From contig PNMW01000085.1 of assembly GCA_013823855.1 (NCBI GenBank), positions 1 through 64,000 on the forward strand: a stretch of 64,000 nt of DNA. The letters run 5' to 3'. A model generated the notes under the pieces. The model was given only the letters and a program-made list of their open reading frames with translations, was not told where the DNA came from and made no database searches. The DNA is from Lysobacteraceae bacterium. GTDB lineage: Bacteria; Pseudomonadota; Gammaproteobacteria; Nevskiales; Nevskiaceae. Below are positions 1 through 64,000 of this stretch, one piece after another (position 1 is the first letter of the stretch; each line of letters begins with the position of its first letter). Both the position numbers and the translations under genes were made by a program.

Positions 1-6
1 CGCGCC

Positions 7-288
7 TTACTTCGAGGACTTGAACATCTGCAGCATGCGTTCGGTCACCACGTAGCCGCCGGCGGCATTGCCTGCACCCAGCAGCACGCCGAGGAAGCCG
101 ATGACCTGCTCGGTGACCGTGGTCGCATTGAGCAGCGCGAACAGGGCGCCGACGACGACGATGCCGTGCACGAAGTTGGAACCCGACATCAGCGGCGTGT
201 GCAGGATCGACGGCACCCGGCCGATGATCTCGTAGCCGGTGAAGGCGGCAAGCATGAAGATGTACAGCGCGATGAATCCGGTCAGCAT
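7..288 (-). CDS. pntAB: NAD(P) transhydrogenase subunit alpha part 2 (membrane segment)
   Basis: 93-aa membrane protein (GRVPSILHTPLMSGSNFVHGIVVVGAL...) typical of split-alpha PntAB; directly downstream of pntAA on the same strand. Confidence 0.93.
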   Translation of the reverse strand: MLTGFIALYIFMLAAFTGYEIIGRVPSILHTPLMSGSNFVHGIVVVGALFALLNATTVTEQVIGFLGVLLGAGNAAGGYVVTERMLQMFKSSK

Positions 289-386
289 GTTCTGTCCCCT
301 TTGATGAGTCTCGTCGGGTCGTCCCCGGCGAAACCTAGTTGCCTTTCGATTGGACCGGCCCGGCCATCCGCGGCCGGGCGTCAGGA

Positions 387-1511
387 CTAACCCTCGACCG
401 CCTTCCTGGCCGCTTCGTTCTTGATTTCGCCGGCGTGCGTCAGGCAGCTCTTGGCGATGATCTCGTCGTTCCAGTCCAGTGCGACCGCCTTGTCCTTGAG
501 GAACAGCTCGATCAGGTTGTACTGGTTCTTGGCGTACAGCTCGCTGGCGTGTTCGCCGAGCAGGCTCGGCACGTTCAGCGGCGCGACGATCGACACCTGG
601 CCGACCTGGGTGGTCTCGCCGGGCACGGTGTATTCGGTGTTGCCGCCGCCTTCTGCCGCGAGATCGATGATCACCGCGCCGGCCTTCATGCCGTCGACCT
701 GGGCCTTGGAAATCAGCTTCGGGCTCGGACGGCCCGGGATCGCGGCCGTGGTGATGATGATGTCGGCCGCCTGGATGTGCTTGGTGACCACCGAGGCGAT
801 CTTGGCCTTTTCCTCGTCGGTCAGTTCGCGGGCATAGCCGCCCTGGCCCCGGGCATCGACACCGGTGTCGATGAACTTGGCACCGAGCGATTCGACCTGC
901 TCCTTCACTTCCGGACGCACGTCATAGCCTTCGACACGGGCGCCGATGCGGCGCGCCGTGGCGATCGCCGACAGGCCGGCGACACCGACGCCCATCACCA
1001 GCACCGTGCCCGGCTTGATCGAGCCGGTGGCGAAGGTGGTCATCGGCATCATCCGGGCGATGCTGGTGGCGCCGAGCAGGGCGCCGTAGTAGCCGGCGAG
1101 CGCGGCCTGCGACGACAGCGCGTCCATCGACTGCGCGCGGGTGATGCGCGGCACCAGTTCCATCGCGAAGCAGGTGATCTTCCTGTCGCGCAGGACCTTG
1201 ACCAGCTCCGGTTCCTTGTGGGCGTAGACGAACGACAGCAGGATCGCGCCTTCCTTCATCGCGCCGACCGTCTCCACAGTCGGCGGCTGCACGGCCAGCA
1301 CGAGGTCGGCATCGGATACCAGCCCTTGCGGGTTGGCGGCGAAGGAAACCGTCTTGAACGCCGAATCCGGCAGTTTCACGGCATCGCCCGCCGACGACTG
1401 CATGTGCAGTTCGGCGCCGAGCTTGACCAGCTTGTCGGCGACGACGGGAACCAGCGCGACCCGGCGTTCGTTGGCGCGGGTTTCCTTCAGCACGGCAATT
1501 TTCACCGGCAT
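387..1511 (-). CDS. pntAA: NAD(P) transhydrogenase subunit alpha part 1
   Basis: MPVKIAVLKETRANERRVALVP..., alanine dehydrogenase/PNT fold with GVGVAGLSAIATARRIGA Rossmann motif; ORF-track start at 1766 is probably too long, ATG at 1511 preferred. Confidence 0.93.
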   Translation of the reverse strand: MPVKIAVLKETRANERRVALVPVVADKLVKLGAELHMQSSAGDAVKLPDSAFKTVSFAANPQGLVSDADLVLAVQPPTVETVGAMKEGAILLSFVYAHKEPELVKVLRDRKITCFAMELVPRITRAQSMDALSSQAALAGYYGALLGATSIARMMPMTTFATGSIKPGTVLVMGVGVAGLSAIATARRIGARVEGYDVRPEVKEQVESLGAKFIDTGVDARGQGGYARELTDEEKAKIASVVTKHIQAADIIITTAAIPGRPSPKLISKAQVDGMKAGAVIIDLAAEGGGNTEYTVPGETTQVGQVSIVAPLNVPSLLGEHASELYAKNQYNLIELFLKDKAVALDWNDEIIAKSCLTHAGEIKNEAARKAVEG

Positions 1512-1840
1512 CGACACTTCCTCAAGGCTTAAGGTCACTGGGATCGAGACAGCGCAGCCAGCGGTCGATCGGCGACCGTTCCGGATGCGTTCTGCCTTCA
1601 ACGGCGCGGATAAGGCCTGCAACACGTCGTGAAGCGAGGCGAAGTCTAGCCCAAGGGGTCGGCCTTCACAGCAATTTAATGCTTCACCCCTGGTTGTTTT
1701 GTGGTCGCGGGAACGACGGTCGCGCCGGTCGTCAAGGGGCAATACCGGCCGTTCTGCATCCATCACCGACCCGCGGGCGTAAGGCGCAGGGTCAGGTTCG
1801 GAAGCTCGGGCCGCACCACTACAACAACACGGAGATCCCC

Positions 1841-3412
1841 ATGCTGCTGAAGAGAAACGCGTCCCTGCTGGCGCTTGCGGCCTGCGCCGCCAGCCTGTCA
1901 GCCCAGGCGTCGAGCCACCGAGAAGCCCCGTTCATTGCCCAGAACCCGAGCGTCGACGGTACCGACTTCTACATGTTCAACAGCTACGAACCGGGCCGGG
2001 CCGGGTTCGTCACCCTCATCGCCAACTACAACCCGCTGCAGGATGCCTACGGCGGCCCGAACTACTTCGCGCTGAACCCGCAGGCCTTGTACGAGATCCA
2101 CGTCGACAACAATGCCGACGCGGTCGAGGACCTGACCTTCCAGTTCCGCTTCAGCAACAACTTCCAGCGCATCGTGCTGGACACCGGCGCCGGCCGCAAC
2201 CTGTCGATCCCGCTGATCAACCTGCCGCCGACGGCTGCGACCACGCCGACCCTGAACCGCACCGAGACCTACACGCTGAGCCTGGTCCGCGGCCCGCGCC
2301 GCGGTGCCAACGTGCAGACGGTCAGCAATGCCAGCGGCGGCGGCACGGTGTTCACCAAGCCGGTCGACAACATCGGCACCAAGTCGATTCCCGACTACGC
2401 CGCCTACGCGCGGCAATTCATCTACAGCATCAACATCCCGAGCTGCGCCACGCCGGGTCGGGTCTTCGTCGGCCAGCGTCGCGAAGGCTTCGCCGTCAAC
2501 CTCGGCGAGGTATTCGACCTGGTGAACCTGAACCCGCTGGGCGGCCGCGACGTCAAGGGCAGCGCCACCGCTGACAAGAACATCACCACCCTGGCGCTGG
2601 AAGTGCCGGTCGCCTGCCTCACGGCCTCGGCCACGCAGCCGATCATCGGCGCCTGGACCACCGCATCGCTACGGCAGGCGCGGGTGCTGAACCCGGCACC
2701 GCAGGGTCCGACCACGTCGAGCCCGTCGACGGCGCCGCGCAGCTTCGGCCCCGAAGTCGCCGGTGGCGCCTGGACCCAGGTGTCGCGTCTCGGATCGCCG
2801 CTGGTCAACGAGGTGGTGATCGGCATCGACGACAAGGACCGCTTCAACGCCTCCGAGCCGAAGAACGACGCCCAGTTCGCCGACTACGTCACCCATCCGA
2901 CCCTGCCAGTACTGCTCAACGTGCTGTTCGGCACGGCGGCCAATGTGCCGACAGCGCCGCGTGGCGACATCGTGGCTGCCTTCCTGACCGGTGTCGCCAA
3001 CGTCAACCAGCCGGCCGGCGTGGTCGCCTCGGAAATGCTGCGCCTGAACACGGCGATCGCGGCGACGCCGGCAGCCGCCCAGGTCAACGTCGGTGCGGCG
3101 CTGTGCTTCACCCCGGCCGGCGAACTGCTGCTGACCAACCCGGGCTGCGATCCGGCCGGCTTCCCGAACGGCCGCCGTCCGGGTGACGACGTGGTCGACA
3201 TCGAGCTATCGGTGGTCGAGGGCTTCCTGCTCGGCGCCAACAATCCGAACCGCACCGCCGATGGTGCCTATCAGGTCTATACCGACGGCACGATCCAGGA
3301 CGCGTCGCAGTTCGACACCGTGTTCCCGTATCTGCTGCCGCCGCTGCCGGGCTCGCCGAACGGCGGCAACGGCATCGTCGATCCGGTGTCGACGGCCTCG
3401 GTCCGTCGCTGA
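1841..3412 (+). CDS. DUF4331 domain-containing secreted protein
   Basis: Signal peptide (MLLKRNASLLALAACAASLSAQA) followed by SSHREAPFIAQNPSVDGTDFYMFNSYEPGR, characteristic of DUF4331; start moved from 1679 to 1841. Confidence 0.85.
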   Translation: MLLKRNASLLALAACAASLSAQASSHREAPFIAQNPSVDGTDFYMFNSYEPGRAGFVTLIANYNPLQDAYGGPNYFALNPQALYEIHVDNNADAVEDLTFQFRFSNNFQRIVLDTGAGRNLSIPLINLPPTAATTPTLNRTETYTLSLVRGPRRGANVQTVSNASGGGTVFTKPVDNIGTKSIPDYAAYARQFIYSINIPSCATPGRVFVGQRREGFAVNLGEVFDLVNLNPLGGRDVKGSATADKNITTLALEVPVACLTASATQPIIGAWTTASLRQARVLNPAPQGPTTSSPSTAPRSFGPEVAGGAWTQVSRLGSPLVNEVVIGIDDKDRFNASEPKNDAQFADYVTHPTLPVLLNVLFGTAANVPTAPRGDIVAAFLTGVANVNQPAGVVASEMLRLNTAIAATPAAAQVNVGAALCFTPAGELLLTNPGCDPAGFPNGRRPGDDVVDIELSVVEGFLLGANNPNRTADGAYQVYTDGTIQDASQFDTVFPYLLPPLPGSPNGGNGIVDPVSTASVRR

Positions 3413-3434
3413 TCACCGCGCGAGGATCCCGACC

Positions 3435-3689
3435 ATGAACAAGACCCTGATCGCCCTGCTGCTGGCGACCAGCGTGCTCGCCGCCTGCGATGGCGGCAAT
3501 GACACGCCGGTCACGCCTCCGCCACCGCCGCCGCCGGGCCCGACCGGCCCCGCCGGCCCGGCACTTGCCGACGTTGTCCTCGGCCTGTTCCGGACCACCA
3601 GCGAAACGGCGCTGCCGATCGACATCAATGATCTTGATATCGACGACACCAGTGAAGAACCGACCCTGTACGACAGCCTGCTGATCTGA
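3435..3689 (+). CDS. small proline/glycine-rich lipoprotein
   Basis: Lipobox LAAC followed by PPPPPPPGPTGPAGPA and an acidic C-terminus; 22 nt downstream of the DUF4331 gene. Confidence 0.6.
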   Translation: MNKTLIALLLATSVLAACDGGNDTPVTPPPPPPPGPTGPAGPALADVVLGLFRTTSETALPIDINDLDIDDTSEEPTLYDSLLI

Positions 3690-3711
3690 TCCGGCGAACC
3701 CCGCCGTGACG

Positions 3712-3740
3712 AAAAAGCCCCGCGACCTGCGGGGCTTTTT
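3712..3740. terminator. bidirectional intrinsic terminator
   Basis: AAAAAGCCCCGCGACCTGCGGGGCTTTTT between convergent genes. Confidence 0.9.
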
Positions 3741-3757
3741 CGTGGTCCGGCCGCGGC

Positions 3758-4831
3758 TCAGTGGGTGACCGGCTTGCGCCCGTCCTGCACGGCCGGCGGC
3801 AGTGCCGGCGCGGCGCCGGCCGGCTTGAACGACCAGGCGAAGCTGACCTTGGCGTTGCCGGCGAACTGGCCCTGCACCGTGTAGTCGCCGTCGAGCGGCG
3901 CGTTGAGCGGCAGGGTGACGGCGGCCTTGAAGCTGTCGGCCGGCGTGGCGCGCAGCTTTTCGCTGGTCCAGTTCAGCACTTCGAACGGCGGCGGCAGCGG
4001 CACCGATTCGGTCGGCATCGCCAGGCCGCTGCGGCTCATCACCGAGGTGCCGGGCGGCGATGGCAGGAACAGGTTCTCGACGAACACGCCGCCGTGCAGC
4101 GTGTCGACGGTGACGATGTATTTCTCGCAGAGGGTCTTCTGGTCGTCCTCGCTGCCGGCGGTGTCGGCGGTGCGGCTCAACGCGTACGGTTCGAGCTTCT
4201 TCTTGTCGCGATCGAAGGCGCGCGTGCCCTTGACCTGCACGTCGTACTTGACGCGGATCGCGATCGGGCAATTGGCGTAGCCGAAGAAGTACAGGTAGCG
4301 CGGCACGTCGGCGATGCCCGGCGCGGCGAGGAACTCCTCCAGCTCGTCGCGGCTATTGGCCCTCATCGCGTTGAGCGCGGCCAGCCGCTCGACCGCTCGG
4401 TTGTTGCACTCGTAGCTGTCGAAACAGAACACCCCGGCCTTCTGGTAGCGCTCGGCGAGCGCCTCGGCGGCCTCGACGCTGTCCGGCAGCTTGCCGCCAT
4501 TGATCGCCTTCAGCGCGTTCAGGCCGCGGCGCGCGTAGTACTGCGGCTTGATTTCCAGCCGCTGCGCCTGATCGAGATCGAGCAGGTTGTCGCTGTACAG
4601 CACGCCGTCGGAGCGCAGCGAGGTGCGTACGACGTATTCCTGCCGGGTGCTCGCCTCGGTGGCCTGCGCGCCGTTCTTCCAGCTCTGCTGGCCGTCGACC
4701 GTCAGCCGGAACTCGAACACCCGTTCGAGGGCTTTCGGCGGCAGCGGCGCCGGCTTCGCAGCAGCCGGGGCAGCGCCCAGCGGGGTGGCGGTCAGCACCA
4801 GCACGGTGGCTGCAATCAGGCTGTGGCGCAT
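3758..4831 (-). CDS. conserved periplasmic protein of unknown function
   Basis: Signal peptide MRHSLIAATVLVLTATPLGAAPAAA; 357 aa; no recognised domain. Confidence 0.7.
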   Translation of the reverse strand: MRHSLIAATVLVLTATPLGAAPAAAKPAPLPPKALERVFEFRLTVDGQQSWKNGAQATEASTRQEYVVRTSLRSDGVLYSDNLLDLDQAQRLEIKPQYYARRGLNALKAINGGKLPDSVEAAEALAERYQKAGVFCFDSYECNNRAVERLAALNAMRANSRDELEEFLAAPGIADVPRYLYFFGYANCPIAIRVKYDVQVKGTRAFDRDKKKLEPYALSRTADTAGSEDDQKTLCEKYIVTVDTLHGGVFVENLFLPSPPGTSVMSRSGLAMPTESVPLPPPFEVLNWTSEKLRATPADSFKAAVTLPLNAPLDGDYTVQGQFAGNAKVSFAWSFKPAGAAPALPPAVQDGRKPVTH

Positions 4832-4859
4832 GGTGGCGGCGGGCTCGGATCGCGAAGGG

Positions 4860-5891
4860 TCAGGGAGCAGCGGTGCCGGCTGCCGGGGCAGCCGGTGTCG
4901 GTGCGCTTGCGGGGGCGGACTTCGGTCGGGCCAGGCTCAAGGCCACCCGGAAGCCGAGGCCGTCGCTGTAGTTGCTGGCCGGGTCGGCATCGCGGTTCGA
5001 CAGCCGCAGCGACGTCGAGCCATTGCCCCAGCCGCCGCCGCGATTGACCCGCTTGGCGCAGGTGCCGTCGCTGCCCGGCTCCAGCCAGGCGCGGCCGTCG
5101 GTCGGGGCGCCGGTGTAATCGGGATGCCAGCAGTCCTCGACCCACTCCCAGACGTTGCCCTGCATGTCGTGCACGCCCCAGGCATTGGGCGGGAAGCTGC
5201 CGACCGGCGCGGTCTGCGCGAAGCCGTCGTTGCAGGTGATCGCCCAGTACAGCTCGGGGAAGCGCTCGCGGGCGCTCTGGTCGAGGGCGTTGGCGTACTG
5301 GCAGGTCACGGTGTCGACCTGGCCCCAGTTCCATGTGAAGTTGGCGGTGGCGCTGGCGCGCGCCGCGTATTCCCACTCGGCTTCGGTCGGCAGCCGGTAT
5401 GGCCGGCCGGTACGGACCTTCAGCCAGGCGACATAGGCCTTGGCCTGATGCCAGGACACGCCGACCACCGGATGGCGCGCGCCGGCCTCGCCCGCTGCCG
5501 GCTGCACCTGCGCTTCGCTGCAGGCGCCGGCCTCGACGCAGGCCTGGTACTCGCCGCGGGTGATTTCGTAGCGGCCGATCGCGAACGGCGCGATGGTGAC
5601 GTCGTGGATCGGCCGTTCGTAGGGCTGGCCGCTGCCGATGGCATCGCCCATCGCGTAGCGGCCGCCGCGGAACGAGGTCATTTCCGGCGTGTCCGGGCAG
5701 TGCCGGAAATAGCTGATGCGGCGATCGGCGGAACGCGTGCGGGTGGTGCTGCAGCCGGCGGCCGATGCCTCGTCGCCAGCGGCGGCTGCCGTCTTGGCCG
5801 GTACGGGTGCCGGTGCGACCGGGGCAGCGTCGGCGCTGGCGATCAGCATCAGCAGGGCGGACGGGATCAATGCGGTGAGCAGGCGGGTCAC
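4860..5891 (-). CDS. SUMF1/formylglycine-generating-enzyme-fold secreted protein
   Basis: FRGGRYAMGD...RPIHDVTIAPFAIGRYEITRGEYQAC...LPTEAEWEYAARA...WGVHDMQGNVWEWVEDCW...GFRVALS; GTG start overlaps the stop of the upstream gene (GTGA). Confidence 0.85.
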   Translation of the reverse strand: MTRLLTALIPSALLMLIASADAAPVAPAPVPAKTAAAAGDEASAAGCSTTRTRSADRRISYFRHCPDTPEMTSFRGGRYAMGDAIGSGQPYERPIHDVTIAPFAIGRYEITRGEYQACVEAGACSEAQVQPAAGEAGARHPVVGVSWHQAKAYVAWLKVRTGRPYRLPTEAEWEYAARASATANFTWNWGQVDTVTCQYANALDQSARERFPELYWAITCNDGFAQTAPVGSFPPNAWGVHDMQGNVWEWVEDCWHPDYTGAPTDGRAWLEPGSDGTCAKRVNRGGGWGNGSTSLRLSNRDADPASNYSDGLGFRVALSLARPKSAPASAPTPAAPAAGTAAP

Positions 5892-6559
5892 GGGGTGAAC
5901 TCGATCTCGATGGAGCCATCGGCGGTCTTGGCCTCGATCAGCGACAGCGGCTGGCTTTTCCAGATCGCCTTGCGCACCGACTCTTCGAGGTCGTACTCGC
6001 CGCACTTGTTCAGGAACTCGACGCCGATGATCCGGCCGCCGGCCCGATAGTCGATCCGGATCAGGCACCTGAAGTTCCGTGGCCGCCGGGCTGGCGGCAG
6101 CCAGTTGTCGCGGAAGCGGCCGATCAGCGACTCCTCCGGGGTTTCCACCGGCGGCACCGGCGGTGCCGGCGTCGGCGTCTGGGTCGAGGCGCCGGCCGGC
6201 TTCGCCGGTGCCGGCTGCGGCTTGGTCGCCGGTTGCGGGGTGGTCTTCGGCTTGGCCGGAACCGGGGTCGGCAGCAGGGTCGGCGCCGGCACCAGCTTGG
6301 CGATTTCCTTCGGCGGGGTCGGCGGCTTCGGCGTCGGCAGGCTCGGCGGCACGACCACCTTCGGTGCCGGCACCGGCGATGGTGGCGCCATCACGATCTG
6401 GATCGACTTCGGCAGGTTCGAGGCCGGCGCGCCGCGCTGCGGTGCCCGGAAACTGGTGATCAGCAGGCCGATCAGCAGCGCATGGACGGCCAGCGACGAG
6501 GTCGCGCTCCACCAGCGCGACGGCTCGTCGCCGTGATGGCTGCGGGTTGAAGTGCTCAC
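5888..6559 (-). CDS. TonB/TolA-like energy transducer (proline-rich linker)
   Basis: Single N-terminal TM (SLAVHALLIGLLITSF), long P/K-rich linker, C-terminal TonB-like domain (FRCLIRIDYRAGGRIIGVEFLNKCGEYDLEESVRKAIWKSQPL); GTG start at 6559 preferred. Confidence 0.75.
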   Translation of the reverse strand: MSTSTRSHHGDEPSRWWSATSSLAVHALLIGLLITSFRAPQRGAPASNLPKSIQIVMAPPSPVPAPKVVVPPSLPTPKPPTPPKEIAKLVPAPTLLPTPVPAKPKTTPQPATKPQPAPAKPAGASTQTPTPAPPVPPVETPEESLIGRFRDNWLPPARRPRNFRCLIRIDYRAGGRIIGVEFLNKCGEYDLEESVRKAIWKSQPLSLIEAKTADGSIEIEFTP

Positions 6560-6878
6560 ACGCGTGCGCCGTTCAGGATCGGGGGCGGACCGGACGGTCG
6601 GCGGGCTCGGCGCGGCCGGCGCCGACCGTGACCGCGCAACCCCCGCACACCGATCCCGGCCGCGTCCGCGCGCGCTGCGCATGCGCGGCCGACGGGGCAA
6701 CGGGAGGCCGAACCGCGATGGCGGCGAGGCGGGGGCGGGCGGGGCGAGCGATCATCGGACTCCTCATGTCGTGAGCTCAGTTTTGTGCAGCGAGCCTACA
6801 ACAGATGCGGTCCGGCTTCCGGCGCCGACCCCCGATCGAAAGTCTGGCCGGTGCTGCTGACGAATGCCGCTGCCGGTG

Positions 6879-8756
<1,878 letters not shown>

Positions 8757-8945
8757 GGAAGCACGGCTCGAAGCGGAGATCGGAGCGGGATTGTACGGGG
8801 CCGCAGGCGGGGCGATCCGGAATCGCTGCGGCATCACCCTGCAGGGCTGGGCCGTACTGCGCCCGACGGGCATTCGCGACTAATCTGCAAACCTCTACTG
8901 GACTGCCCCCTTCGCGTCGCGCCGACCGGCGTCACGCCCGCCGAC

Positions 8946-10352
8946 ATGACGCTCTACAAGCGCTACGCAGACGAACTCGCGCACCTGATCGCCCAGGGCA
9001 CGCTGCGCGTAGACGAGCGCCTGCCGTCGGTGCGCGAGGCCAGCCGGCGGCGCGGCCTCAGCGAGATGACCGTGCTGCGCGCCTACCACCGCCTGGAAGC
9101 GCGCGGCCTGATCGTGGCGCGACCGCGCTCCGGCTATTTCGTCCAGGCCCAGCGGCAGCGGCTGCTGCCGAAGCCGCAGCTGTCGGCGCCGCCGCCGCTG
9201 GCGACGGCGGTCGACAAGGGCGAGCAGATCCACGCGCTGCTGTCGGCGATCCGCCAGCCGCGGATCGTGCCGCTGGGCTCGGCGTTTCCCAGTCCGCGGC
9301 TGCTGCCGCTGAAGGCGCTGCACGGCGCGCTGAACCGCAGCGTGCGGCGGCTCGATCCACTGCGGACGGTGATCGACCTGTCGCCCGGTAATCCGGAACT
9401 GCGGCGGCTGATCGCGCTGCGCTATCGCGGCGACGGCATCGCCATCGATGCCGACGATCTGGTGATCACCGACGGCGCGCTGGAAGCGCTGAACCTGTGC
9501 CTGCAGGCGGTGACCCGGCCGGGCGACACGGTGATCCTGGAATCGCCGACTTTCTACGCCGCGCTGCAGGCGCTGGAACGCCTGCACCTGAAAGCCGTGG
9601 AAGTGCCGACCGATCCGGAAACCGGCATCGATCTCGATGCCCTCGACACCGCTGTCCGCCGTCACCGGCCGGCAGCCGTCTGGCTGATGACCAGCTTCCA
9701 GAACCCGCTCGGCGCCTCCGTGCCGGAATGGCGCCGGCAGGCGCTGGTGCAGCTGCTGGCCGGCCACGGCGTGCCGCTGATCGAGGACGACGTCTACGGC
9801 GAGCTGTACTACGGCGCCACCCGGCCGAAGCCGGCCAAGGCCTGCGATGCCGAAGGCCTGGTGCTGCATTGCGCCTCGTTCTCGAAGTGCCTGGCACCGG
9901 GCTACCGGATCGGCTGGGCGGCCCCGGGGCGCTGGACCGCGGCGGTCGAACGACTGAAGCTCGGCAGCAGCCTGTCGGCGGCGGTGCCGTCGCAGCTGGC
10001 GCTGGTCGACTACCTCGCGGGCGGCAACTACAGCCGTCACCTGCGCCAGCTGCGCGACACGCTGAGCAGCGCGCGCGACGCGATGATCGAGGCGATCCAG
10101 CTGCACTTTCCGCCCGGCACCCGGGTCACCCGGCCGGACGGCGGCTACTTCCTGTGGCTGGAACTGCCGGGCGACATCGATACCCGGGCGCTGCAGCAGG
10201 CGGCACTGGCGCGCGACATCAGCCTGGCGCCGGGCGCGCTGTTCTCGGCGCGCGAGGATTTCCGCCATTGCCTGCGCATCAACTACGGCCACCCGGACGA
10301 TCCGCGGGTGCTGCCGGCGATCGCCACGCTGGGCGCCCTGCTCGCCGGCTGA
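8946..10352 (+). CDS. MocR-family transcriptional regulator (GntR wHTH + PLP aminotransferase-like domain)
   Basis: N-terminal GntR HTH (LPSVREASRRRGLSEMTVLRAYHRLEARGLIVARPRSGYFV) and class-I aminotransferase fold with SFSKCLAPGYRIGW. Confidence 0.92.
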   Translation: MTLYKRYADELAHLIAQGTLRVDERLPSVREASRRRGLSEMTVLRAYHRLEARGLIVARPRSGYFVQAQRQRLLPKPQLSAPPPLATAVDKGEQIHALLSAIRQPRIVPLGSAFPSPRLLPLKALHGALNRSVRRLDPLRTVIDLSPGNPELRRLIALRYRGDGIAIDADDLVITDGALEALNLCLQAVTRPGDTVILESPTFYAALQALERLHLKAVEVPTDPETGIDLDALDTAVRRHRPAAVWLMTSFQNPLGASVPEWRRQALVQLLAGHGVPLIEDDVYGELYYGATRPKPAKACDAEGLVLHCASFSKCLAPGYRIGWAAPGRWTAAVERLKLGSSLSAAVPSQLALVDYLAGGNYSRHLRQLRDTLSSARDAMIEAIQLHFPPGTRVTRPDGGYFLWLELPGDIDTRALQQAALARDISLAPGALFSAREDFRHCLRINYGHPDDPRVLPAIATLGALLAG

Positions 10353-10362
10353 AGGCGCGCGG

Positions 10363-10596
10363 TCAGAGGAAGCGCAGTGCCAGCTGGGCGGCGGCGACGA
10401 ACAGTCCGACGACGACGCCGGTCAGCAGGAAGCCGACGGCCACGAACTGCAGCGGCCGGCCGAGCGTGAAGTCGCGCAGCCGGTTGCGGTGGCTCTGCAC
10501 GCCGAAGAACGACCAGGCCACGCTCTGCACCACCTGCAGCAGGCTGAGGCCCTGGGTCGGTGCCGGGGGCGGCTTGGAAACGGCGGGGCTGGACAT
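10363..10596 (-). CDS. DUF2970 small membrane protein
   Basis: LLQVVQSVAWSFFGVQSHRNRLRDFTLGRPLQFVAVGFLLTGVVVGLFVAAAQ. Confidence 0.85.
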   Translation of the reverse strand: MSSPAVSKPPPAPTQGLSLLQVVQSVAWSFFGVQSHRNRLRDFTLGRPLQFVAVGFLLTGVVVGLFVAAAQLALRFL

Positions 10597-10757
10597 CGAA
10601 CGCGCTCCTTCTGGGACGAGGCCTGCAGCTTCCGCTCGCGGCGGCAGCCAGCCAAGCACCAGATCGGCCGCGAAAATCGAGGACAGGCCGGCGCCGCCGC
10701 TGTCCTGCATCTGCAGCCGGCAACTGCCGGTACCGATGGCCGGCGCGATGCTGCACC

Positions 10758-11528
10758 ATGGCGGCCCGCCCGAAGCTCAAGTCCGTCCCGCTGATGCGCT
10801 GCCCCGACCGCCGACCCCGTTCCGCATCCCGCTGGCTGGCCGCAGCGGCCTTGCTGCTGCTCAGCCTGCCCGCCGCCATGCCGCTGCGGGCCGACGAGGC
10901 CGCGCCGCCGGCCGACTGGGGCGACCGCCTCAAGGCCTGCGCCGCCTGTCATGGCGACGAGGGCCGCACGGTCGGCGACGACTACTACCCGTCGATTGCC
11001 GGCAAGCCGGCGCGCTACCTGTACAACCAGCTGGTCAGCTTCCGCGATGGCCGCCGCCAGCACCGGGTGATGGCCTCGATGCTCGGCGTGCTGTCGGACC
11101 GCTACCTCGGCGAGATCGCCACCTGGTACGCCGCCCAGCCGCACGCGAAGCAGCCGGCGTTCGAGGGCGCGACCGCCGGACAGCTGGCGATCGGCGAACG
11201 GCTGACCGTGGCCGGCGATTCCAGCCGCAACATCCCGCCGTGCCAGGACTGCCACGGCGAGCGGCTGACCGGCGTGCAGCCGTCGATTCCCGGACTCCGG
11301 GGTCTGCCGAGCCGTTATCTCGACGCCCAGATCAGCGCCTGGAAGCAGGGCCAGCGGCAGGCGGCGGCACCCGATTGCATGGGCAGGATCGCCCGCAGCC
11401 TGACGGCCGCCGAAATCACCGCGATCAGCGCCTGGCTGGCCAGCCAGCCGTATCCGGCGGACGCGCAGCCGGCCGGCCGCCTGCCGCACGATGAACTCCC
11501 GATCGACTGCGGCGGGGTGCTGCCATGA
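10758..11528 (+). CDS. di-heme cytochrome c (c4-like)
   Basis: Signal peptide; CAACH and CQDCH heme motifs. Confidence 0.88.
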   Translation: MAARPKLKSVPLMRCPDRRPRSASRWLAAAALLLLSLPAAMPLRADEAAPPADWGDRLKACAACHGDEGRTVGDDYYPSIAGKPARYLYNQLVSFRDGRRQHRVMASMLGVLSDRYLGEIATWYAAQPHAKQPAFEGATAGQLAIGERLTVAGDSSRNIPPCQDCHGERLTGVQPSIPGLRGLPSRYLDAQISAWKQGQRQAAAPDCMGRIARSLTAAEITAISAWLASQPYPADAQPAGRLPHDELPIDCGGVLP

Positions 11529-12781
11529 ACCTGCGCCGCTTTGTGGTGATGGGCGGCGCGGTGTTCTGCGCCTTCCTGTTCTCGGTCTGGCTGAACCGGC
11601 CGGATCTCGATCTCGACCCGATCGCGCCGCCGAATCTCGCCTCGGCCACCACCGAGCAGGTGCGCGCCGGCGAATACCTGGTCCGGGTCGGCAACTGCGC
11701 CGGCTGCCACACCGCCCGGGGCGGCGTGCCGTTCGCCGGCGGCCGGCCGATCGAGACGCCGTTCGGCGCCGTCTACTCCAGCAACCTGACGCCGCATGAC
11801 GACACCGGCCTCGGACGCTGGACCGATGCCGAGTTCTACCGGGCGATGCGCCATGGCCGCTCGAAGGACGATCGCTGGCTGTCGCCGGTGTTCCCGTACA
11901 CCAGCTACACGAACCTGACCCGCGCCGATTCCGACGCCATCTTCGCGTGGCTGCGGGCGCTGCCGCCGGTCAACCAGGCGCAGCCGGAATCGACCCTGCG
12001 CTCGCCGTACGAACTGCAGCTGGCGACCCGGGTCTGGCGCGCGCTGTACTTCAAGCCGGCCAGCGACGCCGCGATCGCGGCGATGGATCGCGGCCAGTAT
12101 CTGGTCGAAGGCCTCGGCCACTGCGCCGCCTGCCACACGCCGCGCGACCGCTTCGGCGGGCCGGTCGCCGCCAGCGCCTACATGGGCGGCGAGATCGCCG
12201 GACTGGGCTGGGACGCGCTGCCACTGGCCGGCATCGACGACGCCGGCGACCCGGAAGGCCTGGAACTGGCGGCCTTGCTGAAGACCGGCATCCACTCGCG
12301 CGGCGCAGTCGCCGGGCCGATGGCCGAGGTGGTGTTCAACAGCCTGCAGCACCTGCGCGACGACGACATCGCGGCGATCGTCAGCTACCTGCGCCGCCTG
12401 CCGAAGGCCGAAGCGCCGGCCGCGCCGCGGGTGCCCAGGGTGTCGGACGACGAACGCGCCGCGCTGCGCAAGCGCGGTGCCGTGGTCTACGGCGAGCACT
12501 GCGCCGACTGCCACGGCGATGACGGCGAAGGCCAGCCGCGCCAGTACCCGGCGCTGGCCGGCAGCCGCCTGGTCACCGCGGCCTCGGCGACCAACGCGCT
12601 GCGCCTGACGCTCGATGGCGGCTTCCCGCCATCGACCGACGGCAACCCGTATCCGTACGGCATGCCGCCGTTCAGCCACAGCCTGTCGCGGCCGGACCTC
12701 GCCGCGGTGCTCACCTACATCCGCAGCGAATGGGGCAACGACGCGCCGGCGGTGTCGGTGGTCGAGGTCGAACGCCGCTGA
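11525..12781 (+). CDS. tri-heme cytochrome c (alcohol-dehydrogenase cytochrome subunit-like)
   Basis: Three CxxCH motifs (CAGCH, CAACH, CADCH); start overlaps the preceding stop (ATGA). Confidence 0.88.
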   Translation: MNLRRFVVMGGAVFCAFLFSVWLNRPDLDLDPIAPPNLASATTEQVRAGEYLVRVGNCAGCHTARGGVPFAGGRPIETPFGAVYSSNLTPHDDTGLGRWTDAEFYRAMRHGRSKDDRWLSPVFPYTSYTNLTRADSDAIFAWLRALPPVNQAQPESTLRSPYELQLATRVWRALYFKPASDAAIAAMDRGQYLVEGLGHCAACHTPRDRFGGPVAASAYMGGEIAGLGWDALPLAGIDDAGDPEGLELAALLKTGIHSRGAVAGPMAEVVFNSLQHLRDDDIAAIVSYLRRLPKAEAPAAPRVPRVSDDERAALRKRGAVVYGEHCADCHGDDGEGQPRQYPALAGSRLVTAASATNALRLTLDGGFPPSTDGNPYPYGMPPFSHSLSRPDLAAVLTYIRSEWGNDAPAVSVVEVERR

Positions 12782-12888
12782 GCCGGCGCCGCGCCGCACC
12801 CCTACAATCGAGGCCAGACCCAGCAGGCCGGGCCGACGTCCAGCGGATGTCGTCACCGGCTCCGGCCGCGCAAGGAGAGCGGCGCCCG

Positions 12889-14277
12889 ATGACGCGACGG
12901 CGGACCGCAGGACGGCCAGCGGCCTTGGGTGCCGCCCCAATCGCCAGAACGGGCGCCAGAACGGGCGCCCGAACGATCGCCAGCGCGGTCCGGGCCGCCG
13001 CACTGGTGTTCGGTCTGGCGGTGATGATGGCGCCGGCAGCGGCCGATGATCCGCCGCCGCTGACCCTGCGTGCCGCGATCCGCGCCGCGCTGACCGGCAA
13101 TCCCGAACTGCGCAACTTCGCCTGGGACTTCAAGGCCCAGGACGGCCTGGCGACGCAGGCGGCGCTGCGCCCGAATCCGCAGCTCAACGCCCAGGCCGAG
13201 GACTTCGCCGGCAGCGGCGCCAGCCGTGGCTTCACCGGCAGCGAGTTCTCGCTGTCGATCAGCCAGGCGCTGGAACTCGGCGACAAGCGCCGGCGCCGCG
13301 TCGAGCTGGCCAGCGAGCAGCGCCGGATGATCGAGGCCGACCGGGCGATCCGCCAGCTCGACATCGTTGCCGAGGTGGCGCGCTGCTTCATCCGCGTGGC
13401 CGCCGACCAGGAGCGCAGCGCGCTCGCCGAACGCGCCGTGACGCTGGCCACCGCGATGCGCGACGAAGTGCAGAAGCGGGTCGACGCGGCGCGCTCGCCG
13501 CTGGCCGAAGCGAGCCGGGCCGGCATCCAGCTGGCGCGTGCCCGGCTCGACCGCCAGCAGGTCGAGCGCCGGCTGGCCGGCGATCGCCAGCGGCTGGCCG
13601 CGCTGTGGGGCGACGAGACGCCGGCCTTCGCCAGCGTCTCCGCCGCGCTGTACCGGCTGCCGGCGGTCGGCGACTACCGGCTGCTGCGCGACCAGCTGGT
13701 GCGCAATCCGGACCTGTCGCGCTTCGTCAGTGCGGCGCGGCTGCGCGATGCCCAGCTGCGGCTGGCGCGGGCCCAGGGCGTGCCGAACCTGACCGTGGAA
13801 GCCGGCCTGCGCCGCAACCAGGACAGCGACAGCCAGGGCCTGCTGTTCGCGCTGCAGCTGCCGCTGGCGGTCAATGACCGCAACCACGGCAATGTCGACG
13901 CGGCCGGTGCCGAGCGCGACCGCCTCGATGCCGACCAGGCGGCGCTGGCGCTGCGGCTGAAGACCGAACTGTTCGCGCTGCACCAGCAGCTGGCGCAGGC
14001 GCGTGCCGAGGTCGAAGGGCTGGAGCGGGAGATCCTGCCGCGTGCCCACGAGGCGCTGGCCCAGGCCCGCTATGCCTGGCAGCGCGGCCGCTACGGCTAT
14101 CTCGAATGGGTCGACGTGCAGCGCGAGCTGCTGGCCGTCGAGCGCCAGCACATCGATGCCGCCGAGCAGTACCACCTGCAGCTGGCCGAGATCGAGCGGC
14201 TGACCGGCGAAGCGCTCGCCGATGCGCTGCCCGAACCGCTGCCGCCGTCCACTGCCACCGGAGCGCCACCGCCATGA
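12889..14277 (+). CDS. CzcC/TolC-like outer membrane factor
   Basis: Outer membrane efflux protein repeats (LTLRAAIRAALTGNPELR...); first gene of RND operon; AAGGAG RBS before ATG 12889. Confidence 0.85.
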   Translation: MTRRRTAGRPAALGAAPIARTGARTGARTIASAVRAAALVFGLAVMMAPAAADDPPPLTLRAAIRAALTGNPELRNFAWDFKAQDGLATQAALRPNPQLNAQAEDFAGSGASRGFTGSEFSLSISQALELGDKRRRRVELASEQRRMIEADRAIRQLDIVAEVARCFIRVAADQERSALAERAVTLATAMRDEVQKRVDAARSPLAEASRAGIQLARARLDRQQVERRLAGDRQRLAALWGDETPAFASVSAALYRLPAVGDYRLLRDQLVRNPDLSRFVSAARLRDAQLRLARAQGVPNLTVEAGLRRNQDSDSQGLLFALQLPLAVNDRNHGNVDAAGAERDRLDADQAALALRLKTELFALHQQLAQARAEVEGLEREILPRAHEALAQARYAWQRGRYGYLEWVDVQRELLAVERQHIDAAEQYHLQLAEIERLTGEALADALPEPLPPSTATGAPPP

Positions 14278-15236
14278 TTGCCGCCTGCCGCCGTGTCCTG
14301 CGCGCCACCGCGCTCACGCTGGCCGTGCTCGGCGCTGCCGCCTGCGAGCGCGGGCCGGCGCCGCCCGTCACCGCTGCGGCGGACGCGGACGACGGCGCAC
14401 CGATGGCGCGGATCAGCGCCGCCGCGGCCGACAAGGTCGGCATCGCCACCGCCGTCGCCGGCCCGGCGACGATCCTCGAACGGCTGCCGCTGTATGGCAC
14501 CGTGCGGCCGAACGCCGAGCGGGTCCGCGAAGTGGTGGCGCGCTTCCCGGGCTATGTGAAGACGGTCGGCAAGGCGATCGGCGACCCGGTCAGCCGTGGC
14601 GAGGTGCTGGCCACCATCGAAAGCAACGAAAGCCTGCAGACCTATCCGGTGCTGGCGCCGATGTCCGGCACCGTCACCGCCCGCGAAGCCGATCCCGGCG
14701 AACAGGCCGGCAGCGAGGTGCTGTTCTCGATCACCGATCTGTCGACCGTGTGGATCGAGCTGAGCCTGTTTCCGGCCGATGTCGCCCGCGTGCGCCACGG
14801 CCAGCGCGTCGAGATCGCCAGCGTCGATGGCCGGCTGCGCGGCAGCGGCGAGATCGATCTGGTCGGCGCGCTCGGCCAGAGCGCATCGCAGACGCTGACC
14901 GCCCGGGTCACGCTGGCCAACCCGGATCGCCAGTGGACGCCGGGCCTGTTCGTCAATGGCACGGTCGAACTCGGCGCCGATCCGGTGCCGGTCGCGGTGG
15001 CGCTGGCGGCGCTGCAGTCGCTGGACGGCGCGGCCACCGTGTTCGTGCCGGTCGACGGCGGCTATGCGCCGCGCCGGGTGCGCACCGGCCGGGCCGACGA
15101 CGCCCGCATCGAGATCGTCGCCGGTCTGCAGGCCGGCGAGGCCTATGTCGCCGCCGGCAGCTTCGTGATCAAGGCCGAGCTTGGCAAGGCCGGACTGGAA
15201 GCCGACGACGACGGCGAGCACGAGGCTACGCCGTGA
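14274..15236 (+). CDS. CzcB/HlyD-family RND periplasmic adaptor
   Basis: Lipobox-like N-terminus (LGAAACERG), barrel-sandwich hybrid region (VLAPMSGTVTAREADPGEQAG); ATGA overlap with upstream gene. Confidence 0.88.
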   Translation: MIAACRRVLRATALTLAVLGAAACERGPAPPVTAAADADDGAPMARISAAAADKVGIATAVAGPATILERLPLYGTVRPNAERVREVVARFPGYVKTVGKAIGDPVSRGEVLATIESNESLQTYPVLAPMSGTVTAREADPGEQAGSEVLFSITDLSTVWIELSLFPADVARVRHGQRVEIASVDGRLRGSGEIDLVGALGQSASQTLTARVTLANPDRQWTPGLFVNGTVELGADPVPVAVALAALQSLDGAATVFVPVDGGYAPRRVRTGRADDARIEIVAGLQAGEAYVAAGSFVIKAELGKAGLEADDDGEHEATP

Positions 15237-18200
15237 TCGAGGCCGGCCTGCGCTTCGCCATCGAGCGGCGCGCGCTGGTGCTGGTGCTGGTCATGCTGAC
15301 GGCCGTGCTCGGCACCTGGAACTTCACCCGGCTGAACATCGACGCGGTGCCGGACCTGACCAACACCCAGGTGCAGGTCACCACCGCCGCGCCCGGTGCC
15401 ACGCCGCTGGAAGTGGAGGCCTCGGTGACGGTGCCGGTGGAGACGGCGCTGGCCGGCCTGCCCGGCCTGCAGTACACGCGCTCGCAGTCGCGTCACGGGC
15501 TCAGCCAGGTGACGGCGGTGTTCGCCGACGACACCGACATCTACTTCGCGCGCAGCCAGATCTCCGAACGGCTGCAGGCGGTGCGCGAGCAGCTGCCCGC
15601 CGGCAGCTCACCGCGCCTCGGGCCGGTCGCGACCGGGCTCGGCGAGATCGTGCTGTACGCGATCACCGCCGATCCCGAGGCGCGTCAGGCCAGTGGCGAG
15701 CCCTGGGATCTGGCCGCGCTGCGCAGCCTGCAGGACTGGACGATCCGCCCGCAGCTGCTGCAGGTGCCGGGGGTGTCGGAGATCAACACCAGCGGTGGCT
15801 ATCCGCGCGAATTCCTGGTCGCGCCGTCGCCGGCCCGGCTGCTCGCCTACGGCCTGGGTTTCGCCGAACTGGCCGAGGCGATCACCCGCAACAACGCGAG
15901 CGTCGGCGCCGGGCAGGTCGAGCGGAACGGCGAGCAGGTGCTGATCCGGGTGCCCGGCCAGCTGCAGACCGCGCGCGACATCGCCGAGGTGGTGGTGATC
16001 CGCCGCGATGGCGTCCCGGTGCGGATCGGCGACGTCGCCGAGGTCTCGCAGGGTGTGCCGCCGCGCACCAGTGCGGCGCTGATCGACGGCCGCGAAGCGG
16101 TGATCGGCACGGTGATCATGCGGATCGGCGAGAACAGCCGCAGCGTCGCCCGGGCCGCCAGCGCGCGGCTGGCCGGCATCATCGCCAGCGCGCCGCCCGG
16201 CGTGCGCATCGAAGCGCTGTACAACCGCGGCGAGCTGGTCGATCAGACCATCGCCACGGTGCGCACCAACCTGTTCGAGGGGGCGGCGCTGGTCATCGCC
16301 GTGCTGTTCGTGATGCTCGGCAACCTGCGCGCCGCGCTGATCACCGCGACGGTGATTCCGCTGGCGATGCTGATGACGGTGACCGGCATGGTGCAGCTCG
16401 GCGTCAGCGCCAACCTGATGTCGCTCGGCGCGCTCGACTTCGGCCTGATCGTCGACGGCGCGGTGATCATCGTCGAGAACTGCACGCGGCGGCTGGCCCA
16501 GGCCCAGGCCCAGGCGGCGGCCGACGGGCCGTTGAGCGACGCCCGGCGCCGCGACATCGCCCATGACGCGGCGCGCGAAGTGATCCGGCCCAGCCTGTTC
16601 GGGGTCGCGATCATCACCCTGGTGTATCTGCCGATCTTTGCCTTCGAGGGCGCCGAGGCCAAGCTGTTCCAGCCGATGGCGATCACCGTGATGCTGGCGC
16701 TGGCCTCGGCGATGCTGTTCAGCCTGAGCTTCGTGCCGGCGGCGATCGCGGTGGCGCTGCGGCGCGCCGGGCCGGAGCGCGAGCGCGGCCTGGGCCAGCG
16801 CCTGCGCCACGGCTATGCGCGCCTGCTGCGGCAGGGGCTGCGCCGTCCGCTGCCGTGGCTGCTGACTGCGCTGGCGCTGGTGATCGGCAGCGCCGCGCTG
16901 GCGCCGCGGCTGGGCGCCGAATTCATCCCGTCCCTCGACGAGGGCGATGTGCTGATCGAGGTCCGGCGCATCCCCGGCACCAGCCTGAGCCAGGGCCTGG
17001 CGCTGGAGAAGCAGCTCGACCAGGCGCTGGGCAGCCTGCCGGAAGTGCGCCGCGTGTTCGCCGGCATGGGCACCACCGAAGCGGCGATCGACCCGACCGC
17101 GCCCGGCGAAGGCGAAACCTACGTGCTGATGAAGCCGCGCAGCCAGTGGCCGGACCCGGACAAGCCGAAGGCGCAGCTGCTGCGCGAGCTGCAGGCCGCG
17201 GCCGCGACCTTGCCGGGCACGGTCACCGAGTTCTCGCAGCCCGTGCAGCTGCGGATCAACGAGCTGCTGTCCGGCGTCAAGACTGCGGTCGCGGTGAAGA
17301 TCCACGGCGACGATCCGGACACGCTGGCCCGTATCGGCGCCCGGGTCGAGGCCCGGCTGGCGCGGGTGCCGGGCGCCGTCGACGTCCGTCTGGAGCCGAC
17401 TGATGGCCTGCCGCTGCTGACCGTGGCGCCGAAGCGCCCGCTGCTCTACCGCTACGGGCTGAACGTGGCCGACGTGCAGGCGGTGGTCGCCGATGCGCTG
17501 GCCGGGCGCGCGGCCGGCCATCTGGTCGACGGCGACCGCCGCCATCCGATCGTCATCCGGCTCGCGGAAAGCCAGCGCCAGGACCTGCGCGGCCTCGAAC
17601 GCCTGCCGGTGCCGCTGCCGGGCGGCGGCGCGATTCCGCTCGGCGAGGTCGCGACCCTGGTGCTGGCCAGCGGGCCGAACCAGGTCTCGCGCGACAACGG
17701 CAAGCGCCGGGTGATCGTCACCGCCAACGTCGCCGGGCGCGATCTGGCCGGCTTCGTCGCCGAGCTGCGGACGGCGCTGGCCCGCGACATCCGCCTGCCG
17801 CCGGAGGTCTGGCTCGACTACGGCGGCACCTACCAGCAGCTGGTCTCGGCGAACCGGCGGCTGGCGATCATCGCGCCGCTGACCCTGACGGCGATCTTCA
17901 TGCTGCTGTGGCTGGCCTTCGGCTCGGTTCGCGATGCCCTGCTGATCTTCAGCGGCGTGCCGCTGGCGCTGACCGGCGGCGTGCTGGCGCTGCTGGCGCG
18001 CGGCATCCCGTTCTCGGTCACCGCCGGGGTCGGCTTCATCGCGCTGTCCGGGGTCGCGATCCTCAACGGACTGGTGATGCTGAGCGTGATCCACGGCCTG
18101 CGCCGCGACGGCCGGCCGCTGGACCAGGCGCTGGTCGAAGGCGCCACGCTGCGGCTGCGGCCGGTGCTGATGACGGCGCTGGTCGCCTCGCTCGGCTTCC

Positions 18201-18367
18201 TGCCGATGGCCCTGAACACCGGGCTCGGCGCCGAGGTCCAGCGCCCGCTGGCGACCGTGGTGATCGGCGGCATCATCAGTTCCACGCTGCTGACCCTGTT
18301 CGTGCTGCCGCTGCTGTACCGGTGGATCTACCGCGCCGGGAGGGTGCAGGTTCCACCGTCCGCCTAG
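15233..18367 (+). CDS. CzcA/CusA-family heavy-metal RND efflux transporter
   Basis: Starts GTG (VIEAGLRFAIERRALVLVLV...); NFTRLNIDAVPDLTNTQVQV, GALDFGLIVDGAVIIVEN typical of HME-RND; GTGA overlap with adaptor gene. Confidence 0.93.
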   Translation: MIEAGLRFAIERRALVLVLVMLTAVLGTWNFTRLNIDAVPDLTNTQVQVTTAAPGATPLEVEASVTVPVETALAGLPGLQYTRSQSRHGLSQVTAVFADDTDIYFARSQISERLQAVREQLPAGSSPRLGPVATGLGEIVLYAITADPEARQASGEPWDLAALRSLQDWTIRPQLLQVPGVSEINTSGGYPREFLVAPSPARLLAYGLGFAELAEAITRNNASVGAGQVERNGEQVLIRVPGQLQTARDIAEVVVIRRDGVPVRIGDVAEVSQGVPPRTSAALIDGREAVIGTVIMRIGENSRSVARAASARLAGIIASAPPGVRIEALYNRGELVDQTIATVRTNLFEGAALVIAVLFVMLGNLRAALITATVIPLAMLMTVTGMVQLGVSANLMSLGALDFGLIVDGAVIIVENCTRRLAQAQAQAAADGPLSDARRRDIAHDAAREVIRPSLFGVAIITLVYLPIFAFEGAEAKLFQPMAITVMLALASAMLFSLSFVPAAIAVALRRAGPERERGLGQRLRHGYARLLRQGLRRPLPWLLTALALVIGSAALAPRLGAEFIPSLDEGDVLIEVRRIPGTSLSQGLALEKQLDQALGSLPEVRRVFAGMGTTEAAIDPTAPGEGETYVLMKPRSQWPDPDKPKAQLLRELQAAAATLPGTVTEFSQPVQLRINELLSGVKTAVAVKIHGDDPDTLARIGARVEARLARVPGAVDVRLEPTDGLPLLTVAPKRPLLYRYGLNVADVQAVVADALAGRAAGHLVDGDRRHPIVIRLAESQRQDLRGLERLPVPLPGGGAIPLGEVATLVLASGPNQVSRDNGKRRVIVTANVAGRDLAGFVAELRTALARDIRLPPEVWLDYGGTYQQLVSANRRLAIIAPLTLTAIFMLLWLAFGSVRDALLIFSGVPLALTGGVLALLARGIPFSVTAGVGFIALSGVAILNGLVMLSVIHGLRRDGRPLDQALVEGATLRLRPVLMTALVASLGFLPMALNTGLGAEVQRPLATVVIGGIISSTLLTLFVLPLLYRWIYRAGRVQVPPSA

Positions 18368-18441
18368 CTAGCCCCGGGCCGGCGGGAGCCGCCGCCGGGC
18401 CACGCGGCATGACACGGCATTGGGGTTGTCATCCGCGACGC

Positions 18442-18481
18442 AAAAGAAGGCCGCCATTCGGTCTGGAACGAACGGCGGCCT
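18442..18481 (-). terminator. intrinsic terminator for the DUF1329 gene
   Basis: Minus strand reads AGGCCGCCGTTCGTTCCAGACCGAATGGCGGCCTTCTTTT: stem (one mismatch) followed by T-rich tract. Confidence 0.75.
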
Positions 18482-18517
18482 GAACGGAGGAACTCGGTGC
18501 GGCTTGGGACGCGACGA

Positions 18518-19924
18518 TCAGACGGTGCCGAGACGCTGGATCGCGGCGTTGGTCATGTACTTGCCGTAGGCATCGCCGCTGGCGTCCGAGAAAGCGCTCC
18601 GGTATCCGCCGGTCGCTTCCCTGGCAAGCCGGATCAGCGTCATGCGATTCGCCTGGATGTCGTGGAACTGCGCGCAGTTCCACGACCAGTCCGGATGACC
18701 TTCGGCGTCGAGCACCTCGGCCTTGTCGTTCTTGAGCTGGCCGGTGGCGAACTCGGTCTGCTTGTACAGCGCGCCGCGCCGGTCGTAGCTGATCTGGGTG
18801 ATCATCGTGCCGTTGCGGACATCGCTGTAGGTGCGGCGGCGTCCGACCGGCGAGCGCGGGTAACCGGTAGGTTCGGCATCCCAGACCAATGCTTCCGGGA
18901 TCAGTTCGAAGGTCTTGTCGAAAAAGGTCCTGCCCTGCGGTCCGCCATGGAATGGCGACAGCCAGTTCGGGTCCTTGCCGCCGTACCAGTTGTGGCTGCC
19001 CGAGCAGGCGCCGAGCATCGGCCGTCGCTCGACGACCTTGAAGTTGCCCCAGGTCAGCATCGGATCGCCGGCACCCCAGGCATCGGTCAGGAACAGGTTG
19101 ACGCCAGGCACCAGTGGCTCGAAGCGCTGGTTGGTCGGGAACTGGCGTACCCGGCGGAACTGCGGCAGATAGCCGTACAGCTCGGGGAACTTTCGCTGGT
19201 CGTAGTACCAGGTGCTGAGGAACGAGGCTCCCGCCTGTTCCTGTGGCGAGGTGAACAGCGCCGTGTTCAGGCGCAACAGCTCCTTTCGTCCGTTGAGGAC
19301 CTTGGCGTCGTTTCGCGCCGTGGTCTGCAACTCGAACCAGACCAGATCGTACTGGTACGACAGGCCGCCATCCGGGCCCACCGACCAGATCGGAATCGCG
19401 TACTGCGAATAGTCGTGACGCCCCCAGCTGGTGCTGATGTCGGCGCAGCATTCCTCGGCGGTCTTCGGGTCGGGGAACGGCATGCCGCCGGCCCAGATCG
19501 CGCCCTCCTTGCCATCGGTCCAGATGTTGCCATCCGGCCCGAACTTGGCGCGGCCGGTGTTCTTGAGCGTCAGTTCAAGATACCGGTGATTGAACATCTT
19601 GGTGATGTCCTTGTTGGAGTCCTTGATGAAGATTCGCCGTCCCATTTCCTTGATCTGCCTGTAGCAGATGGGATCGAGCAGTTCCTTGACGACATCGACG
19701 TTTCGCGCGTCGACCTGATCGCCCGGCTTGATCTTGCCCTTGGTGTACGCCTCGATGTGGAGCAATTCGTCCGGATACGCTTTGGTGACTTCTCCAGTAT
19801 TGCCGATGGTCGGCCAGAGTGGCGCCAGCACGCCGCCACCAAGACCCTTGACGACCTTCTCGGCGAACAATCTCCGACTGTAGTCGAAGTCGTATTTCTT
19901 GATGCGCATGACCCATTTCTCCAA
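18518..19924 (-). CDS. DUF1329 family protein with Tat-like N-terminus
   Basis: YYDQRKFPELYGYLPQFRRVRQFPTNQRFEPL typical of DUF1329; N-terminus YDFDYSRRLFAEKVVKGLGGGVLAPLW resembles a twin-arginine signal. Confidence 0.8.
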   Translation of the reverse strand: MEKWVMRIKKYDFDYSRRLFAEKVVKGLGGGVLAPLWPTIGNTGEVTKAYPDELLHIEAYTKGKIKPGDQVDARNVDVVKELLDPICYRQIKEMGRRIFIKDSNKDITKMFNHRYLELTLKNTGRAKFGPDGNIWTDGKEGAIWAGGMPFPDPKTAEECCADISTSWGRHDYSQYAIPIWSVGPDGGLSYQYDLVWFELQTTARNDAKVLNGRKELLRLNTALFTSPQEQAGASFLSTWYYDQRKFPELYGYLPQFRRVRQFPTNQRFEPLVPGVNLFLTDAWGAGDPMLTWGNFKVVERRPMLGACSGSHNWYGGKDPNWLSPFHGGPQGRTFFDKTFELIPEALVWDAEPTGYPRSPVGRRRTYSDVRNGTMITQISYDRRGALYKQTEFATGQLKNDKAEVLDAEGHPDWSWNCAQFHDIQANRMTLIRLAREATGGYRSAFSDASGDAYGKYMTNAAIQRLGTV

Positions 19925-20099
19925 TTGAACCTGATGCAGATGTCGGCTCCGGCCGCATCCTGGCGCTTGCAGGGATGATTCGACGCGCGACCCCGTGATC
20001 TATCGGGATGTGCCGTCTTGACAGCGATTACGGCGGCGCCCTGACTCATCTCCGGCATGCCGCGTGGACCTGTTCAACGTGCCGCAGGCCAGCATGGGC

Positions 20100-20642
20100 T
20101 CACGGATGGAATGGACATTTGTCAGTGGCATCCGCAGTGCCCGGCTCCGCGTCCCGGCCTTCCGATGGAGCCGAAGGATCGGCAACGAAGTCTTTGAACA
20201 GTGCGGTGCTGTTCGGCAGGCAGGGCATCACAGGGAATACGTAGTCGCACTTCGGACATGGGGCTGCGAGCACCTTCTGCTCGTCGGCCAGTTCGTAGCG
20301 CGTGTCCGCAACGTGGCCGCAGCATGGGCAGACACGAAGCAGGCGGCTGCCCTGCAGCTCGAAGTTGTTGATGATGTCTTCCATGATTGCGCCATTGGCA
20401 GCCCATTGCTTGGCATGCTTGTGGTAGACCGACAGGTGCCAGTCGTTCAGCGCTTTCTTGCTGATCCAGAAGCTGACTTCATTGAACCAGGTCGGATCGT
20501 CGGGATGGACCCACCACGTCAGGTGGAGGAAGCCCGGCAGTTTCATCAAGTGCTGTCGCGTGCCTGCGAAGAGCATCTTGAATTTCTCGTATCCATCAGG
20601 AGACGAGAAGCGGACGCGCTGCATGCTCAGATAAATGGCCAC
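20100..20642 (-). CDS. ABM/EthD-like ferredoxin-fold protein with C-terminal zinc-ribbon-like motif
   Basis: VAIYLSMQRVRFSSPDGYEKFKMLFAGTRQHLMKLPGFLHLTWWVHPDDPTWFNEVSFWISKKALNDWH; then CPCCGHVADTRYELADEQKVLAAPCPKC and terminal DKCPFHP; GTG start at 20642. Confidence 0.7.
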   Translation of the reverse strand: MAIYLSMQRVRFSSPDGYEKFKMLFAGTRQHLMKLPGFLHLTWWVHPDDPTWFNEVSFWISKKALNDWHLSVYHKHAKQWAANGAIMEDIINNFELQGSRLLRVCPCCGHVADTRYELADEQKVLAAPCPKCDYVFPVMPCLPNSTALFKDFVADPSAPSEGRDAEPGTADATDKCPFHP

Positions 20643-20836
20643 TCGTGAATGCTCTGGTCTGGGCAGTCGGCGTGACTGCGGCACCAGTATTGAATGGGTG
20701 TCAGGCGTGCTTGTAGAGCCAAGTCATGAATATTTCGTGGTGCCAGCCTCACTCCAGCCACGCTGCGCTAACCTTGGTTGTCATCCGGTTCCGCTCCAGC
20801 GTTCCGGGACCTGCACCGGGAAGGATTCGATACCGA

Positions 20837-22345
20837 ATGGAACTGCTGATCGTCGTCGACAGATCGAGCCCGCGGCTGCTGCAGCTTCAGCTGTACGACG
20901 AGCTGCGGCGACTGATCCTTTCCGGCGTCGTGGTGTCGGGTCAGCGCCTGCCGTCCAGCCGCAAGATCGCCGAACAGCTGGATCTCGCGCGCAACACGGT
21001 CGTGCTGGCGTACGAGCGTCTGGTCGTCGAGGGCTATGTCGTGACGCGCGAGAAAGCCGGGTTCTTCGTCAACGACCGGTTGCCGGATGCCGCGGTGCTG
21101 ATCCGGAACGGCCATATCCAGGAAACCGCGAGCGACGGCCGAATCAGGGTTGGCAGGATCCCGACCTTCTCGGGCCGTTCGCCGTCGCTATGGCGGGATG
21201 CGCCCCAGCGTCCAGCGCTCGACCTGTTCGTGGGACGGCCGTTGCAAAGCAGTTTCCCGCTGACATTCTGGCGTCGTGCTGCCGGGCGGCATCTGACCAG
21301 GCTTTCGGCCGGCCTCACCGAGTATGGCGATCCCTGCGGGCTGCTTCGGTTGCGCTCGGCGATCGCCGGTCACCTGCGGGCCACCCGAGGCATTTCGGCG
21401 AATCCGGAACAGATCGTCATCACCTCCGGTATCCAGGGCGCGCTGAACCTGATCGCCCGCATCTTCCTGGCGGGACGCAGCCCGCAGCGCGTGGCGATCG
21501 AGAATCCCTGCTATCAGGGTGCTGCCTATCTGTTCGCGAGCTACGGGGCCCAGCTGCATCCGGTGGATGTCGATGACAACGGACTGATCGTGTCGCATCT
21601 CGAGCGCTACACCGGCAGTCTGATCTACGTGACGCCGTCCCATCAGTTTCCAACCGGGTACACGATGCCGCTCGACAGGCGGCTGCATCTGCTCGATTGG
21701 GCTTACCGGACGGGCACCTACGTGATCGAGGACGACTACGACAGCGATTTCCGCTACGACGGCGCACCGCTGACCGCGCTTGCGGGGCTGGACCGGAGAG
21801 GCCGCGTGATCTATCTCGGCACGTTCTCGAAATCGATCGGCGCGGGCATGCGCATCGGCTACGCCGTACTGCCCCAGCACATCGTCGATCAGGGCCGCAT
21901 CGTCAAGGCCCTGTGCGACAACGGAGCGCCCTGGCTGGAACAGATGGTGCTCGCGGATTTCATCGAGCAGGGCGAGTTCCTTCGCCATCTGTGCCGAATC
22001 CGGCAACGGTACCTGTCGGCGCGGGACGCCCTGGTGGAGGAGATCCATCTGCGCTTTCCCGGCAGCGTCATTTCCGGTGCCGAGTGCGGCATGCACATCA
22101 TGTGGCAGTTGCCGGATTGGGCGCCGACCGCTGCCGAGCTGCAGCGGCTTGCGATCGGATGCGGCGTGGGCCTTTACAGCGTGTCGGCTGCCGCCGGGCA
22201 TGAATTCAATGCCTCGTCGCGCTATGGCCTGCGTTCGATGGTGGTCGGCTATGCCTCGTTGACGGTGGCGCAGATCCGGGACGCGATCACCCGGGTGGCG
22301 GACGTGGTCCGTTCGAGTGGGGCCCGTCCCAAGGCCGCTCGATGA
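20837..22345 (+). CDS. MocR/PdxR-family transcriptional regulator
   Basis: GntR HTH (LPSSRKIAEQLDLARNTVVLAYERLVVEGYVVTREKAGFFV) plus aminotransferase-like domain (IEDDYDSDFRYDG, GTFSKSIGAGMRIGY). Confidence 0.92.
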   Translation: MELLIVVDRSSPRLLQLQLYDELRRLILSGVVVSGQRLPSSRKIAEQLDLARNTVVLAYERLVVEGYVVTREKAGFFVNDRLPDAAVLIRNGHIQETASDGRIRVGRIPTFSGRSPSLWRDAPQRPALDLFVGRPLQSSFPLTFWRRAAGRHLTRLSAGLTEYGDPCGLLRLRSAIAGHLRATRGISANPEQIVITSGIQGALNLIARIFLAGRSPQRVAIENPCYQGAAYLFASYGAQLHPVDVDDNGLIVSHLERYTGSLIYVTPSHQFPTGYTMPLDRRLHLLDWAYRTGTYVIEDDYDSDFRYDGAPLTALAGLDRRGRVIYLGTFSKSIGAGMRIGYAVLPQHIVDQGRIVKALCDNGAPWLEQMVLADFIEQGEFLRHLCRIRQRYLSARDALVEEIHLRFPGSVISGAECGMHIMWQLPDWAPTAAELQRLAIGCGVGLYSVSAAAGHEFNASSRYGLRSMVVGYASLTVAQIRDAITRVADVVRSSGARPKAAR

Positions 22346-22592
22346 ATCCGAGACGTCCGGCCGACCGCGATTGGGACGGCAGGCAGCGGCCAAGGCCGGC
22401 GACGGATGCGGGTTCCGCTGCCGAAGGGCGCCACCGGGCCGGATCTGGCTCCATGATTTTTTTCCCAACTGGTCCTTATGTGTTGCCGGCGTGACGAGGA
22501 TGCTGAAGGCCAATCGGTTGGCAGTCCGGGCCGCGACCGCGCACCGGGTGTTTCCGATCGCAGCCATCCTTCATCGCAACAGGAGAAACCCG

Positions 22593-23459
22593 ATGGGCAT
22601 CAATGAAAGCGGCATCACGGATTCGCAGGCGACGCTGAAGGTGCACGGAGGAACCGGAACGCCGGCCCCCGACCAGTGGATTCCTTTCGCCTGGGACGAG
22701 CCGGGACTCGGCCATCAGGTTCATGGCGAGATTGCGGTGATTCGTAGCAACGGGACTTCGGGCCACCTGCAGGCCGGATTCTGGCGTTCCGCGTCGACCT
22801 CGCCCGGCGCTAGAGCCGATGGCTCGCAGACGGTGGTGTACTCGTCGCCGCTCGGCGATGAGACCGCCTGCGTGATCGAAGGCTCGGCGACGCTGACAGT
22901 GACCGCGACCGGCGAGAAGTTCCGCATCACGCCGGGATCGGTCGTCAGCAGTCCGAAGAACCTGGAGGTGACGTGGGAAATCGATGGGCCGTACTTCAAG
23001 AAGTACTGGTGCATCTTCAACGGCAGCGTCGACACGGCGCATCCGCCGCGCGACCTGAAGATCAGCAACATCAACGACAACCCGCCGGACTGGCAGGAGT
23101 ACCACTTCGTTGAACCGCGCGAAGGTGCTCAGGTGGCGGGCGAGCTGTACTTCATCCGTGACGGAGGCACCACCGGCACGATGCTCAGCGGCGTATGGCG
23201 GGCCGGCAAGGGCATTGCGGGCAGTCATGTCGATGCCTCGGGCGCGTTGACCACGCCGTACACCGGCGTGCTCGGCGATGAAACCATACTGCTGTTGGAG
23301 GGGGAGGTCGAAGTGACCGAGACGCTGTCCGGCAAGAAGCACTCGTTTCGCGCGGGAGACGTCATCGGGCTGGCATCGGGCATGCACGTCACCTGGGTGT
23401 CGAAGGGCCCGTTCGTGAAGAAGCTCTGGGTCATCACCCGGGACAGCCTCCCGGTCTGA
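22593..23459 (+). CDS. tandem bicupin protein (DUF861/cupin_3-like)
   Basis: Two repeated units: GDETACVIEGSATLTVTATGEKFRITPGSVVSSPKNLEVTWEIDGPYFKKYW and GDETILLLEGEVEVTETLSGKKHSFRAGDVIGLASGMHVTWVSKGPFVKKLW; RBS AGGAG upstream of ATG 22593. Confidence 0.82.
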   Translation: MGINESGITDSQATLKVHGGTGTPAPDQWIPFAWDEPGLGHQVHGEIAVIRSNGTSGHLQAGFWRSASTSPGARADGSQTVVYSSPLGDETACVIEGSATLTVTATGEKFRITPGSVVSSPKNLEVTWEIDGPYFKKYWCIFNGSVDTAHPPRDLKISNINDNPPDWQEYHFVEPREGAQVAGELYFIRDGGTTGTMLSGVWRAGKGIAGSHVDASGALTTPYTGVLGDETILLLEGEVEVTETLSGKKHSFRAGDVIGLASGMHVTWVSKGPFVKKLWVITRDSLPV

Positions 23460-23593
23460 GGCGGGGCAGCGGCTTTCGTCGCGCCGGCGTGCTTCGAGAG
23501 AGGCCCCGGCAGCGCATGCGGGCGCCGAGCAGGCTGGTCCGACGTGGCCTCGCCGCTCGGCGATTGGCGGCGCAGCGTCCTTGCTGAAAGGCG

Positions 23594-24163
23594 TTGCGCA
23601 CTCATTCTGTGGAATCAATCGAGATGGTCGCCGCGCATCGGTTTTCGGAATCTGTCTGCGTTTCCACCGCGCACCAGCGTCAGCAGGGCGAGACGATCAT
23701 CGCGACGCCGACGACATCGGCAACGAGCACAGCGAGTGGCGCGGACCGGCCCGAACCGGTCTGCTCGGGTCGGCCATCGGCCCGTTCCGAGCCGAAAGCG
23801 GCCACCGGTGCCGCCTTCGACGAAGGCCGGTACGGCCGGCAGGGCGTGATGCACCTCGTCGCCCATGCCTGCCGAAAGGCAAGTCCCGCACCGGCGCAGT
23901 CGTTGCCGCGGCTCATCGAACCGCTGACCCCGCGGGAGCTGGAGGTGCTGGACCTGGTGTGCGACGGGGATTCGAATCTGGAAATTTCGGAGCGCCTCGG
24001 CATCGGCTTGTCCACCGTCAAGTACCACGTGTTCCAGATCTACGGAAAGCTCGGTGTTGCGCGTCGGACCCAGGCGGTCGCGATCGGCATTCATCTCAAG
24101 CTCGTGCAGCCTGCCTGGCTGTTCGATTCACCTGCGGGCACCGCCGCGATCGGGATCTCCTGA
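23594..24163 (+). CDS. LuxR-type HTH protein, possibly a truncated MalT-like regulator
   Basis: C-terminal LuxR HTH ([59 protein letters not shown]); N-terminal ~80 aa low complexity. Confidence 0.6.
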
Positions 24164-24721
24164 TCGGACGCCGTTCGCGGGCCGGGGCGGAAGCAGACCG
24201 CAAACCCGGATCGGCGCCTTCGCCACCCGCCGCCCCGGATGCGGCGCGACGAGCGGTGACCCATGCGGGCCGCGAAGGGGCGGCGATTCCCTGGCCCGCG
24301 TTCCGCGCGGCCGATCCTGTCCGTTCCATCGCCCGCAGACTGCGGAACCGGGGTCGTCCGGATTCCCGTGGCGGGGCTGTGCGATCCGTATCAGGTCCGG
24401 GGTGGCATTTATTGCCTAGACATCGAGTCAGCGACACCGGGTCTGAACCCCGGCCTCGCGGCGGGAGGTCACGTGAACGCTGCCGCGAATCACCCGGCTC
24501 CACGGTTTCTGACGCTCGCGGAGGCCGCTGCCGCCAAATGGGTGGCGGTGGCTGGGGCCGCACCGCTTCTGCCCAGGCCGGGCGGGATGATCGCTGCAGC
24601 CACCAAGCCGCTGCATCCAGTTCGCCGGGGCGCGCGTAGCGACAACCAGCAATGTCTGATGACGAAATCAGCTTTGCCGTGCGAACTCAGGATCGTTCCC
24701 TATCCACTGGAGATTAGAAAA

Positions 24722-25564
24722 ATGTCATATGCCAGAAACCTGCTGCTTGCCTCCGCCCTGACCATTGGTGTCGTCGGCAGCGCTTCGGCGCTGACCGTGG
24801 TCGGTGCCACCAGCAGCAACCAGCTGATCACGTTCAACGACGCCGCCGTTCCGGCGATCTCGCTGCGGGCGAGGCTGTCGGGCTTCACCGCCGGCGATAC
24901 CAGCCTGGTGTCGATCGACTATCGCGTGCAGGACGGTTCGCTGTACGGCCTCGGCAATGCCGGCGGCATCTATCGCATCGATGACAACACCGGCGTGCTG
25001 ACCTACCTGCACACGCTGCAGGTGGCGCTCGAAGGCACCCGTTTCACCGCCGACTTCAATCCGGCTGCCGACCGCCTGCGCATCGTCAGCGACTCCGGCC
25101 AGAACCTGCGCCACAACGTCAACAACGGCGTCACCCTGGTCGACGCGCCGCTGAACTATCCGCCCGGCATGCCGCTGAACACGGTCGGCCCGGTCGCCAG
25201 CGGCATCGTCGCCGCTGCCTACACCAACAACGATCTCGGCACGACCACCGGCACCACGCTGTTCGCGATCGATGCCAACCTGAACCAGCTGACCATCGTC
25301 GCGCCGCCGAACAATGGCTCGCTGGCGGTGATCGGCCAACTCGGCGCGGACGTCGGCACGATGACGGCGTTCGACATCCTGACCACGACGGTCGAGGGCG
25401 TCGCCGACACGAACGTCGGCATCGTGGCGCTCAGCAACGGCGTGAACGGCGGTTCGCTGAACACGATCAACCTGCTGACCGGCAAGCTGACACCGATCGC
25501 GACGACCGACACCAGCGTCGCCGTCGGCCGTCTGGTGGGCATCTCGGCACCGCTGTCGCAGTAA
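24722..25564 (+). CDS. DUF4394 domain-containing secreted protein
   Basis: Signal peptide; LTVVGATSSNQLITFNDAAVPAISLRARLSGF...FTADFNPAADRLRIVSDSGQNLRHNVNNG characteristic of DUF4394. Confidence 0.87.
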   Translation: MSYARNLLLASALTIGVVGSASALTVVGATSSNQLITFNDAAVPAISLRARLSGFTAGDTSLVSIDYRVQDGSLYGLGNAGGIYRIDDNTGVLTYLHTLQVALEGTRFTADFNPAADRLRIVSDSGQNLRHNVNNGVTLVDAPLNYPPGMPLNTVGPVASGIVAAAYTNNDLGTTTGTTLFAIDANLNQLTIVAPPNNGSLAVIGQLGADVGTMTAFDILTTTVEGVADTNVGIVALSNGVNGGSLNTINLLTGKLTPIATTDTSVAVGRLVGISAPLSQ

Positions 25565-25599
25565 GCGCATCCGCAGCACGGCCGCGTCCGCGCTGCCGA

Positions 25600-25630
25600 C
25601 GGAACGACCGGCCCCGTGCCGGTCGTTCCG
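25600..25630 (+). terminator. intrinsic terminator after the DUF4394 gene
   Basis: Perfect 13-bp stem CGGAACGACCGGC / GCCGGTCGTTCCG, loop CCCGT, followed by TTT. Confidence 0.8.
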
Positions 25631-25726
25631 TTTCCGGGGGCTGCAGCGGCTGCCGCCCGCGCTTGGCAGCAGCACGCCGCGCCGCTCATGATCGCCGCAA
25701 CGTTTCCGCCGGCAGGGCTGTGCAAC

Positions 25727-26371
25727 ATGGTCACCTCTCCGTTCGCCATCACCGCAGGCCTGATCCGGAACCGGCTGGCCGCCGGCCTGATGCTGCTGGC
25801 CGCCGCCAGCCTGGCGGCCTGCGTGCCGACGCTGGTCCAGCCCCACGATCCGGCATTGGTGGCCGGTGTCGAGTCGCTCTACGCGACGGCCGCGACGATG
25901 ATCGATGACGGCGTTGCCGCCAGTCCGCGCACCGATGCCGAGCGTGAGGCGATCCGCCCGGCGACCGCATCGGCCGGACATTTCAGCCGATTTGCCAGCC
26001 GCTACGATGCGCTGATCCGCGCCTCCGACCTGATGATCCTGCGCGCGATGGCCGGCGGCGCGGCGATCGACGGCACCGGCGAGAAGCTGCAGGGGCGGAT
26101 CGAGCAGCTGATCGAGAACGCCATCCCCAGCGTCTGTGCCGAGCTGACCGAGACCTTCGACGCGCTCGGCGCCAGCAGCCTGACGGTGCGCAACCACGTC
26201 GACCTCAAATGCCTGCTGACGCGCTGGAAAGAGCAGCATGCCGATCCGGCGCTGACGCGCGGCAGCCTGATCCTCAAACGCGCCAACTGGGAATCGCGGC
26301 GCGCCAGCCTGTTCCGCGTGGTGCTGGCGATCCAGCGCGCCGAACTGGCCAAGCAGCCCCCGACGCGCTGA
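25727..26371 (+). CDS. lipoprotein of unknown function
   Basis: Lipobox LAAC at the end of a hydrophobic N-terminus (GLMLLAAASLAACVPTL). Confidence 0.65.
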   Translation: MVTSPFAITAGLIRNRLAAGLMLLAAASLAACVPTLVQPHDPALVAGVESLYATAATMIDDGVAASPRTDAEREAIRPATASAGHFSRFASRYDALIRASDLMILRAMAGGAAIDGTGEKLQGRIEQLIENAIPSVCAELTETFDALGASSLTVRNHVDLKCLLTRWKEQHADPALTRGSLILKRANWESRRASLFRVVLAIQRAELAKQPPTR

Positions 26372-26426
26372 CCGATCGCCTGATCGCGTTCCCGAACTTC
26401 CCCTTCCCGCCCGAGCAGGACCGGAC

Positions 26427-26777
26427 ATGGCCACCACGATCAACGGCGTCAACTTCACCCAGGTCGGCAAGGACGCGCTGGCCGCAGCGCGGGTGCTGCT
26501 CGACGATCCCGGCACCTGGACGGGGCTGAAGGACATCCTGCAGAACGTCGCCGACGGCTTCACCGCCGATGCGAAGTTCATCGCCCGCAAGCAGCTCAGC
26601 GGCGAATTCAACGAGGACGATGCCCGCGTCTACCTCGAAGACCAGAAGACCATCGCCCGGGTACGCATCCGTTCGGTCGCGATCATCACCCTGCAGATCG
26701 CCGAGAAAGTGCTGAACGCGGTGCTCGGCGTGTTCCGTGCAGCGATCCAGCGGGCGATCGGCTGGACCGTGCTGTAG
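26427..26777 (+). CDS. hypothetical protein, 116 aa
   Basis: Intact ORF immediately downstream of the lipoprotein; predicted helical; no known domain. Confidence 0.6.
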   Translation: MATTINGVNFTQVGKDALAAARVLLDDPGTWTGLKDILQNVADGFTADAKFIARKQLSGEFNEDDARVYLEDQKTIARVRIRSVAIITLQIAEKVLNAVLGVFRAAIQRAIGWTVL

Positions 26778-26789
26778 GTGCCGCGGCGC

Positions 26790-28961
26790 TCAGAACAGGT
26801 CGCCCGGATCGACATCCAGCGACCAGCGCAGCCGGGTCTGCTGGCCCATTGCCTCGATCTCCGGCAGCCATCCTTCAAGGCCGCGATGCAGCGCGCCGCG
26901 TGAACCACTCTTGAGCAGCAGCTGGCCGCGCTGGAAGCCGGCGCGGCGGGCCATCGTCGCCGGCGCCGGGCCCAGCGCCTCGATCGTCGATGACGACGGC
27001 AGCAGCGCCTTCGCCTTGCGCAGGAAGGCCATCACCTCGCCGTCGGTCCTGGCCTCGACCCTGAGCAGCGCCAGATGGGCGAACGGCGGCAGCAGGAACT
27101 GCCGGCGCTCGGCCATCAGCGCGGCGGCGAACGCCGGGTAGCCGCGTTCGACCAGCAGCTTGAGCAGCGGATGCTCCGGATGGTGGGTCTGCAGGATCAC
27201 TTCGCCGGGCTCGCCGCCACGGCCGACCCGGCCGGCGACCTGCGTGACCAGCTGGCCCATCCGTTCCAGCGCCCGGAAATCGCTGCCGAACAGCGCCTGA
27301 TCGACATCGACCAGCCCGGCGAACTGCAGGCCGGCGAAGTCGTGGCCCTTGGCCAGCACCTGGGTGCCGACCAGCACATCGACGTCGCCGGCCTGCACGT
27401 CGGCGAGCAGCCTGGCGAGCGCCGCGCCACTTTTCAGGCGATCGGAATCGACGCGTTCGATGCGCGCTTCCGGGAAGCGCAGCGCCAGCGCGTCCTCGAT
27501 CCGTTCGGTGCCCTGGCCGATCGGCACCTGCCGGCCGCCGCAGTCCGGGCAGGCCGGCGGCTGCGGCTCGACATGGCCGCAGTGATGGCAGGCCAGCCGC
27601 TTGCGGGCGCGATGGACGACCAGCCGGGCGTCGCAGTTCGGGCAGGGCATCACGTAGCCGCAGTCGTGGCAGAGCAGCACTGGCGCATAGCCGCGGCGGT
27701 TCAGGAACAGCAGCGACTGATGTCCCTGATCGAGATGGCGGGCGACGGCGTCGACCATCGTCGGGCTCAGGCCGTTCTCGAGCACTGCGTGGCGGACATC
27801 GAGCAGGTGAATGCGCGGCGGCGGCGTGTCGTGCACGCGGCGGTCGAGCTGCAGATGCCGGTAGCGGCCGTCCTGCGCATTGCGCAGCGTTTCCAGCGAT
27901 GGCGTGGCGCTGCCGAGCACGACCATCGCGCCGGCGTCGCGGGCGCGGACGATGGCGACATCGCGGGCGTGGTAGCGCAGGCCGTCCTGCTGCTTGTAGG
28001 AGCCGTCGTGTTCCTCGTCGACGATCACCAGCTGCAGCCGCGGCATCGGCACCAACGCCGCCGAGCGGGTGCCGACCACGATGCGCGCCTCGCCGCTGGC
28101 CGCTGCCAGCCAGTGACGGGCGCGTTCGGCCTCGCCGAGGCCGGAATGGAAGCTGGCCACCCCGTCGCCGAAGCGGGCCTTGAAGCGGGCGGCCAGCTGC
28201 GGCGTCAGGCCGATTTCCGGCGCCAGCACCAGCACCTGGCCGCCGCCGGCGAGCACGGCTTCGGTCAGCCGCAGGTACAGCTCGGTCTTGCCGCTGCCGG
28301 TCACGCCTTCGAGCAGGCTGACCCCGAAACGGCCGATGCCGGCTTCCAGCGCGGCCAGCACCCCGGCCTGCGGCGCGGTCAGCGGCAGCGGTGGCTGCAA
28401 GGCACGCGGGATGCCGTCGTCGGCGCAGCGTTCGACCCAGCCGGCATCGAGTGCCCGCTTCACGGCGGCGGCGCTGCCCGGCAGCTGACCGCGAACGGCC
28501 GCGATGGCGCAGGGGCCAGAGGCCAGCAGCGCCAGCAGCGCGCGCGTTGCCGTCGACCGGCTTGGCACCTCGGGCAGCGCGGCGCGGCCGGCATCGGTCA
28601 GCCGCAGGCCTTCTGGCGGACGGATCGCCGGTTGCTCGCCACGGCGCAGCGGGCCGGGCAGGGCGGCGGCGATCACCTCGCCGAGCGGATGCAGGTAGTA
28701 GTCGGCGGTCCACTGGCATAGCGCCAGCAGCGCCGTGGACAGCAGAGGCTGGGCGTCGATCAGCGCGATGACCGGCTTGATCTCGTAGGCCGGCGGCGGC
28801 TCGTCGCGGACAGGGCCGACCACCACGCCGATCAGCTCGCGGCGCGCGAACGGCACCCGGACCCGCTGGCCGGGGCCCAGCGCCGCCGCCAGCGCGTCCG
28901 GCACCGCGTAGTCGAAGACCCGGCGCAGCGGCACCGGAACGGCGATCGCGACCCGGTTCAC
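26790..28961 (-). CDS. priA: primosomal protein N' (replication restart helicase PriA)
   Basis: Walker A GVTGSGKTE, DEEH box, cysteine zinc-binding cluster (CHDCGYVMPCPNCDARLVVHRARKRLACHHCGHVEPQPPACPDCGG). Confidence 0.95.
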   Translation of the reverse strand: MNRVAIAVPVPLRRVFDYAVPDALAAALGPGQRVRVPFARRELIGVVVGPVRDEPPPAYEIKPVIALIDAQPLLSTALLALCQWTADYYLHPLGEVIAAALPGPLRRGEQPAIRPPEGLRLTDAGRAALPEVPSRSTATRALLALLASGPCAIAAVRGQLPGSAAAVKRALDAGWVERCADDGIPRALQPPLPLTAPQAGVLAALEAGIGRFGVSLLEGVTGSGKTELYLRLTEAVLAGGGQVLVLAPEIGLTPQLAARFKARFGDGVASFHSGLGEAERARHWLAAASGEARIVVGTRSAALVPMPRLQLVIVDEEHDGSYKQQDGLRYHARDVAIVRARDAGAMVVLGSATPSLETLRNAQDGRYRHLQLDRRVHDTPPPRIHLLDVRHAVLENGLSPTMVDAVARHLDQGHQSLLFLNRRGYAPVLLCHDCGYVMPCPNCDARLVVHRARKRLACHHCGHVEPQPPACPDCGGRQVPIGQGTERIEDALALRFPEARIERVDSDRLKSGAALARLLADVQAGDVDVLVGTQVLAKGHDFAGLQFAGLVDVDQALFGSDFRALERMGQLVTQVAGRVGRGGEPGEVILQTHHPEHPLLKLLVERGYPAFAAALMAERRQFLLPPFAHLALLRVEARTDGEVMAFLRKAKALLPSSSTIEALGPAPATMARRAGFQRGQLLLKSGSRGALHRGLEGWLPEIEAMGQQTRLRWSLDVDPGDLF

Positions 28962-29011
28962 TGCGCCTGCCCGGAACTGCTGGGACGCTGCGGCCCTGCC
29001 GTCCGGCGTGC

Positions 29012-29020
29012 TGTGGATAA
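29012..29020 (-). promoter_or_regulatory. consensus DnaA box upstream of priA
   Basis: TGTGGATAA on + strand = TTATCCACA on - strand, exact match to the 9-mer DnaA box, 51 nt upstream of priA start. Confidence 0.5.
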
Positions 29021-29431
29021 AGATGTGTACATCACCAAGGCATGAGCGCAGCCGGAATGCCAGCGCCGAGATAGCCGCCTGGAATTTCCACTGCTGCTCA
29101 GGTTATCTATAACAAATTCAATCATATGCACGAATTGATGGTGCTCCCGGCCATGCCGGGGCTTGACGGAGCGATTTCGTGCCTTCGACCGCTTCTTGTG
29201 CATAACAGCATTTTTCAGCGCCGCGGCGAACGGTCGTTGCTGTAGGAATACCCCATCGCAGGCGCCCCCAGGCGCCCGGAAGTCCCGTCGCGGCTGCGTT
29301 TCCGGGCCGCCGATTCTGCCCGGCTCGCGTCCGGACCGTCCGAGACCCGACAATCGCCGCCCCGATCCGCCGATGCCGACACCGACCATGCCTGTCTCCC
29401 CGATGGACCGCCACCGGTACGGTGCGCCGCG

Positions 29432-30307
29432 ATGAGCGCCGGCCGCGCGCGGCTCGGCGTGCCGGGGCTGGTGCTGGGGGCGGTGCTCATTGGTTTTGCG
29501 GCGATCATCGTCCGGCTGGTCGAGGTCGGCCCAACCGCCGCCGCGTTCTGGCGGCTGGCGGTCGCCGTGCCGGTGCTGGGGCTGGCGCGCGCGGCGCAGC
29601 CGAAGCGGGACGCTCCGCCGGATCGAATGGCGATCGGCCTGATGCTGATCGCCGGCGTCGCGTTCGCGTTCGACCTGGCGCTCTGGCACCGCTCGATCCA
29701 TCTGACCTCGGTCGCCAATGCGACCTTGATGAGCAACCTGTCGCCTGTGTTCATCGCGCTGACCCTGCATTTCGGCTTCGGCGATCGCCATCCGCCACGT
29801 TTCTGGATCGGCCTGGTGGTCGCGCTGGCCGGCGCGGCGGCGCTGGTCGCCGACAGCTTCACGATCAGCCGCGAGACCGCGGTCGGTGACCTGATGGCGA
29901 TCGGCACGGCGGTGTTCTACGCGGTCTACCAGCTGCTGGTCAGCCGCAGCCGGCGCCGCTACACCGCGCTCGACGTGATGTTCTGGGCCAGCCTCGCCGG
30001 CGCCCTGACCCTGCTGCCGATGAGCCTGGCGTTCGGCGAGCGGATCGCGCCGACCGGCCTGCGCGAGGTGCTGCTGCTGGTCGCGCTCGGGCTGGTCGTG
30101 CACATCGGCGGGCAGGGACTGATCGCCTGGGCGCAGGCGCATGTCACCGCCTCGTTCGCGTCGGTGACTTTGCTGGTGCAGCCGGTCGCCGCCGCGCTGT
30201 TCGCCTGGCTGCTGCTCGGCGAAGGCTTCGGCGCCTTGCAGGCCGGCGGCGGCCTGCTGATCCTGAGCGGCATCCTGATCTGCCGGCTGGCCCGCCCGCC
30301 GGGCTGA
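29432..30307 (+). CDS. DMT superfamily (EamA) transporter
   Basis: Ten-TM duplicated EamA-type hydrophobic protein. Confidence 0.85.
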   Translation: MSAGRARLGVPGLVLGAVLIGFAAIIVRLVEVGPTAAAFWRLAVAVPVLGLARAAQPKRDAPPDRMAIGLMLIAGVAFAFDLALWHRSIHLTSVANATLMSNLSPVFIALTLHFGFGDRHPPRFWIGLVVALAGAAALVADSFTISRETAVGDLMAIGTAVFYAVYQLLVSRSRRRYTALDVMFWASLAGALTLLPMSLAFGERIAPTGLREVLLLVALGLVVHIGGQGLIAWAQAHVTASFASVTLLVQPVAAALFAWLLLGEGFGALQAGGGLLILSGILICRLARPPG

Positions 30308-30351
30308 GCGGCGCGCCATACTGCCTGCGCCCCGACCCGGAACCCCTGCCG

Positions 30352-32238
30352 ATGCCCGCGAACGCCCCCGCCGACGAACTGTTCGGCCATCCGAAGGGCC
30401 TCGTGGTCTGCTTCTTCACCGAGATGTGGGAGCGCTTCTCGTTCTACGGCATGAAGGCGCTGCTGGCGCTGTACCTGATCAAGCACCACGGCTTCACCGA
30501 CTCGATGAGCCTGGCGCTGATCGGCGCCTACGGCGGCCTGGTCTACGCGACGCCGATGCTCGGCGGCCTGATCGCCGACCGCTGGCTGGGCGTGCGCCGT
30601 TCGGTGGTGCTCGGCGGCGTGCTGCTGGCGCTCGGCCATCTGGGCATGAGCGTGGAGGGTGCGCCGGCGCGGGTGGTCGGCACCGGGGTGGAACGCGACA
30701 CGCTGGCGCTGAGCGTCTTCTATGCTTCGCTGGCGCTGATCACCGCCGGCGTCGGCTTTCTCAAGCCGAACATCTCGACCCTGGTCGGCAAGCTCTACCC
30801 GGAACGCGATCCGCGCCGCGACGCCGGCTTCACGCTGTTCGGTGCCGGCATCAACTTCGGCTCGCTGTTCGCCAGCGTGGTCTGCGGCTTCCTCGGCGAG
30901 ACCTACGGCTGGCGCTACGGTTTCGGTGCTGCCGGCATCGGCATGGTCGCCGGGCTCGCGGTGTTCGTCAGCGGCCAGAAGTACCTGCTCGGCCACGCCG
31001 AGAGCCCGGACGATGCGCGTCTCAAGGCCCGCGTGCTCGGGCCGCTGACCCTGGAATGGGCGATCTACCTCGGCGCGCTGCTGCTGTTGCCGATCCTGTT
31101 CCTGCTGATGCAGGCCGGCCACGCGGTGCTCTGGCTGCAGCTCGGCCTGATCGCGCTGTGGCTGGGCTGGCTGGCCTGGTACCTGACGGTGCGCTGCACG
31201 GCGGCGCAGCGTGGCCGGATGCTGGCCTGTGTCTGGTTCGTCGTCATCAGCCTGCTGTTCTTCGCGCTGTACGAGCAGGGCATCGGCTCCTGGGTGCTGT
31301 TCACCGATCGCCTGCTGGAAAAGGATTTCTTCCCGTCGCTGCTGGTTCGCGACGGCCTGCCGCTGCCGTGGTCGGCAGTGCCGATGATCGTCAGTCCCCT
31401 GGTGGTCGCCGCCGCGCTGCGCGCCGCGCCGGGTGCGCGCTGGCCGGGGCGGGCGATCGGCGGGCTGGCGACGCTGATGGTGCTGCTGGTGATCCGCGAT
31501 GTCGTGGTGCTGCCGCAGACCGCCAGCTCGCTGACCTTCATCGGGCCGCTGGTCTCGAACCTGATGGCGCCGTTCGTCGCGGCGCTGTGGCCGTGGCTGG
31601 CACGGCGCAACCGCGATCCGCACCCGTCGCTGAAGGGCTCGCTGGGGCTGCTGTTCGGCGGCCTGGCGTTCATCCCGATGATGCTGGCGGCGCAGCGCGT
31701 CGGCGATCCGGCGCTCGGGCTGCTGCTGGCCAGCGTCTGGTGGCTGGTGCTGGCCAACCTGCTGATCGAGATCGGCAGCTTCCTGATCTATCCGGTCGGC
31801 CTGGCGGCGATCACCGAGCTGTCGCTGCCGACTGTCGGCGGCGTGATGATGGGCGCCTACTGGCTCGGCACCTCGTTCGCCGAACAGCTGGCCGCCGGTT
31901 TCGGCCAGCTGGCGGCAATCGACCGGTTGCCGGGCGAGACGGTTGCCGCCGCGGTCGCCGCCGACGCCTATGCGGCGCTGTTCCAGAAGCTGCTGTGGCT
32001 CGGCGTCGGCTGTGCGCTGCTGTCGCTGCTGCTGGTGCCGACGATGCGGCGCTTGGACCCGCGACCCGGCGGTCTGACGCCCGCCTCTAGGCTGCAGGTA
32101 CGCCACGCGCAGCCGAGCGAAACAGCAGCCCGCCGACCACCGCCAGCACCACCAGCCCCGCGAACGGGCCGAACTGGAATGACGCCGGTGCGGCCAGCAC
32201 GTCGGCGCGGCCGGACAGCACGATCGGCACGGCGATGA
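30352..32238 (+). CDS. POT/PTR family peptide MFS transporter
   Basis: HPKGLVVCFFTEMWERFSFYGMKALLALYL...GGLIADRWLG; C-terminus overlaps antisense with the OPT gene. Confidence 0.9.
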   Translation: MPANAPADELFGHPKGLVVCFFTEMWERFSFYGMKALLALYLIKHHGFTDSMSLALIGAYGGLVYATPMLGGLIADRWLGVRRSVVLGGVLLALGHLGMSVEGAPARVVGTGVERDTLALSVFYASLALITAGVGFLKPNISTLVGKLYPERDPRRDAGFTLFGAGINFGSLFASVVCGFLGETYGWRYGFGAAGIGMVAGLAVFVSGQKYLLGHAESPDDARLKARVLGPLTLEWAIYLGALLLLPILFLLMQAGHAVLWLQLGLIALWLGWLAWYLTVRCTAAQRGRMLACVWFVVISLLFFALYEQGIGSWVLFTDRLLEKDFFPSLLVRDGLPLPWSAVPMIVSPLVVAAALRAAPGARWPGRAIGGLATLMVLLVIRDVVVLPQTASSLTFIGPLVSNLMAPFVAALWPWLARRNRDPHPSLKGSLGLLFGGLAFIPMMLAAQRVGDPALGLLLASVWWLVLANLLIEIGSFLIYPVGLAAITELSLPTVGGVMMGAYWLGTSFAEQLAAGFGQLAAIDRLPGETVAAAVAADAYAALFQKLLWLGVGCALLSLLLVPTMRRLDPRPGGLTPASRLQVRHAQPSETAARRPPPAPPAPRTGRTGMTPVRPARRRGRTARSARR

Positions 32239-34024
32239 CGATGCCCATCAGCGCTTCGCCGGTGATCAGGCCGGCTGCGAACAGGGTGCCGTTGCGATGC
32301 AGCTTGTCGCGGGCGTCCTCGTCGGTGGCGGCGATGCCGGCTTGCCTCTCGACGAAGTGGGCGACAAGGCTGCCGAGGAAGATCGGCACCATCAGTTCCA
32401 GCGGCAGATAGATGCCGATCGCGGCACCGAGCACGGGGACCCGGAAGTGCGCGCCGCGCGCCTTGAGGAATTCATCGAGCGCGATGATCGCGGCACCGAT
32501 CACCGCACCGATGGCGATGAAGTTCCACGGCAGCTCGCCGCCGAACATGCCCTTGGCGACCGAGGCCATCAGGTTGGCCTGCGGTGCGGCCAGCGCGTTC
32601 GGATGCTCCGGGGTCGGCGCGCCGATGCCGTAGGCGGACGCCAGAAGGTTCAGCACCGGCGCCATCACCAGCGCGCACGAAAACGCGCCGATCCCGAGCA
32701 TCAGCTGCTGCTTCCACGGCGTGGCGCCGACCAGATAGCCGGCCTTCAGATCCTGAAGATTGTCGCCACCGACCGAGGCCGCGCAGCAGACCACCGCGCC
32801 GATCATGATCGCGGCGACCGCACCGATGGATGAGTCCTTGCCGAGCAGCAGGATCAGCACCAGCGACGCGAACAGGATCGTCGCGATGGTGATGCCGGAC
32901 ACCGGGTTGTTCGACGAACCGACGAGTCCCGCGAGATAGCCGGACACCGACACGAACAGGAAGCCGGCGACGATCATGATCACGGTCATCGGGATGCTGA
33001 CCAGCCAGTCGCTGACGATGGCCTGATAGAGCACCGCCAGCGGAACGGTGAACAGCACCAGCGCCACCAGCATCCACTTCATCGGCAGGTCGCGATCGGT
33101 CTCGGCGATCACCGTGCCGCTGGTGTTCTTGCGCGCCGCGGCGAGGCCGGACCTGATGCCGGAGGCCAGCGACTTGCGTAGCGAGAACAGCGTCCAGATG
33201 CCGCCGATCAGCATCGCGCCGACACCCAGGTAGCGGATCTTCGCCGACCAGATCGCGTAGCCGAGGTCTTCGGCGCTGGCACCGGCGATCTTCGCGGCCA
33301 GCGCCGGATCGGTATCGAGGAAGAACGCGTGGTAGATCGGGATCGCGAACTGCCAGCTCAGGATGCTGCCGGCGACCACGACGATGCCGACGTTGAGTCC
33401 GACGATGTAGCCGACGCCGAGCAGCGCCGGCGACAGGTTGCTGCCCATGAACGCAAAATACTTGCCGATGAAGCTGGCGCCGATCGCGGCGTCCGGAATC
33501 AGCTTCAAGCCGCTGGCCGCCGCCAGTTTCAGGAAGGCGCCGATGGCGCCGGACAGCGCCAGCGTCTTCACTCCTTCGCCGGGGTTCTCGCCGGCCTTCA
33601 GCACCTCCGCCGCCGCCTTGCCTTCCGGGAAGGCCAGCGGTTCCTCGACGATCATCGTCCGCCGCAAGGGTACGGAGAACAGCACGCCGAGCAGGCCGCC
33701 GAGGCCGGCGATCGCCAGCACCCAGGAGTACCGGAAGTCCTGCCAGTAGCCGAGGATGATCAGTGCCGGGATCGTGAAGATCACGCCAGCGGCGATCGAC
33801 GAGCCGGCGGAAGCGCCGGTCTGGACGATGTTGTTCTCCAGGATGGTGCCGCCGCCGAGCACCCGCAGCACCGCCATCGACACCACGGCCGCCGGAATCG
33901 CCGTGGCGATGGTCAGGCCGGCGAACAGGCCCAGATAGGCGTTCGCGGCGGCAAGGATCATCGCCAGGATCACTGACAGCGTGATGGCGCGGAAGGTCAG
34001 CTGCGGGACGGCGGCACGGCTCAT
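32087..34024 (-). CDS. OPT family oligopeptide transporter
   Basis: LTFRAITLSVILAMILAAANAYLGLFAGLTIATAIPAAVVSMAVLR...ENNIVQTGASAGSSIAAGVIFTIPAL; GGAG RBS supports ATG at 34024 rather than GTG at 34033. Confidence 0.92.
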   Translation of the reverse strand: MSRAAVPQLTFRAITLSVILAMILAAANAYLGLFAGLTIATAIPAAVVSMAVLRVLGGGTILENNIVQTGASAGSSIAAGVIFTIPALIILGYWQDFRYSWVLAIAGLGGLLGVLFSVPLRRTMIVEEPLAFPEGKAAAEVLKAGENPGEGVKTLALSGAIGAFLKLAAASGLKLIPDAAIGASFIGKYFAFMGSNLSPALLGVGYIVGLNVGIVVVAGSILSWQFAIPIYHAFFLDTDPALAAKIAGASAEDLGYAIWSAKIRYLGVGAMLIGGIWTLFSLRKSLASGIRSGLAAARKNTSGTVIAETDRDLPMKWMLVALVLFTVPLAVLYQAIVSDWLVSIPMTVIMIVAGFLFVSVSGYLAGLVGSSNNPVSGITIATILFASLVLILLLGKDSSIGAVAAIMIGAVVCCAASVGGDNLQDLKAGYLVGATPWKQQLMLGIGAFSCALVMAPVLNLLASAYGIGAPTPEHPNALAAPQANLMASVAKGMFGGELPWNFIAIGAVIGAAIIALDEFLKARGAHFRVPVLGAAIGIYLPLELMVPIFLGSLVAHFVERQAGIAATDEDARDKLHRNGTLFAAGLITGEALMGIVIAVPIVLSGRADVLAAPASFQFGPFAGLVVLAVVGGLLFRSAARGVPAA

Positions 34025-34181
34025 CGGGGACACTCCGCTTGCGATTCGGGAATGCGCCGGATTGTGGCACGCGGGTGCTGCGTGGCTGCGCTCGACACCG
34101 CGTCGAATCGCGCCGATGGCAGGCGGTCACGCCGCCATCGGCACCGTCAGGCCAGGGGCACCGGGCGCCCGGCGGGTGCGC

Positions 34182-35585
34182 CTATCGAACCGGGGTGGGA
34201 GCCGGGGCGGCCGCCGGCGCCGGGGGCGGCGTCGCCAGCAGCAGCCGGTCGATGTCGGCGAGATCCGACTCGGTCAGGTTGCCGGCCTGCTGCTTCAGGG
34301 TCAGCACGCTGAGCAGATAGTCGTAGCGGCTCTGGTAGTAGCTGCGCTGGGCGATGTACAGGTTGCGCAGTGTGTTCAGCACGTCGACTTCGGTGCGGGT
34401 ACCGACCTGCAGGCCGACCTGGCTCGATTCCAGCGCCGTCTGGTTCGACTTCACGGCCTGCAGGTTCGCCTTGACGCTGGCGATGCCGGACATCACGCCC
34501 TGGTAGGCATCACGGGTCTGGCGTTCGATCGAACGCTTCGAGCCTTCCAGCTGCGCCAGCGACTGATCGCGCGTCGCGGCTGCCTGGCGGACCTGCGACT
34601 GGGTCAGGCCGCCGCTGAAGATCGGCACGTTGACGCTGATGCCGATGCTGCTGCGCGCGGTGTTCGGGTTGCTCTGGAACGAGTTCTGGTTCTCGCCGTA
34701 GCTGCCGTCGATGCCGAGGGTCGGGTAGTGGCGTGCGTAGGCAACGCCGACGGCCTTCTTTGCCACTTCGGCATTCAGCTCGGCGATCTGCAGGTCGAAA
34801 TTGCTGTCGCGGGCGACCTTCAGCCAGTCATCGACCGACACCGGATTCGGGCTGGCCAGCGGGATTTCCTCGACCAGGCCTTCGGCGGTTTCCGCATAGC
34901 CGCCGGTGATCTCGCCGAGCGCGCGGCGGGCGTTGGACAGCGTCCGTTCCGCGCCGATCAGGGTCGCCACGCTGCCGTCATAGGCAGCCTGGGCTTCCTG
35001 CACATCGGTGATCGCGGCGAGGCCGACCTCGAAGCGCTTCTTCGCCTGCAGCAGCTGCCGCTCGTTGGCATCGCGCTCGGCGGTGTTGGTGCGTACCGCA
35101 TCGCTGGCCGACAGCACGCCGAAGTAAGCCTGGGCGACGCGCAGGATCAGCGCCTGCTGGGCGCTGCGATAGGTCGCCTCGGCGAGCGCGACCTGCGAAT
35201 CGGACTGCTTCAGCCGGCGCCAGGCCTCGAAGCTCCAAATCGTCTGCGACAGCGTCACCTGGTACGACAGGGCGTCGTTGCCGAAGGTGTTGACGCCGTC
35301 CTCGGTGGTCGGCGGCGGCTGCCCCGGATCAAAGATGATCACGTTCTGCTGCTCGACCCGGGTCCGGCTGCGGGCGCCGCTGCCCTGGGCGTTCAGCTGC
35401 GGCAGGAACGCCGACAGCGCCTGCGGCTTCGCCTCGATCGAGGCATCGCGGGCGAACTTCGCGGCGGTGAGCGTGGTGTCCTGATCGAGCGCCTTGCGAT
35501 AGGTTTCAAGCAGATCGTTGGCGCCGGCCGAGCAGATCGGTGCAAGAAAGCAGGACGCGAGCAGGGCGCGAAGGGAGCGGCGCAT
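34182..35585 (-). CDS. tolC: TolC family outer membrane protein
   Basis: Signal peptide MRRSLRALLASCFLAPICSAGA; LLETYRKALDQDTTLTAAKFARDASIEAKPQALSAFLPQL. Confidence 0.88.
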   Translation of the reverse strand: MRRSLRALLASCFLAPICSAGANDLLETYRKALDQDTTLTAAKFARDASIEAKPQALSAFLPQLNAQGSGARSRTRVEQQNVIIFDPGQPPPTTEDGVNTFGNDALSYQVTLSQTIWSFEAWRRLKQSDSQVALAEATYRSAQQALILRVAQAYFGVLSASDAVRTNTAERDANERQLLQAKKRFEVGLAAITDVQEAQAAYDGSVATLIGAERTLSNARRALGEITGGYAETAEGLVEEIPLASPNPVSVDDWLKVARDSNFDLQIAELNAEVAKKAVGVAYARHYPTLGIDGSYGENQNSFQSNPNTARSSIGISVNVPIFSGGLTQSQVRQAAATRDQSLAQLEGSKRSIERQTRDAYQGVMSGIASVKANLQAVKSNQTALESSQVGLQVGTRTEVDVLNTLRNLYIAQRSYYQSRYDYLLSVLTLKQQAGNLTESDLADIDRLLLATPPPAPAAAPAPTPVR

Positions 35586-35617
35586 GAATCTTCCTGAGAG
35601 ATGCCTGATGAAGGGAA

Positions 35618-35932
35618 CTAGTAGCGGGGAATCGTTGCGTCTATGGTCTGCGACCAGGCGTCGATGCCGCCGATTAGATGCGACACATCGCCGAAACCGT
35701 TGCGTTCCAGAAACCGCCCGGCCATCTCGCTGCGGACCCCGTGGTGGCATAGGACGGCAATCGGCGCCGAAGGGTTTAACTCGGCGACGCGCGCACCGAG
35801 TTCGGCGAGCGGAATGTTGATCGCGCCAGGCAGCGCGGCGAGTTCGACTTCCTCGGGCAGGCGCACGTCGAGCACGGTGGTGCCGGGGCTGTCGATCAGC
35901 GCCTTGAAGGCGGCGGGGACAAGATTCTGCAT
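35618..35932 (-). CDS. rhodanese-like domain protein
   Basis: TTVLDVRLPEEVELAALPGAINIPL...IAVLCHHGVRSEMAGRFLE, active-site loop CHHGVRS; ATG at 35932. Confidence 0.9.
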   Translation of the reverse strand: MQNLVPAAFKALIDSPGTTVLDVRLPEEVELAALPGAINIPLAELGARVAELNPSAPIAVLCHHGVRSEMAGRFLERNGFGDVSHLIGGIDAWSQTIDATIPRY

Positions 35933-36017
35933 CGATGAAAGGCGCCAGGCGAAGAAAACCGGAATCAGCGTAGCACGCGGCAAAGCCTTGTCCTGACTGA
36001 ATTTCCGGGGCGCGAAA

Positions 36018-37040
36018 TCAGCTTTGCCGTTCTTTACCGGCGGCGTCGACGGCGTCCGGATAGACCAGCTCGGCAAGCGCCGCGCGGCTGTAGACGCCGA
36101 GCTTGCGATAGACGCGATACAAGTGATTGGCGACGGTCGACGGGGCGATGCCGATGCGCTTGGCGGCCTGCTTGAAGCTGAGCCCGTGGGCGATCGCGGT
36201 GACCACGTCGCGTTCCCGGCGGGTCAGGTGATCGAGCGGGCCGGCCGGCCAGATGTGCACGCAGCGCAGTTCGTCGAGCGGTTCGCAACGGATGCACAGG
36301 CCGCCGGCGACCATCGTGTCGCCATCCGCCGGCAGCGCGAACGGCAGCTGTTGCGCCGGCCGCTCGGGAAAGTGCCGGTCGAGCATCTCGAAGAAGCGCG
36401 GCATCGCGTCGTGGAAGGCGCCGGTGGCGTCGACCGCTGCCGCCGCGCTGGCCGCCGGCCGATCGGCCAGCCGTCGCGACATCTGCAGGAAGAACGCGTG
36501 CGAGGCGGCATTGAACAGATGAAACATCACCCGACCGACGCCGGCGGCATCGCGGGCGGTGAACGCCTGCCGGCGGTCGAAGCGGTACAGCGTGACCAGC
36601 GAGTACAGGCCGCTGGCCGGATCGATGTGGCCGGTCGACAGGATCCGCTCGATGCCGCAGGGCGCGAAGGTCTGCTGATACAGCTCGGAGCGGTAGAACT
36701 GCCGGTCCGGCATCACGCTTTTCATGTCGACCGGCGTCTCCAGCTGGCGCAGCAGCGCCGGGACGATCGGATTGATCGCCTGGCTGGCTTCGAGCCGCTC
36801 GGGGAATTCCGGCGGCAGGTTCAGCACCGTGCAGGTGTGGAACTTCATCCGCCGCGCCGTGCCGGTGCCCCAGATCGCGGCATCGAACGGCAGCAGCTGG
36901 CGCAGCTCGCCGAGCGCCCAGCGGCGGAAGCCGTCCGGCGGCACGGCGAGGCCGCCGCGATACAGGCGGCCGATCAGCTGGTCGACCGGATCGACGGCGG
37001 CGGGGTCCGGAATTGCGGCTTGCGGTTCGGCGCGCGTCAT
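36018..37040 (-). CDS. LuxR family transcriptional regulator
   Basis: C-terminal HTH LTRRERDVVTAIAHGLSFKQAAKRIGIAPSTVANHLYRVYRKLGVYSRAAL. Confidence 0.85.
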   Translation of the reverse strand: MTRAEPQAAIPDPAAVDPVDQLIGRLYRGGLAVPPDGFRRWALGELRQLLPFDAAIWGTGTARRMKFHTCTVLNLPPEFPERLEASQAINPIVPALLRQLETPVDMKSVMPDRQFYRSELYQQTFAPCGIERILSTGHIDPASGLYSLVTLYRFDRRQAFTARDAAGVGRVMFHLFNAASHAFFLQMSRRLADRPAASAAAAVDATGAFHDAMPRFFEMLDRHFPERPAQQLPFALPADGDTMVAGGLCIRCEPLDELRCVHIWPAGPLDHLTRRERDVVTAIAHGLSFKQAAKRIGIAPSTVANHLYRVYRKLGVYSRAALAELVYPDAVDAAGKERQS

Positions 37041-37150
37041 GCGGATCGGGGGCGGGTCGTCGTGGCGGCGGGATGACAGGCCGGATTTACCATCTTCGCG
37101 GCCAGTGTTCACGCCTATCCTGCGCTGAACCGCACCTTGTTCCGCAACCG

Positions 37151-37630
37151 ATGCCGCGCATGAAATCGATCCACACCTGGCTGGCCGAGTACAACGAGAG
37201 TCATCGCAACCCGGTCAACAAGCGCCTGCACTGGCTGTGCGTGCCGCCCATCGTGGTCACCGTATTCGGCGCGCTGCGGGCGATTCCGGCCGGCGATGCG
37301 CTGCTCAATCCGGCGACCGTCGCTGCAGCGCTGGCGCTGGTCTACTACCTGACGCTGTCGTGGCGGCTGACCCTGGGCATCGCGCCGCTGCTGGCGCTGG
37401 TGCTGGCGCTGGTCGAGTTCAGCCACGCGACGCTCGGCGCGCTGCACCTGCCGGTGATGGCAGCGGTGTTCGTGCTGGCCTGGATCGGCCAGTTCTACGG
37501 CCACAAGGTCGAGGGCCGGAAGCCATCGTTCTTCAAGGACGTGCAGTTCCTGCTGATCGGGCCGTTGTGGCTGCTGGCCGATGTCTACCGGCGCGCCGAT
37601 CTCGACCTTGGCGGGCGCCAGTACGGTTGA
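37151..37630 (+). CDS. DUF962/Mpo1-like membrane protein
   Basis: MKSIHTWLAEYNESHRNPVNKRLHWLCVPPIV...WIGQFYGHKVEGRKPSFFKDVQFLLIGPLWLL. Confidence 0.9.
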   Translation: MPRMKSIHTWLAEYNESHRNPVNKRLHWLCVPPIVVTVFGALRAIPAGDALLNPATVAAALALVYYLTLSWRLTLGIAPLLALVLALVEFSHATLGALHLPVMAAVFVLAWIGQFYGHKVEGRKPSFFKDVQFLLIGPLWLLADVYRRADLDLGGRQYG

Positions 37631-37782
37631 CGGCCAGCTGCGCGGCTTCAGGCCGCGTTCATGCGGCGGGGCTATGCTCGCGTCGGTAACGTGCCGGAGG
37701 CCGACGAACGCTGGCCTGCCGCAGCGGTCTGATTCAGGATCGCAAGCACGCCCCGAACAAGACCGGAAAAGGTGAACCCGAC

Positions 37783-38430
37783 ATGACCCCCAAGAAATTC
37801 CCTGCCTGGCTGTGCGCGCTGGTGCTGAGCGTGAGTGTCGTTGCCGGCACGACCGCGCCGGGCGCTGCCCAGGCGCAGGACGAGCGCAGTGGCGAGCCGG
37901 CCGCCGCCGATGTCGCCCAGGGCCAGCCGGGCGGCGAGATCCCGCAGGAAACCTATTCGCAGGAAGAAACGCTGGCGGCTGCGCAGAAATTCTTCGGTGG
38001 CACCACCAGCGGTCTGGCCAAGGCGATCGAGAAGGCGTTCTCCGAACTCGGCCGCCCGGTCGGCTACATCATCGGCAACGAGGGCTCGGGCGCCTTCGTC
38101 GTCGGCCTGCGCTACGGCGAAGGCGAACTGGTCTACAAGGGCGGCGGCACGACCAAGGTGTACTGGCAGGGCCCATCGGTCGGCTGGGACATCGGCGGCA
38201 ACGCCTCGAAGGTGTTCACGCTGGTCTACGACCTGCGCTGGACCAAGGATCTGTACCAGCGCTTCCCGGGAGTCGACGGCAGCCTCTACGTGGTCGCCGG
38301 TGTCGGCCTGAACTATCAGCGCGCCAACGGCATCACGCTGGCGCCGATCCGCACCGGCGTCGGCCTGCGCGCCGGTGCCAGCGTCGGCTATCTCGCCTAC
38401 ACCCGCGAAAAGCGCATCAACCCGTTCTGA
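37783..38430 (+). CDS. DUF1134 domain-containing protein
   Basis: Signal peptide; AQKFFGGTTSGLAKAIEKAFSELGRPVGYIIGNEGSGAFVVGLRYGEGELVYKGGG. Confidence 0.88.
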   Translation: MTPKKFPAWLCALVLSVSVVAGTTAPGAAQAQDERSGEPAAADVAQGQPGGEIPQETYSQEETLAAAQKFFGGTTSGLAKAIEKAFSELGRPVGYIIGNEGSGAFVVGLRYGEGELVYKGGGTTKVYWQGPSVGWDIGGNASKVFTLVYDLRWTKDLYQRFPGVDGSLYVVAGVGLNYQRANGITLAPIRTGVGLRAGASVGYLAYTREKRINPF

Positions 38431-38451
38431 ACGATCGGCATAGATGACAAT

Positions 38452-38473
38452 CAGGCCGCCTGCGGGCGGCCTG
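38452..38473 (+). terminator. putative terminator hairpin
   Basis: CAGGCCGCC TGCG GGCGGCCTG between convergent genes; U-tract poor. Confidence 0.5.
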
Positions 38474-38513
38474 CCTGCTTCCGGGACCCGCGGCGACGGG
38501 CAGCAGGCGGGCT

Positions 38514-39683
38514 TCAGCGAGCCAGCGAGATCACCACCCGGCGCAGCAGTTCGTGGATATCGGCTTCGTCGTGGTAGACCCCGAAGCCGATCCGCAGGCG
38601 ATCGTCGCGGTGATCGCAGACCACCTCGGTCGCGGCCAGCCGTTGCTGCAGCTCGCCGGCCCTGGTCGTGCGGAAGCACAGGAAATTGCCGCGCGGCTGG
38701 CCGCGTCCGGGTATCAGCAGCGCGGCGTTGAGCAGCGGCAGGGCGAGCCGGTCGAGGCCGTCGAGAAACAGATCCTGCAGCGCGGCCACCCGGGCGTGGA
38801 TGCGCGCCGGCGTCAGCTTCTGCGCATGCAGCCAGTCCATCACCGCGTTCAGCCGGTACAGCGCCGTGGCGTCATAGGTCGCGCCCAGGAAGCGCAGGCC
38901 GCCGTCGGCATAGCCGACTTGTCCTGGGCCGCCGCTCAGCGCGGCGAAGCCGGCGAACCAGCCGGTATCGACCGGCCGCAGGGCGATGCCCGGCGGGCAG
39001 TGCATGAAGGCGTTGCCTTCGCCGGACATCGCGTACTTGTAGCCGCCGCCGAGGTAGAACGCGCGGCCGGCAATCGCCGACAGGTCGGTGTGCAGCGCCA
39101 TGTAGCCGTGATAGCCGTCGATCACGATCAGCGTGTCCGGATCGCGCACGGCCTGGACGATCGGCGCCAGTTCGTGGACCAGCCAGCCGGAGTTGTAGAA
39201 GCACTGCGAGAAAAAGACGAGATCGTGGCCGCCGCGCGCGGCGGCCGATGCGAAGCGCTCGGCGAAGCTCGCGAACGGCTCGCTGGCGATGCGTTCGATC
39301 TCGACCTGGCCGGCCTCGGCCATCCGCAGCATCTGCCGGTTGAAGCTGTGGAACTCGCTGTCGGTGCTCAGCACCCGGATCGGTCGCCGCGCGATCGACG
39401 ACATCAGCCGCATCAGCAGTTCATGGGTGTTGCCGGCGAAGCACAGCGTGCCAGGATCGGGCAGATGCAGGATCGTCGCGACATGCGCCTGGGCAGCGGG
39501 AATGACCGCGCCGAAGATTTTCGTCCACTTGTCGTCGGCGAGGTCGGCGGCTTCGGTCCAGGCCTCGGCCTGTGCGTAGTAGCTGACATCCGGCCAGGGG
39601 TGATGGCTGTGGGCCGCGACATGCAGGCGGCCGGGACGGGCGGTCAGGAATCGCGAGAAGTGCAGCTTCCACGAATGATTCAC
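38514..39683 (-). CDS. aminotransferase class V-fold PLP-dependent enzyme (kynureninase-like)
   Basis: FSQCFYNSGWLVHELAPIVQAV...LIVIDGYHGYMALHTDLSAIAGRAFYLGGGYKYAMSGEG with PLP lysine; GTG start overlaps the GNAT stop. Confidence 0.82.
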   Translation of the reverse strand: MNHSWKLHFSRFLTARPGRLHVAAHSHHPWPDVSYYAQAEAWTEAADLADDKWTKIFGAVIPAAQAHVATILHLPDPGTLCFAGNTHELLMRLMSSIARRPIRVLSTDSEFHSFNRQMLRMAEAGQVEIERIASEPFASFAERFASAAARGGHDLVFFSQCFYNSGWLVHELAPIVQAVRDPDTLIVIDGYHGYMALHTDLSAIAGRAFYLGGGYKYAMSGEGNAFMHCPPGIALRPVDTGWFAGFAALSGGPGQVGYADGGLRFLGATYDATALYRLNAVMDWLHAQKLTPARIHARVAALQDLFLDGLDRLALPLLNAALLIPGRGQPRGNFLCFRTTRAGELQQRLAATEVVCDHRDDRLRIGFGVYHDEADIHELLRRVVISLAR

Positions 39684-40141
39684 CGGTACTGCCTCTCGTC
39701 TTCGAGCGGCTTCACGAAGTGGAACGAGGTGATCTGCAGCCCTTCGCGGAAGTAGAACTTGTGGGCCTTGAGTCGCGGCGTGCCGGAATCCAGGGTCAGC
39801 TGCGTGCAGCCGAGCGCGCGCGCCTTCGCCTCGCACCAGCCGAGCAGCGCCTTGCCGACGCCCTCGGATCGATGGCCGGCATCGGTGACCAGATCGTCGA
39901 TGTACAGTTCGCTGCGCGAAAAGGTCTTTTCGAGCACGCGCCAGACGGTCAGACCCAGCACCTCGCCGCCGTCGACCGCCACCAGCATGCGGCCGCCGCC
40001 GGCGAACACCCTCAGCATCTGGTCGCTGTAGTTCGGCATCAGCTGCGGGCGGAGCTGGCGATGCACGCTCTCGGCCTGGGCCAGCCATCGGGCCGCGACG
40101 ATGCGGCCGTCGCCATCGGTGACTTCAACGATCTGCAGCAT
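39680..40141 (-). CDS. GNAT family N-acetyltransferase
   Basis: LYIDDLVTDAGHRSEGVGKALLGWCEAKARALGCTQLTLDSGTPRLKAHKFYFREG. Confidence 0.9.
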   Translation of the reverse strand: MLQIVEVTDGDGRIVAARWLAQAESVHRQLRPQLMPNYSDQMLRVFAGGGRMLVAVDGGEVLGLTVWRVLEKTFSRSELYIDDLVTDAGHRSEGVGKALLGWCEAKARALGCTQLTLDSGTPRLKAHKFYFREGLQITSFHFVKPLEDERQYR

Positions 40142-40318
40142 GCGGCGTCACCTCGTGGTTCGATTGCGCAGTCTGCGTTTGTCGCACTGCGAGCCGCAAA
40201 TGCTGCGGGCGATCGACCGCCATCCGGCTGCTGGACGGGAACTTGCGGCTGCTATGATCGGTCCACTCCGGCAGTAGCCCCGCTGCCGATTTACCTTTCA
40301 TTTACAAGGAGCTTGTCG

Positions 40319-41035
40319 ATGAGTACGCCCAATCCGTTCCGCAGTGTTCCGGTCGCCGGTTCCTCCACCACGGGCGCCGGACGCAGCGCGCTCGCCACCA
40401 ACACCGTTCTGCGCAATACCTATCTGTTGCTGTCGGCGACCCTGCTGTTCTCGGCGCTGATGGCCGGCCTGTCGATGGCGATCAACGTGCCGCGCGGCCT
40501 GTCGCTGGTCTGCTCGCTGGTGTCGATGGGCCTGCTCTGGTTCGTGGTGCCGCGCACCGCGAACTCGACCAGCGGCATCTGGGTGGTGTTCGCCGTCACC
40601 GGCCTGCTCGGCTTCGGTCTGGGCCCGATCCTGAACAGCTACATCGGCCGCTTCGCCAATGGCTCGCAGATCGTCATGACCGCCTTCGGCCTGACCGGCA
40701 CGATCTTCGTCGGCCTGTCGGCGTTCGCGGTGAAGTCGGGCCGTGACTTCAGCTTCATGCGCGGCATGATCACCGGCGGCATCCTGATCGCCTTCGTGCT
40801 GTCGATCGGCGCGCTGATCGCCTCGCTGCTCGGCTACCACTTCCAGCCGCTGGTGCTGGCGGTGTCGGCGATGTTCGCGATCCTGATGTGCGGCGTGATC
40901 CTGCTGGAGACCTCGGACGTCGTGAAGGGCTACCAGACCAACTACGTGCTGGCCACCGTCGGCCTGTACCTGGCGATCTACAACCTGTTCGTCAGCCTGC
41001 TGCAGCTGCTCGGCTTCGCTTCCGGCGACGACTGA
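40319..41035 (+). CDS. Bax inhibitor-1/YccA family membrane protein
   Basis: LRNTYLLLSATLLFSALMAGLSMA...GFGLGPILNSYIG...YNLFVSLLQLLGFASGDD. Confidence 0.92.
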   Translation: MSTPNPFRSVPVAGSSTTGAGRSALATNTVLRNTYLLLSATLLFSALMAGLSMAINVPRGLSLVCSLVSMGLLWFVVPRTANSTSGIWVVFAVTGLLGFGLGPILNSYIGRFANGSQIVMTAFGLTGTIFVGLSAFAVKSGRDFSFMRGMITGGILIAFVLSIGALIASLLGYHFQPLVLAVSAMFAILMCGVILLETSDVVKGYQTNYVLATVGLYLAIYNLFVSLLQLLGFASGDD

Positions 41036-41067
41036 ATCATCGGCGGCACCGTCTGCTGCATCATCGA

Positions 41068-41093
41068 GAACCCCGCGGCCCGCCGCGGGGTTC
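41068..41093 (+). terminator. intrinsic terminator
   Basis: GAACCCCGCGG-CCCG-CCGCGGGGTTC followed by TTGCTTTT. Confidence 0.85.
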
Positions 41094-41120
41094 TTGCTTT
41101 TCCGCCACCGAACGACTGCC

Positions 41121-41465
41121 ATGAATCTCACTGTCCTCGGCCAGACGGCCGGCCTGCTGGTGCTGTCGAACCTGTTCATGACCTGGGCCTGGTACGGGCA
41201 CCTGCGGACCTTGCACGACAAGCCGCTGTGGCTGGCGATCCTGGCCAGCTGGGGCATCGCGCTGTTCGAGTACATGCTGATGGTGCCGGCCAACCGCGCC
41301 GGCTTCACCACCATGAGCCTCGCGCAGCTGAAGATCCTGCAGGAAGTGATCACGCTGCTGGTCTTCGTGCCGTTTGCGCTGCTGGTGATGAAGCAGCCGC
41401 TGAAGCTCGATTTCCTGTGGGCGGCGCTGTGCATGTGCGGCGCTGTCTATTTCATCTTCCGGTAA
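41121..41465 (+). CDS. DUF486 / DMT-like small membrane protein
   Basis: LVLSNLFMTWAWYGHLRTLHDKPLWLAILASWGIALFEYMLMVPANRAGF. Confidence 0.9.
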   Translation: MNLTVLGQTAGLLVLSNLFMTWAWYGHLRTLHDKPLWLAILASWGIALFEYMLMVPANRAGFTTMSLAQLKILQEVITLLVFVPFALLVMKQPLKLDFLWAALCMCGAVYFIFR

Positions 41466-41480
41466 GCCGGGCCGGCGGCG

Positions 41481-43001
41481 ATGCCAGCCTACAATCCCTC
41501 TCCGATCCGCTTCCGGCCCCGACCCGTGTTCAAGGAATACCTGCAGTACGACGCCACCGGACTGGCGGCGCTGATTGCCGCTCGCGAAGTCAGCGCCAGC
41601 GAGGTGCTGGACGCGGCGCTGGCCCGGCTCGAAGCGGTCAACCCGCAGATCAACGCTTTCTGCACGCCGATGATCGACGCGGCCCGCACGCGCGCGGCGG
41701 GGCCGCTGAGCGGGCCGTTCGCCGGCGTGCCGTTCCTGATCAAGGACATCGCCCAGCATGTGAAAGGCGTGCCGACCAGCGCGGGGACCGGGGTGCTGAA
41801 GGACTGGTGCCCCGGCGTCAGCTCGGAAATCGTGCTGCGCTTCGAGCGCGCCGGTCTGGTCAGCTTCGGCAAGACCACCTTGCCGGAACTGGCGCTGAAG
41901 GGCTGCACCGAAAGCCGGCTCTGGGGGCCGACGCGAAATCCCTGGAAGCTTGATCGCACGCCGGGCGGCTCGTCCGGCGGCGCGGCGGCGGCTGTGGCAG
42001 CGGGCATCGTGCCGGCAGCCAGTGCCTCCGACGGCGGCGGTTCGATCCGCATTCCAGCCTCGTACTGCGGCCTGTTCGGCCTGCGTCCGGGACGTGGCCG
42101 GGTGCCGCCGGGTCCGACCCATGACGAGTTCTGGGAAGGGGCGTCGAGCGAGCACGCGCTGACCCGCACGGTGCGTGATTCGGCCGGCCTGCTCGACGCG
42201 ATCCACGGCGCCGATCAGGGCAGCCCGTTCCGGATCGCAGCACCCGAGCGGCCGTATGCCGACGAAGTCGGCCGCGATCCCGGTCGCCTGCGGATCGGCT
42301 TCTCGACCGCGTCGCCGATCAACCAGCCGGTCGACCCCGATTACGTCCGTGCCGTCCACGACACCGCGAAGCTGCTGGAAAGCCTCGGTCATCACGTCGA
42401 GGAAGCGCGCCCGGCGATCGATGGCATGGCGCTGGCCCGCTGCTACCTGACCATGTACTACGGCCAGACGGCGGCGGCGGTCGACCATGCCTGCGCGCTC
42501 ACCGGTGCCAGCGAAGCCGATTTCGAGCTGGAAACCCGGGCGCTGGCCCTGTTCGGCCGCAGCCTGACCGCCGGCGAGTATGTGGCGCGGCGGCAGGAAT
42601 GGAACGGCTTCATGCGCGCGCTGGGTGACTTCCACCAGCGCTACGACCTGTATCTGGTCCCATCGGCCGCGCAGGCGCCGGCGCTGATCGGCAGCCAGGA
42701 TCTGCCGCTGGCCGAGCAGATCGGCATCCGCGCCGTGCTCAAGCTGGGCCTGGGCCGGCAGGTGCTGAAGAGCGGGCTGATCGACCGGATCGCCGGCAAG
42801 AGCCTCGGCCGGGTGCCGTTCACCCAGCTGTCGAACCTGACCTTCACGCCGAGCATGTCGGTGCCGCTGCACATGGATCGCGACGGCCTGCCGATCGGCA
42901 TGCAGTTCGTGGCGGCTTCCGGGGGTGAAGGTCTGCTGATCCGGCTGGCGTCGCAGCTGGAAGCGGCGGCGCCGTGGGCGGGGCGGCGGGCGCCGATCTA
43001 G
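41481..43001 (+). CDS. amidase (amidase-signature family)
   Basis: DRTPGGSSGGAAAAVAAGIVPAASASDGGGSIRIPASYCGLFGLRPGRGRV; GTG at 41526 is an alternative start. Confidence 0.92.
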   Translation: MPAYNPSPIRFRPRPVFKEYLQYDATGLAALIAAREVSASEVLDAALARLEAVNPQINAFCTPMIDAARTRAAGPLSGPFAGVPFLIKDIAQHVKGVPTSAGTGVLKDWCPGVSSEIVLRFERAGLVSFGKTTLPELALKGCTESRLWGPTRNPWKLDRTPGGSSGGAAAAVAAGIVPAASASDGGGSIRIPASYCGLFGLRPGRGRVPPGPTHDEFWEGASSEHALTRTVRDSAGLLDAIHGADQGSPFRIAAPERPYADEVGRDPGRLRIGFSTASPINQPVDPDYVRAVHDTAKLLESLGHHVEEARPAIDGMALARCYLTMYYGQTAAAVDHACALTGASEADFELETRALALFGRSLTAGEYVARRQEWNGFMRALGDFHQRYDLYLVPSAAQAPALIGSQDLPLAEQIGIRAVLKLGLGRQVLKSGLIDRIAGKSLGRVPFTQLSNLTFTPSMSVPLHMDRDGLPIGMQFVAASGGEGLLIRLASQLEAAAPWAGRRAPI

Positions 43002-43011
43002 CCGGCGTCGG

Positions 43012-43773
43012 CTACTTCCAGTCGAATGCGGTGGCGTTGCGCGCGCGCGGCTTGCCTTCGCCTTCGACCAGTTCGAAGGCGATCAGCACTTCGCGGGTCT
43101 TCAGGTCGCGGAACCGCTCCGGCGTGACCCGGCGGCCGTCCTCGGTGTAGTCCTGCGCGTACAGGATCACGTCGGTGCGCAGATCCGAGACCGCCAGTCC
43201 TTCGCGCAGCGTCAGATAGGCGAAGCCGCGCTCGTCGACGTAGTGCATGACGCCGATCCGGAACTCGCTCGGCGGCAGCATGTCCGGGATCAGGAAGCCG
43301 TAATGGTGATAGTCGGCCTCGCGCTTCAGGTCGCCGCTGACGTTACCGAAGCTCAGCACGTCGACCCGCTTGCCCTTGTCCTGCAGCGCCCGCACCAGGC
43401 GCAGGAAATCGCCGTCGCCGGTGCCGAGCAGCACGTAGTCGAGGTTCTCGGCCTGCAGCAGCGCGTCGACCGCGAGATCGAGGTCGGCATTGGCCTTGAC
43501 CACGTCGATACCGTCATCGTTGCGATAGCGGCGGGCTTCCTTGAGCACCAGGTGAAAGCCGTTGCGACGCACCGCGTTGCGATGATTTTCCTTGGCCTGC
43601 CGGTAGCTGTCGTCCTCGTCCTCGCGCTGGACGTCGATCGACAGGTAGGCGTTGGCGCGCAGCACGGTGGCGCCCTGGGCTTCGACCAGACGCCGCACGG
43701 TCTCGTAGCGGAAACCGCGACCGCCGGTCCTCGACAGGTTCTCGACGTCGAGAAAGATGCCGGCCTTCAGCAC
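43012..43773 (-). CDS. NYN (PIN-like) domain protein with cold-shock-like C-terminal domain
   Basis: AGIFLDVENLSR...NADLDLAVDAL...DYVLLGTGDGDFLRLVRALQDKGKRVDV (NYN); C-terminal RIGVMHYVDERGFAYLTLREG..LRTDVILYAQDYTEDGRRV resembles CSD; GTG start overlaps the preceding TAG. Confidence 0.8.
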   Translation of the reverse strand: MLKAGIFLDVENLSRTGGRGFRYETVRRLVEAQGATVLRANAYLSIDVQREDEDDSYRQAKENHRNAVRRNGFHLVLKEARRYRNDDGIDVVKANADLDLAVDALLQAENLDYVLLGTGDGDFLRLVRALQDKGKRVDVLSFGNVSGDLKREADYHHYGFLIPDMLPPSEFRIGVMHYVDERGFAYLTLREGLAVSDLRTDVILYAQDYTEDGRRVTPERFRDLKTREVLIAFELVEGEGKPRARNATAFDWK

Positions 43774-44519
43774 TACGCGGACTTCGCCCGCTTCGGCGCC
43801 GCGGCAGCGCGCGGACGGCGCACCGGCTTCTTCAGGGCATCGATGCGCAGCAGCAGGTTCGGGTCCGGGCAGCGGGCCAGCCAGGTGGCCTTTTCCGATG
43901 CCCGGCAGACGCCCGGATAGTCGCCTTCGCGACCATCGAGCTCGCGGATGATCTGGAAATGCAGATGCGGGGCCCAGCCGACATTCTCGTGCGGCTGGCC
44001 CAGCGAGCCGATCGGCTCGCCGATCGCCACGGTCTTGCCGCGCTTGGTCAGCTGCAGCGACTGCCGCGACAGATGGCCGTACAGCGTGTGGAAGCGCACG
44101 CCCTGGATCTCGTGCTCGAGGATGATGGTCGGACCGTAATCGCCGAATTCCTTGTTGTCGCGCGTCGAATGCACGACGCCGGGCAGCACCGCGTGAATCA
44201 CCGTGCCGGCCGACAGCCAGAGGTCGACGCCCAGGTGCACGGTGCGCGGCTCCTCCGAGCCGGTGCCGTAGAGATCGCTCATCCGGTACATGGCGCGCTC
44301 CTCGCCGTAGCCGCCGGCCGCGTAATCGGCATTGGCGGCGCGCAGGCGGCGCAGGATCCAGCGATGGAAGGCGCTGGCGTCGGCCGGATCGGTGCCTTCG
44401 AGCGCTTCCGGGCCCGGGCCCAGTGCGAGCGGCAGGCAACGCTTCGCATTCAGCGCGTACGACACCGGGCTCGCGGCCGGCGTCATCGCCAGTAACTTGC
44501 TGAAGTTGTCGCGTCCCAT
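43773..44519 (-). CDS. M23-family peptidase
   Basis: HLGVDLWLSAGTVIHAVLPGVV...GPTIILEHEIQGVRFHTLYGHLS...GEPIGSLGQPHENVGWAPHLHFQI. Confidence 0.87.
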   Translation of the reverse strand: MGRDNFSKLLAMTPAASPVSYALNAKRCLPLALGPGPEALEGTDPADASAFHRWILRRLRAANADYAAGGYGEERAMYRMSDLYGTGSEEPRTVHLGVDLWLSAGTVIHAVLPGVVHSTRDNKEFGDYGPTIILEHEIQGVRFHTLYGHLSRQSLQLTKRGKTVAIGEPIGSLGQPHENVGWAPHLHFQIIRELDGREGDYPGVCRASEKATWLARCPDPNLLLRIDALKKPVRRPRAAAAPKRAKSA

Positions 44520-44686
44520 CGTCGTCAAACCCTGTCCTGTACGCGAGGGCGTCGTTTCACCAGCAGCGGAACGACGCCCGGGAGTCACCTTGCCACCGCC
44601 GATGTCGACCGCGCCGGAAAGCGCGGCCGACGAGCGGCGGGAAAACCGCCATTGTGCCGTGTGACGCGTCACAAGTCGCCCCTTTG

Positions 44687-45592
44687 TCAGGTCGGAGCCC
44701 GGTTTCGAGGATCGAAATCGGGGAAAAGCACCCGCATCTGCTCGTAAATCTGCTTCTGGGCCTCGCTTTCGGCCGCCGGCGTCTGGACCTGCACGGTGAC
44801 GAACTGATCGCCTGCCGGGCTGCCGGGCAGGCCGCGCCCCTTCAAACGGAGTCTGCGACCAGACAGCGTGCCGGCCGGGAGGTTCAGTTCGACGGTGCCG
44901 CCGAGCGTCGCCACCGGCACCGGTCCGCCGAGGGCGGCTTCCCAGGGTGTGACGTTCAGGGTCATGTGCAGGTCGCGACCGTCCGGCTTGAACAGCGGAT
45001 GCGCCGCGAAGCTGAGTTCCAGCAGCACGTCGCCGCCGCGCGGCGCCTGACCGCCGAGGCGGATGGTCTGGCCGGCGGTGACGCCTTTCGGAATCCGGAC
45101 ATTGAGCGTGCGGTTGCCGATCGAGACGCTGCGCGTCGCGCCGTTGTAGGAATCCTCGATGCCGATCGCAAGCCGGGCCTGCTGGTCGCGGGCGACGCCG
45201 CCGCCGAAATCCTCGTAACCACCGCCACCGCCGAAGCCGGCACCGGCGGCGCCGTTGCCGAACAGGCTGGAAAAGAAGTCCGAGAAGCCGCCTGCATCGC
45301 CATCAAGGCCGGCGCCGCCGGACGCACCACGGCCGCCGCTCCAGCCGGGCGGCGGCGTGAAGCGCTGGCCGTTCTGCCAGTTCGGTCCGAGCTGGTCATA
45401 GGCGGCGCGCTTCTTCGGGTCGCTGAGCACCTCGTTGGCCTCGTTGGCGGCCTTGAAGCGGTCCTCGGCATCCTTGGCCTTGTTCTTGTCGGGATGGAAC
45501 TCGCGCGCCAACTTGCGATAGGCACGCTTGATCTCCGCCTCGCTGGCCGTGCGCGGCACACCCAGAATCTTGTAGTAGTCCTTGTATTCCAT
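44687..45592 (-). CDS. cbpA: DnaJ-class co-chaperone CbpA
   Basis: J domain with HPD (YKDYYKILGVPRTASEAEIKRAYRKLAREFHPDKN) and C-terminal DnaJ substrate-binding domain, no zinc fingers. Confidence 0.9.
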   Translation of the reverse strand: MEYKDYYKILGVPRTASEAEIKRAYRKLAREFHPDKNKAKDAEDRFKAANEANEVLSDPKKRAAYDQLGPNWQNGQRFTPPPGWSGGRGASGGAGLDGDAGGFSDFFSSLFGNGAAGAGFGGGGGYEDFGGGVARDQQARLAIGIEDSYNGATRSVSIGNRTLNVRIPKGVTAGQTIRLGGQAPRGGDVLLELSFAAHPLFKPDGRDLHMTLNVTPWEAALGGPVPVATLGGTVELNLPAGTLSGRRLRLKGRGLPGSPAGDQFVTVQVQTPAAESEAQKQIYEQMRVLFPDFDPRNRAPT

Positions 45593-45680
45593 CGGGTTCC
45601 GGAAAACGGATGCGGGGCGTCACGGCGCCGGTTGGCCGCGACGCCCCGCAATGTACGTCAACAGTTGGTGGTCGATCGGT

Positions 45681-46148
45681 TCAGTGGGCCACGGAGATGC
45701 GACGCGGCTGCGCGGTCGGCCGTTTCGGAATCACGACCTCGAGGACGCCGTTGGCGCCGCGGGCGCTGACCGCCTCGGAGTCGACGGTATCCGGCAGGCT
45801 GAAACGCCGGAAGAAGCGTCCGTGCGCGCGTTCGATGCGGCGGCGTTCGACGGCGCCGGCCGGGTTGCCGGCATCGGCGTCCTTCTCGCGGCTGCCGCTC
45901 AGGGTAAGCACACCCTTTTCCAGGGTCACGTCGATGCTCGCAGGATCGACACCCGGCACGTCGGCGTGCAGCACGAAGCGGTCGGCGTACTCGGCGATGT
46001 CGACGGCCGGCGCCCAGTCGGCGGTGGCGCTCGACGAGGCATCGTTGGCGACGGCGCTGTCGCCGTGGACATAGCGGTTGAATTCATTGAGAAGCTCCCG
46101 GTGCATCGCCCAGGGCCCGAAAGTGCGTTCGCGGATCAAGTTGGACAT
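45681..46148 (-). CDS. Hsp20/alpha-crystallin small heat-shock protein
   Basis: WAPAVDIAEYADRFVLHADVPGVDPASIDVTLEKGVLTLSGSRE...RFFRRFSLPDTVD..GVLEVVIPKR. Confidence 0.93.
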   Translation of the reverse strand: MSNLIRERTFGPWAMHRELLNEFNRYVHGDSAVANDASSSATADWAPAVDIAEYADRFVLHADVPGVDPASIDVTLEKGVLTLSGSREKDADAGNPAGAVERRRIERAHGRFFRRFSLPDTVDSEAVSARGANGVLEVVIPKRPTAQPRRISVAH

Positions 46149-46233
46149 GGAAACCTCCAGCGGTAGTTGCGGGGAAGAGGAGCAGGTCCCTGACCTGCCC
46201 ACGTCCCGAACGCTAGGGTCGGCTGGCGCCCGT

Positions 46234-46743
46234 TCAAGAGCGCGCCGCCGTTGCCGTGCCGGTTTCCAGCAGTTCCGCGAGGCGCAGCTCGATCGCCGCC
46301 AGATCGGGGATCACCGCGTCGCGATCGTCGAGACGGGCCCGGGCCAGCACCAGCGCGGCGACATCGGCCGCCCGCAGCGGCAGCGCTTCCAGCGCGTCGC
46401 GGCCGAGACGGGTCAACTGCGGATGACCATCGCAGAGCAGCCCGAAGCGCGGGCCGCCGGCACCGGCGGTCATCGCCTGCAGCACGGCGATCCGGGCCCG
46501 CCGGCCGCCGCTGTCGTGGCTGCCGCCGTTCAGGCGCTCGAAGCGCAGCACCGGCAGGTCGAGGTCCTGCCAGACGACCCAGCCGGCGAACCAGTCCGGT
46601 GCGCCGTCGGCGGCCGGTCGCAGCGCGCCCGGCGTGATGGCATCGGCAAGCGCCAGGTGGGGCAGCAGCAGGCGCTCGTCGCGCAGCGGCAGCAGCACGG
46701 CGTTGACAGTGTCGGGGCCCGGCTCGCGGATCGGGTCGCTCAT
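46234..46743 (-). CDS. chpC: CheW-like protein of the Chp system (ChpC-like)
   Basis: CheW-like fold features (LLPLRDERLLLPHLALADAI..., WQDLDLPVLRFERLNGG) directly downstream of chpA with 4-nt overlap. Confidence 0.65.
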   Translation of the reverse strand: MSDPIREPGPDTVNAVLLPLRDERLLLPHLALADAITPGALRPAADGAPDWFAGWVVWQDLDLPVLRFERLNGGSHDSGGRRARIAVLQAMTAGAGGPRFGLLCDGHPQLTRLGRDALEALPLRAADVAALVLARARLDDRDAVIPDLAAIELRLAELLETGTATAARS

Positions 46744-49700
46744 GGTCGGATGCCGGGCAGGCTGCGCAGCGTGGCCAGCAGCTGGTCGTCCTGCCAGGGC
46801 TTGGTCAGGTAGTGATCGACGCCGAGCTGCCGCGCCCGGGCCCGGTGCTTGTCGCCGGAACGCGAGGTGATCATCACCACCGGCAGCGCCGCCAGCCGCG
46901 GCTGCTTGCGGATGAAGGCGGCGACCTCGAAGCCGTCGGCGCGCGGCATCTCGATGTCGAGCAGCACCGCGTCCGGCGTTTCGCGATGCAGCAGCGCCAT
47001 CGCCTCGACGCCGTCGCGGGCGCTCAGCACCCGGTAGCCCTGGCGCAGCAGCAGCCGCTCGGCGACCCGGCGGATGGTGATCGAATCATCGACCACCAGC
47101 ACTGCCGCGCGGGCGGCGCCGAGCCGCGCGTCGAAGTGGTCGTCGTCGCTGTCGCGCCGGGCGCGGCGCGGGCGCTCGGCGACCAGGGCTGGCAGGTCGA
47201 GGATCATCGCCACCCGGCCATCGGCGAGGATCGTCGCGCCACCGATGCCGGCCACCGAGCCGAGCTGCGGGCCTGCGGTCTTGCTGACGATCTCGCGATT
47301 GCCGAGCACCCGGTCGACGATCAGCGCCAGCGGCCGGTCGTGGTCCGGCAGGCCGGACGCGAGGCGGAGCAGCACCGCGTTGACCTGCCGACCGTCGCCT
47401 GCGGAGCCGCGCGGCAGGTCGATGAAATCGGCCAGGTGGCAGAGCTGCCAGTCCTGGTCGGCAAAGTGGAACAGCGGCCGGTCACCGGCCAGCAGCCGTT
47501 CGGCCTGCTCGCGCGGCAACCGGCCGACGCCTTCGATGCAGGTCAACGGAATCGCGAATGTTTCCTCGCCGACCCCGACCAGCAAGGCCTGCGAGACGGC
47601 CAGCGCCAGCGGCAGGCGGATCGTGAAACGGGCGCCGCGGCCGGTTTCCGAGTGCAGCGCCAGGGTGCCGCCAAGCTGACGGACCTGGTTGACCACCACG
47701 TCCATGCCGATGCCGCGGCCGGCGTCCTCGGTCAGGTGACGCGCAGTGGTGAAGCCGGGTTCGAGGATGAAGCGAGCCAGCGCCGCATCGCTGACCTCGG
47801 CCTGCGCCGGCAGCAGGCCACGGGCGATCGCCTGGGCGCGGATCGCCGGATAATCGAGCCCGCGACCGTCGTCGCCGACCTCGATCAGCAACTGCGCGCC
47901 GTCGCGGGACAGCCGGATCTCGATGCTGCCGCGTGCCGGCTTGCCGGCAGCGAGGCGCACCTCCGGCGGCTCGACGCCATGGACCACGGCGTTGCGCAGC
48001 AGGTGTTCGAGCGGTGCGGTCATCCGTTCCAGCACGTTGCGGTCGAGTTCGGCATCGGTGCCGATGTACACCGGCTCGGCGTCGCGGCCGTGTTCCTGAG
48101 CGGTCTGCCGGATCACCCGGGTCAGGCGCTGTTCCTGGCGCGAGAACGGCACCATCAGCGTGCTCATCAGCCCCTGCTGCAACTCGGTGGCCTGGCGGCC
48201 CTGCTGCTGCAGCAGGCTGTCGGCGCTGCCCAGCGCTTCCTCCATGCTGCCGTGCAGCGAGCCGAGATCACCGACCGACTCGGCCAGCGCCCGCGACAGC
48301 TCCTGCATCCGCGAATAGCGGTCCATCTCCAGCGCGTCGAACTCGGCGGCGTAGCGATCCTCGGGCTCGTGGCCGTGGGCGGCGCGGCTGCTGCTGCGGG
48401 CATTGATCTGGGCATCGGTCTCGATGTCCATCTGGCGCAGCTGGTCGCGGATCCGGGCGATGGTCTGCGTGGTTTCGGCAAGCTGCGCCTTCAGCGCCGC
48501 ATGGTGTTCGTCGAGCTGCGCCCGGGCGATGGCGATCTCGCTGGCCTGATCGAGCATCGCGTCGAGCCGTTCCACCGGCACCCTCGCGGTTTCGCGGCGG
48601 CTGATCGGGACGGCGACATCGGCCTCGTCCGGCGTCCAGAACAGGCCGGGCAACCAGTCGTGCAGCGCCGACGCGGGCGCGAGGTCGGCTTCGATGTCCA
48701 CACCGGCATCACCGGCATCACCGGCATCACCGGCATCACCGGCGACGCCGGGCGCCGATTTGTCATCCGGAGCCGACGCCACAGCGGACTCGACTGCTGC
48801 GGTTGCCGGCGGCGCGCTCGCCGGCACGGCCCCGGCTGCGGCGGCCGGCGCGCCGGCGGTCCCGAGCGCGGCATCGATCGCCGCCAGCAGCGGTGCGGCC
48901 GGCAGCCGTTCGCCGCGCTTCAGCGCATCGAGCTGGCGCTGCAGGCTGTCGAGGCCGCTGTCGAAGGCGGCGAGCAGCGCCGCCGGCGGCAGATCGCCCG
49001 GCCGTTCCAGCATCGTTTCGAGGCGGTGGGCAACCGCGCCGATCGCGGTCGCCGCCGCCATCCGGGCGCTGCCCTTCAGCGTATGCAGCCCGCGGCGCAG
49101 GCTGCCGAGGCTGCGCGCGTCGTCGGGCCGGCCGCCCCACAGGGCGGACGACACCGCCAGCGCATCGAGCAGTTCCTGCGCTTCGCCGAAGAAGATGTCC
49201 TGCAGCTCGGCATCGACCTCGCCGTCGGCGTCGGCTTCGCTGGCGACGACCGGCGCCGTCCCGGCCGGTGGCGGCCGGCGCAGCCGGGCGATGCGCTCGG
49301 CGTGGCGCTCGGCGGCCTCGTCGGGCACCGGCTGTTCGTCGGCCACCGCGTCGACCCATGCGGCCAGCTGCTGCACCAGTTCGTCGAGCAGCGGCAGCGC
49401 CGTGACCGGCAGCTCGCGATGCGCCTGCTGGCCGGTATCGAGCGCGATTTCGAGCATTCCGGCGAGGCGGCTCAGCGCCACCGCGTTGACGATCGCCGCC
49501 GCGCCTTTCAGCGTGTGGAAGCTGCGCGACAGGCTGTCATCGATGGTGAAGGTGGACGCCTGACGGTCGCAGTGCGCCAACCATTCGCGGAGACCGGCCA
49601 GACGGCTGCGGCTGTCGGTGCAGAAGACGCTGCGCAGGTCGGGCGCCGGCGTCGCCGGGGCGGTGTTGAGCTGCTCCAGACGGTCGATCAGCGCGCCATC

Positions 49701-51683
49701 CAGCGCGTCCGGCGCCGGCTGGCCGGCACGCCAGGCGGCGAGCAAGGCCGGCAAGGCCTGGATCGCGTCGTCGATGGCGGTCCGCTGCGCGTCCTCCGGC
49801 GGTTGCGTGCCGTCGAGGCTGCGATTCAGCAGCTGTTCGCCGGCCGCACCCAGACGGCCGATCGCTTTGGCGCCGACCGTGCGGCCGCTGCCCTTGAGCG
49901 CGTGGAAGGCGCGGCGGATCGCCGCCAGCGTCTCGGTACGGCCCGGATCGCGGTTGAACGCCGGCCGAAGGGCGGCGAGGCCGGCCAGCACTTCGGTGGC
50001 TTCGTCGACGAACAGCGCGCGCAGCTCGCCGGTGGCGTCAGCGTCGGCATCGGTCGCGGCGGCGGCGAGGGCAGGCGCCGATGGCGGTGCCGGCGCTGCC
50101 AGCGCCAGCGTTTCGATGCCGGACACCAGGGCCAGCGCCAGCGCGCTGCGGCGCGGGCTGCCGTCGCGGCGCGCCTCCAGCCAGGCTTCCAGCGCGGCGA
50201 TCGGCGCCACCAGCGGGGCGGCCTGCGCCGGGTCGAGCCGCGGCAGCGCGGCGAGCTGCCGTTCGAGCGCAGCCAGCGCGTTGGCCTCGGCTTGTGCCCC
50301 CAGTACGCGCAGCGCGGCCGATTGCGCCTGCAGCAGCGCTGCCAGCGGGGTTGGGGTGTCGGTATCGGGCTCGCGTAACGCGCGTTCCAGCTCGGTCCGG
50401 ATCCGGGCCGTGTCGATCAGCAGTTCGCGGTGCAGGGCGGCCGTGGCGTCTCGGTGTTCCTGTGGCTGCAGCTGCCCGTCTCCCGGCTGGCCCGGCTGCA
50501 GGGTGTCGGCCAGTTGCGCCTCGATGCGCAGCAACTGTTCTGCGATCCCCAGCCAGACGACGGTGTCGGTGCTGTCCTGCACCTCGGTCAGTGCCTGCGT
50601 CAGCTGCTGCATCGAATCGGCGCTGTCGCCGGCGCCGAGCAGCGCGACGACCCGCGCCGCGCGCAGCAGGCGCGGGCCGGTGTCGGCCAGCGCATCGTGG
50701 CTGCCGCGCTGGTGCAGGTCGATGGCGTCCTTGATCGCCGCGAATTCGCTGTGCAGCGCCGCCAGCGCCGCGCTGCGGCTGGCGCGATCCGGCCGGCGCG
50801 CGCCCGTCGCCGGCCAGGGCGCCGCACCGATCGGCAGCAGCCGGGCCAGCAGCGCGCGGGCGGCGGCGCGGTCGGCCGCGCGCAATCCGTGGACCAGCAG
50901 CCACAGCGTGTCGCCGGCCTGGGCGCGGGCGGCCGCTTCGCCGCTGTCGGCAAGCAGCTTCAGCTGGCTGACTGCGCGACCGAGCAGGCGGCGGGTATCG
51001 AGCACCTCGACGCGACGACCGAGCAGGTGGTCGGCGAAGGCGGCATGGCCAAGCCACAGCGCGCGCAGATGGTCGTCGTCGACGCCGCCGGCAATGGCGC
51101 CGGCGGTCGCGCTGATCCGGGCCAGCGCTTGGTCGGCGGCCGGATTGCGGAACCAGGCGAGGAACGCGGCCTGGAAGCCGGGCAGTTCCCGGCGCGCCAG
51201 CACGATGACGGTTTCGCCAGCGCCGCCAGCGGCGGTGCTGCGCGCCACCGTGTCCGGCCAGCGTTCGGCGACGGCGCGGGCGGCGAACAGCTCGGCCGCG
51301 GCAAGCGCCGGTTCCGCGCGCGCGGCGCGCAGCGCGTTCAGCGCCGCCCGCCATTGCTCGGAGTCGGGGTCGTCGCCGGTCTCGGCCCCGGCATCGAGGC
51401 AGGCTTCGAGCTGCAGCGCGGCGTCGTCGAGCGCGGCGCAGGCGGCGTCGGTCGGCGGCCCCGCCGCCAGCAGCGCCCGCATCTCCCGCGTCAGCCGTTC
51501 GCCGGCAAAGGCGCCGGTCAGCTCGAAAACGCCGTGCAGCTCGCGCAGCGCCTGATCCAGCCGGGCGCGGTATTCGTGCTGCCGTGGCGGGTCCTCCGGC
51601 AGCGCTGCCAGCGCCACCTGCACCGTGTCGATCGACAGGCGCAGCAGCGGCCGGAGGGCCGGTTCGAGCGGGGGGCGGGCCAT
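46740..51683 (-). CDS. chpA: ChpA-like hybrid chemosensory histidine kinase (multiple Hpt, HATPase, CheW, REC)
   Basis: Hpt motifs FHALKGSGRTVGA, FHTLKGAAAIVNA, LHTLKGSARMAAA; kinase LEHLLRNAVVHGVEPP, DDGRGLDY; C-terminal REC VLVVDDSITIRR...LDIEMPRADGF. Confidence 0.93.
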   Translation of the reverse strand: MARPPLEPALRPLLRLSIDTVQVALAALPEDPPRQHEYRARLDQALRELHGVFELTGAFAGERLTREMRALLAAGPPTDAACAALDDAALQLEACLDAGAETGDDPDSEQWRAALNALRAARAEPALAAAELFAARAVAERWPDTVARSTAAGGAGETVIVLARRELPGFQAAFLAWFRNPAADQALARISATAGAIAGGVDDDHLRALWLGHAAFADHLLGRRVEVLDTRRLLGRAVSQLKLLADSGEAAARAQAGDTLWLLVHGLRAADRAAARALLARLLPIGAAPWPATGARRPDRASRSAALAALHSEFAAIKDAIDLHQRGSHDALADTGPRLLRAARVVALLGAGDSADSMQQLTQALTEVQDSTDTVVWLGIAEQLLRIEAQLADTLQPGQPGDGQLQPQEHRDATAALHRELLIDTARIRTELERALREPDTDTPTPLAALLQAQSAALRVLGAQAEANALAALERQLAALPRLDPAQAAPLVAPIAALEAWLEARRDGSPRRSALALALVSGIETLALAAPAPPSAPALAAAATDADADATGELRALFVDEATEVLAGLAALRPAFNRDPGRTETLAAIRRAFHALKGSGRTVGAKAIGRLGAAGEQLLNRSLDGTQPPEDAQRTAIDDAIQALPALLAAWRAGQPAPDALDGALIDRLEQLNTAPATPAPDLRSVFCTDSRSRLAGLREWLAHCDRQASTFTIDDSLSRSFHTLKGAAAIVNAVALSRLAGMLEIALDTGQQAHRELPVTALPLLDELVQQLAAWVDAVADEQPVPDEAAERHAERIARLRRPPPAGTAPVVASEADADGEVDAELQDIFFGEAQELLDALAVSSALWGGRPDDARSLGSLRRGLHTLKGSARMAAATAIGAVAHRLETMLERPGDLPPAALLAAFDSGLDSLQRQLDALKRGERLPAAPLLAAIDAALGTAGAPAAAAGAVPASAPPATAAVESAVASAPDDKSAPGVAGDAGDAGDAGDAGVDIEADLAPASALHDWLPGLFWTPDEADVAVPISRRETARVPVERLDAMLDQASEIAIARAQLDEHHAALKAQLAETTQTIARIRDQLRQMDIETDAQINARSSSRAAHGHEPEDRYAAEFDALEMDRYSRMQELSRALAESVGDLGSLHGSMEEALGSADSLLQQQGRQATELQQGLMSTLMVPFSRQEQRLTRVIRQTAQEHGRDAEPVYIGTDAELDRNVLERMTAPLEHLLRNAVVHGVEPPEVRLAAGKPARGSIEIRLSRDGAQLLIEVGDDGRGLDYPAIRAQAIARGLLPAQAEVSDAALARFILEPGFTTARHLTEDAGRGIGMDVVVNQVRQLGGTLALHSETGRGARFTIRLPLALAVSQALLVGVGEETFAIPLTCIEGVGRLPREQAERLLAGDRPLFHFADQDWQLCHLADFIDLPRGSAGDGRQVNAVLLRLASGLPDHDRPLALIVDRVLGNREIVSKTAGPQLGSVAGIGGATILADGRVAMILDLPALVAERPRRARRDSDDDHFDARLGAARAAVLVVDDSITIRRVAERLLLRQGYRVLSARDGVEAMALLHRETPDAVLLDIEMPRADGFEVAAFIRKQPRLAALPVVMITSRSGDKHRARARQLGVDHYLTKPWQDDQLLATLRSLPGIRP
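48701..48745 (-). repeat. 9-bp tandem repeat inside chpA
   Basis: CACCGGCAT x4 plus one variant CACCGGCGA, encoding GDAGDAGDAGDAG linker. Confidence 0.9.
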
Positions 51684-51684
51684 C

Positions 51685-52233
51685 TCAGTGCCCGGCCCGG
51701 ACGAAGCGGTCGCTGCGCGCCAGCTTTTTCAGCGACAGCGCCAGCCAGTCACGGCCGTCGCGCTGGAAGGCGCCGAGCCACCACGGCTGGAATGCCGGCG
51801 GCGCGGCGATCGACGGCCGCTGGTCCTCGGGCGCGAAACGGCGGTAGCCGATCACCTCGTCGACCAGGAAGCCGGCCGGCAGGCCGTCCTGTTGCAACAC
51901 CAGCACCCGCTGTTCGCGGGCGTCGACGGCCGGGCCGCAGTCGAGCAGCGCACCGAGATCGGTGACCGGCAGCAGGCTGCCGCGGACATTGGCGACGCCG
52001 AGCAGCCAGGGCCGGGCGCCGGGCACGCGGGTCAGCCGCGGCCGGCCGATGACTTCGCGGATGTCGTCGCCGGGCGCCAGCAGCCAGCGGTCGCGCAGCC
52101 GGAAGGCCAGCCCGGTCCAGGCGTCGGGCCGTCCGTCGTGACGGCGTTCGCCGGCACTGCGGGCACCGCGCAGCTGCCGTTCGAGCGCCAGCAGCAGCTC
52201 GAACGGGGCCAGGCTGCGCAGGTCGACGGACAT
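51685..52233 (-). CDS. pilI: CheW-like coupling protein (PilI-like)
   Basis: GVANVRGSLLPVTDLGALLD, FLVDEVIGYRRF; between chpA and pilG-like gene. Confidence 0.85.
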   Translation of the reverse strand: MSVDLRSLAPFELLLALERQLRGARSAGERRHDGRPDAWTGLAFRLRDRWLLAPGDDIREVIGRPRLTRVPGARPWLLGVANVRGSLLPVTDLGALLDCGPAVDAREQRVLVLQQDGLPAGFLVDEVIGYRRFAPEDQRPSIAAPPAFQPWWLGAFQRDGRDWLALSLKKLARSDRFVRAGH

Positions 52234-52253
52234 TGGCGGCGGCGCGCCGGCGC

Positions 52254-52691
52254 TCAGGCCGCGCGGCCGGGCAGGCCGGCGCGCACCGCGCCGAGCAGCT
52301 CGTCGCGGGTGAACGGCTTGGTCAGGTAGTCGTCGGCGCCGGCCAGGCGACCCCGGGCGCGGTCGAACAGGCCGTCCTTCGACGACAGCATCACCACCGG
52401 GGTGGCGGCAAAGCGCGGATTGCCCTTGATCAGCGCGCAGGCCTGAAAACCGTCGAGCCTCGGCATCATGATGTCGATGAAGATCAGGTCCGGCTGTTCG
52501 TCGACGACCCGGGCCAGCGCTTCGTAGCCGTCGGCGGCGGTGACCACGGCATAGCCGGCGGCGGCGAGCAGGGTTTCGGCGCTGCGGCGGATGGTCTGGC
52601 TGTCATCGATGACCAGCACCTTCACCGGGGCGCCGGTCATCGCCGCGGGCATCTGCTGGTCGTCGGTGGCCACGGTCGGGTGCTCCTGCAT
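52254..52691 (-). CDS. pilG: twitching motility response regulator PilG-like
   Basis: KVLVIDDSQTIRRSAETLLAAAGYAVVTAADGYEALARVVDEQPDLIFIDIMMPRLDGFQACALIKGNPRFAATPVVMLSSKDGLFDRARGRLAGADDYLTKPF. Confidence 0.9.
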   Translation of the reverse strand: MQEHPTVATDDQQMPAAMTGAPVKVLVIDDSQTIRRSAETLLAAAGYAVVTAADGYEALARVVDEQPDLIFIDIMMPRLDGFQACALIKGNPRFAATPVVMLSSKDGLFDRARGRLAGADDYLTKPFTRDELLGAVRAGLPGRAA

Positions 52692-52860
52692 CGAGAGGTT
52701 CGCGGCTTGTAGCATGCGCGCCCGGCGCCTCCCGATCGTGCCGACGACCGTGGCCTGAGGCCGGACAAGGGCCGCCAGCCGGCGCGTTTGGAACAAGTGA
52801 CCGATCGGTTACGCTACGCACCCCGCGCAGGTCCACTGCGCCCCGCCGGCAGATGTCGAC

Positions 52861-54189
52861 ATGCCCACGCCTTCGCATCACGCGGTACCGAACCTGACCA
52901 CCGCGCAGACCGCCCCGCTGCTGCGCTTCGAAAGCCTGCTGCTGGAGCGCGCGGCCGACATCGAGCGCTGGTTCCGCAGCCAGTGGGCGCTGACGCCGCC
53001 GCCGTTCTACTGCTCGGTGGACCTGCGCAACGCCGGTTTCAAGCTGGCGCCGGTCGATACCAACCTGTTCCCCGGCGGCTTCAACAACCTGAATCCGGCG
53101 TTCGAGGCGCTCTGCGTGCAGGCGATCCAGTCGGCACTGGAGCGGGTCATGTCGACCGCCTGCGACGTGCTGCTGGTGCCGGAGAACCACACCCGCAACC
53201 GTTTCTATCTGGAAAATGTCGCCACCCTTCAGGGGCTGATCCAGAAGGCCGGCTATACGGTGCGGCTCGGTTCGCTCAGGGCCGATCTCCACGAGCCGGA
53301 AACCATCGCGCTCGATTCCGGCCGCAGCCTGTATCTGGAGCCGCTCCATCGCGACGGCGATCACATCTACGCCGGCAGTTTCCGTCCCTGCGTGGTGGTG
53401 CTCAACAACGACCTGTCATCCGGCCGGCCGGCGCTGCTCGATGGCATTGTCCAGCCCGTGATTCCGCCGCTCGGCGTCGGCTGGAACACCCGGCTCAAGA
53501 CCCAGCATTTCGGCATCTACCGCGAAGTGGCGGCCGAATTCGGCAAGCTGCTCGGCATCGATCCCTGGTGGGTCGATCCGCTGTTCCGCAACTGCGGCCA
53601 GATCAACTTCAAGACCCGCGAAGGCGAGGACTGCCTGGCGTCGAACGTCGAGCTGCTGCTCGAGGACATCGCCGAGAAGTACCGCGAGTACGGGGTCAAG
53701 GACGAGCCGTTCGTGATCGTCAAGGCCGATGCCGGCACCTACGGAATGGGCGTGATGACGGTGAAGAGCGCGGACGAGATCCGCAACATGAACCGCGACG
53801 CACGCAAGAAGATGGCATCGGCGAAGGAAGGCAACGAGGTCACCGGCGCGATCATCCAGGAAGGCGTTTACACCTTCGAAAGATGGGGCGACGAGCAGTC
53901 GACCGCCGAGCCGGTGGTCTACATGATCGACAAGCATGTGGTCGGCGGCTTCTATCGCGTCCATGGCGGCCGCTCGAACACCGAGAACCTGAACGCGCCG
54001 GGCGCCAGCTTCCAGCCGCTGGCGTTCGCCGATCCCTGCAACTGCCCGGATACCGCGCAGAACCCGGACGCTTCGCCGAACCGCTTCTACGCCTACGGCG
54101 TGGTCGCGCGGCTGGCGCTGGTCGCGGCGGCGCGGGAAACCGCCAGGGCGACGGCGCGCGAGCCGCAGGCGGTCGAAGTCGCCGCCTGA
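52861..54189 (+). CDS. gshA: glutamate-cysteine ligase (proteobacterial type)
   Basis: PPFYCSVDLRNAGFKLAPVDTNLFPGGFNNL...VIVKADAGTYGMGVMTVKSADEI typical of this ligase type. Confidence 0.9.
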   Translation: MPTPSHHAVPNLTTAQTAPLLRFESLLLERAADIERWFRSQWALTPPPFYCSVDLRNAGFKLAPVDTNLFPGGFNNLNPAFEALCVQAIQSALERVMSTACDVLLVPENHTRNRFYLENVATLQGLIQKAGYTVRLGSLRADLHEPETIALDSGRSLYLEPLHRDGDHIYAGSFRPCVVVLNNDLSSGRPALLDGIVQPVIPPLGVGWNTRLKTQHFGIYREVAAEFGKLLGIDPWWVDPLFRNCGQINFKTREGEDCLASNVELLLEDIAEKYREYGVKDEPFVIVKADAGTYGMGVMTVKSADEIRNMNRDARKKMASAKEGNEVTGAIIQEGVYTFERWGDEQSTAEPVVYMIDKHVVGGFYRVHGGRSNTENLNAPGASFQPLAFADPCNCPDTAQNPDASPNRFYAYGVVARLALVAAARETARATAREPQAVEVAA

Positions 54190-54260
54190 GCGCGGCGGCG
54201 GGCCGGCGCGACGCCGGTAAGCCAGGTTTTTTGCTGCGTCGCAGCGCCGAATGGCGTGAA

Positions 54261-54995
54261 ATGGCGGCTCGCCCGCCTTTCCACGCCGTCGCCATGGCCC
54301 ACGATTCCATCCTGCTGACCGAAGACGCAGACCTGCCGGCCGTGCCGCTGGCGCCGGCACCGTGGTCGCTGACCGGCACCGGCTACATCCTGCTGATGAA
54401 GCTGCCGCCGGCCGTGCTCGACGATCCGCGCCACACGCCGGCGACCCTGCGCGGCCAGCGTCGCGGCGGGCTGTCGATGGTGATGCTGGTCGACTACGAA
54501 AGCTCGGCGGTCGGCCCGTACCGGGAACTGCTGTACATCCCGGGCAAGTTCTCGTTCGGCGCCAAGGTCTACCAGTCGATCACCCGGATCTACGTGTCGA
54601 GCATCGCATCGGTGGTCAACGGCCGGATCAACTGGGGCATCCCGAAGGATCGGTGCGACTTCGATTTCCAGTACGGCGCCGACGGCGACGACCGCCTCGA
54701 AGCGCGGCTGAACGGCAAGACCTTCGCCCGCTTCGCGTTCAAGGCCGGCGGCTGGACGCTGCCGTTCTCCACGGCCATCGTCCCGGACGCGCTGCTCAAG
54801 CTGGCGCAGCGCCACGGCGGGCAGCAGTTCGTCTATCTGCCGTCGGCGGGCGGCCGCATCCAGTTCGCCAGGGTCACCGACTGGTCGTTCGACGCCGCGC
54901 TGTTCCCGGACCTGGCACAGGGCAGGGTGCTGGCCTGCGTCAAGGTGCCGCGCTTCACGATGGGCTTTCCGGTGTCGGCGGTGCAGCCGGCCTGA
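54261..54995 (+). CDS. acetoacetate decarboxylase-fold family protein
   Basis: MVMLVDYESSAVGPYRELLYIPGKFSFGAKVYQSITRIYVSS..SVVNGRINWGIPKDRCDFDF; alternative ATG at 54294. Confidence 0.72.
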   Translation: MAARPPFHAVAMAHDSILLTEDADLPAVPLAPAPWSLTGTGYILLMKLPPAVLDDPRHTPATLRGQRRGGLSMVMLVDYESSAVGPYRELLYIPGKFSFGAKVYQSITRIYVSSIASVVNGRINWGIPKDRCDFDFQYGADGDDRLEARLNGKTFARFAFKAGGWTLPFSTAIVPDALLKLAQRHGGQQFVYLPSAGGRIQFARVTDWSFDAALFPDLAQGRVLACVKVPRFTMGFPVSAVQPA

Positions 54996-55116
54996 GTCTC
55001 GCCGCACGCCAAGACACCCGGACCCGCGATTTGAAAGTCTCCTGGCGGTTCCGTTGCGCGTTCGCGCCTTCGCGCGAGATGGCCTGGCGCGGTTCCGGTC
55101 CCCGGCGGACGTGCCG

Positions 55117-56007
55117 ATGAATTTCGGTATCGGCGAGTTCTGCTCGCTGGCCTGCGCGCTGGTCTGGGCGGCGGCGGTGGTGCTGTTCCGCAAGTCCGGC
55201 GAAAGCATCGCGCCGTTCGCGCTGAACCTGTTCAAGAACACGCTGGCGGCGCTGCTGCTCGGCCTCACCGTGGCGGTGTTCGCGCCCGAGGTGCCGGCGT
55301 TCACGCCGCCGTCGCTGGTGCTGATCGCGGTCTCCGGCCTGCTTGGCATCTGCCTCGGCGACAGCTACTACCTGCGGGCGCTGAACGCGATCGGGGCCAG
55401 CCGGATGGCGGTGGCACAGACGCTCTACTCGCCGTTCGTGATCGTGCTGTCGGCGATCTTCCTGCACGAGCGGCTGCACGGCCTGCAATGGCTGGGCGCG
55501 GGCTTGGTGCTCGGCGGCATCGTGCTGGTGACCTGGACCCGCGATGCCGGGATGTCGGCGGTCGACGCCCGGCGGCTGCGGCTCGGTGCGGCGCTGGGGG
55601 TGTTCTCGGTGCTGCTGATGGCGATCGGCATCGTCATCGCCAAGCCGATGCTGGCGCTGCACGCCTTCCTGTGGGTGGTCTGGCTGCGGGTCTGCGCCGG
55701 CGTCGCCGGCCTGCTGGTCATGGTCGCGGTGCGCCGCAATGCGGCGGCGCTGCTGGCCGAGTACCGGACCGTGCGCCACTGGCCGCAGATCATCGCCGGC
55801 TCGGTGGCCGGCACCTACCTGTCGATGATGCTCTGGCTGGCCGGCTACAAGTACACCTCGGCGTCGATCGCGGCAGTGCTCAACGAGACCGCCGCGCTGT
55901 TCATCGTGGGGCTCGCGGTGCTGTTCCTGGGCGAGCGGGTCGGTCGCCGGCAGATGGTCGGCATCGCGCTGGCGATGCTCGGCGTGTCGTTGATGGTCCT
56001 GCGCTGA
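55117..56007 (+). CDS. DMT superfamily (EamA) transporter
   Basis: EamA duplicated 10-TM pattern (GASRMAVAQTLYSPFVIVLSAIFLHERL; ASIAAVLNETAALFIVGLAVLFLGERV). Confidence 0.9.
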   Translation: MNFGIGEFCSLACALVWAAAVVLFRKSGESIAPFALNLFKNTLAALLLGLTVAVFAPEVPAFTPPSLVLIAVSGLLGICLGDSYYLRALNAIGASRMAVAQTLYSPFVIVLSAIFLHERLHGLQWLGAGLVLGGIVLVTWTRDAGMSAVDARRLRLGAALGVFSVLLMAIGIVIAKPMLALHAFLWVVWLRVCAGVAGLLVMVAVRRNAAALLAEYRTVRHWPQIIAGSVAGTYLSMMLWLAGYKYTSASIAAVLNETAALFIVGLAVLFLGERVGRRQMVGIALAMLGVSLMVLR

Positions 56008-56157
56008 GACCCCCGCGCGGCGTCGCATTTCCGGCGCGATTTTCCCGTCGCCGACCGGTGTCGGCCGCGCCGGCAACCGCTCGTCAACAGCGCTTGCGGG
56101 CGCTCGGGACGGCGCTGAACCTGAGGCCACTCCAGAAGGCCATCCACAGGTTCCGTC

Positions 56158-57225
56158 GTGAACATCAAGCACTCCAAGCCGCTGCACCTGCTGCTGTCGT
56201 CCCTGCTGTGCGGGCTGGCGCTGCCGGCTCTGGCGACCCTGCCCGGTCCGTTCGGCACGGCGCTGACCAAGTCGACCAAGACCGTGAAGACGGTCGCCAC
56301 GACCACGCCGCCTCCGGCCACGGTCAGCGGCACGATCGATCCGGTCAGCGGCCATCTGACGGTCAGCGGCAGCCTGAAGCGCACCTGGGTCACGCTGAGC
56401 GGCGGCCTGGTGCAGTCGAACCACCTGCTGACCGTCAGCAGCGCCACCTTGAACGTGGCCGGCATCGCGCGCCGCTACGTGCTGATGCGGCCGACCGGCC
56501 TGACCAGCAACGCGCCGGTGCTGCTGATGCTGCACGCCAGCGGCATCACGCCGGAAACGATGGCCAGCCTGACCGAGGTCGCCGATTACGCGGCGACCCA
56601 GGGCTTCTGGGCGGTACTGCCGGCGGCGGTCGGCGGCGTCTGGAAGGACGATCCCTGGAAGACCGGCGCCGACGACGTCAACTTCATCACGGCGCTGATC
56701 ACCCAGCTGGGCAGCCAGGGTGCCGACCCGGCGCGCATCTACGCGGCGGGCTACTCCAACGGCGGCTTCATGGCGACCCGGCTGGCCTGCGCCGCCGCCG
56801 ACCGGATTGCCGGCTTCGGCATCGTCGCCGCGACCACCCGCTATGGCGTGTCCAGCACCTGCGGCACGCCGGTATCGCGGCCGAAGGTCTGGTTCTTCGG
56901 CAGCGCCGACACCATCGTGCCGATCGCCGGCGCGCTCGACCTGCGCTCGGCGGATTCGACCCTGTCGTTCTGGAACAGCCGCCAGGGCTGCGCCGGCGTG
57001 CTGGCCAGCAGCCTGCCGAACCGCTCGACCACCGACGGCACCACCGTGCAGCTGAGCCGCTACACCGGCTGCACCGGCAGCGGCGCGGTCGAGAACCAGG
57101 CCTACACGATCACCGGCGGCGGCCATGCCTGGCCGGGCGGTCTGGTGTCGGTCACCGGGGTCATCTCGCAGGACATCAAGGCCACCGGCCTGATCTGGAA
57201 CTTCGTCCGCGGCTACCAGCGCTGA
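56158..57225 (+). CDS. secreted PHB-depolymerase-like esterase (alpha/beta hydrolase)
   Basis: Signal peptide; lipase box GYSNGGFMATRLACAAADRIAGFGIVAA; FFGSADTIVP; GGGHAWPGG. Confidence 0.87.
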   Translation: MNIKHSKPLHLLLSSLLCGLALPALATLPGPFGTALTKSTKTVKTVATTTPPPATVSGTIDPVSGHLTVSGSLKRTWVTLSGGLVQSNHLLTVSSATLNVAGIARRYVLMRPTGLTSNAPVLLMLHASGITPETMASLTEVADYAATQGFWAVLPAAVGGVWKDDPWKTGADDVNFITALITQLGSQGADPARIYAAGYSNGGFMATRLACAAADRIAGFGIVAATTRYGVSSTCGTPVSRPKVWFFGSADTIVPIAGALDLRSADSTLSFWNSRQGCAGVLASSLPNRSTTDGTTVQLSRYTGCTGSGAVENQAYTITGGGHAWPGGLVSVTGVISQDIKATGLIWNFVRGYQR

Positions 57226-57249
57226 ACCCGCCCGGGCAGCGCCGGCGGC

Positions 57250-58557
57250 TCAGCGCGCCGTTGCCGGTGCCGCCGCACCGTCCTTCGCCGGCCGCTTCAG
57301 GTAGCGGTCGCGAAGCAGGGTCTGGCGGCTGACCATCGGCATCGCCTGGCCGTCGATCCACACCGCGGTGGCGGCGCTGGTCACTTCCAGCGGATCGCCG
57401 TCCCAGAGCACCAGGTCGGCGATCTTGCCCGGCTCGATCGAGCCGAGCACGGTCGACAGGCCGAGGATCTCCGCCGGCTGCAGGGTGATCGCCGCCAGTG
57501 CCGCGTCGCGGCTCATGCCGTGGGCGGCGGCGATGCCGGCCAGCTGGCGCAGGTTGCGGGCGTTGTGGCTGCCGAACTCGGAGGCATCGATGAACGCGAA
57601 GCGGACGCCGGCCTTGGCCAGCACCGCCACCGCATCACGGCGGACATGCAGCGTCTCGAAGTGCGCCGGCAGGTTGCGGCTCGGGTCGAGCAGCACCGGC
57701 ACGCCACGGCTCGCCAGTTCGCTGGCGACCAGATGCGCTTCGGCGCCGCCGCAGATGATCAGCTGCAGGCCGTAGTCGTCGGCCAGCTTCAGCGCCGCCA
57801 CGATGTCCGAGGCGCGTTCGGCGCCGAGCACCAGCGGCATCTCCCGCTGCAGCAGCCGCCGCAGCGCCGCGACATCGAGCGGACTCAGCTGGGCGTCGCC
57901 GGACAGGCCGTCGGCCAGCCGTGCGCCGCCGCTGCGCGCTTCCTCGAAGGCTTCGCGCAGCGCCGCGAGCGCGGCCGGCCGGCCGCCGGCCAGCTCGCGA
58001 CCCTGCTCGCCGAGCGCGGCGAACATCGCCGCCTGCGGCCGGACGATCCATTGGCCGTCTGCGGCCAGCGTGCCGGCCAGCGAAATGATCGCGCCCTGGC
58101 CGGCGATCAGGCTGCCGCCCTTGGTCGAGTCCGGCGCGGTCAGCGCCCGGGTCACGCCGGCGATGCGGTTGACCGGCAGCAGCACCGAACGCGGATTCAG
58201 CGCATCGACGACGTCGAGCGCAGCGCTGTAGCGCTTCTGCGTAGACGCGACATCATTGGTTTCCTCGACACCGTCGATCTCCTTCAGACCGAGCTGGCTG
58301 CGGGCGACGATCAGCCCCGGTGTCAGCGGCCGGCCGCCGGCGTCGATCCGCCGGGCGCCGTCCGGCACCGCGACGTCGATGCCGACCGCTTCGATGTGGC
58401 CGTTGCGGACCAGCACCGTTGCGCCTTCGAGCACCCCGGCGCTGCCGACGGTATGGACCTCGGCATTGCCGATCGCGAACAGCTCGGCCGCGGCTGGCCC
58501 GGCGAGCACGATGGCGACCAGGCCGCCCAGCGCCTGCAGCGAGGTGCGGCGGATCAT
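57250..58557 (-). CDS. amidohydrolase-like protein lacking the N-terminal HxH motif
   Basis: Amidohydrolase-type N- and C-termini (PLTPGLIVARSQLGLKEID; TLQPAEILGLSTVLGSIEPGKIADLVLWDGDPLE). Confidence 0.85.
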   Translation of the reverse strand: MIRRTSLQALGGLVAIVLAGPAAAELFAIGNAEVHTVGSAGVLEGATVLVRNGHIEAVGIDVAVPDGARRIDAGGRPLTPGLIVARSQLGLKEIDGVEETNDVASTQKRYSAALDVVDALNPRSVLLPVNRIAGVTRALTAPDSTKGGSLIAGQGAIISLAGTLAADGQWIVRPQAAMFAALGEQGRELAGGRPAALAALREAFEEARSGGARLADGLSGDAQLSPLDVAALRRLLQREMPLVLGAERASDIVAALKLADDYGLQLIICGGAEAHLVASELASRGVPVLLDPSRNLPAHFETLHVRRDAVAVLAKAGVRFAFIDASEFGSHNARNLRQLAGIAAAHGMSRDAALAAITLQPAEILGLSTVLGSIEPGKIADLVLWDGDPLEVTSAATAVWIDGQAMPMVSRQTLLRDRYLKRPAKDGAAAPATAR

Positions 58558-59981
58558 GGCGTGTCTCCGGTGGCGGCTGCGGGCGGCGTGGCGACGGCCT
58601 CGTCGACATCGGCGCCGAGCATGAAATCGCTGTCCGGCTGCGGGTTCGGCCGGGCGCGGTCGAGGCGCAGCACGCCGTCGATCCAGACCTGATCGGCATG
58701 GGCGTAGACCGAGAACGGCGAGCGGCTCCACAGCACCACGTCGGCGGCCTTGCCGACCTCCAGCGTGCCGGTCGTCTCGAGAATGCCGAGCGCCTTCGCC
58801 GGATTCGCGGTCAGCCAGCCGATCGCGTGTTCCTCGCTGATCGGCAGGCCGGCGCGGCGGCCGGCGGCCATCGCCTTGGCGGCTTCCTGGTTGAGCCGCT
58901 GGATGCCGTCGGGATCGTCGGAGTGGACGATCGCGCAACCGGGGCCCTGGTCGCTGCGCGCGGCGTCGACGATCGCGATGTTCTCGTTGATCGCGTCCCA
59001 GGCTTCGAGCTTGAAACCCCACCAGTCGGCCCACAGCGCGCCGCAGGTCTGGGTGTCGGCCAGCAGGTCGGCGATCTTGTAGGCCTCGACCGCGTGGTGG
59101 AAGGCCTGGATCTTGAAGCCGAATTCGCGGGCGACATCGAGCATCGTCGCCATCTGGTCGGCGCGGTAGCAATGCATCTGCACCAGGATATGGCCGCGCA
59201 GCACGTCGGCCAGCGTGTCCATCGCCAGATCGCGATCCGGCGACGGCCCCTTCTTGTCCTTGCTCCAGGCGTCCCACTTGGCGCGGTAGCCGCTGGCCTT
59301 GGCGAACGCGGCGCGATAACCCGCGACATTGCCCATGCCGGTCGCCGGTGAGCGGCCACCGTTCTTGCCGTAGACCCGTTTCGGGTTTTCGCCGCAGGCC
59401 ATCTTCAGGCTGCGCCTGGCGCCCGGAAACAGCATCTGCTGGTAGGTCACCGCCGGCACGTTCTTGATCACCACGCCGCGGCCGCCGATCAGGTTGGCCG
59501 AACCCGGCAGCACCTGCAGCGTGGTGACGCCGCCGGCGCGCGCCGCCTGGAAGCCCGGGTCCTGCGGCCAGATCGAATGCTCGGCCCAGACTTCGGCGGT
59601 GGTCGGCGCGGTCGCTTCGTTGCCGTCGCTGGTCGCCCAGACACCGGGCGCCGGATAGACGCCGAGGTGCGAATGGACGTCGATGATGCCCGGCGTCAGA
59701 TAGCGGCCGCCGGCCTCGATCACCGTGGTGCCGCCGGCTGCCAGCCCCTTGCCGATGGCGGCGATCCTGCCGTCGGACAGCAGCACGTCGGTGTCGTCGA
59801 GCCGGGTGTCGAGCCCGGTCAGCACGGTGGCGCCGCGGATCAGCACGGCGCTGGATTCCGGGGCCCGGTAGGTCGACGGAAACGGGTCGGCGGCGGCTAT
59901 CGGGGCCGGATGGCGGTCACCGCAGGCGGCCAGCAGCACGGTGGCGAGCGCCGCAAGGCAGGCGCGGGCGGATCGGGTCAT
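58554..59981 (-). CDS. amidohydrolase family protein (imidazolonepropionase-like), lipoprotein
   Basis: Lipobox LLAAC; YLTPGIIDVHSHLGVYPAPG intact HxH; AIGWLTANPAKALGILETTGTLEVGKAADVVLWSRSPF; overlaps downstream gene by 4 nt (ATGA). Confidence 0.9.
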   Translation of the reverse strand: MTRSARACLAALATVLLAACGDRHPAPIAAADPFPSTYRAPESSAVLIRGATVLTGLDTRLDDTDVLLSDGRIAAIGKGLAAGGTTVIEAGGRYLTPGIIDVHSHLGVYPAPGVWATSDGNEATAPTTAEVWAEHSIWPQDPGFQAARAGGVTTLQVLPGSANLIGGRGVVIKNVPAVTYQQMLFPGARRSLKMACGENPKRVYGKNGGRSPATGMGNVAGYRAAFAKASGYRAKWDAWSKDKKGPSPDRDLAMDTLADVLRGHILVQMHCYRADQMATMLDVAREFGFKIQAFHHAVEAYKIADLLADTQTCGALWADWWGFKLEAWDAINENIAIVDAARSDQGPGCAIVHSDDPDGIQRLNQEAAKAMAAGRRAGLPISEEHAIGWLTANPAKALGILETTGTLEVGKAADVVLWSRSPFSVYAHADQVWIDGVLRLDRARPNPQPDSDFMLGADVDEAVATPPAAATGDTP

Positions 59982-60134
59982 CGCGGGGCGTCCGGAAGGC
60001 TTTCGGGGATGGCGTCGAGCTTATCGCGGCAGCGCGTGATCACAAGCGACGGCGTGCCGCCGTGCGCGCACCGGACATTGCCGCGCGCCGGCCCGGCGGT
60101 TACGGTGCCGCACATTCCGAATGCCACGGGTTCG

Positions 60135-62228
60135 ATGAAGGTCTGCTTACGGGGAGCGGCAATGGCGGTCAGCGTGCTGGGCGGTGCATCGGCGGTTCGG
60201 GCGGCGGAGCGTGTCGTCGAGGACCCCTACCTGTGGCTGGAAGCGGTCGACGACGCCAAGGCGCTCGACTGGGTGCGGGCAGGCAATGCGGTCTCGACCC
60301 GGGAACTCGAAGCGAGCCCGGATTTCGCGCCGATCCACGATCGCCTGCTGACCATCCTCGATTCCGAGGCGCGGATTCCCTACGTCACCAAGATCGGCGA
60401 CCGCTACTACAACTTCTGGCGCGACGCGAAGCAGGTGCGCGGCGTCTGGCGGCGCACCACGCTCGAGGAATACGCCAAGGCCGAACCGGCCTGGGAAACG
60501 GTGCTCGACCTCGATGCGCTGGCGGCCGCCGAGCACGACAACTGGGTCTGGAAGGGCGCCGAATGCCGCTACCCGGACTACCAGCGCTGCCTGCTGCAGC
60601 TGTCGCGCGGCGGCGGCGATGCCGTGGTGGTCCGCGAGTTCGATCTGGTCGAGAAAGCCTTCGTCGCCGACGGTTTCGCCACGCCGGAAGCGAAGACCGA
60701 GATCACCTGGGCCGGCCGCGACCGCGTCTATGTCGCCAGCGATTTCGGCCCCCGCAGCCTGACCGGCAGCGGCTACCCGCGCACGGTGCGCGAATGGCGG
60801 CGCGGCACGCCGCTGGCCGAGGCGGTGGAAGTGTTCGCCGGCGCCACGGACGACGTCGCCTCCAGCGCCGTGGTGATCGACAGCGCCGGCCAGCACCACG
60901 AGCTGATCCGCCGGACCACGACGTTCTACAGCGGCGAGTACTGGCTGAAGGTCGACGGCGTGTTCCAGCGGCTGGCCGTGCCGGACGACGCCCAGGTCGG
61001 CTTCTGGCGCGATCAGCTGACCGTCGAGCTGCGCAGCGACTGGGCGATCGGCGGCAAGGTCCATCCGGGCGGAGCACTGCTGGCGATCGGGGTCGCCGAG
61101 TTCCTGGCCGGCCAGCGCGATTTCGCGACGCTGTACACGCCCGGCCCGCGCAAGTCGCTGAGCGGGCTGGCCGGGCTGCAGTCGGCGCTGATCGTCAACG
61201 AGCTCGACAACGTCCGCAGCCGCCTGTACCTGCTGAAGCCGGGCCGCGACGGCTGGAGCCGCACGCCGATCGAGGCGCCGGCCTTCGGCGCGCTCGGCGT
61301 GTCGGCAGTCGACGACGACAGCAGCGACGACTACTGGCTGACGGTGACCGACTTCCTGACCCCGACCACGCTGTACCGCGCCGGCCTCGATGGCGGCGCG
61401 GCGCAGCGGCTGAAGGCGCTGCCGGCCTACTTCGACGCCAGCGGACTGGAGATCGTCCAGCATCAGGTGACATCGAAGGACGGCACCCGGGTGCCGTACT
61501 TCCAGGTGTCGCGCAAGGGCCTCAAGCTCGATGGCCGCAACCCGACGCTGCTCTATGGCTACGGCGGCTTCGAGGTGTCGATGCTGCCGAGCTACGGCGC
61601 CGGCGTCGGGGCGTCGTGGCTGGAACGCGGCGGGGTCTACGTGCTGGCCAACATCCGCGGCGGCGGCGAGTTCGGCCCGGCCTGGCACCAGGCGGCGTTG
61701 AAGCAAGATCGCCAGCGCGCGTTCGACGATTTCATCGCCATCGCCGAGAACCTGATCGGTCGCGGCGTGACGTCGCCGCCGCATCTCGGCATCCAGGGCG
61801 GCAGCAACGGCGGCCTGCTGATGGGCGTGATGCTGACCCAGCGGCCGGAGCTGTTCGGCGCCGTGGTCTGCCAGGTGCCGCTGCTCGACATGCGCCGCTA
61901 CCACCGGCTGCTGGCCGGCGCCTCGTGGATCGGCGAGTACGGCAATCCGGACCTTCCGGAGGAGTGGGCGTGGATCGCCAGGTACTCGCCGTACCAGAAC
62001 CTGAAAGCCGATGCGAAGTACCCGCGCGTGCTGTTCACCACCTCGACCCGCGACGACCGCGTCCATCCCGGCCACGCCCGCAAGATGGCGGCGCGGATGG
62101 CCGAGCAGGGCCACGATGTCCTGTACTACGAGAACATCGAAGGCGGCCACGGCGGCGCGGCGAACAACCCGCAGCTGGCGCGGATGACTGCGCTGGCCTA
62201 TGCCTTCCTGTGGCGGCATTTGCGCTGA
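60135..62228 (+). CDS. prolyl oligopeptidase family serine peptidase (S9A)
   Basis: DPYLWLEAVDDAKALDWVRAGN; catalytic GIQGGSNGGLLMGVMLTQRPELFGAVVCQVPLLDM; DDRVHPGHARKM. Confidence 0.93.
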   Translation: MKVCLRGAAMAVSVLGGASAVRAAERVVEDPYLWLEAVDDAKALDWVRAGNAVSTRELEASPDFAPIHDRLLTILDSEARIPYVTKIGDRYYNFWRDAKQVRGVWRRTTLEEYAKAEPAWETVLDLDALAAAEHDNWVWKGAECRYPDYQRCLLQLSRGGGDAVVVREFDLVEKAFVADGFATPEAKTEITWAGRDRVYVASDFGPRSLTGSGYPRTVREWRRGTPLAEAVEVFAGATDDVASSAVVIDSAGQHHELIRRTTTFYSGEYWLKVDGVFQRLAVPDDAQVGFWRDQLTVELRSDWAIGGKVHPGGALLAIGVAEFLAGQRDFATLYTPGPRKSLSGLAGLQSALIVNELDNVRSRLYLLKPGRDGWSRTPIEAPAFGALGVSAVDDDSSDDYWLTVTDFLTPTTLYRAGLDGGAAQRLKALPAYFDASGLEIVQHQVTSKDGTRVPYFQVSRKGLKLDGRNPTLLYGYGGFEVSMLPSYGAGVGASWLERGGVYVLANIRGGGEFGPAWHQAALKQDRQRAFDDFIAIAENLIGRGVTSPPHLGIQGGSNGGLLMGVMLTQRPELFGAVVCQVPLLDMRRYHRLLAGASWIGEYGNPDLPEEWAWIARYSPYQNLKADAKYPRVLFTTSTRDDRVHPGHARKMAARMAEQGHDVLYYENIEGGHGGAANNPQLARMTALAYAFLWRHLR

Positions 62229-62302
62229 GTGACCCTGGTCCCTGCGGGTCGGCCGTCGAGCCGGCCTACTATCGGTAAACCCCCTGCCGGAGCCTGATCC
62301 CG

Positions 62303-62890
62303 ATGAGCACCGAATCCGCCGAGCGCGCGCGCTTCACCAGCATCGAAACCAGCACCGCCGCCGACTGGCAGGTGATCGCGAAGGAATTCGGCGATTTCGC
62401 GCGCCAGCTGCCCGATCGCATCCTCACCCACCTGAAGCTGCTCGACGGCGACTTCGGCGGCTTTCCGATCGACCGGCTGACGCACTGCCTGCAGACCGCG
62501 ACCCGCGCCCACCGCGACGGCCGCGACGAGGCCTATGTGGTCTGCGCGCTGCTGCATGATCTCGGCGACGTGCTGGCCACCTACAACCATCCGGATGTCG
62601 CGGCGGCGCTGGTCAAGCCGTTCGTGCCCGAGGCCTATCACTGGATGGTGGCCCACCACGGCATCTTCCAGGGCTACTACTTCTTCCATCACCTGGGCAT
62701 GGATCGCCACATGCGCGCGCAGTTCCGCGACTCGCCGCACTACGCGCTGACCGAGGAGTTCTGCGCCAAGTACGACAGCCCGGCTTTCGATCCGGCCGCC
62801 GAGACGCTGCCGCTGTCGTACTTCGAGCCGATGCTGCGCCGCGTCTTTGCCGAGCCGCGCAACTCGATCTACCGCGCCGCGCTCGATTAG
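62303..62890 (+). CDS. HD-domain protein (putative phosphohydrolase)
   Basis: RLTHCLQTATRAHRDGRDEAYVVCALLHDLGDVLATYNH...HHGIFQGYYFFHHLG. Confidence 0.85.
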   Translation: MSTESAERARFTSIETSTAADWQVIAKEFGDFARQLPDRILTHLKLLDGDFGGFPIDRLTHCLQTATRAHRDGRDEAYVVCALLHDLGDVLATYNHPDVAAALVKPFVPEAYHWMVAHHGIFQGYYFFHHLGMDRHMRAQFRDSPHYALTEEFCAKYDSPAFDPAAETLPLSYFEPMLRRVFAEPRNSIYRAALD

Positions 62891-62940
62891 GCATCCACCG
62901 GCATACTCCGGCCCCCACTTTCCCGAGGGCCGAACGGCCA

Positions 62941-64000
62941 TGCCTCCGAGCTTCCGTGCTGCATGCTGCGCGTCCGTGCTGATCCTTTCCGCCTGCGGCA
63001 GCAGCAACGAGGTCGCCACCGTGCGGCCGCCGACCGCGGCCTGCACCAGCCCGACCCCGGCGCAGGCGATCGACCGCACGCTGGTCGTCGACCTGCCGTC
63101 GGACAGCGATCCCTCGGTCAACCCGACGCCGACCTCGACGATCCACTACACGCTGCTGCTGCCGCCGCGCTGCCCGGAAGATCGCTTCCCGATCGTGCTG
63201 CACAGCCACGGCTACGGCGGCTCGCGGCGGAAGGCGCTGGCGGCGAACGGCGATCTGGCGGCGGTGCGCAACGCGCCGCATTTCCCGTCGATCGAGCAGC
63301 TGGCGGCAGCACTGCCGTTCCACGGCTATGCGGTGATCAGCTTCGACCAGCGCGGCCACGGCGATTCGGCCGCTTCGACCCGTGCCCGGATCATCGACCC
63401 GGCGCTGGAAACCCAGGACAGCCGCCGCCTGCTCGACTGGGCGCATGACAACGCCGAGACCTTCAACTTCGAACGCCAGACCGGCACCGGCATCGACCGC
63501 GACCTGAAGGTCGGCACGCTCGGCGTCAGCTACGGCGGCGGCTTCCAGATGACCCTGGCGGCGCTCGATCCGCGCATCGACGCGATCGTGCCGAACGGCA
63601 CCTGGAACAACCTGCTGTACAGCCTGCTGCCCGGTGACGGCGTGAAGCTGTCGTTCGATGGTCTGCTGTGCCTGCTCGGCGGGACCGGCGGTGTCGTCAA
63701 CACGCCACTGGTCGCCGCACTCTGCAATCAGGTCGGCCCGAGCAACCTGCTGGCGTCGACGATCCGCACCCGCGACGATCTGGTCACGGCACTCGGGCGG
63801 CCGGTCACGCAGCCGCGGCCGGTGACCGCGGACGAGATCGACCCGTTCTTCTTCAGCCACGGCATGCGCTACTTCGAAACCCGGCAGGCGGCCCACGCGC
63901 CCTGGGGTTTCGGCGAGTCGCAGGCGCGGCTGCGGGCGGTGCCGGCGCTGTTCCTGCAGGGCAATCGCGATGTGCTGTTCAACCTCACCGAAGGCGTGCG
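62941..64000 (+). CDS. alpha/beta hydrolase lipoprotein, 3' truncated by window end
   Basis: Manual translation: MPPSFRAACCASVLILSACGSSNEVATV...FPIVLHSHGYGG...GYAVISFDQRGHGDS...VGTLGVSYGGGFQMTLAALDPRID; open to the last base, absent from the ORF track because it has no stop in the window. Confidence 0.85.

Follow-up and report, generated by a model that had tools for sequence, protein, structure and literature searches.

A metal-less amidohydrolase encoded beside its ligand-complete paralogue: the predicted live and dead halves of an exported bacterial hydrolase

Inactive members of active pairs

Few enzyme superfamilies have been studied as much as the amidohydrolases, and the dihydropyrimidinase-related proteins (CRMPs) provide a case in which the fold was kept and the metal ligands were lost. 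Their ligand loss is like that of the gene described here, gene B, but the CRMPs are eukaryotic and cytosolic and are not known to be co-transcribed with an active paralogue. The pseudo-dihydroorotase of Pseudomonas, which is found with aspartate transcarbamoylase, is a metal-less and inactive subunit on which the activity of its partner depends (PMC7053772). The likeness to gene B is that a metal-less member of the amidohydrolase superfamily has been kept as an inactive subunit; the difference is that the active partner in Pseudomonas is an unrelated transferase, whereas the partner of B, gene A, is its own paralogue, predicted to be exported and encoded by an overlapping gene. The M16 peptidases (PMC12731061) consist of homologous halves, both of them needed, of which one holds the active-site residues; they differ from A and B in having an unrelated fold and metal motif. 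Pairs of active and inactive subunits are already known, one of them with a metal-less amidohydrolase, and the A-B pair with its three-domain variant is more general than was first stated. A search of the open-licence PMC literature found no description of the A-B pair, which is weak evidence of novelty.

A ligand-complete gene and its metal-less paralogue

The window, by which we mean the whole stretch of 64,000 nucleotides that was analysed, carries the two genes and their neighbours as listed in Table 1. At the position of the HxH metal motif the upstream gene A has LTPGIIDVHSHLGVYP and the downstream gene B has LTPGLIVARSQLGLKEID, and the preliminary description, which had reported the loss of HxH from the downstream gene, is exact in its motifs and coordinates. 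The 4-nt overlap that it gave is equally accurate, the ATGA being common to both genes. Mapping all the metal ligands by alignment to 3ooq, a step suggested there, extends the loss beyond HxH. Gene A is complete, with H103, H105, K193, H270, H296 and D355 making up the set of HxH, Lys (beta-4), His (beta-5), His (beta-6) and Asp (beta-8) found in catalytic binuclear-type amidohydrolases, and is predicted to bind metal. Gene B does not have this set; its first five ligand positions are occupied by R86, Q88, F179, G245 and G270, and the alignment of the sixth could be off by one residue, with an adjacent Asp (D324) that may be kept, which leaves at least five ligands gone. Ligands at the HxH, His and Asp positions are usual for the superfamily, and we count K193 as a ligand on the strength of what is known of the family and of its conservation throughout, rather than from a structure.

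Table 1. Positions of the pair, its neighbour and the related loci discussed in the text (positions without a locus name refer to the window)
Feature	Position	Strand	Remarks
Gene B, metal-less amidohydrolase paralogue	57250-58557	-	435 aa; exported-type N-terminus
Gene A, amidohydrolase with lipoprotein-type signal	58554-59981	-	475 aa; predicted active subunit
ATGA shared by the stop of A and the start of B	58554-58557	-	translational coupling
S9 prolyl oligopeptidase	60135-62228	+	divergent from A-B; outside the conserved unit
N-A fusions with a separate B	L093:3458-6604, L094:1384-4491, L097:7160-10162, L167, L173-L178		
Fused A-B	L096:4987-7755		922 aa
Separate N with fused A-B	L096:3311-7755		
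Shortened A ahead of B	L082:1835-4507		
N-A then B, Hymenobacter	L183:2763-7184		plasmid record
POT, A, B and FKBP-type isomerase, Qipengyuania citrea	L181:2903-7903		plasmid plas1
B with HSH	L067:6936-8216		
B with HSH	L160:4303-5499		

Both proteins score above the Pfam cut-offs for Amidohydro_1 and Amidohydro_3 (25 and 29.7 bits), A with 44.7 and 52.6 bits and B, in its C-terminal part, with 47.3 and 45.0 bits. Their sequences are 29% identical over 391 aa (E 3e-21), and a profile-profile comparison gives a probability of 100% (E 3e-65) over 376 columns. Among solved structures 3ooq, an amidohydrolase of Thermotoga maritima, is the sole full-length match to either (2e-64 for A, 2e-37 for B); A has the ligands that 3ooq has, whereas 3ooq differs from B in carrying all of them. 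The ten identical chains of the 3ooq entry would allow, without proving, a homo-oligomer. Neither a published function nor a paper for 3ooq was found in the open-licence PMC literature.

The label "imidazolonepropionase-like" that had been given to the genes holds at the level of the superfamily but not as a specific family, 3ooq being the nearest solved relative and the NCBIfam model for HutI (TIGR01224, cut-off 298 bits) scoring only 33.9 bits for B and 41.8 bits for A. An Xaa-Pro dipeptidase model (NF051886, cut-off 500 bits) gave 54.4 bits for B and 31.6 bits for A, and with both genes so far under the cut-offs either identity was rejected. COG1228-type peptidases and their relatives, namely the arginine carboxypeptidase Cc2672 (3mtw), an Xaa-Pro dipeptidase (2qs8) and amidohydrolases such as 8ihq, belong to the same superfamily and gave partial matches to A and B, but their sequence similarity to the pair is fragmentary. 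These relatives suggest that the pair may hydrolyse amides or peptides; to our knowledge, none of them has a metal-less partner subunit.

Conservation, coupling and fusion across genomes

We assembled 91 loci from Gamma- and Alphaproteobacteria, the window among them, which were selected through their matches to B with the flanks then fetched, and sorted the domains with profiles for A, B and a third type, N. Gene A immediately precedes B, in the same orientation, in all 91 and keeps the six ligands HHKHHD in every case, while B keeps none of them in 51 loci, one in 33 and two in 7, and never more than two of the six. With the loss repeated across the 91 loci, neither chance nor a faulty assembly accounts for it in gene B. 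The beta-6 His has become Gly in 84 of the 91 B proteins, and the other ligand positions are highly variable, H1, H2, H5 and D8 varying freely, so that the old catalytic site is not reused in a conserved way. The HxH motif alone is an unreliable marker, since the B genes of L067 and L160 have HSH with the other ligands gone, and its use as the sole criterion for B was rejected as misleading. Close relatives of the B of L067 have RSQ, RSA or SSA at the site, and its HSH may have been regained by chance.

Genomes were sampled at three levels: 60 relatives, 369 gammaproteobacterial genomes and 399 genomes of the phylum. Full-length B occurs in 13 of the 60 relatives' genomes, the window genome not counted, and the two larger samples yielded further matches. 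Searches for A and for B at an equal threshold, each scoring four first-look candidates per genome (a minor caveat), returned the identical 21 of the 369 gammaproteobacterial genomes, with neither gene alone in any; these represent 18 of 272 genera, and the A and B matches lie at distinct coordinates. An identical draw of this kind would have a chance of about 1e-34 if genomes were independent, which they are not, and the pattern spans many families. The preliminary view of B as a pseudoenzyme is well supported by the ligand counts and the selection described below, and its pairing with an active-type paralogue very strongly so by the constant adjacency and the shared genomes. Two findings had been named in advance as telling against this view, close homologues annotated as active that lack HxH and still bind metal, and an absence of the pair elsewhere; all A-type homologues keep HxH, and the pair co-occurs everywhere examined.

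Both genes are under purifying selection, somewhat relaxed in B, with dN/dS of 0.25-0.35 for B and 0.17-0.29 for A among the window and its close relatives L009, L010 and L011. The mean p-distance is 0.59 for B vs 0.39 for A, B being the faster evolving, and the distances of the two correlate in a mirror-tree comparison of 77 pairs (r = 0.79, the shared species phylogeny being left in this value). The loss of catalytic residues and the faster evolution could be taken to mark B as a duplicate of A in decay, persisting alongside it by chance, but the B frame is open across two classes, its dN/dS is well below 1, and B is never lost where A is kept. The selection and co-occurrence data rule out a decaying pseudogene, and we give this possibility practically no weight.

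Purifying selection on B could also reflect a protein that is still an enzyme, working beside A with a new active site that is metal-independent or differently liganded. Such a role would suit the residues that are conserved in B and absent from A (E93, N121, D251, G347, R411, L415, R418 and Y419), the last four of which lie in a conserved, B-specific C-terminal segment, SRQTxLRDRY. However, no new cluster of conserved His, Asp, Glu or Cys has appeared at the barrel ligand positions, and many of the B-specific conserved residues are of the Gly, Pro, Val or Leu types or fall in the C-terminal tail, which makes a surviving catalytic function of B quite improbable.

The stop codon of A and the start codon of B overlap in 75 of the 91 loci, by 4 nt in 55 (ATGA, GTGA or TTGA) and by 1 nt in 20, and the remaining junctions are mostly no more than 15 nt apart. 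The sole non-fused locus without close coupling is L082, where A is cut to 395 aa and ends 189 bases ahead of B; a frameshift is a possible cause of the shortening. At L096, A and B are naturally fused in one protein, with N as a separate gene. Domain N is a third metal-less amidohydrolase type, for which the best solved relative in a profile search is also 3ooq and which keeps no more than one ligand in 11 loci; in a second lineage, at ten loci, it is fused N-terminally to A, with B as a separate downstream gene, giving a dead-live-dead arrangement. Between them, these N-A fusions and the A-B fusion of L096 show the three parts joined in more than one manner. A plasmid record of Hymenobacter (Bacteroidota) has the same order of N-A and then B, split over several annotated genes, apparently through frameshifts.

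In a tree of 91 domain sequences the A+B pair is present in three deep lineages, and A is split from B and N together by well-supported branches. Four relatives in Bacillota and Actinomycetota, all on plasmid records, carry the six ligands HHKHHD, and no second copy lies beside them in the fetched flanks. These ligand-complete singletons fit with the duplication of an active single-copy ancestor.

The N-terminus of A in the window has a lipoprotein-like signal, LLAACG, with the lipobox LLAAC, and that of B has a signal-peptide-like segment. By simple patterns, a lipobox is found in 69 of 80 A genes and a hydrophobic N-terminus in 88 of 91 B genes, and both proteins are predicted to be periplasmic.

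Neighbourhood and proposed role of the pair

The prolyl oligopeptidase that the preliminary description placed next to the pair does adjoin it, but this is not general: the gene is divergent, it was seen beside the pair only in the window and the three relatives nearest to it, and a functional link was rejected. By eye, an exported esterase resembling polyhydroxybutyrate depolymerases (56158-57225, plus strand) is convergent with gene B. Elsewhere in the window, also by eye, there is a very long chemotaxis-type histidine kinase of 1647 aa (46740-51683, minus strand), with several Hpt-like segments, CheW-like and receiver parts at its end and a short GDAGDAGDAGDAG repeat.

In about a dozen alphaproteobacterial loci, from Sphingomonadales, a POT peptide transporter is directly upstream of the pair, and on a plasmid of Qipengyuania citrea the transporter, A, B and an FKBP-type isomerase follow one another in this operon-like order on one strand, with a divergent GntR regulator gene. 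Among the loci examined from other lineages, no conserved neighbour was found. The upstream transporter in this one lineage and the peptidase relatives in the superfamily hint weakly that the substrate of A is perhaps a peptide.

The same transporter would also suit an independent exported binding protein, in which the metal-less pocket of B carries substrate or product to the transporter or to A with no stable complex being formed. Strict co-occurrence and overlapping genes are expected of any pathway partner, and the former could also arise if B acted on or after the product of A without binding A. Nevertheless, the A-B fusion and the fusions of a dead domain to A point to physical association, and the variability of the replaced ligand positions, beta-6 excepted, implies that the old pocket floor is no conserved binding site; we regard a free-standing binding protein as unlikely.

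Starting from the ligand pattern, the strict pairing, the overlapping genes, the fusion and the selection, all of which are observed, the reading that we favour, and hold to be probable, is that A and B make up one exported hydrolase, with A as its live half and B as its dead half and obligate partner, most likely in a heteromer. Taken together, strict pairing, overlapping genes and fusion are most simply explained if B serves A as a structural or regulatory subunit. The heteromer that had been raised as a possibility at the outset is indirectly supported by the A-B fusion, the translational coupling and the strict co-occurrence, and it is from such sequence evidence that we infer a physical association of A with B. 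AlphaFold models built from six-sequence alignments reached a mean pLDDT of 40 for A and 43 for B, too poor for use.

It can be hypothesized that A and B descend, through an ancient duplication, from a single-copy metallo-amidohydrolase of the 3ooq type. A would have retained the metal centre, usually anchored as a lipoprotein, while B would have retained the fold but not the metal site and turned into an obligate partner, its synthesis tied to that of A by translational coupling. B would most likely substitute for one subunit of an ancestral homo-oligomer, such that A is stable or active only together with B, and B may in addition shape the access of substrate. The likely substrate class would be a peptide or another amide in the periplasm, the products of which would be imported.

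A broader proposal, which we advance tentatively and with less than even confidence, is that the pair represents a widespread and undescribed class of exported hydrolases in Pseudomonadota and Bacteroidota, built from one live barrel and one or two dead ones (A+B, or N-A+B). Its dead subunits would have taken the place of chains in an ancestral homo-oligomer, and activity or the selection of substrate would depend on them. The strict live/dead pair spans two proteobacterial classes, and the dead-live-dead form is also present in Bacteroidota. Annotation labels the two genes of such a pair just "amidohydrolase", and dead copies are consequently counted as enzymes. If the favoured reading of A and B as two halves of one hydrolase is true, the pair would show clearly, in bacteria, a pseudoenzyme that has become essential to its own paralogue as a subunit, and it would serve as a warning against assaying A alone.
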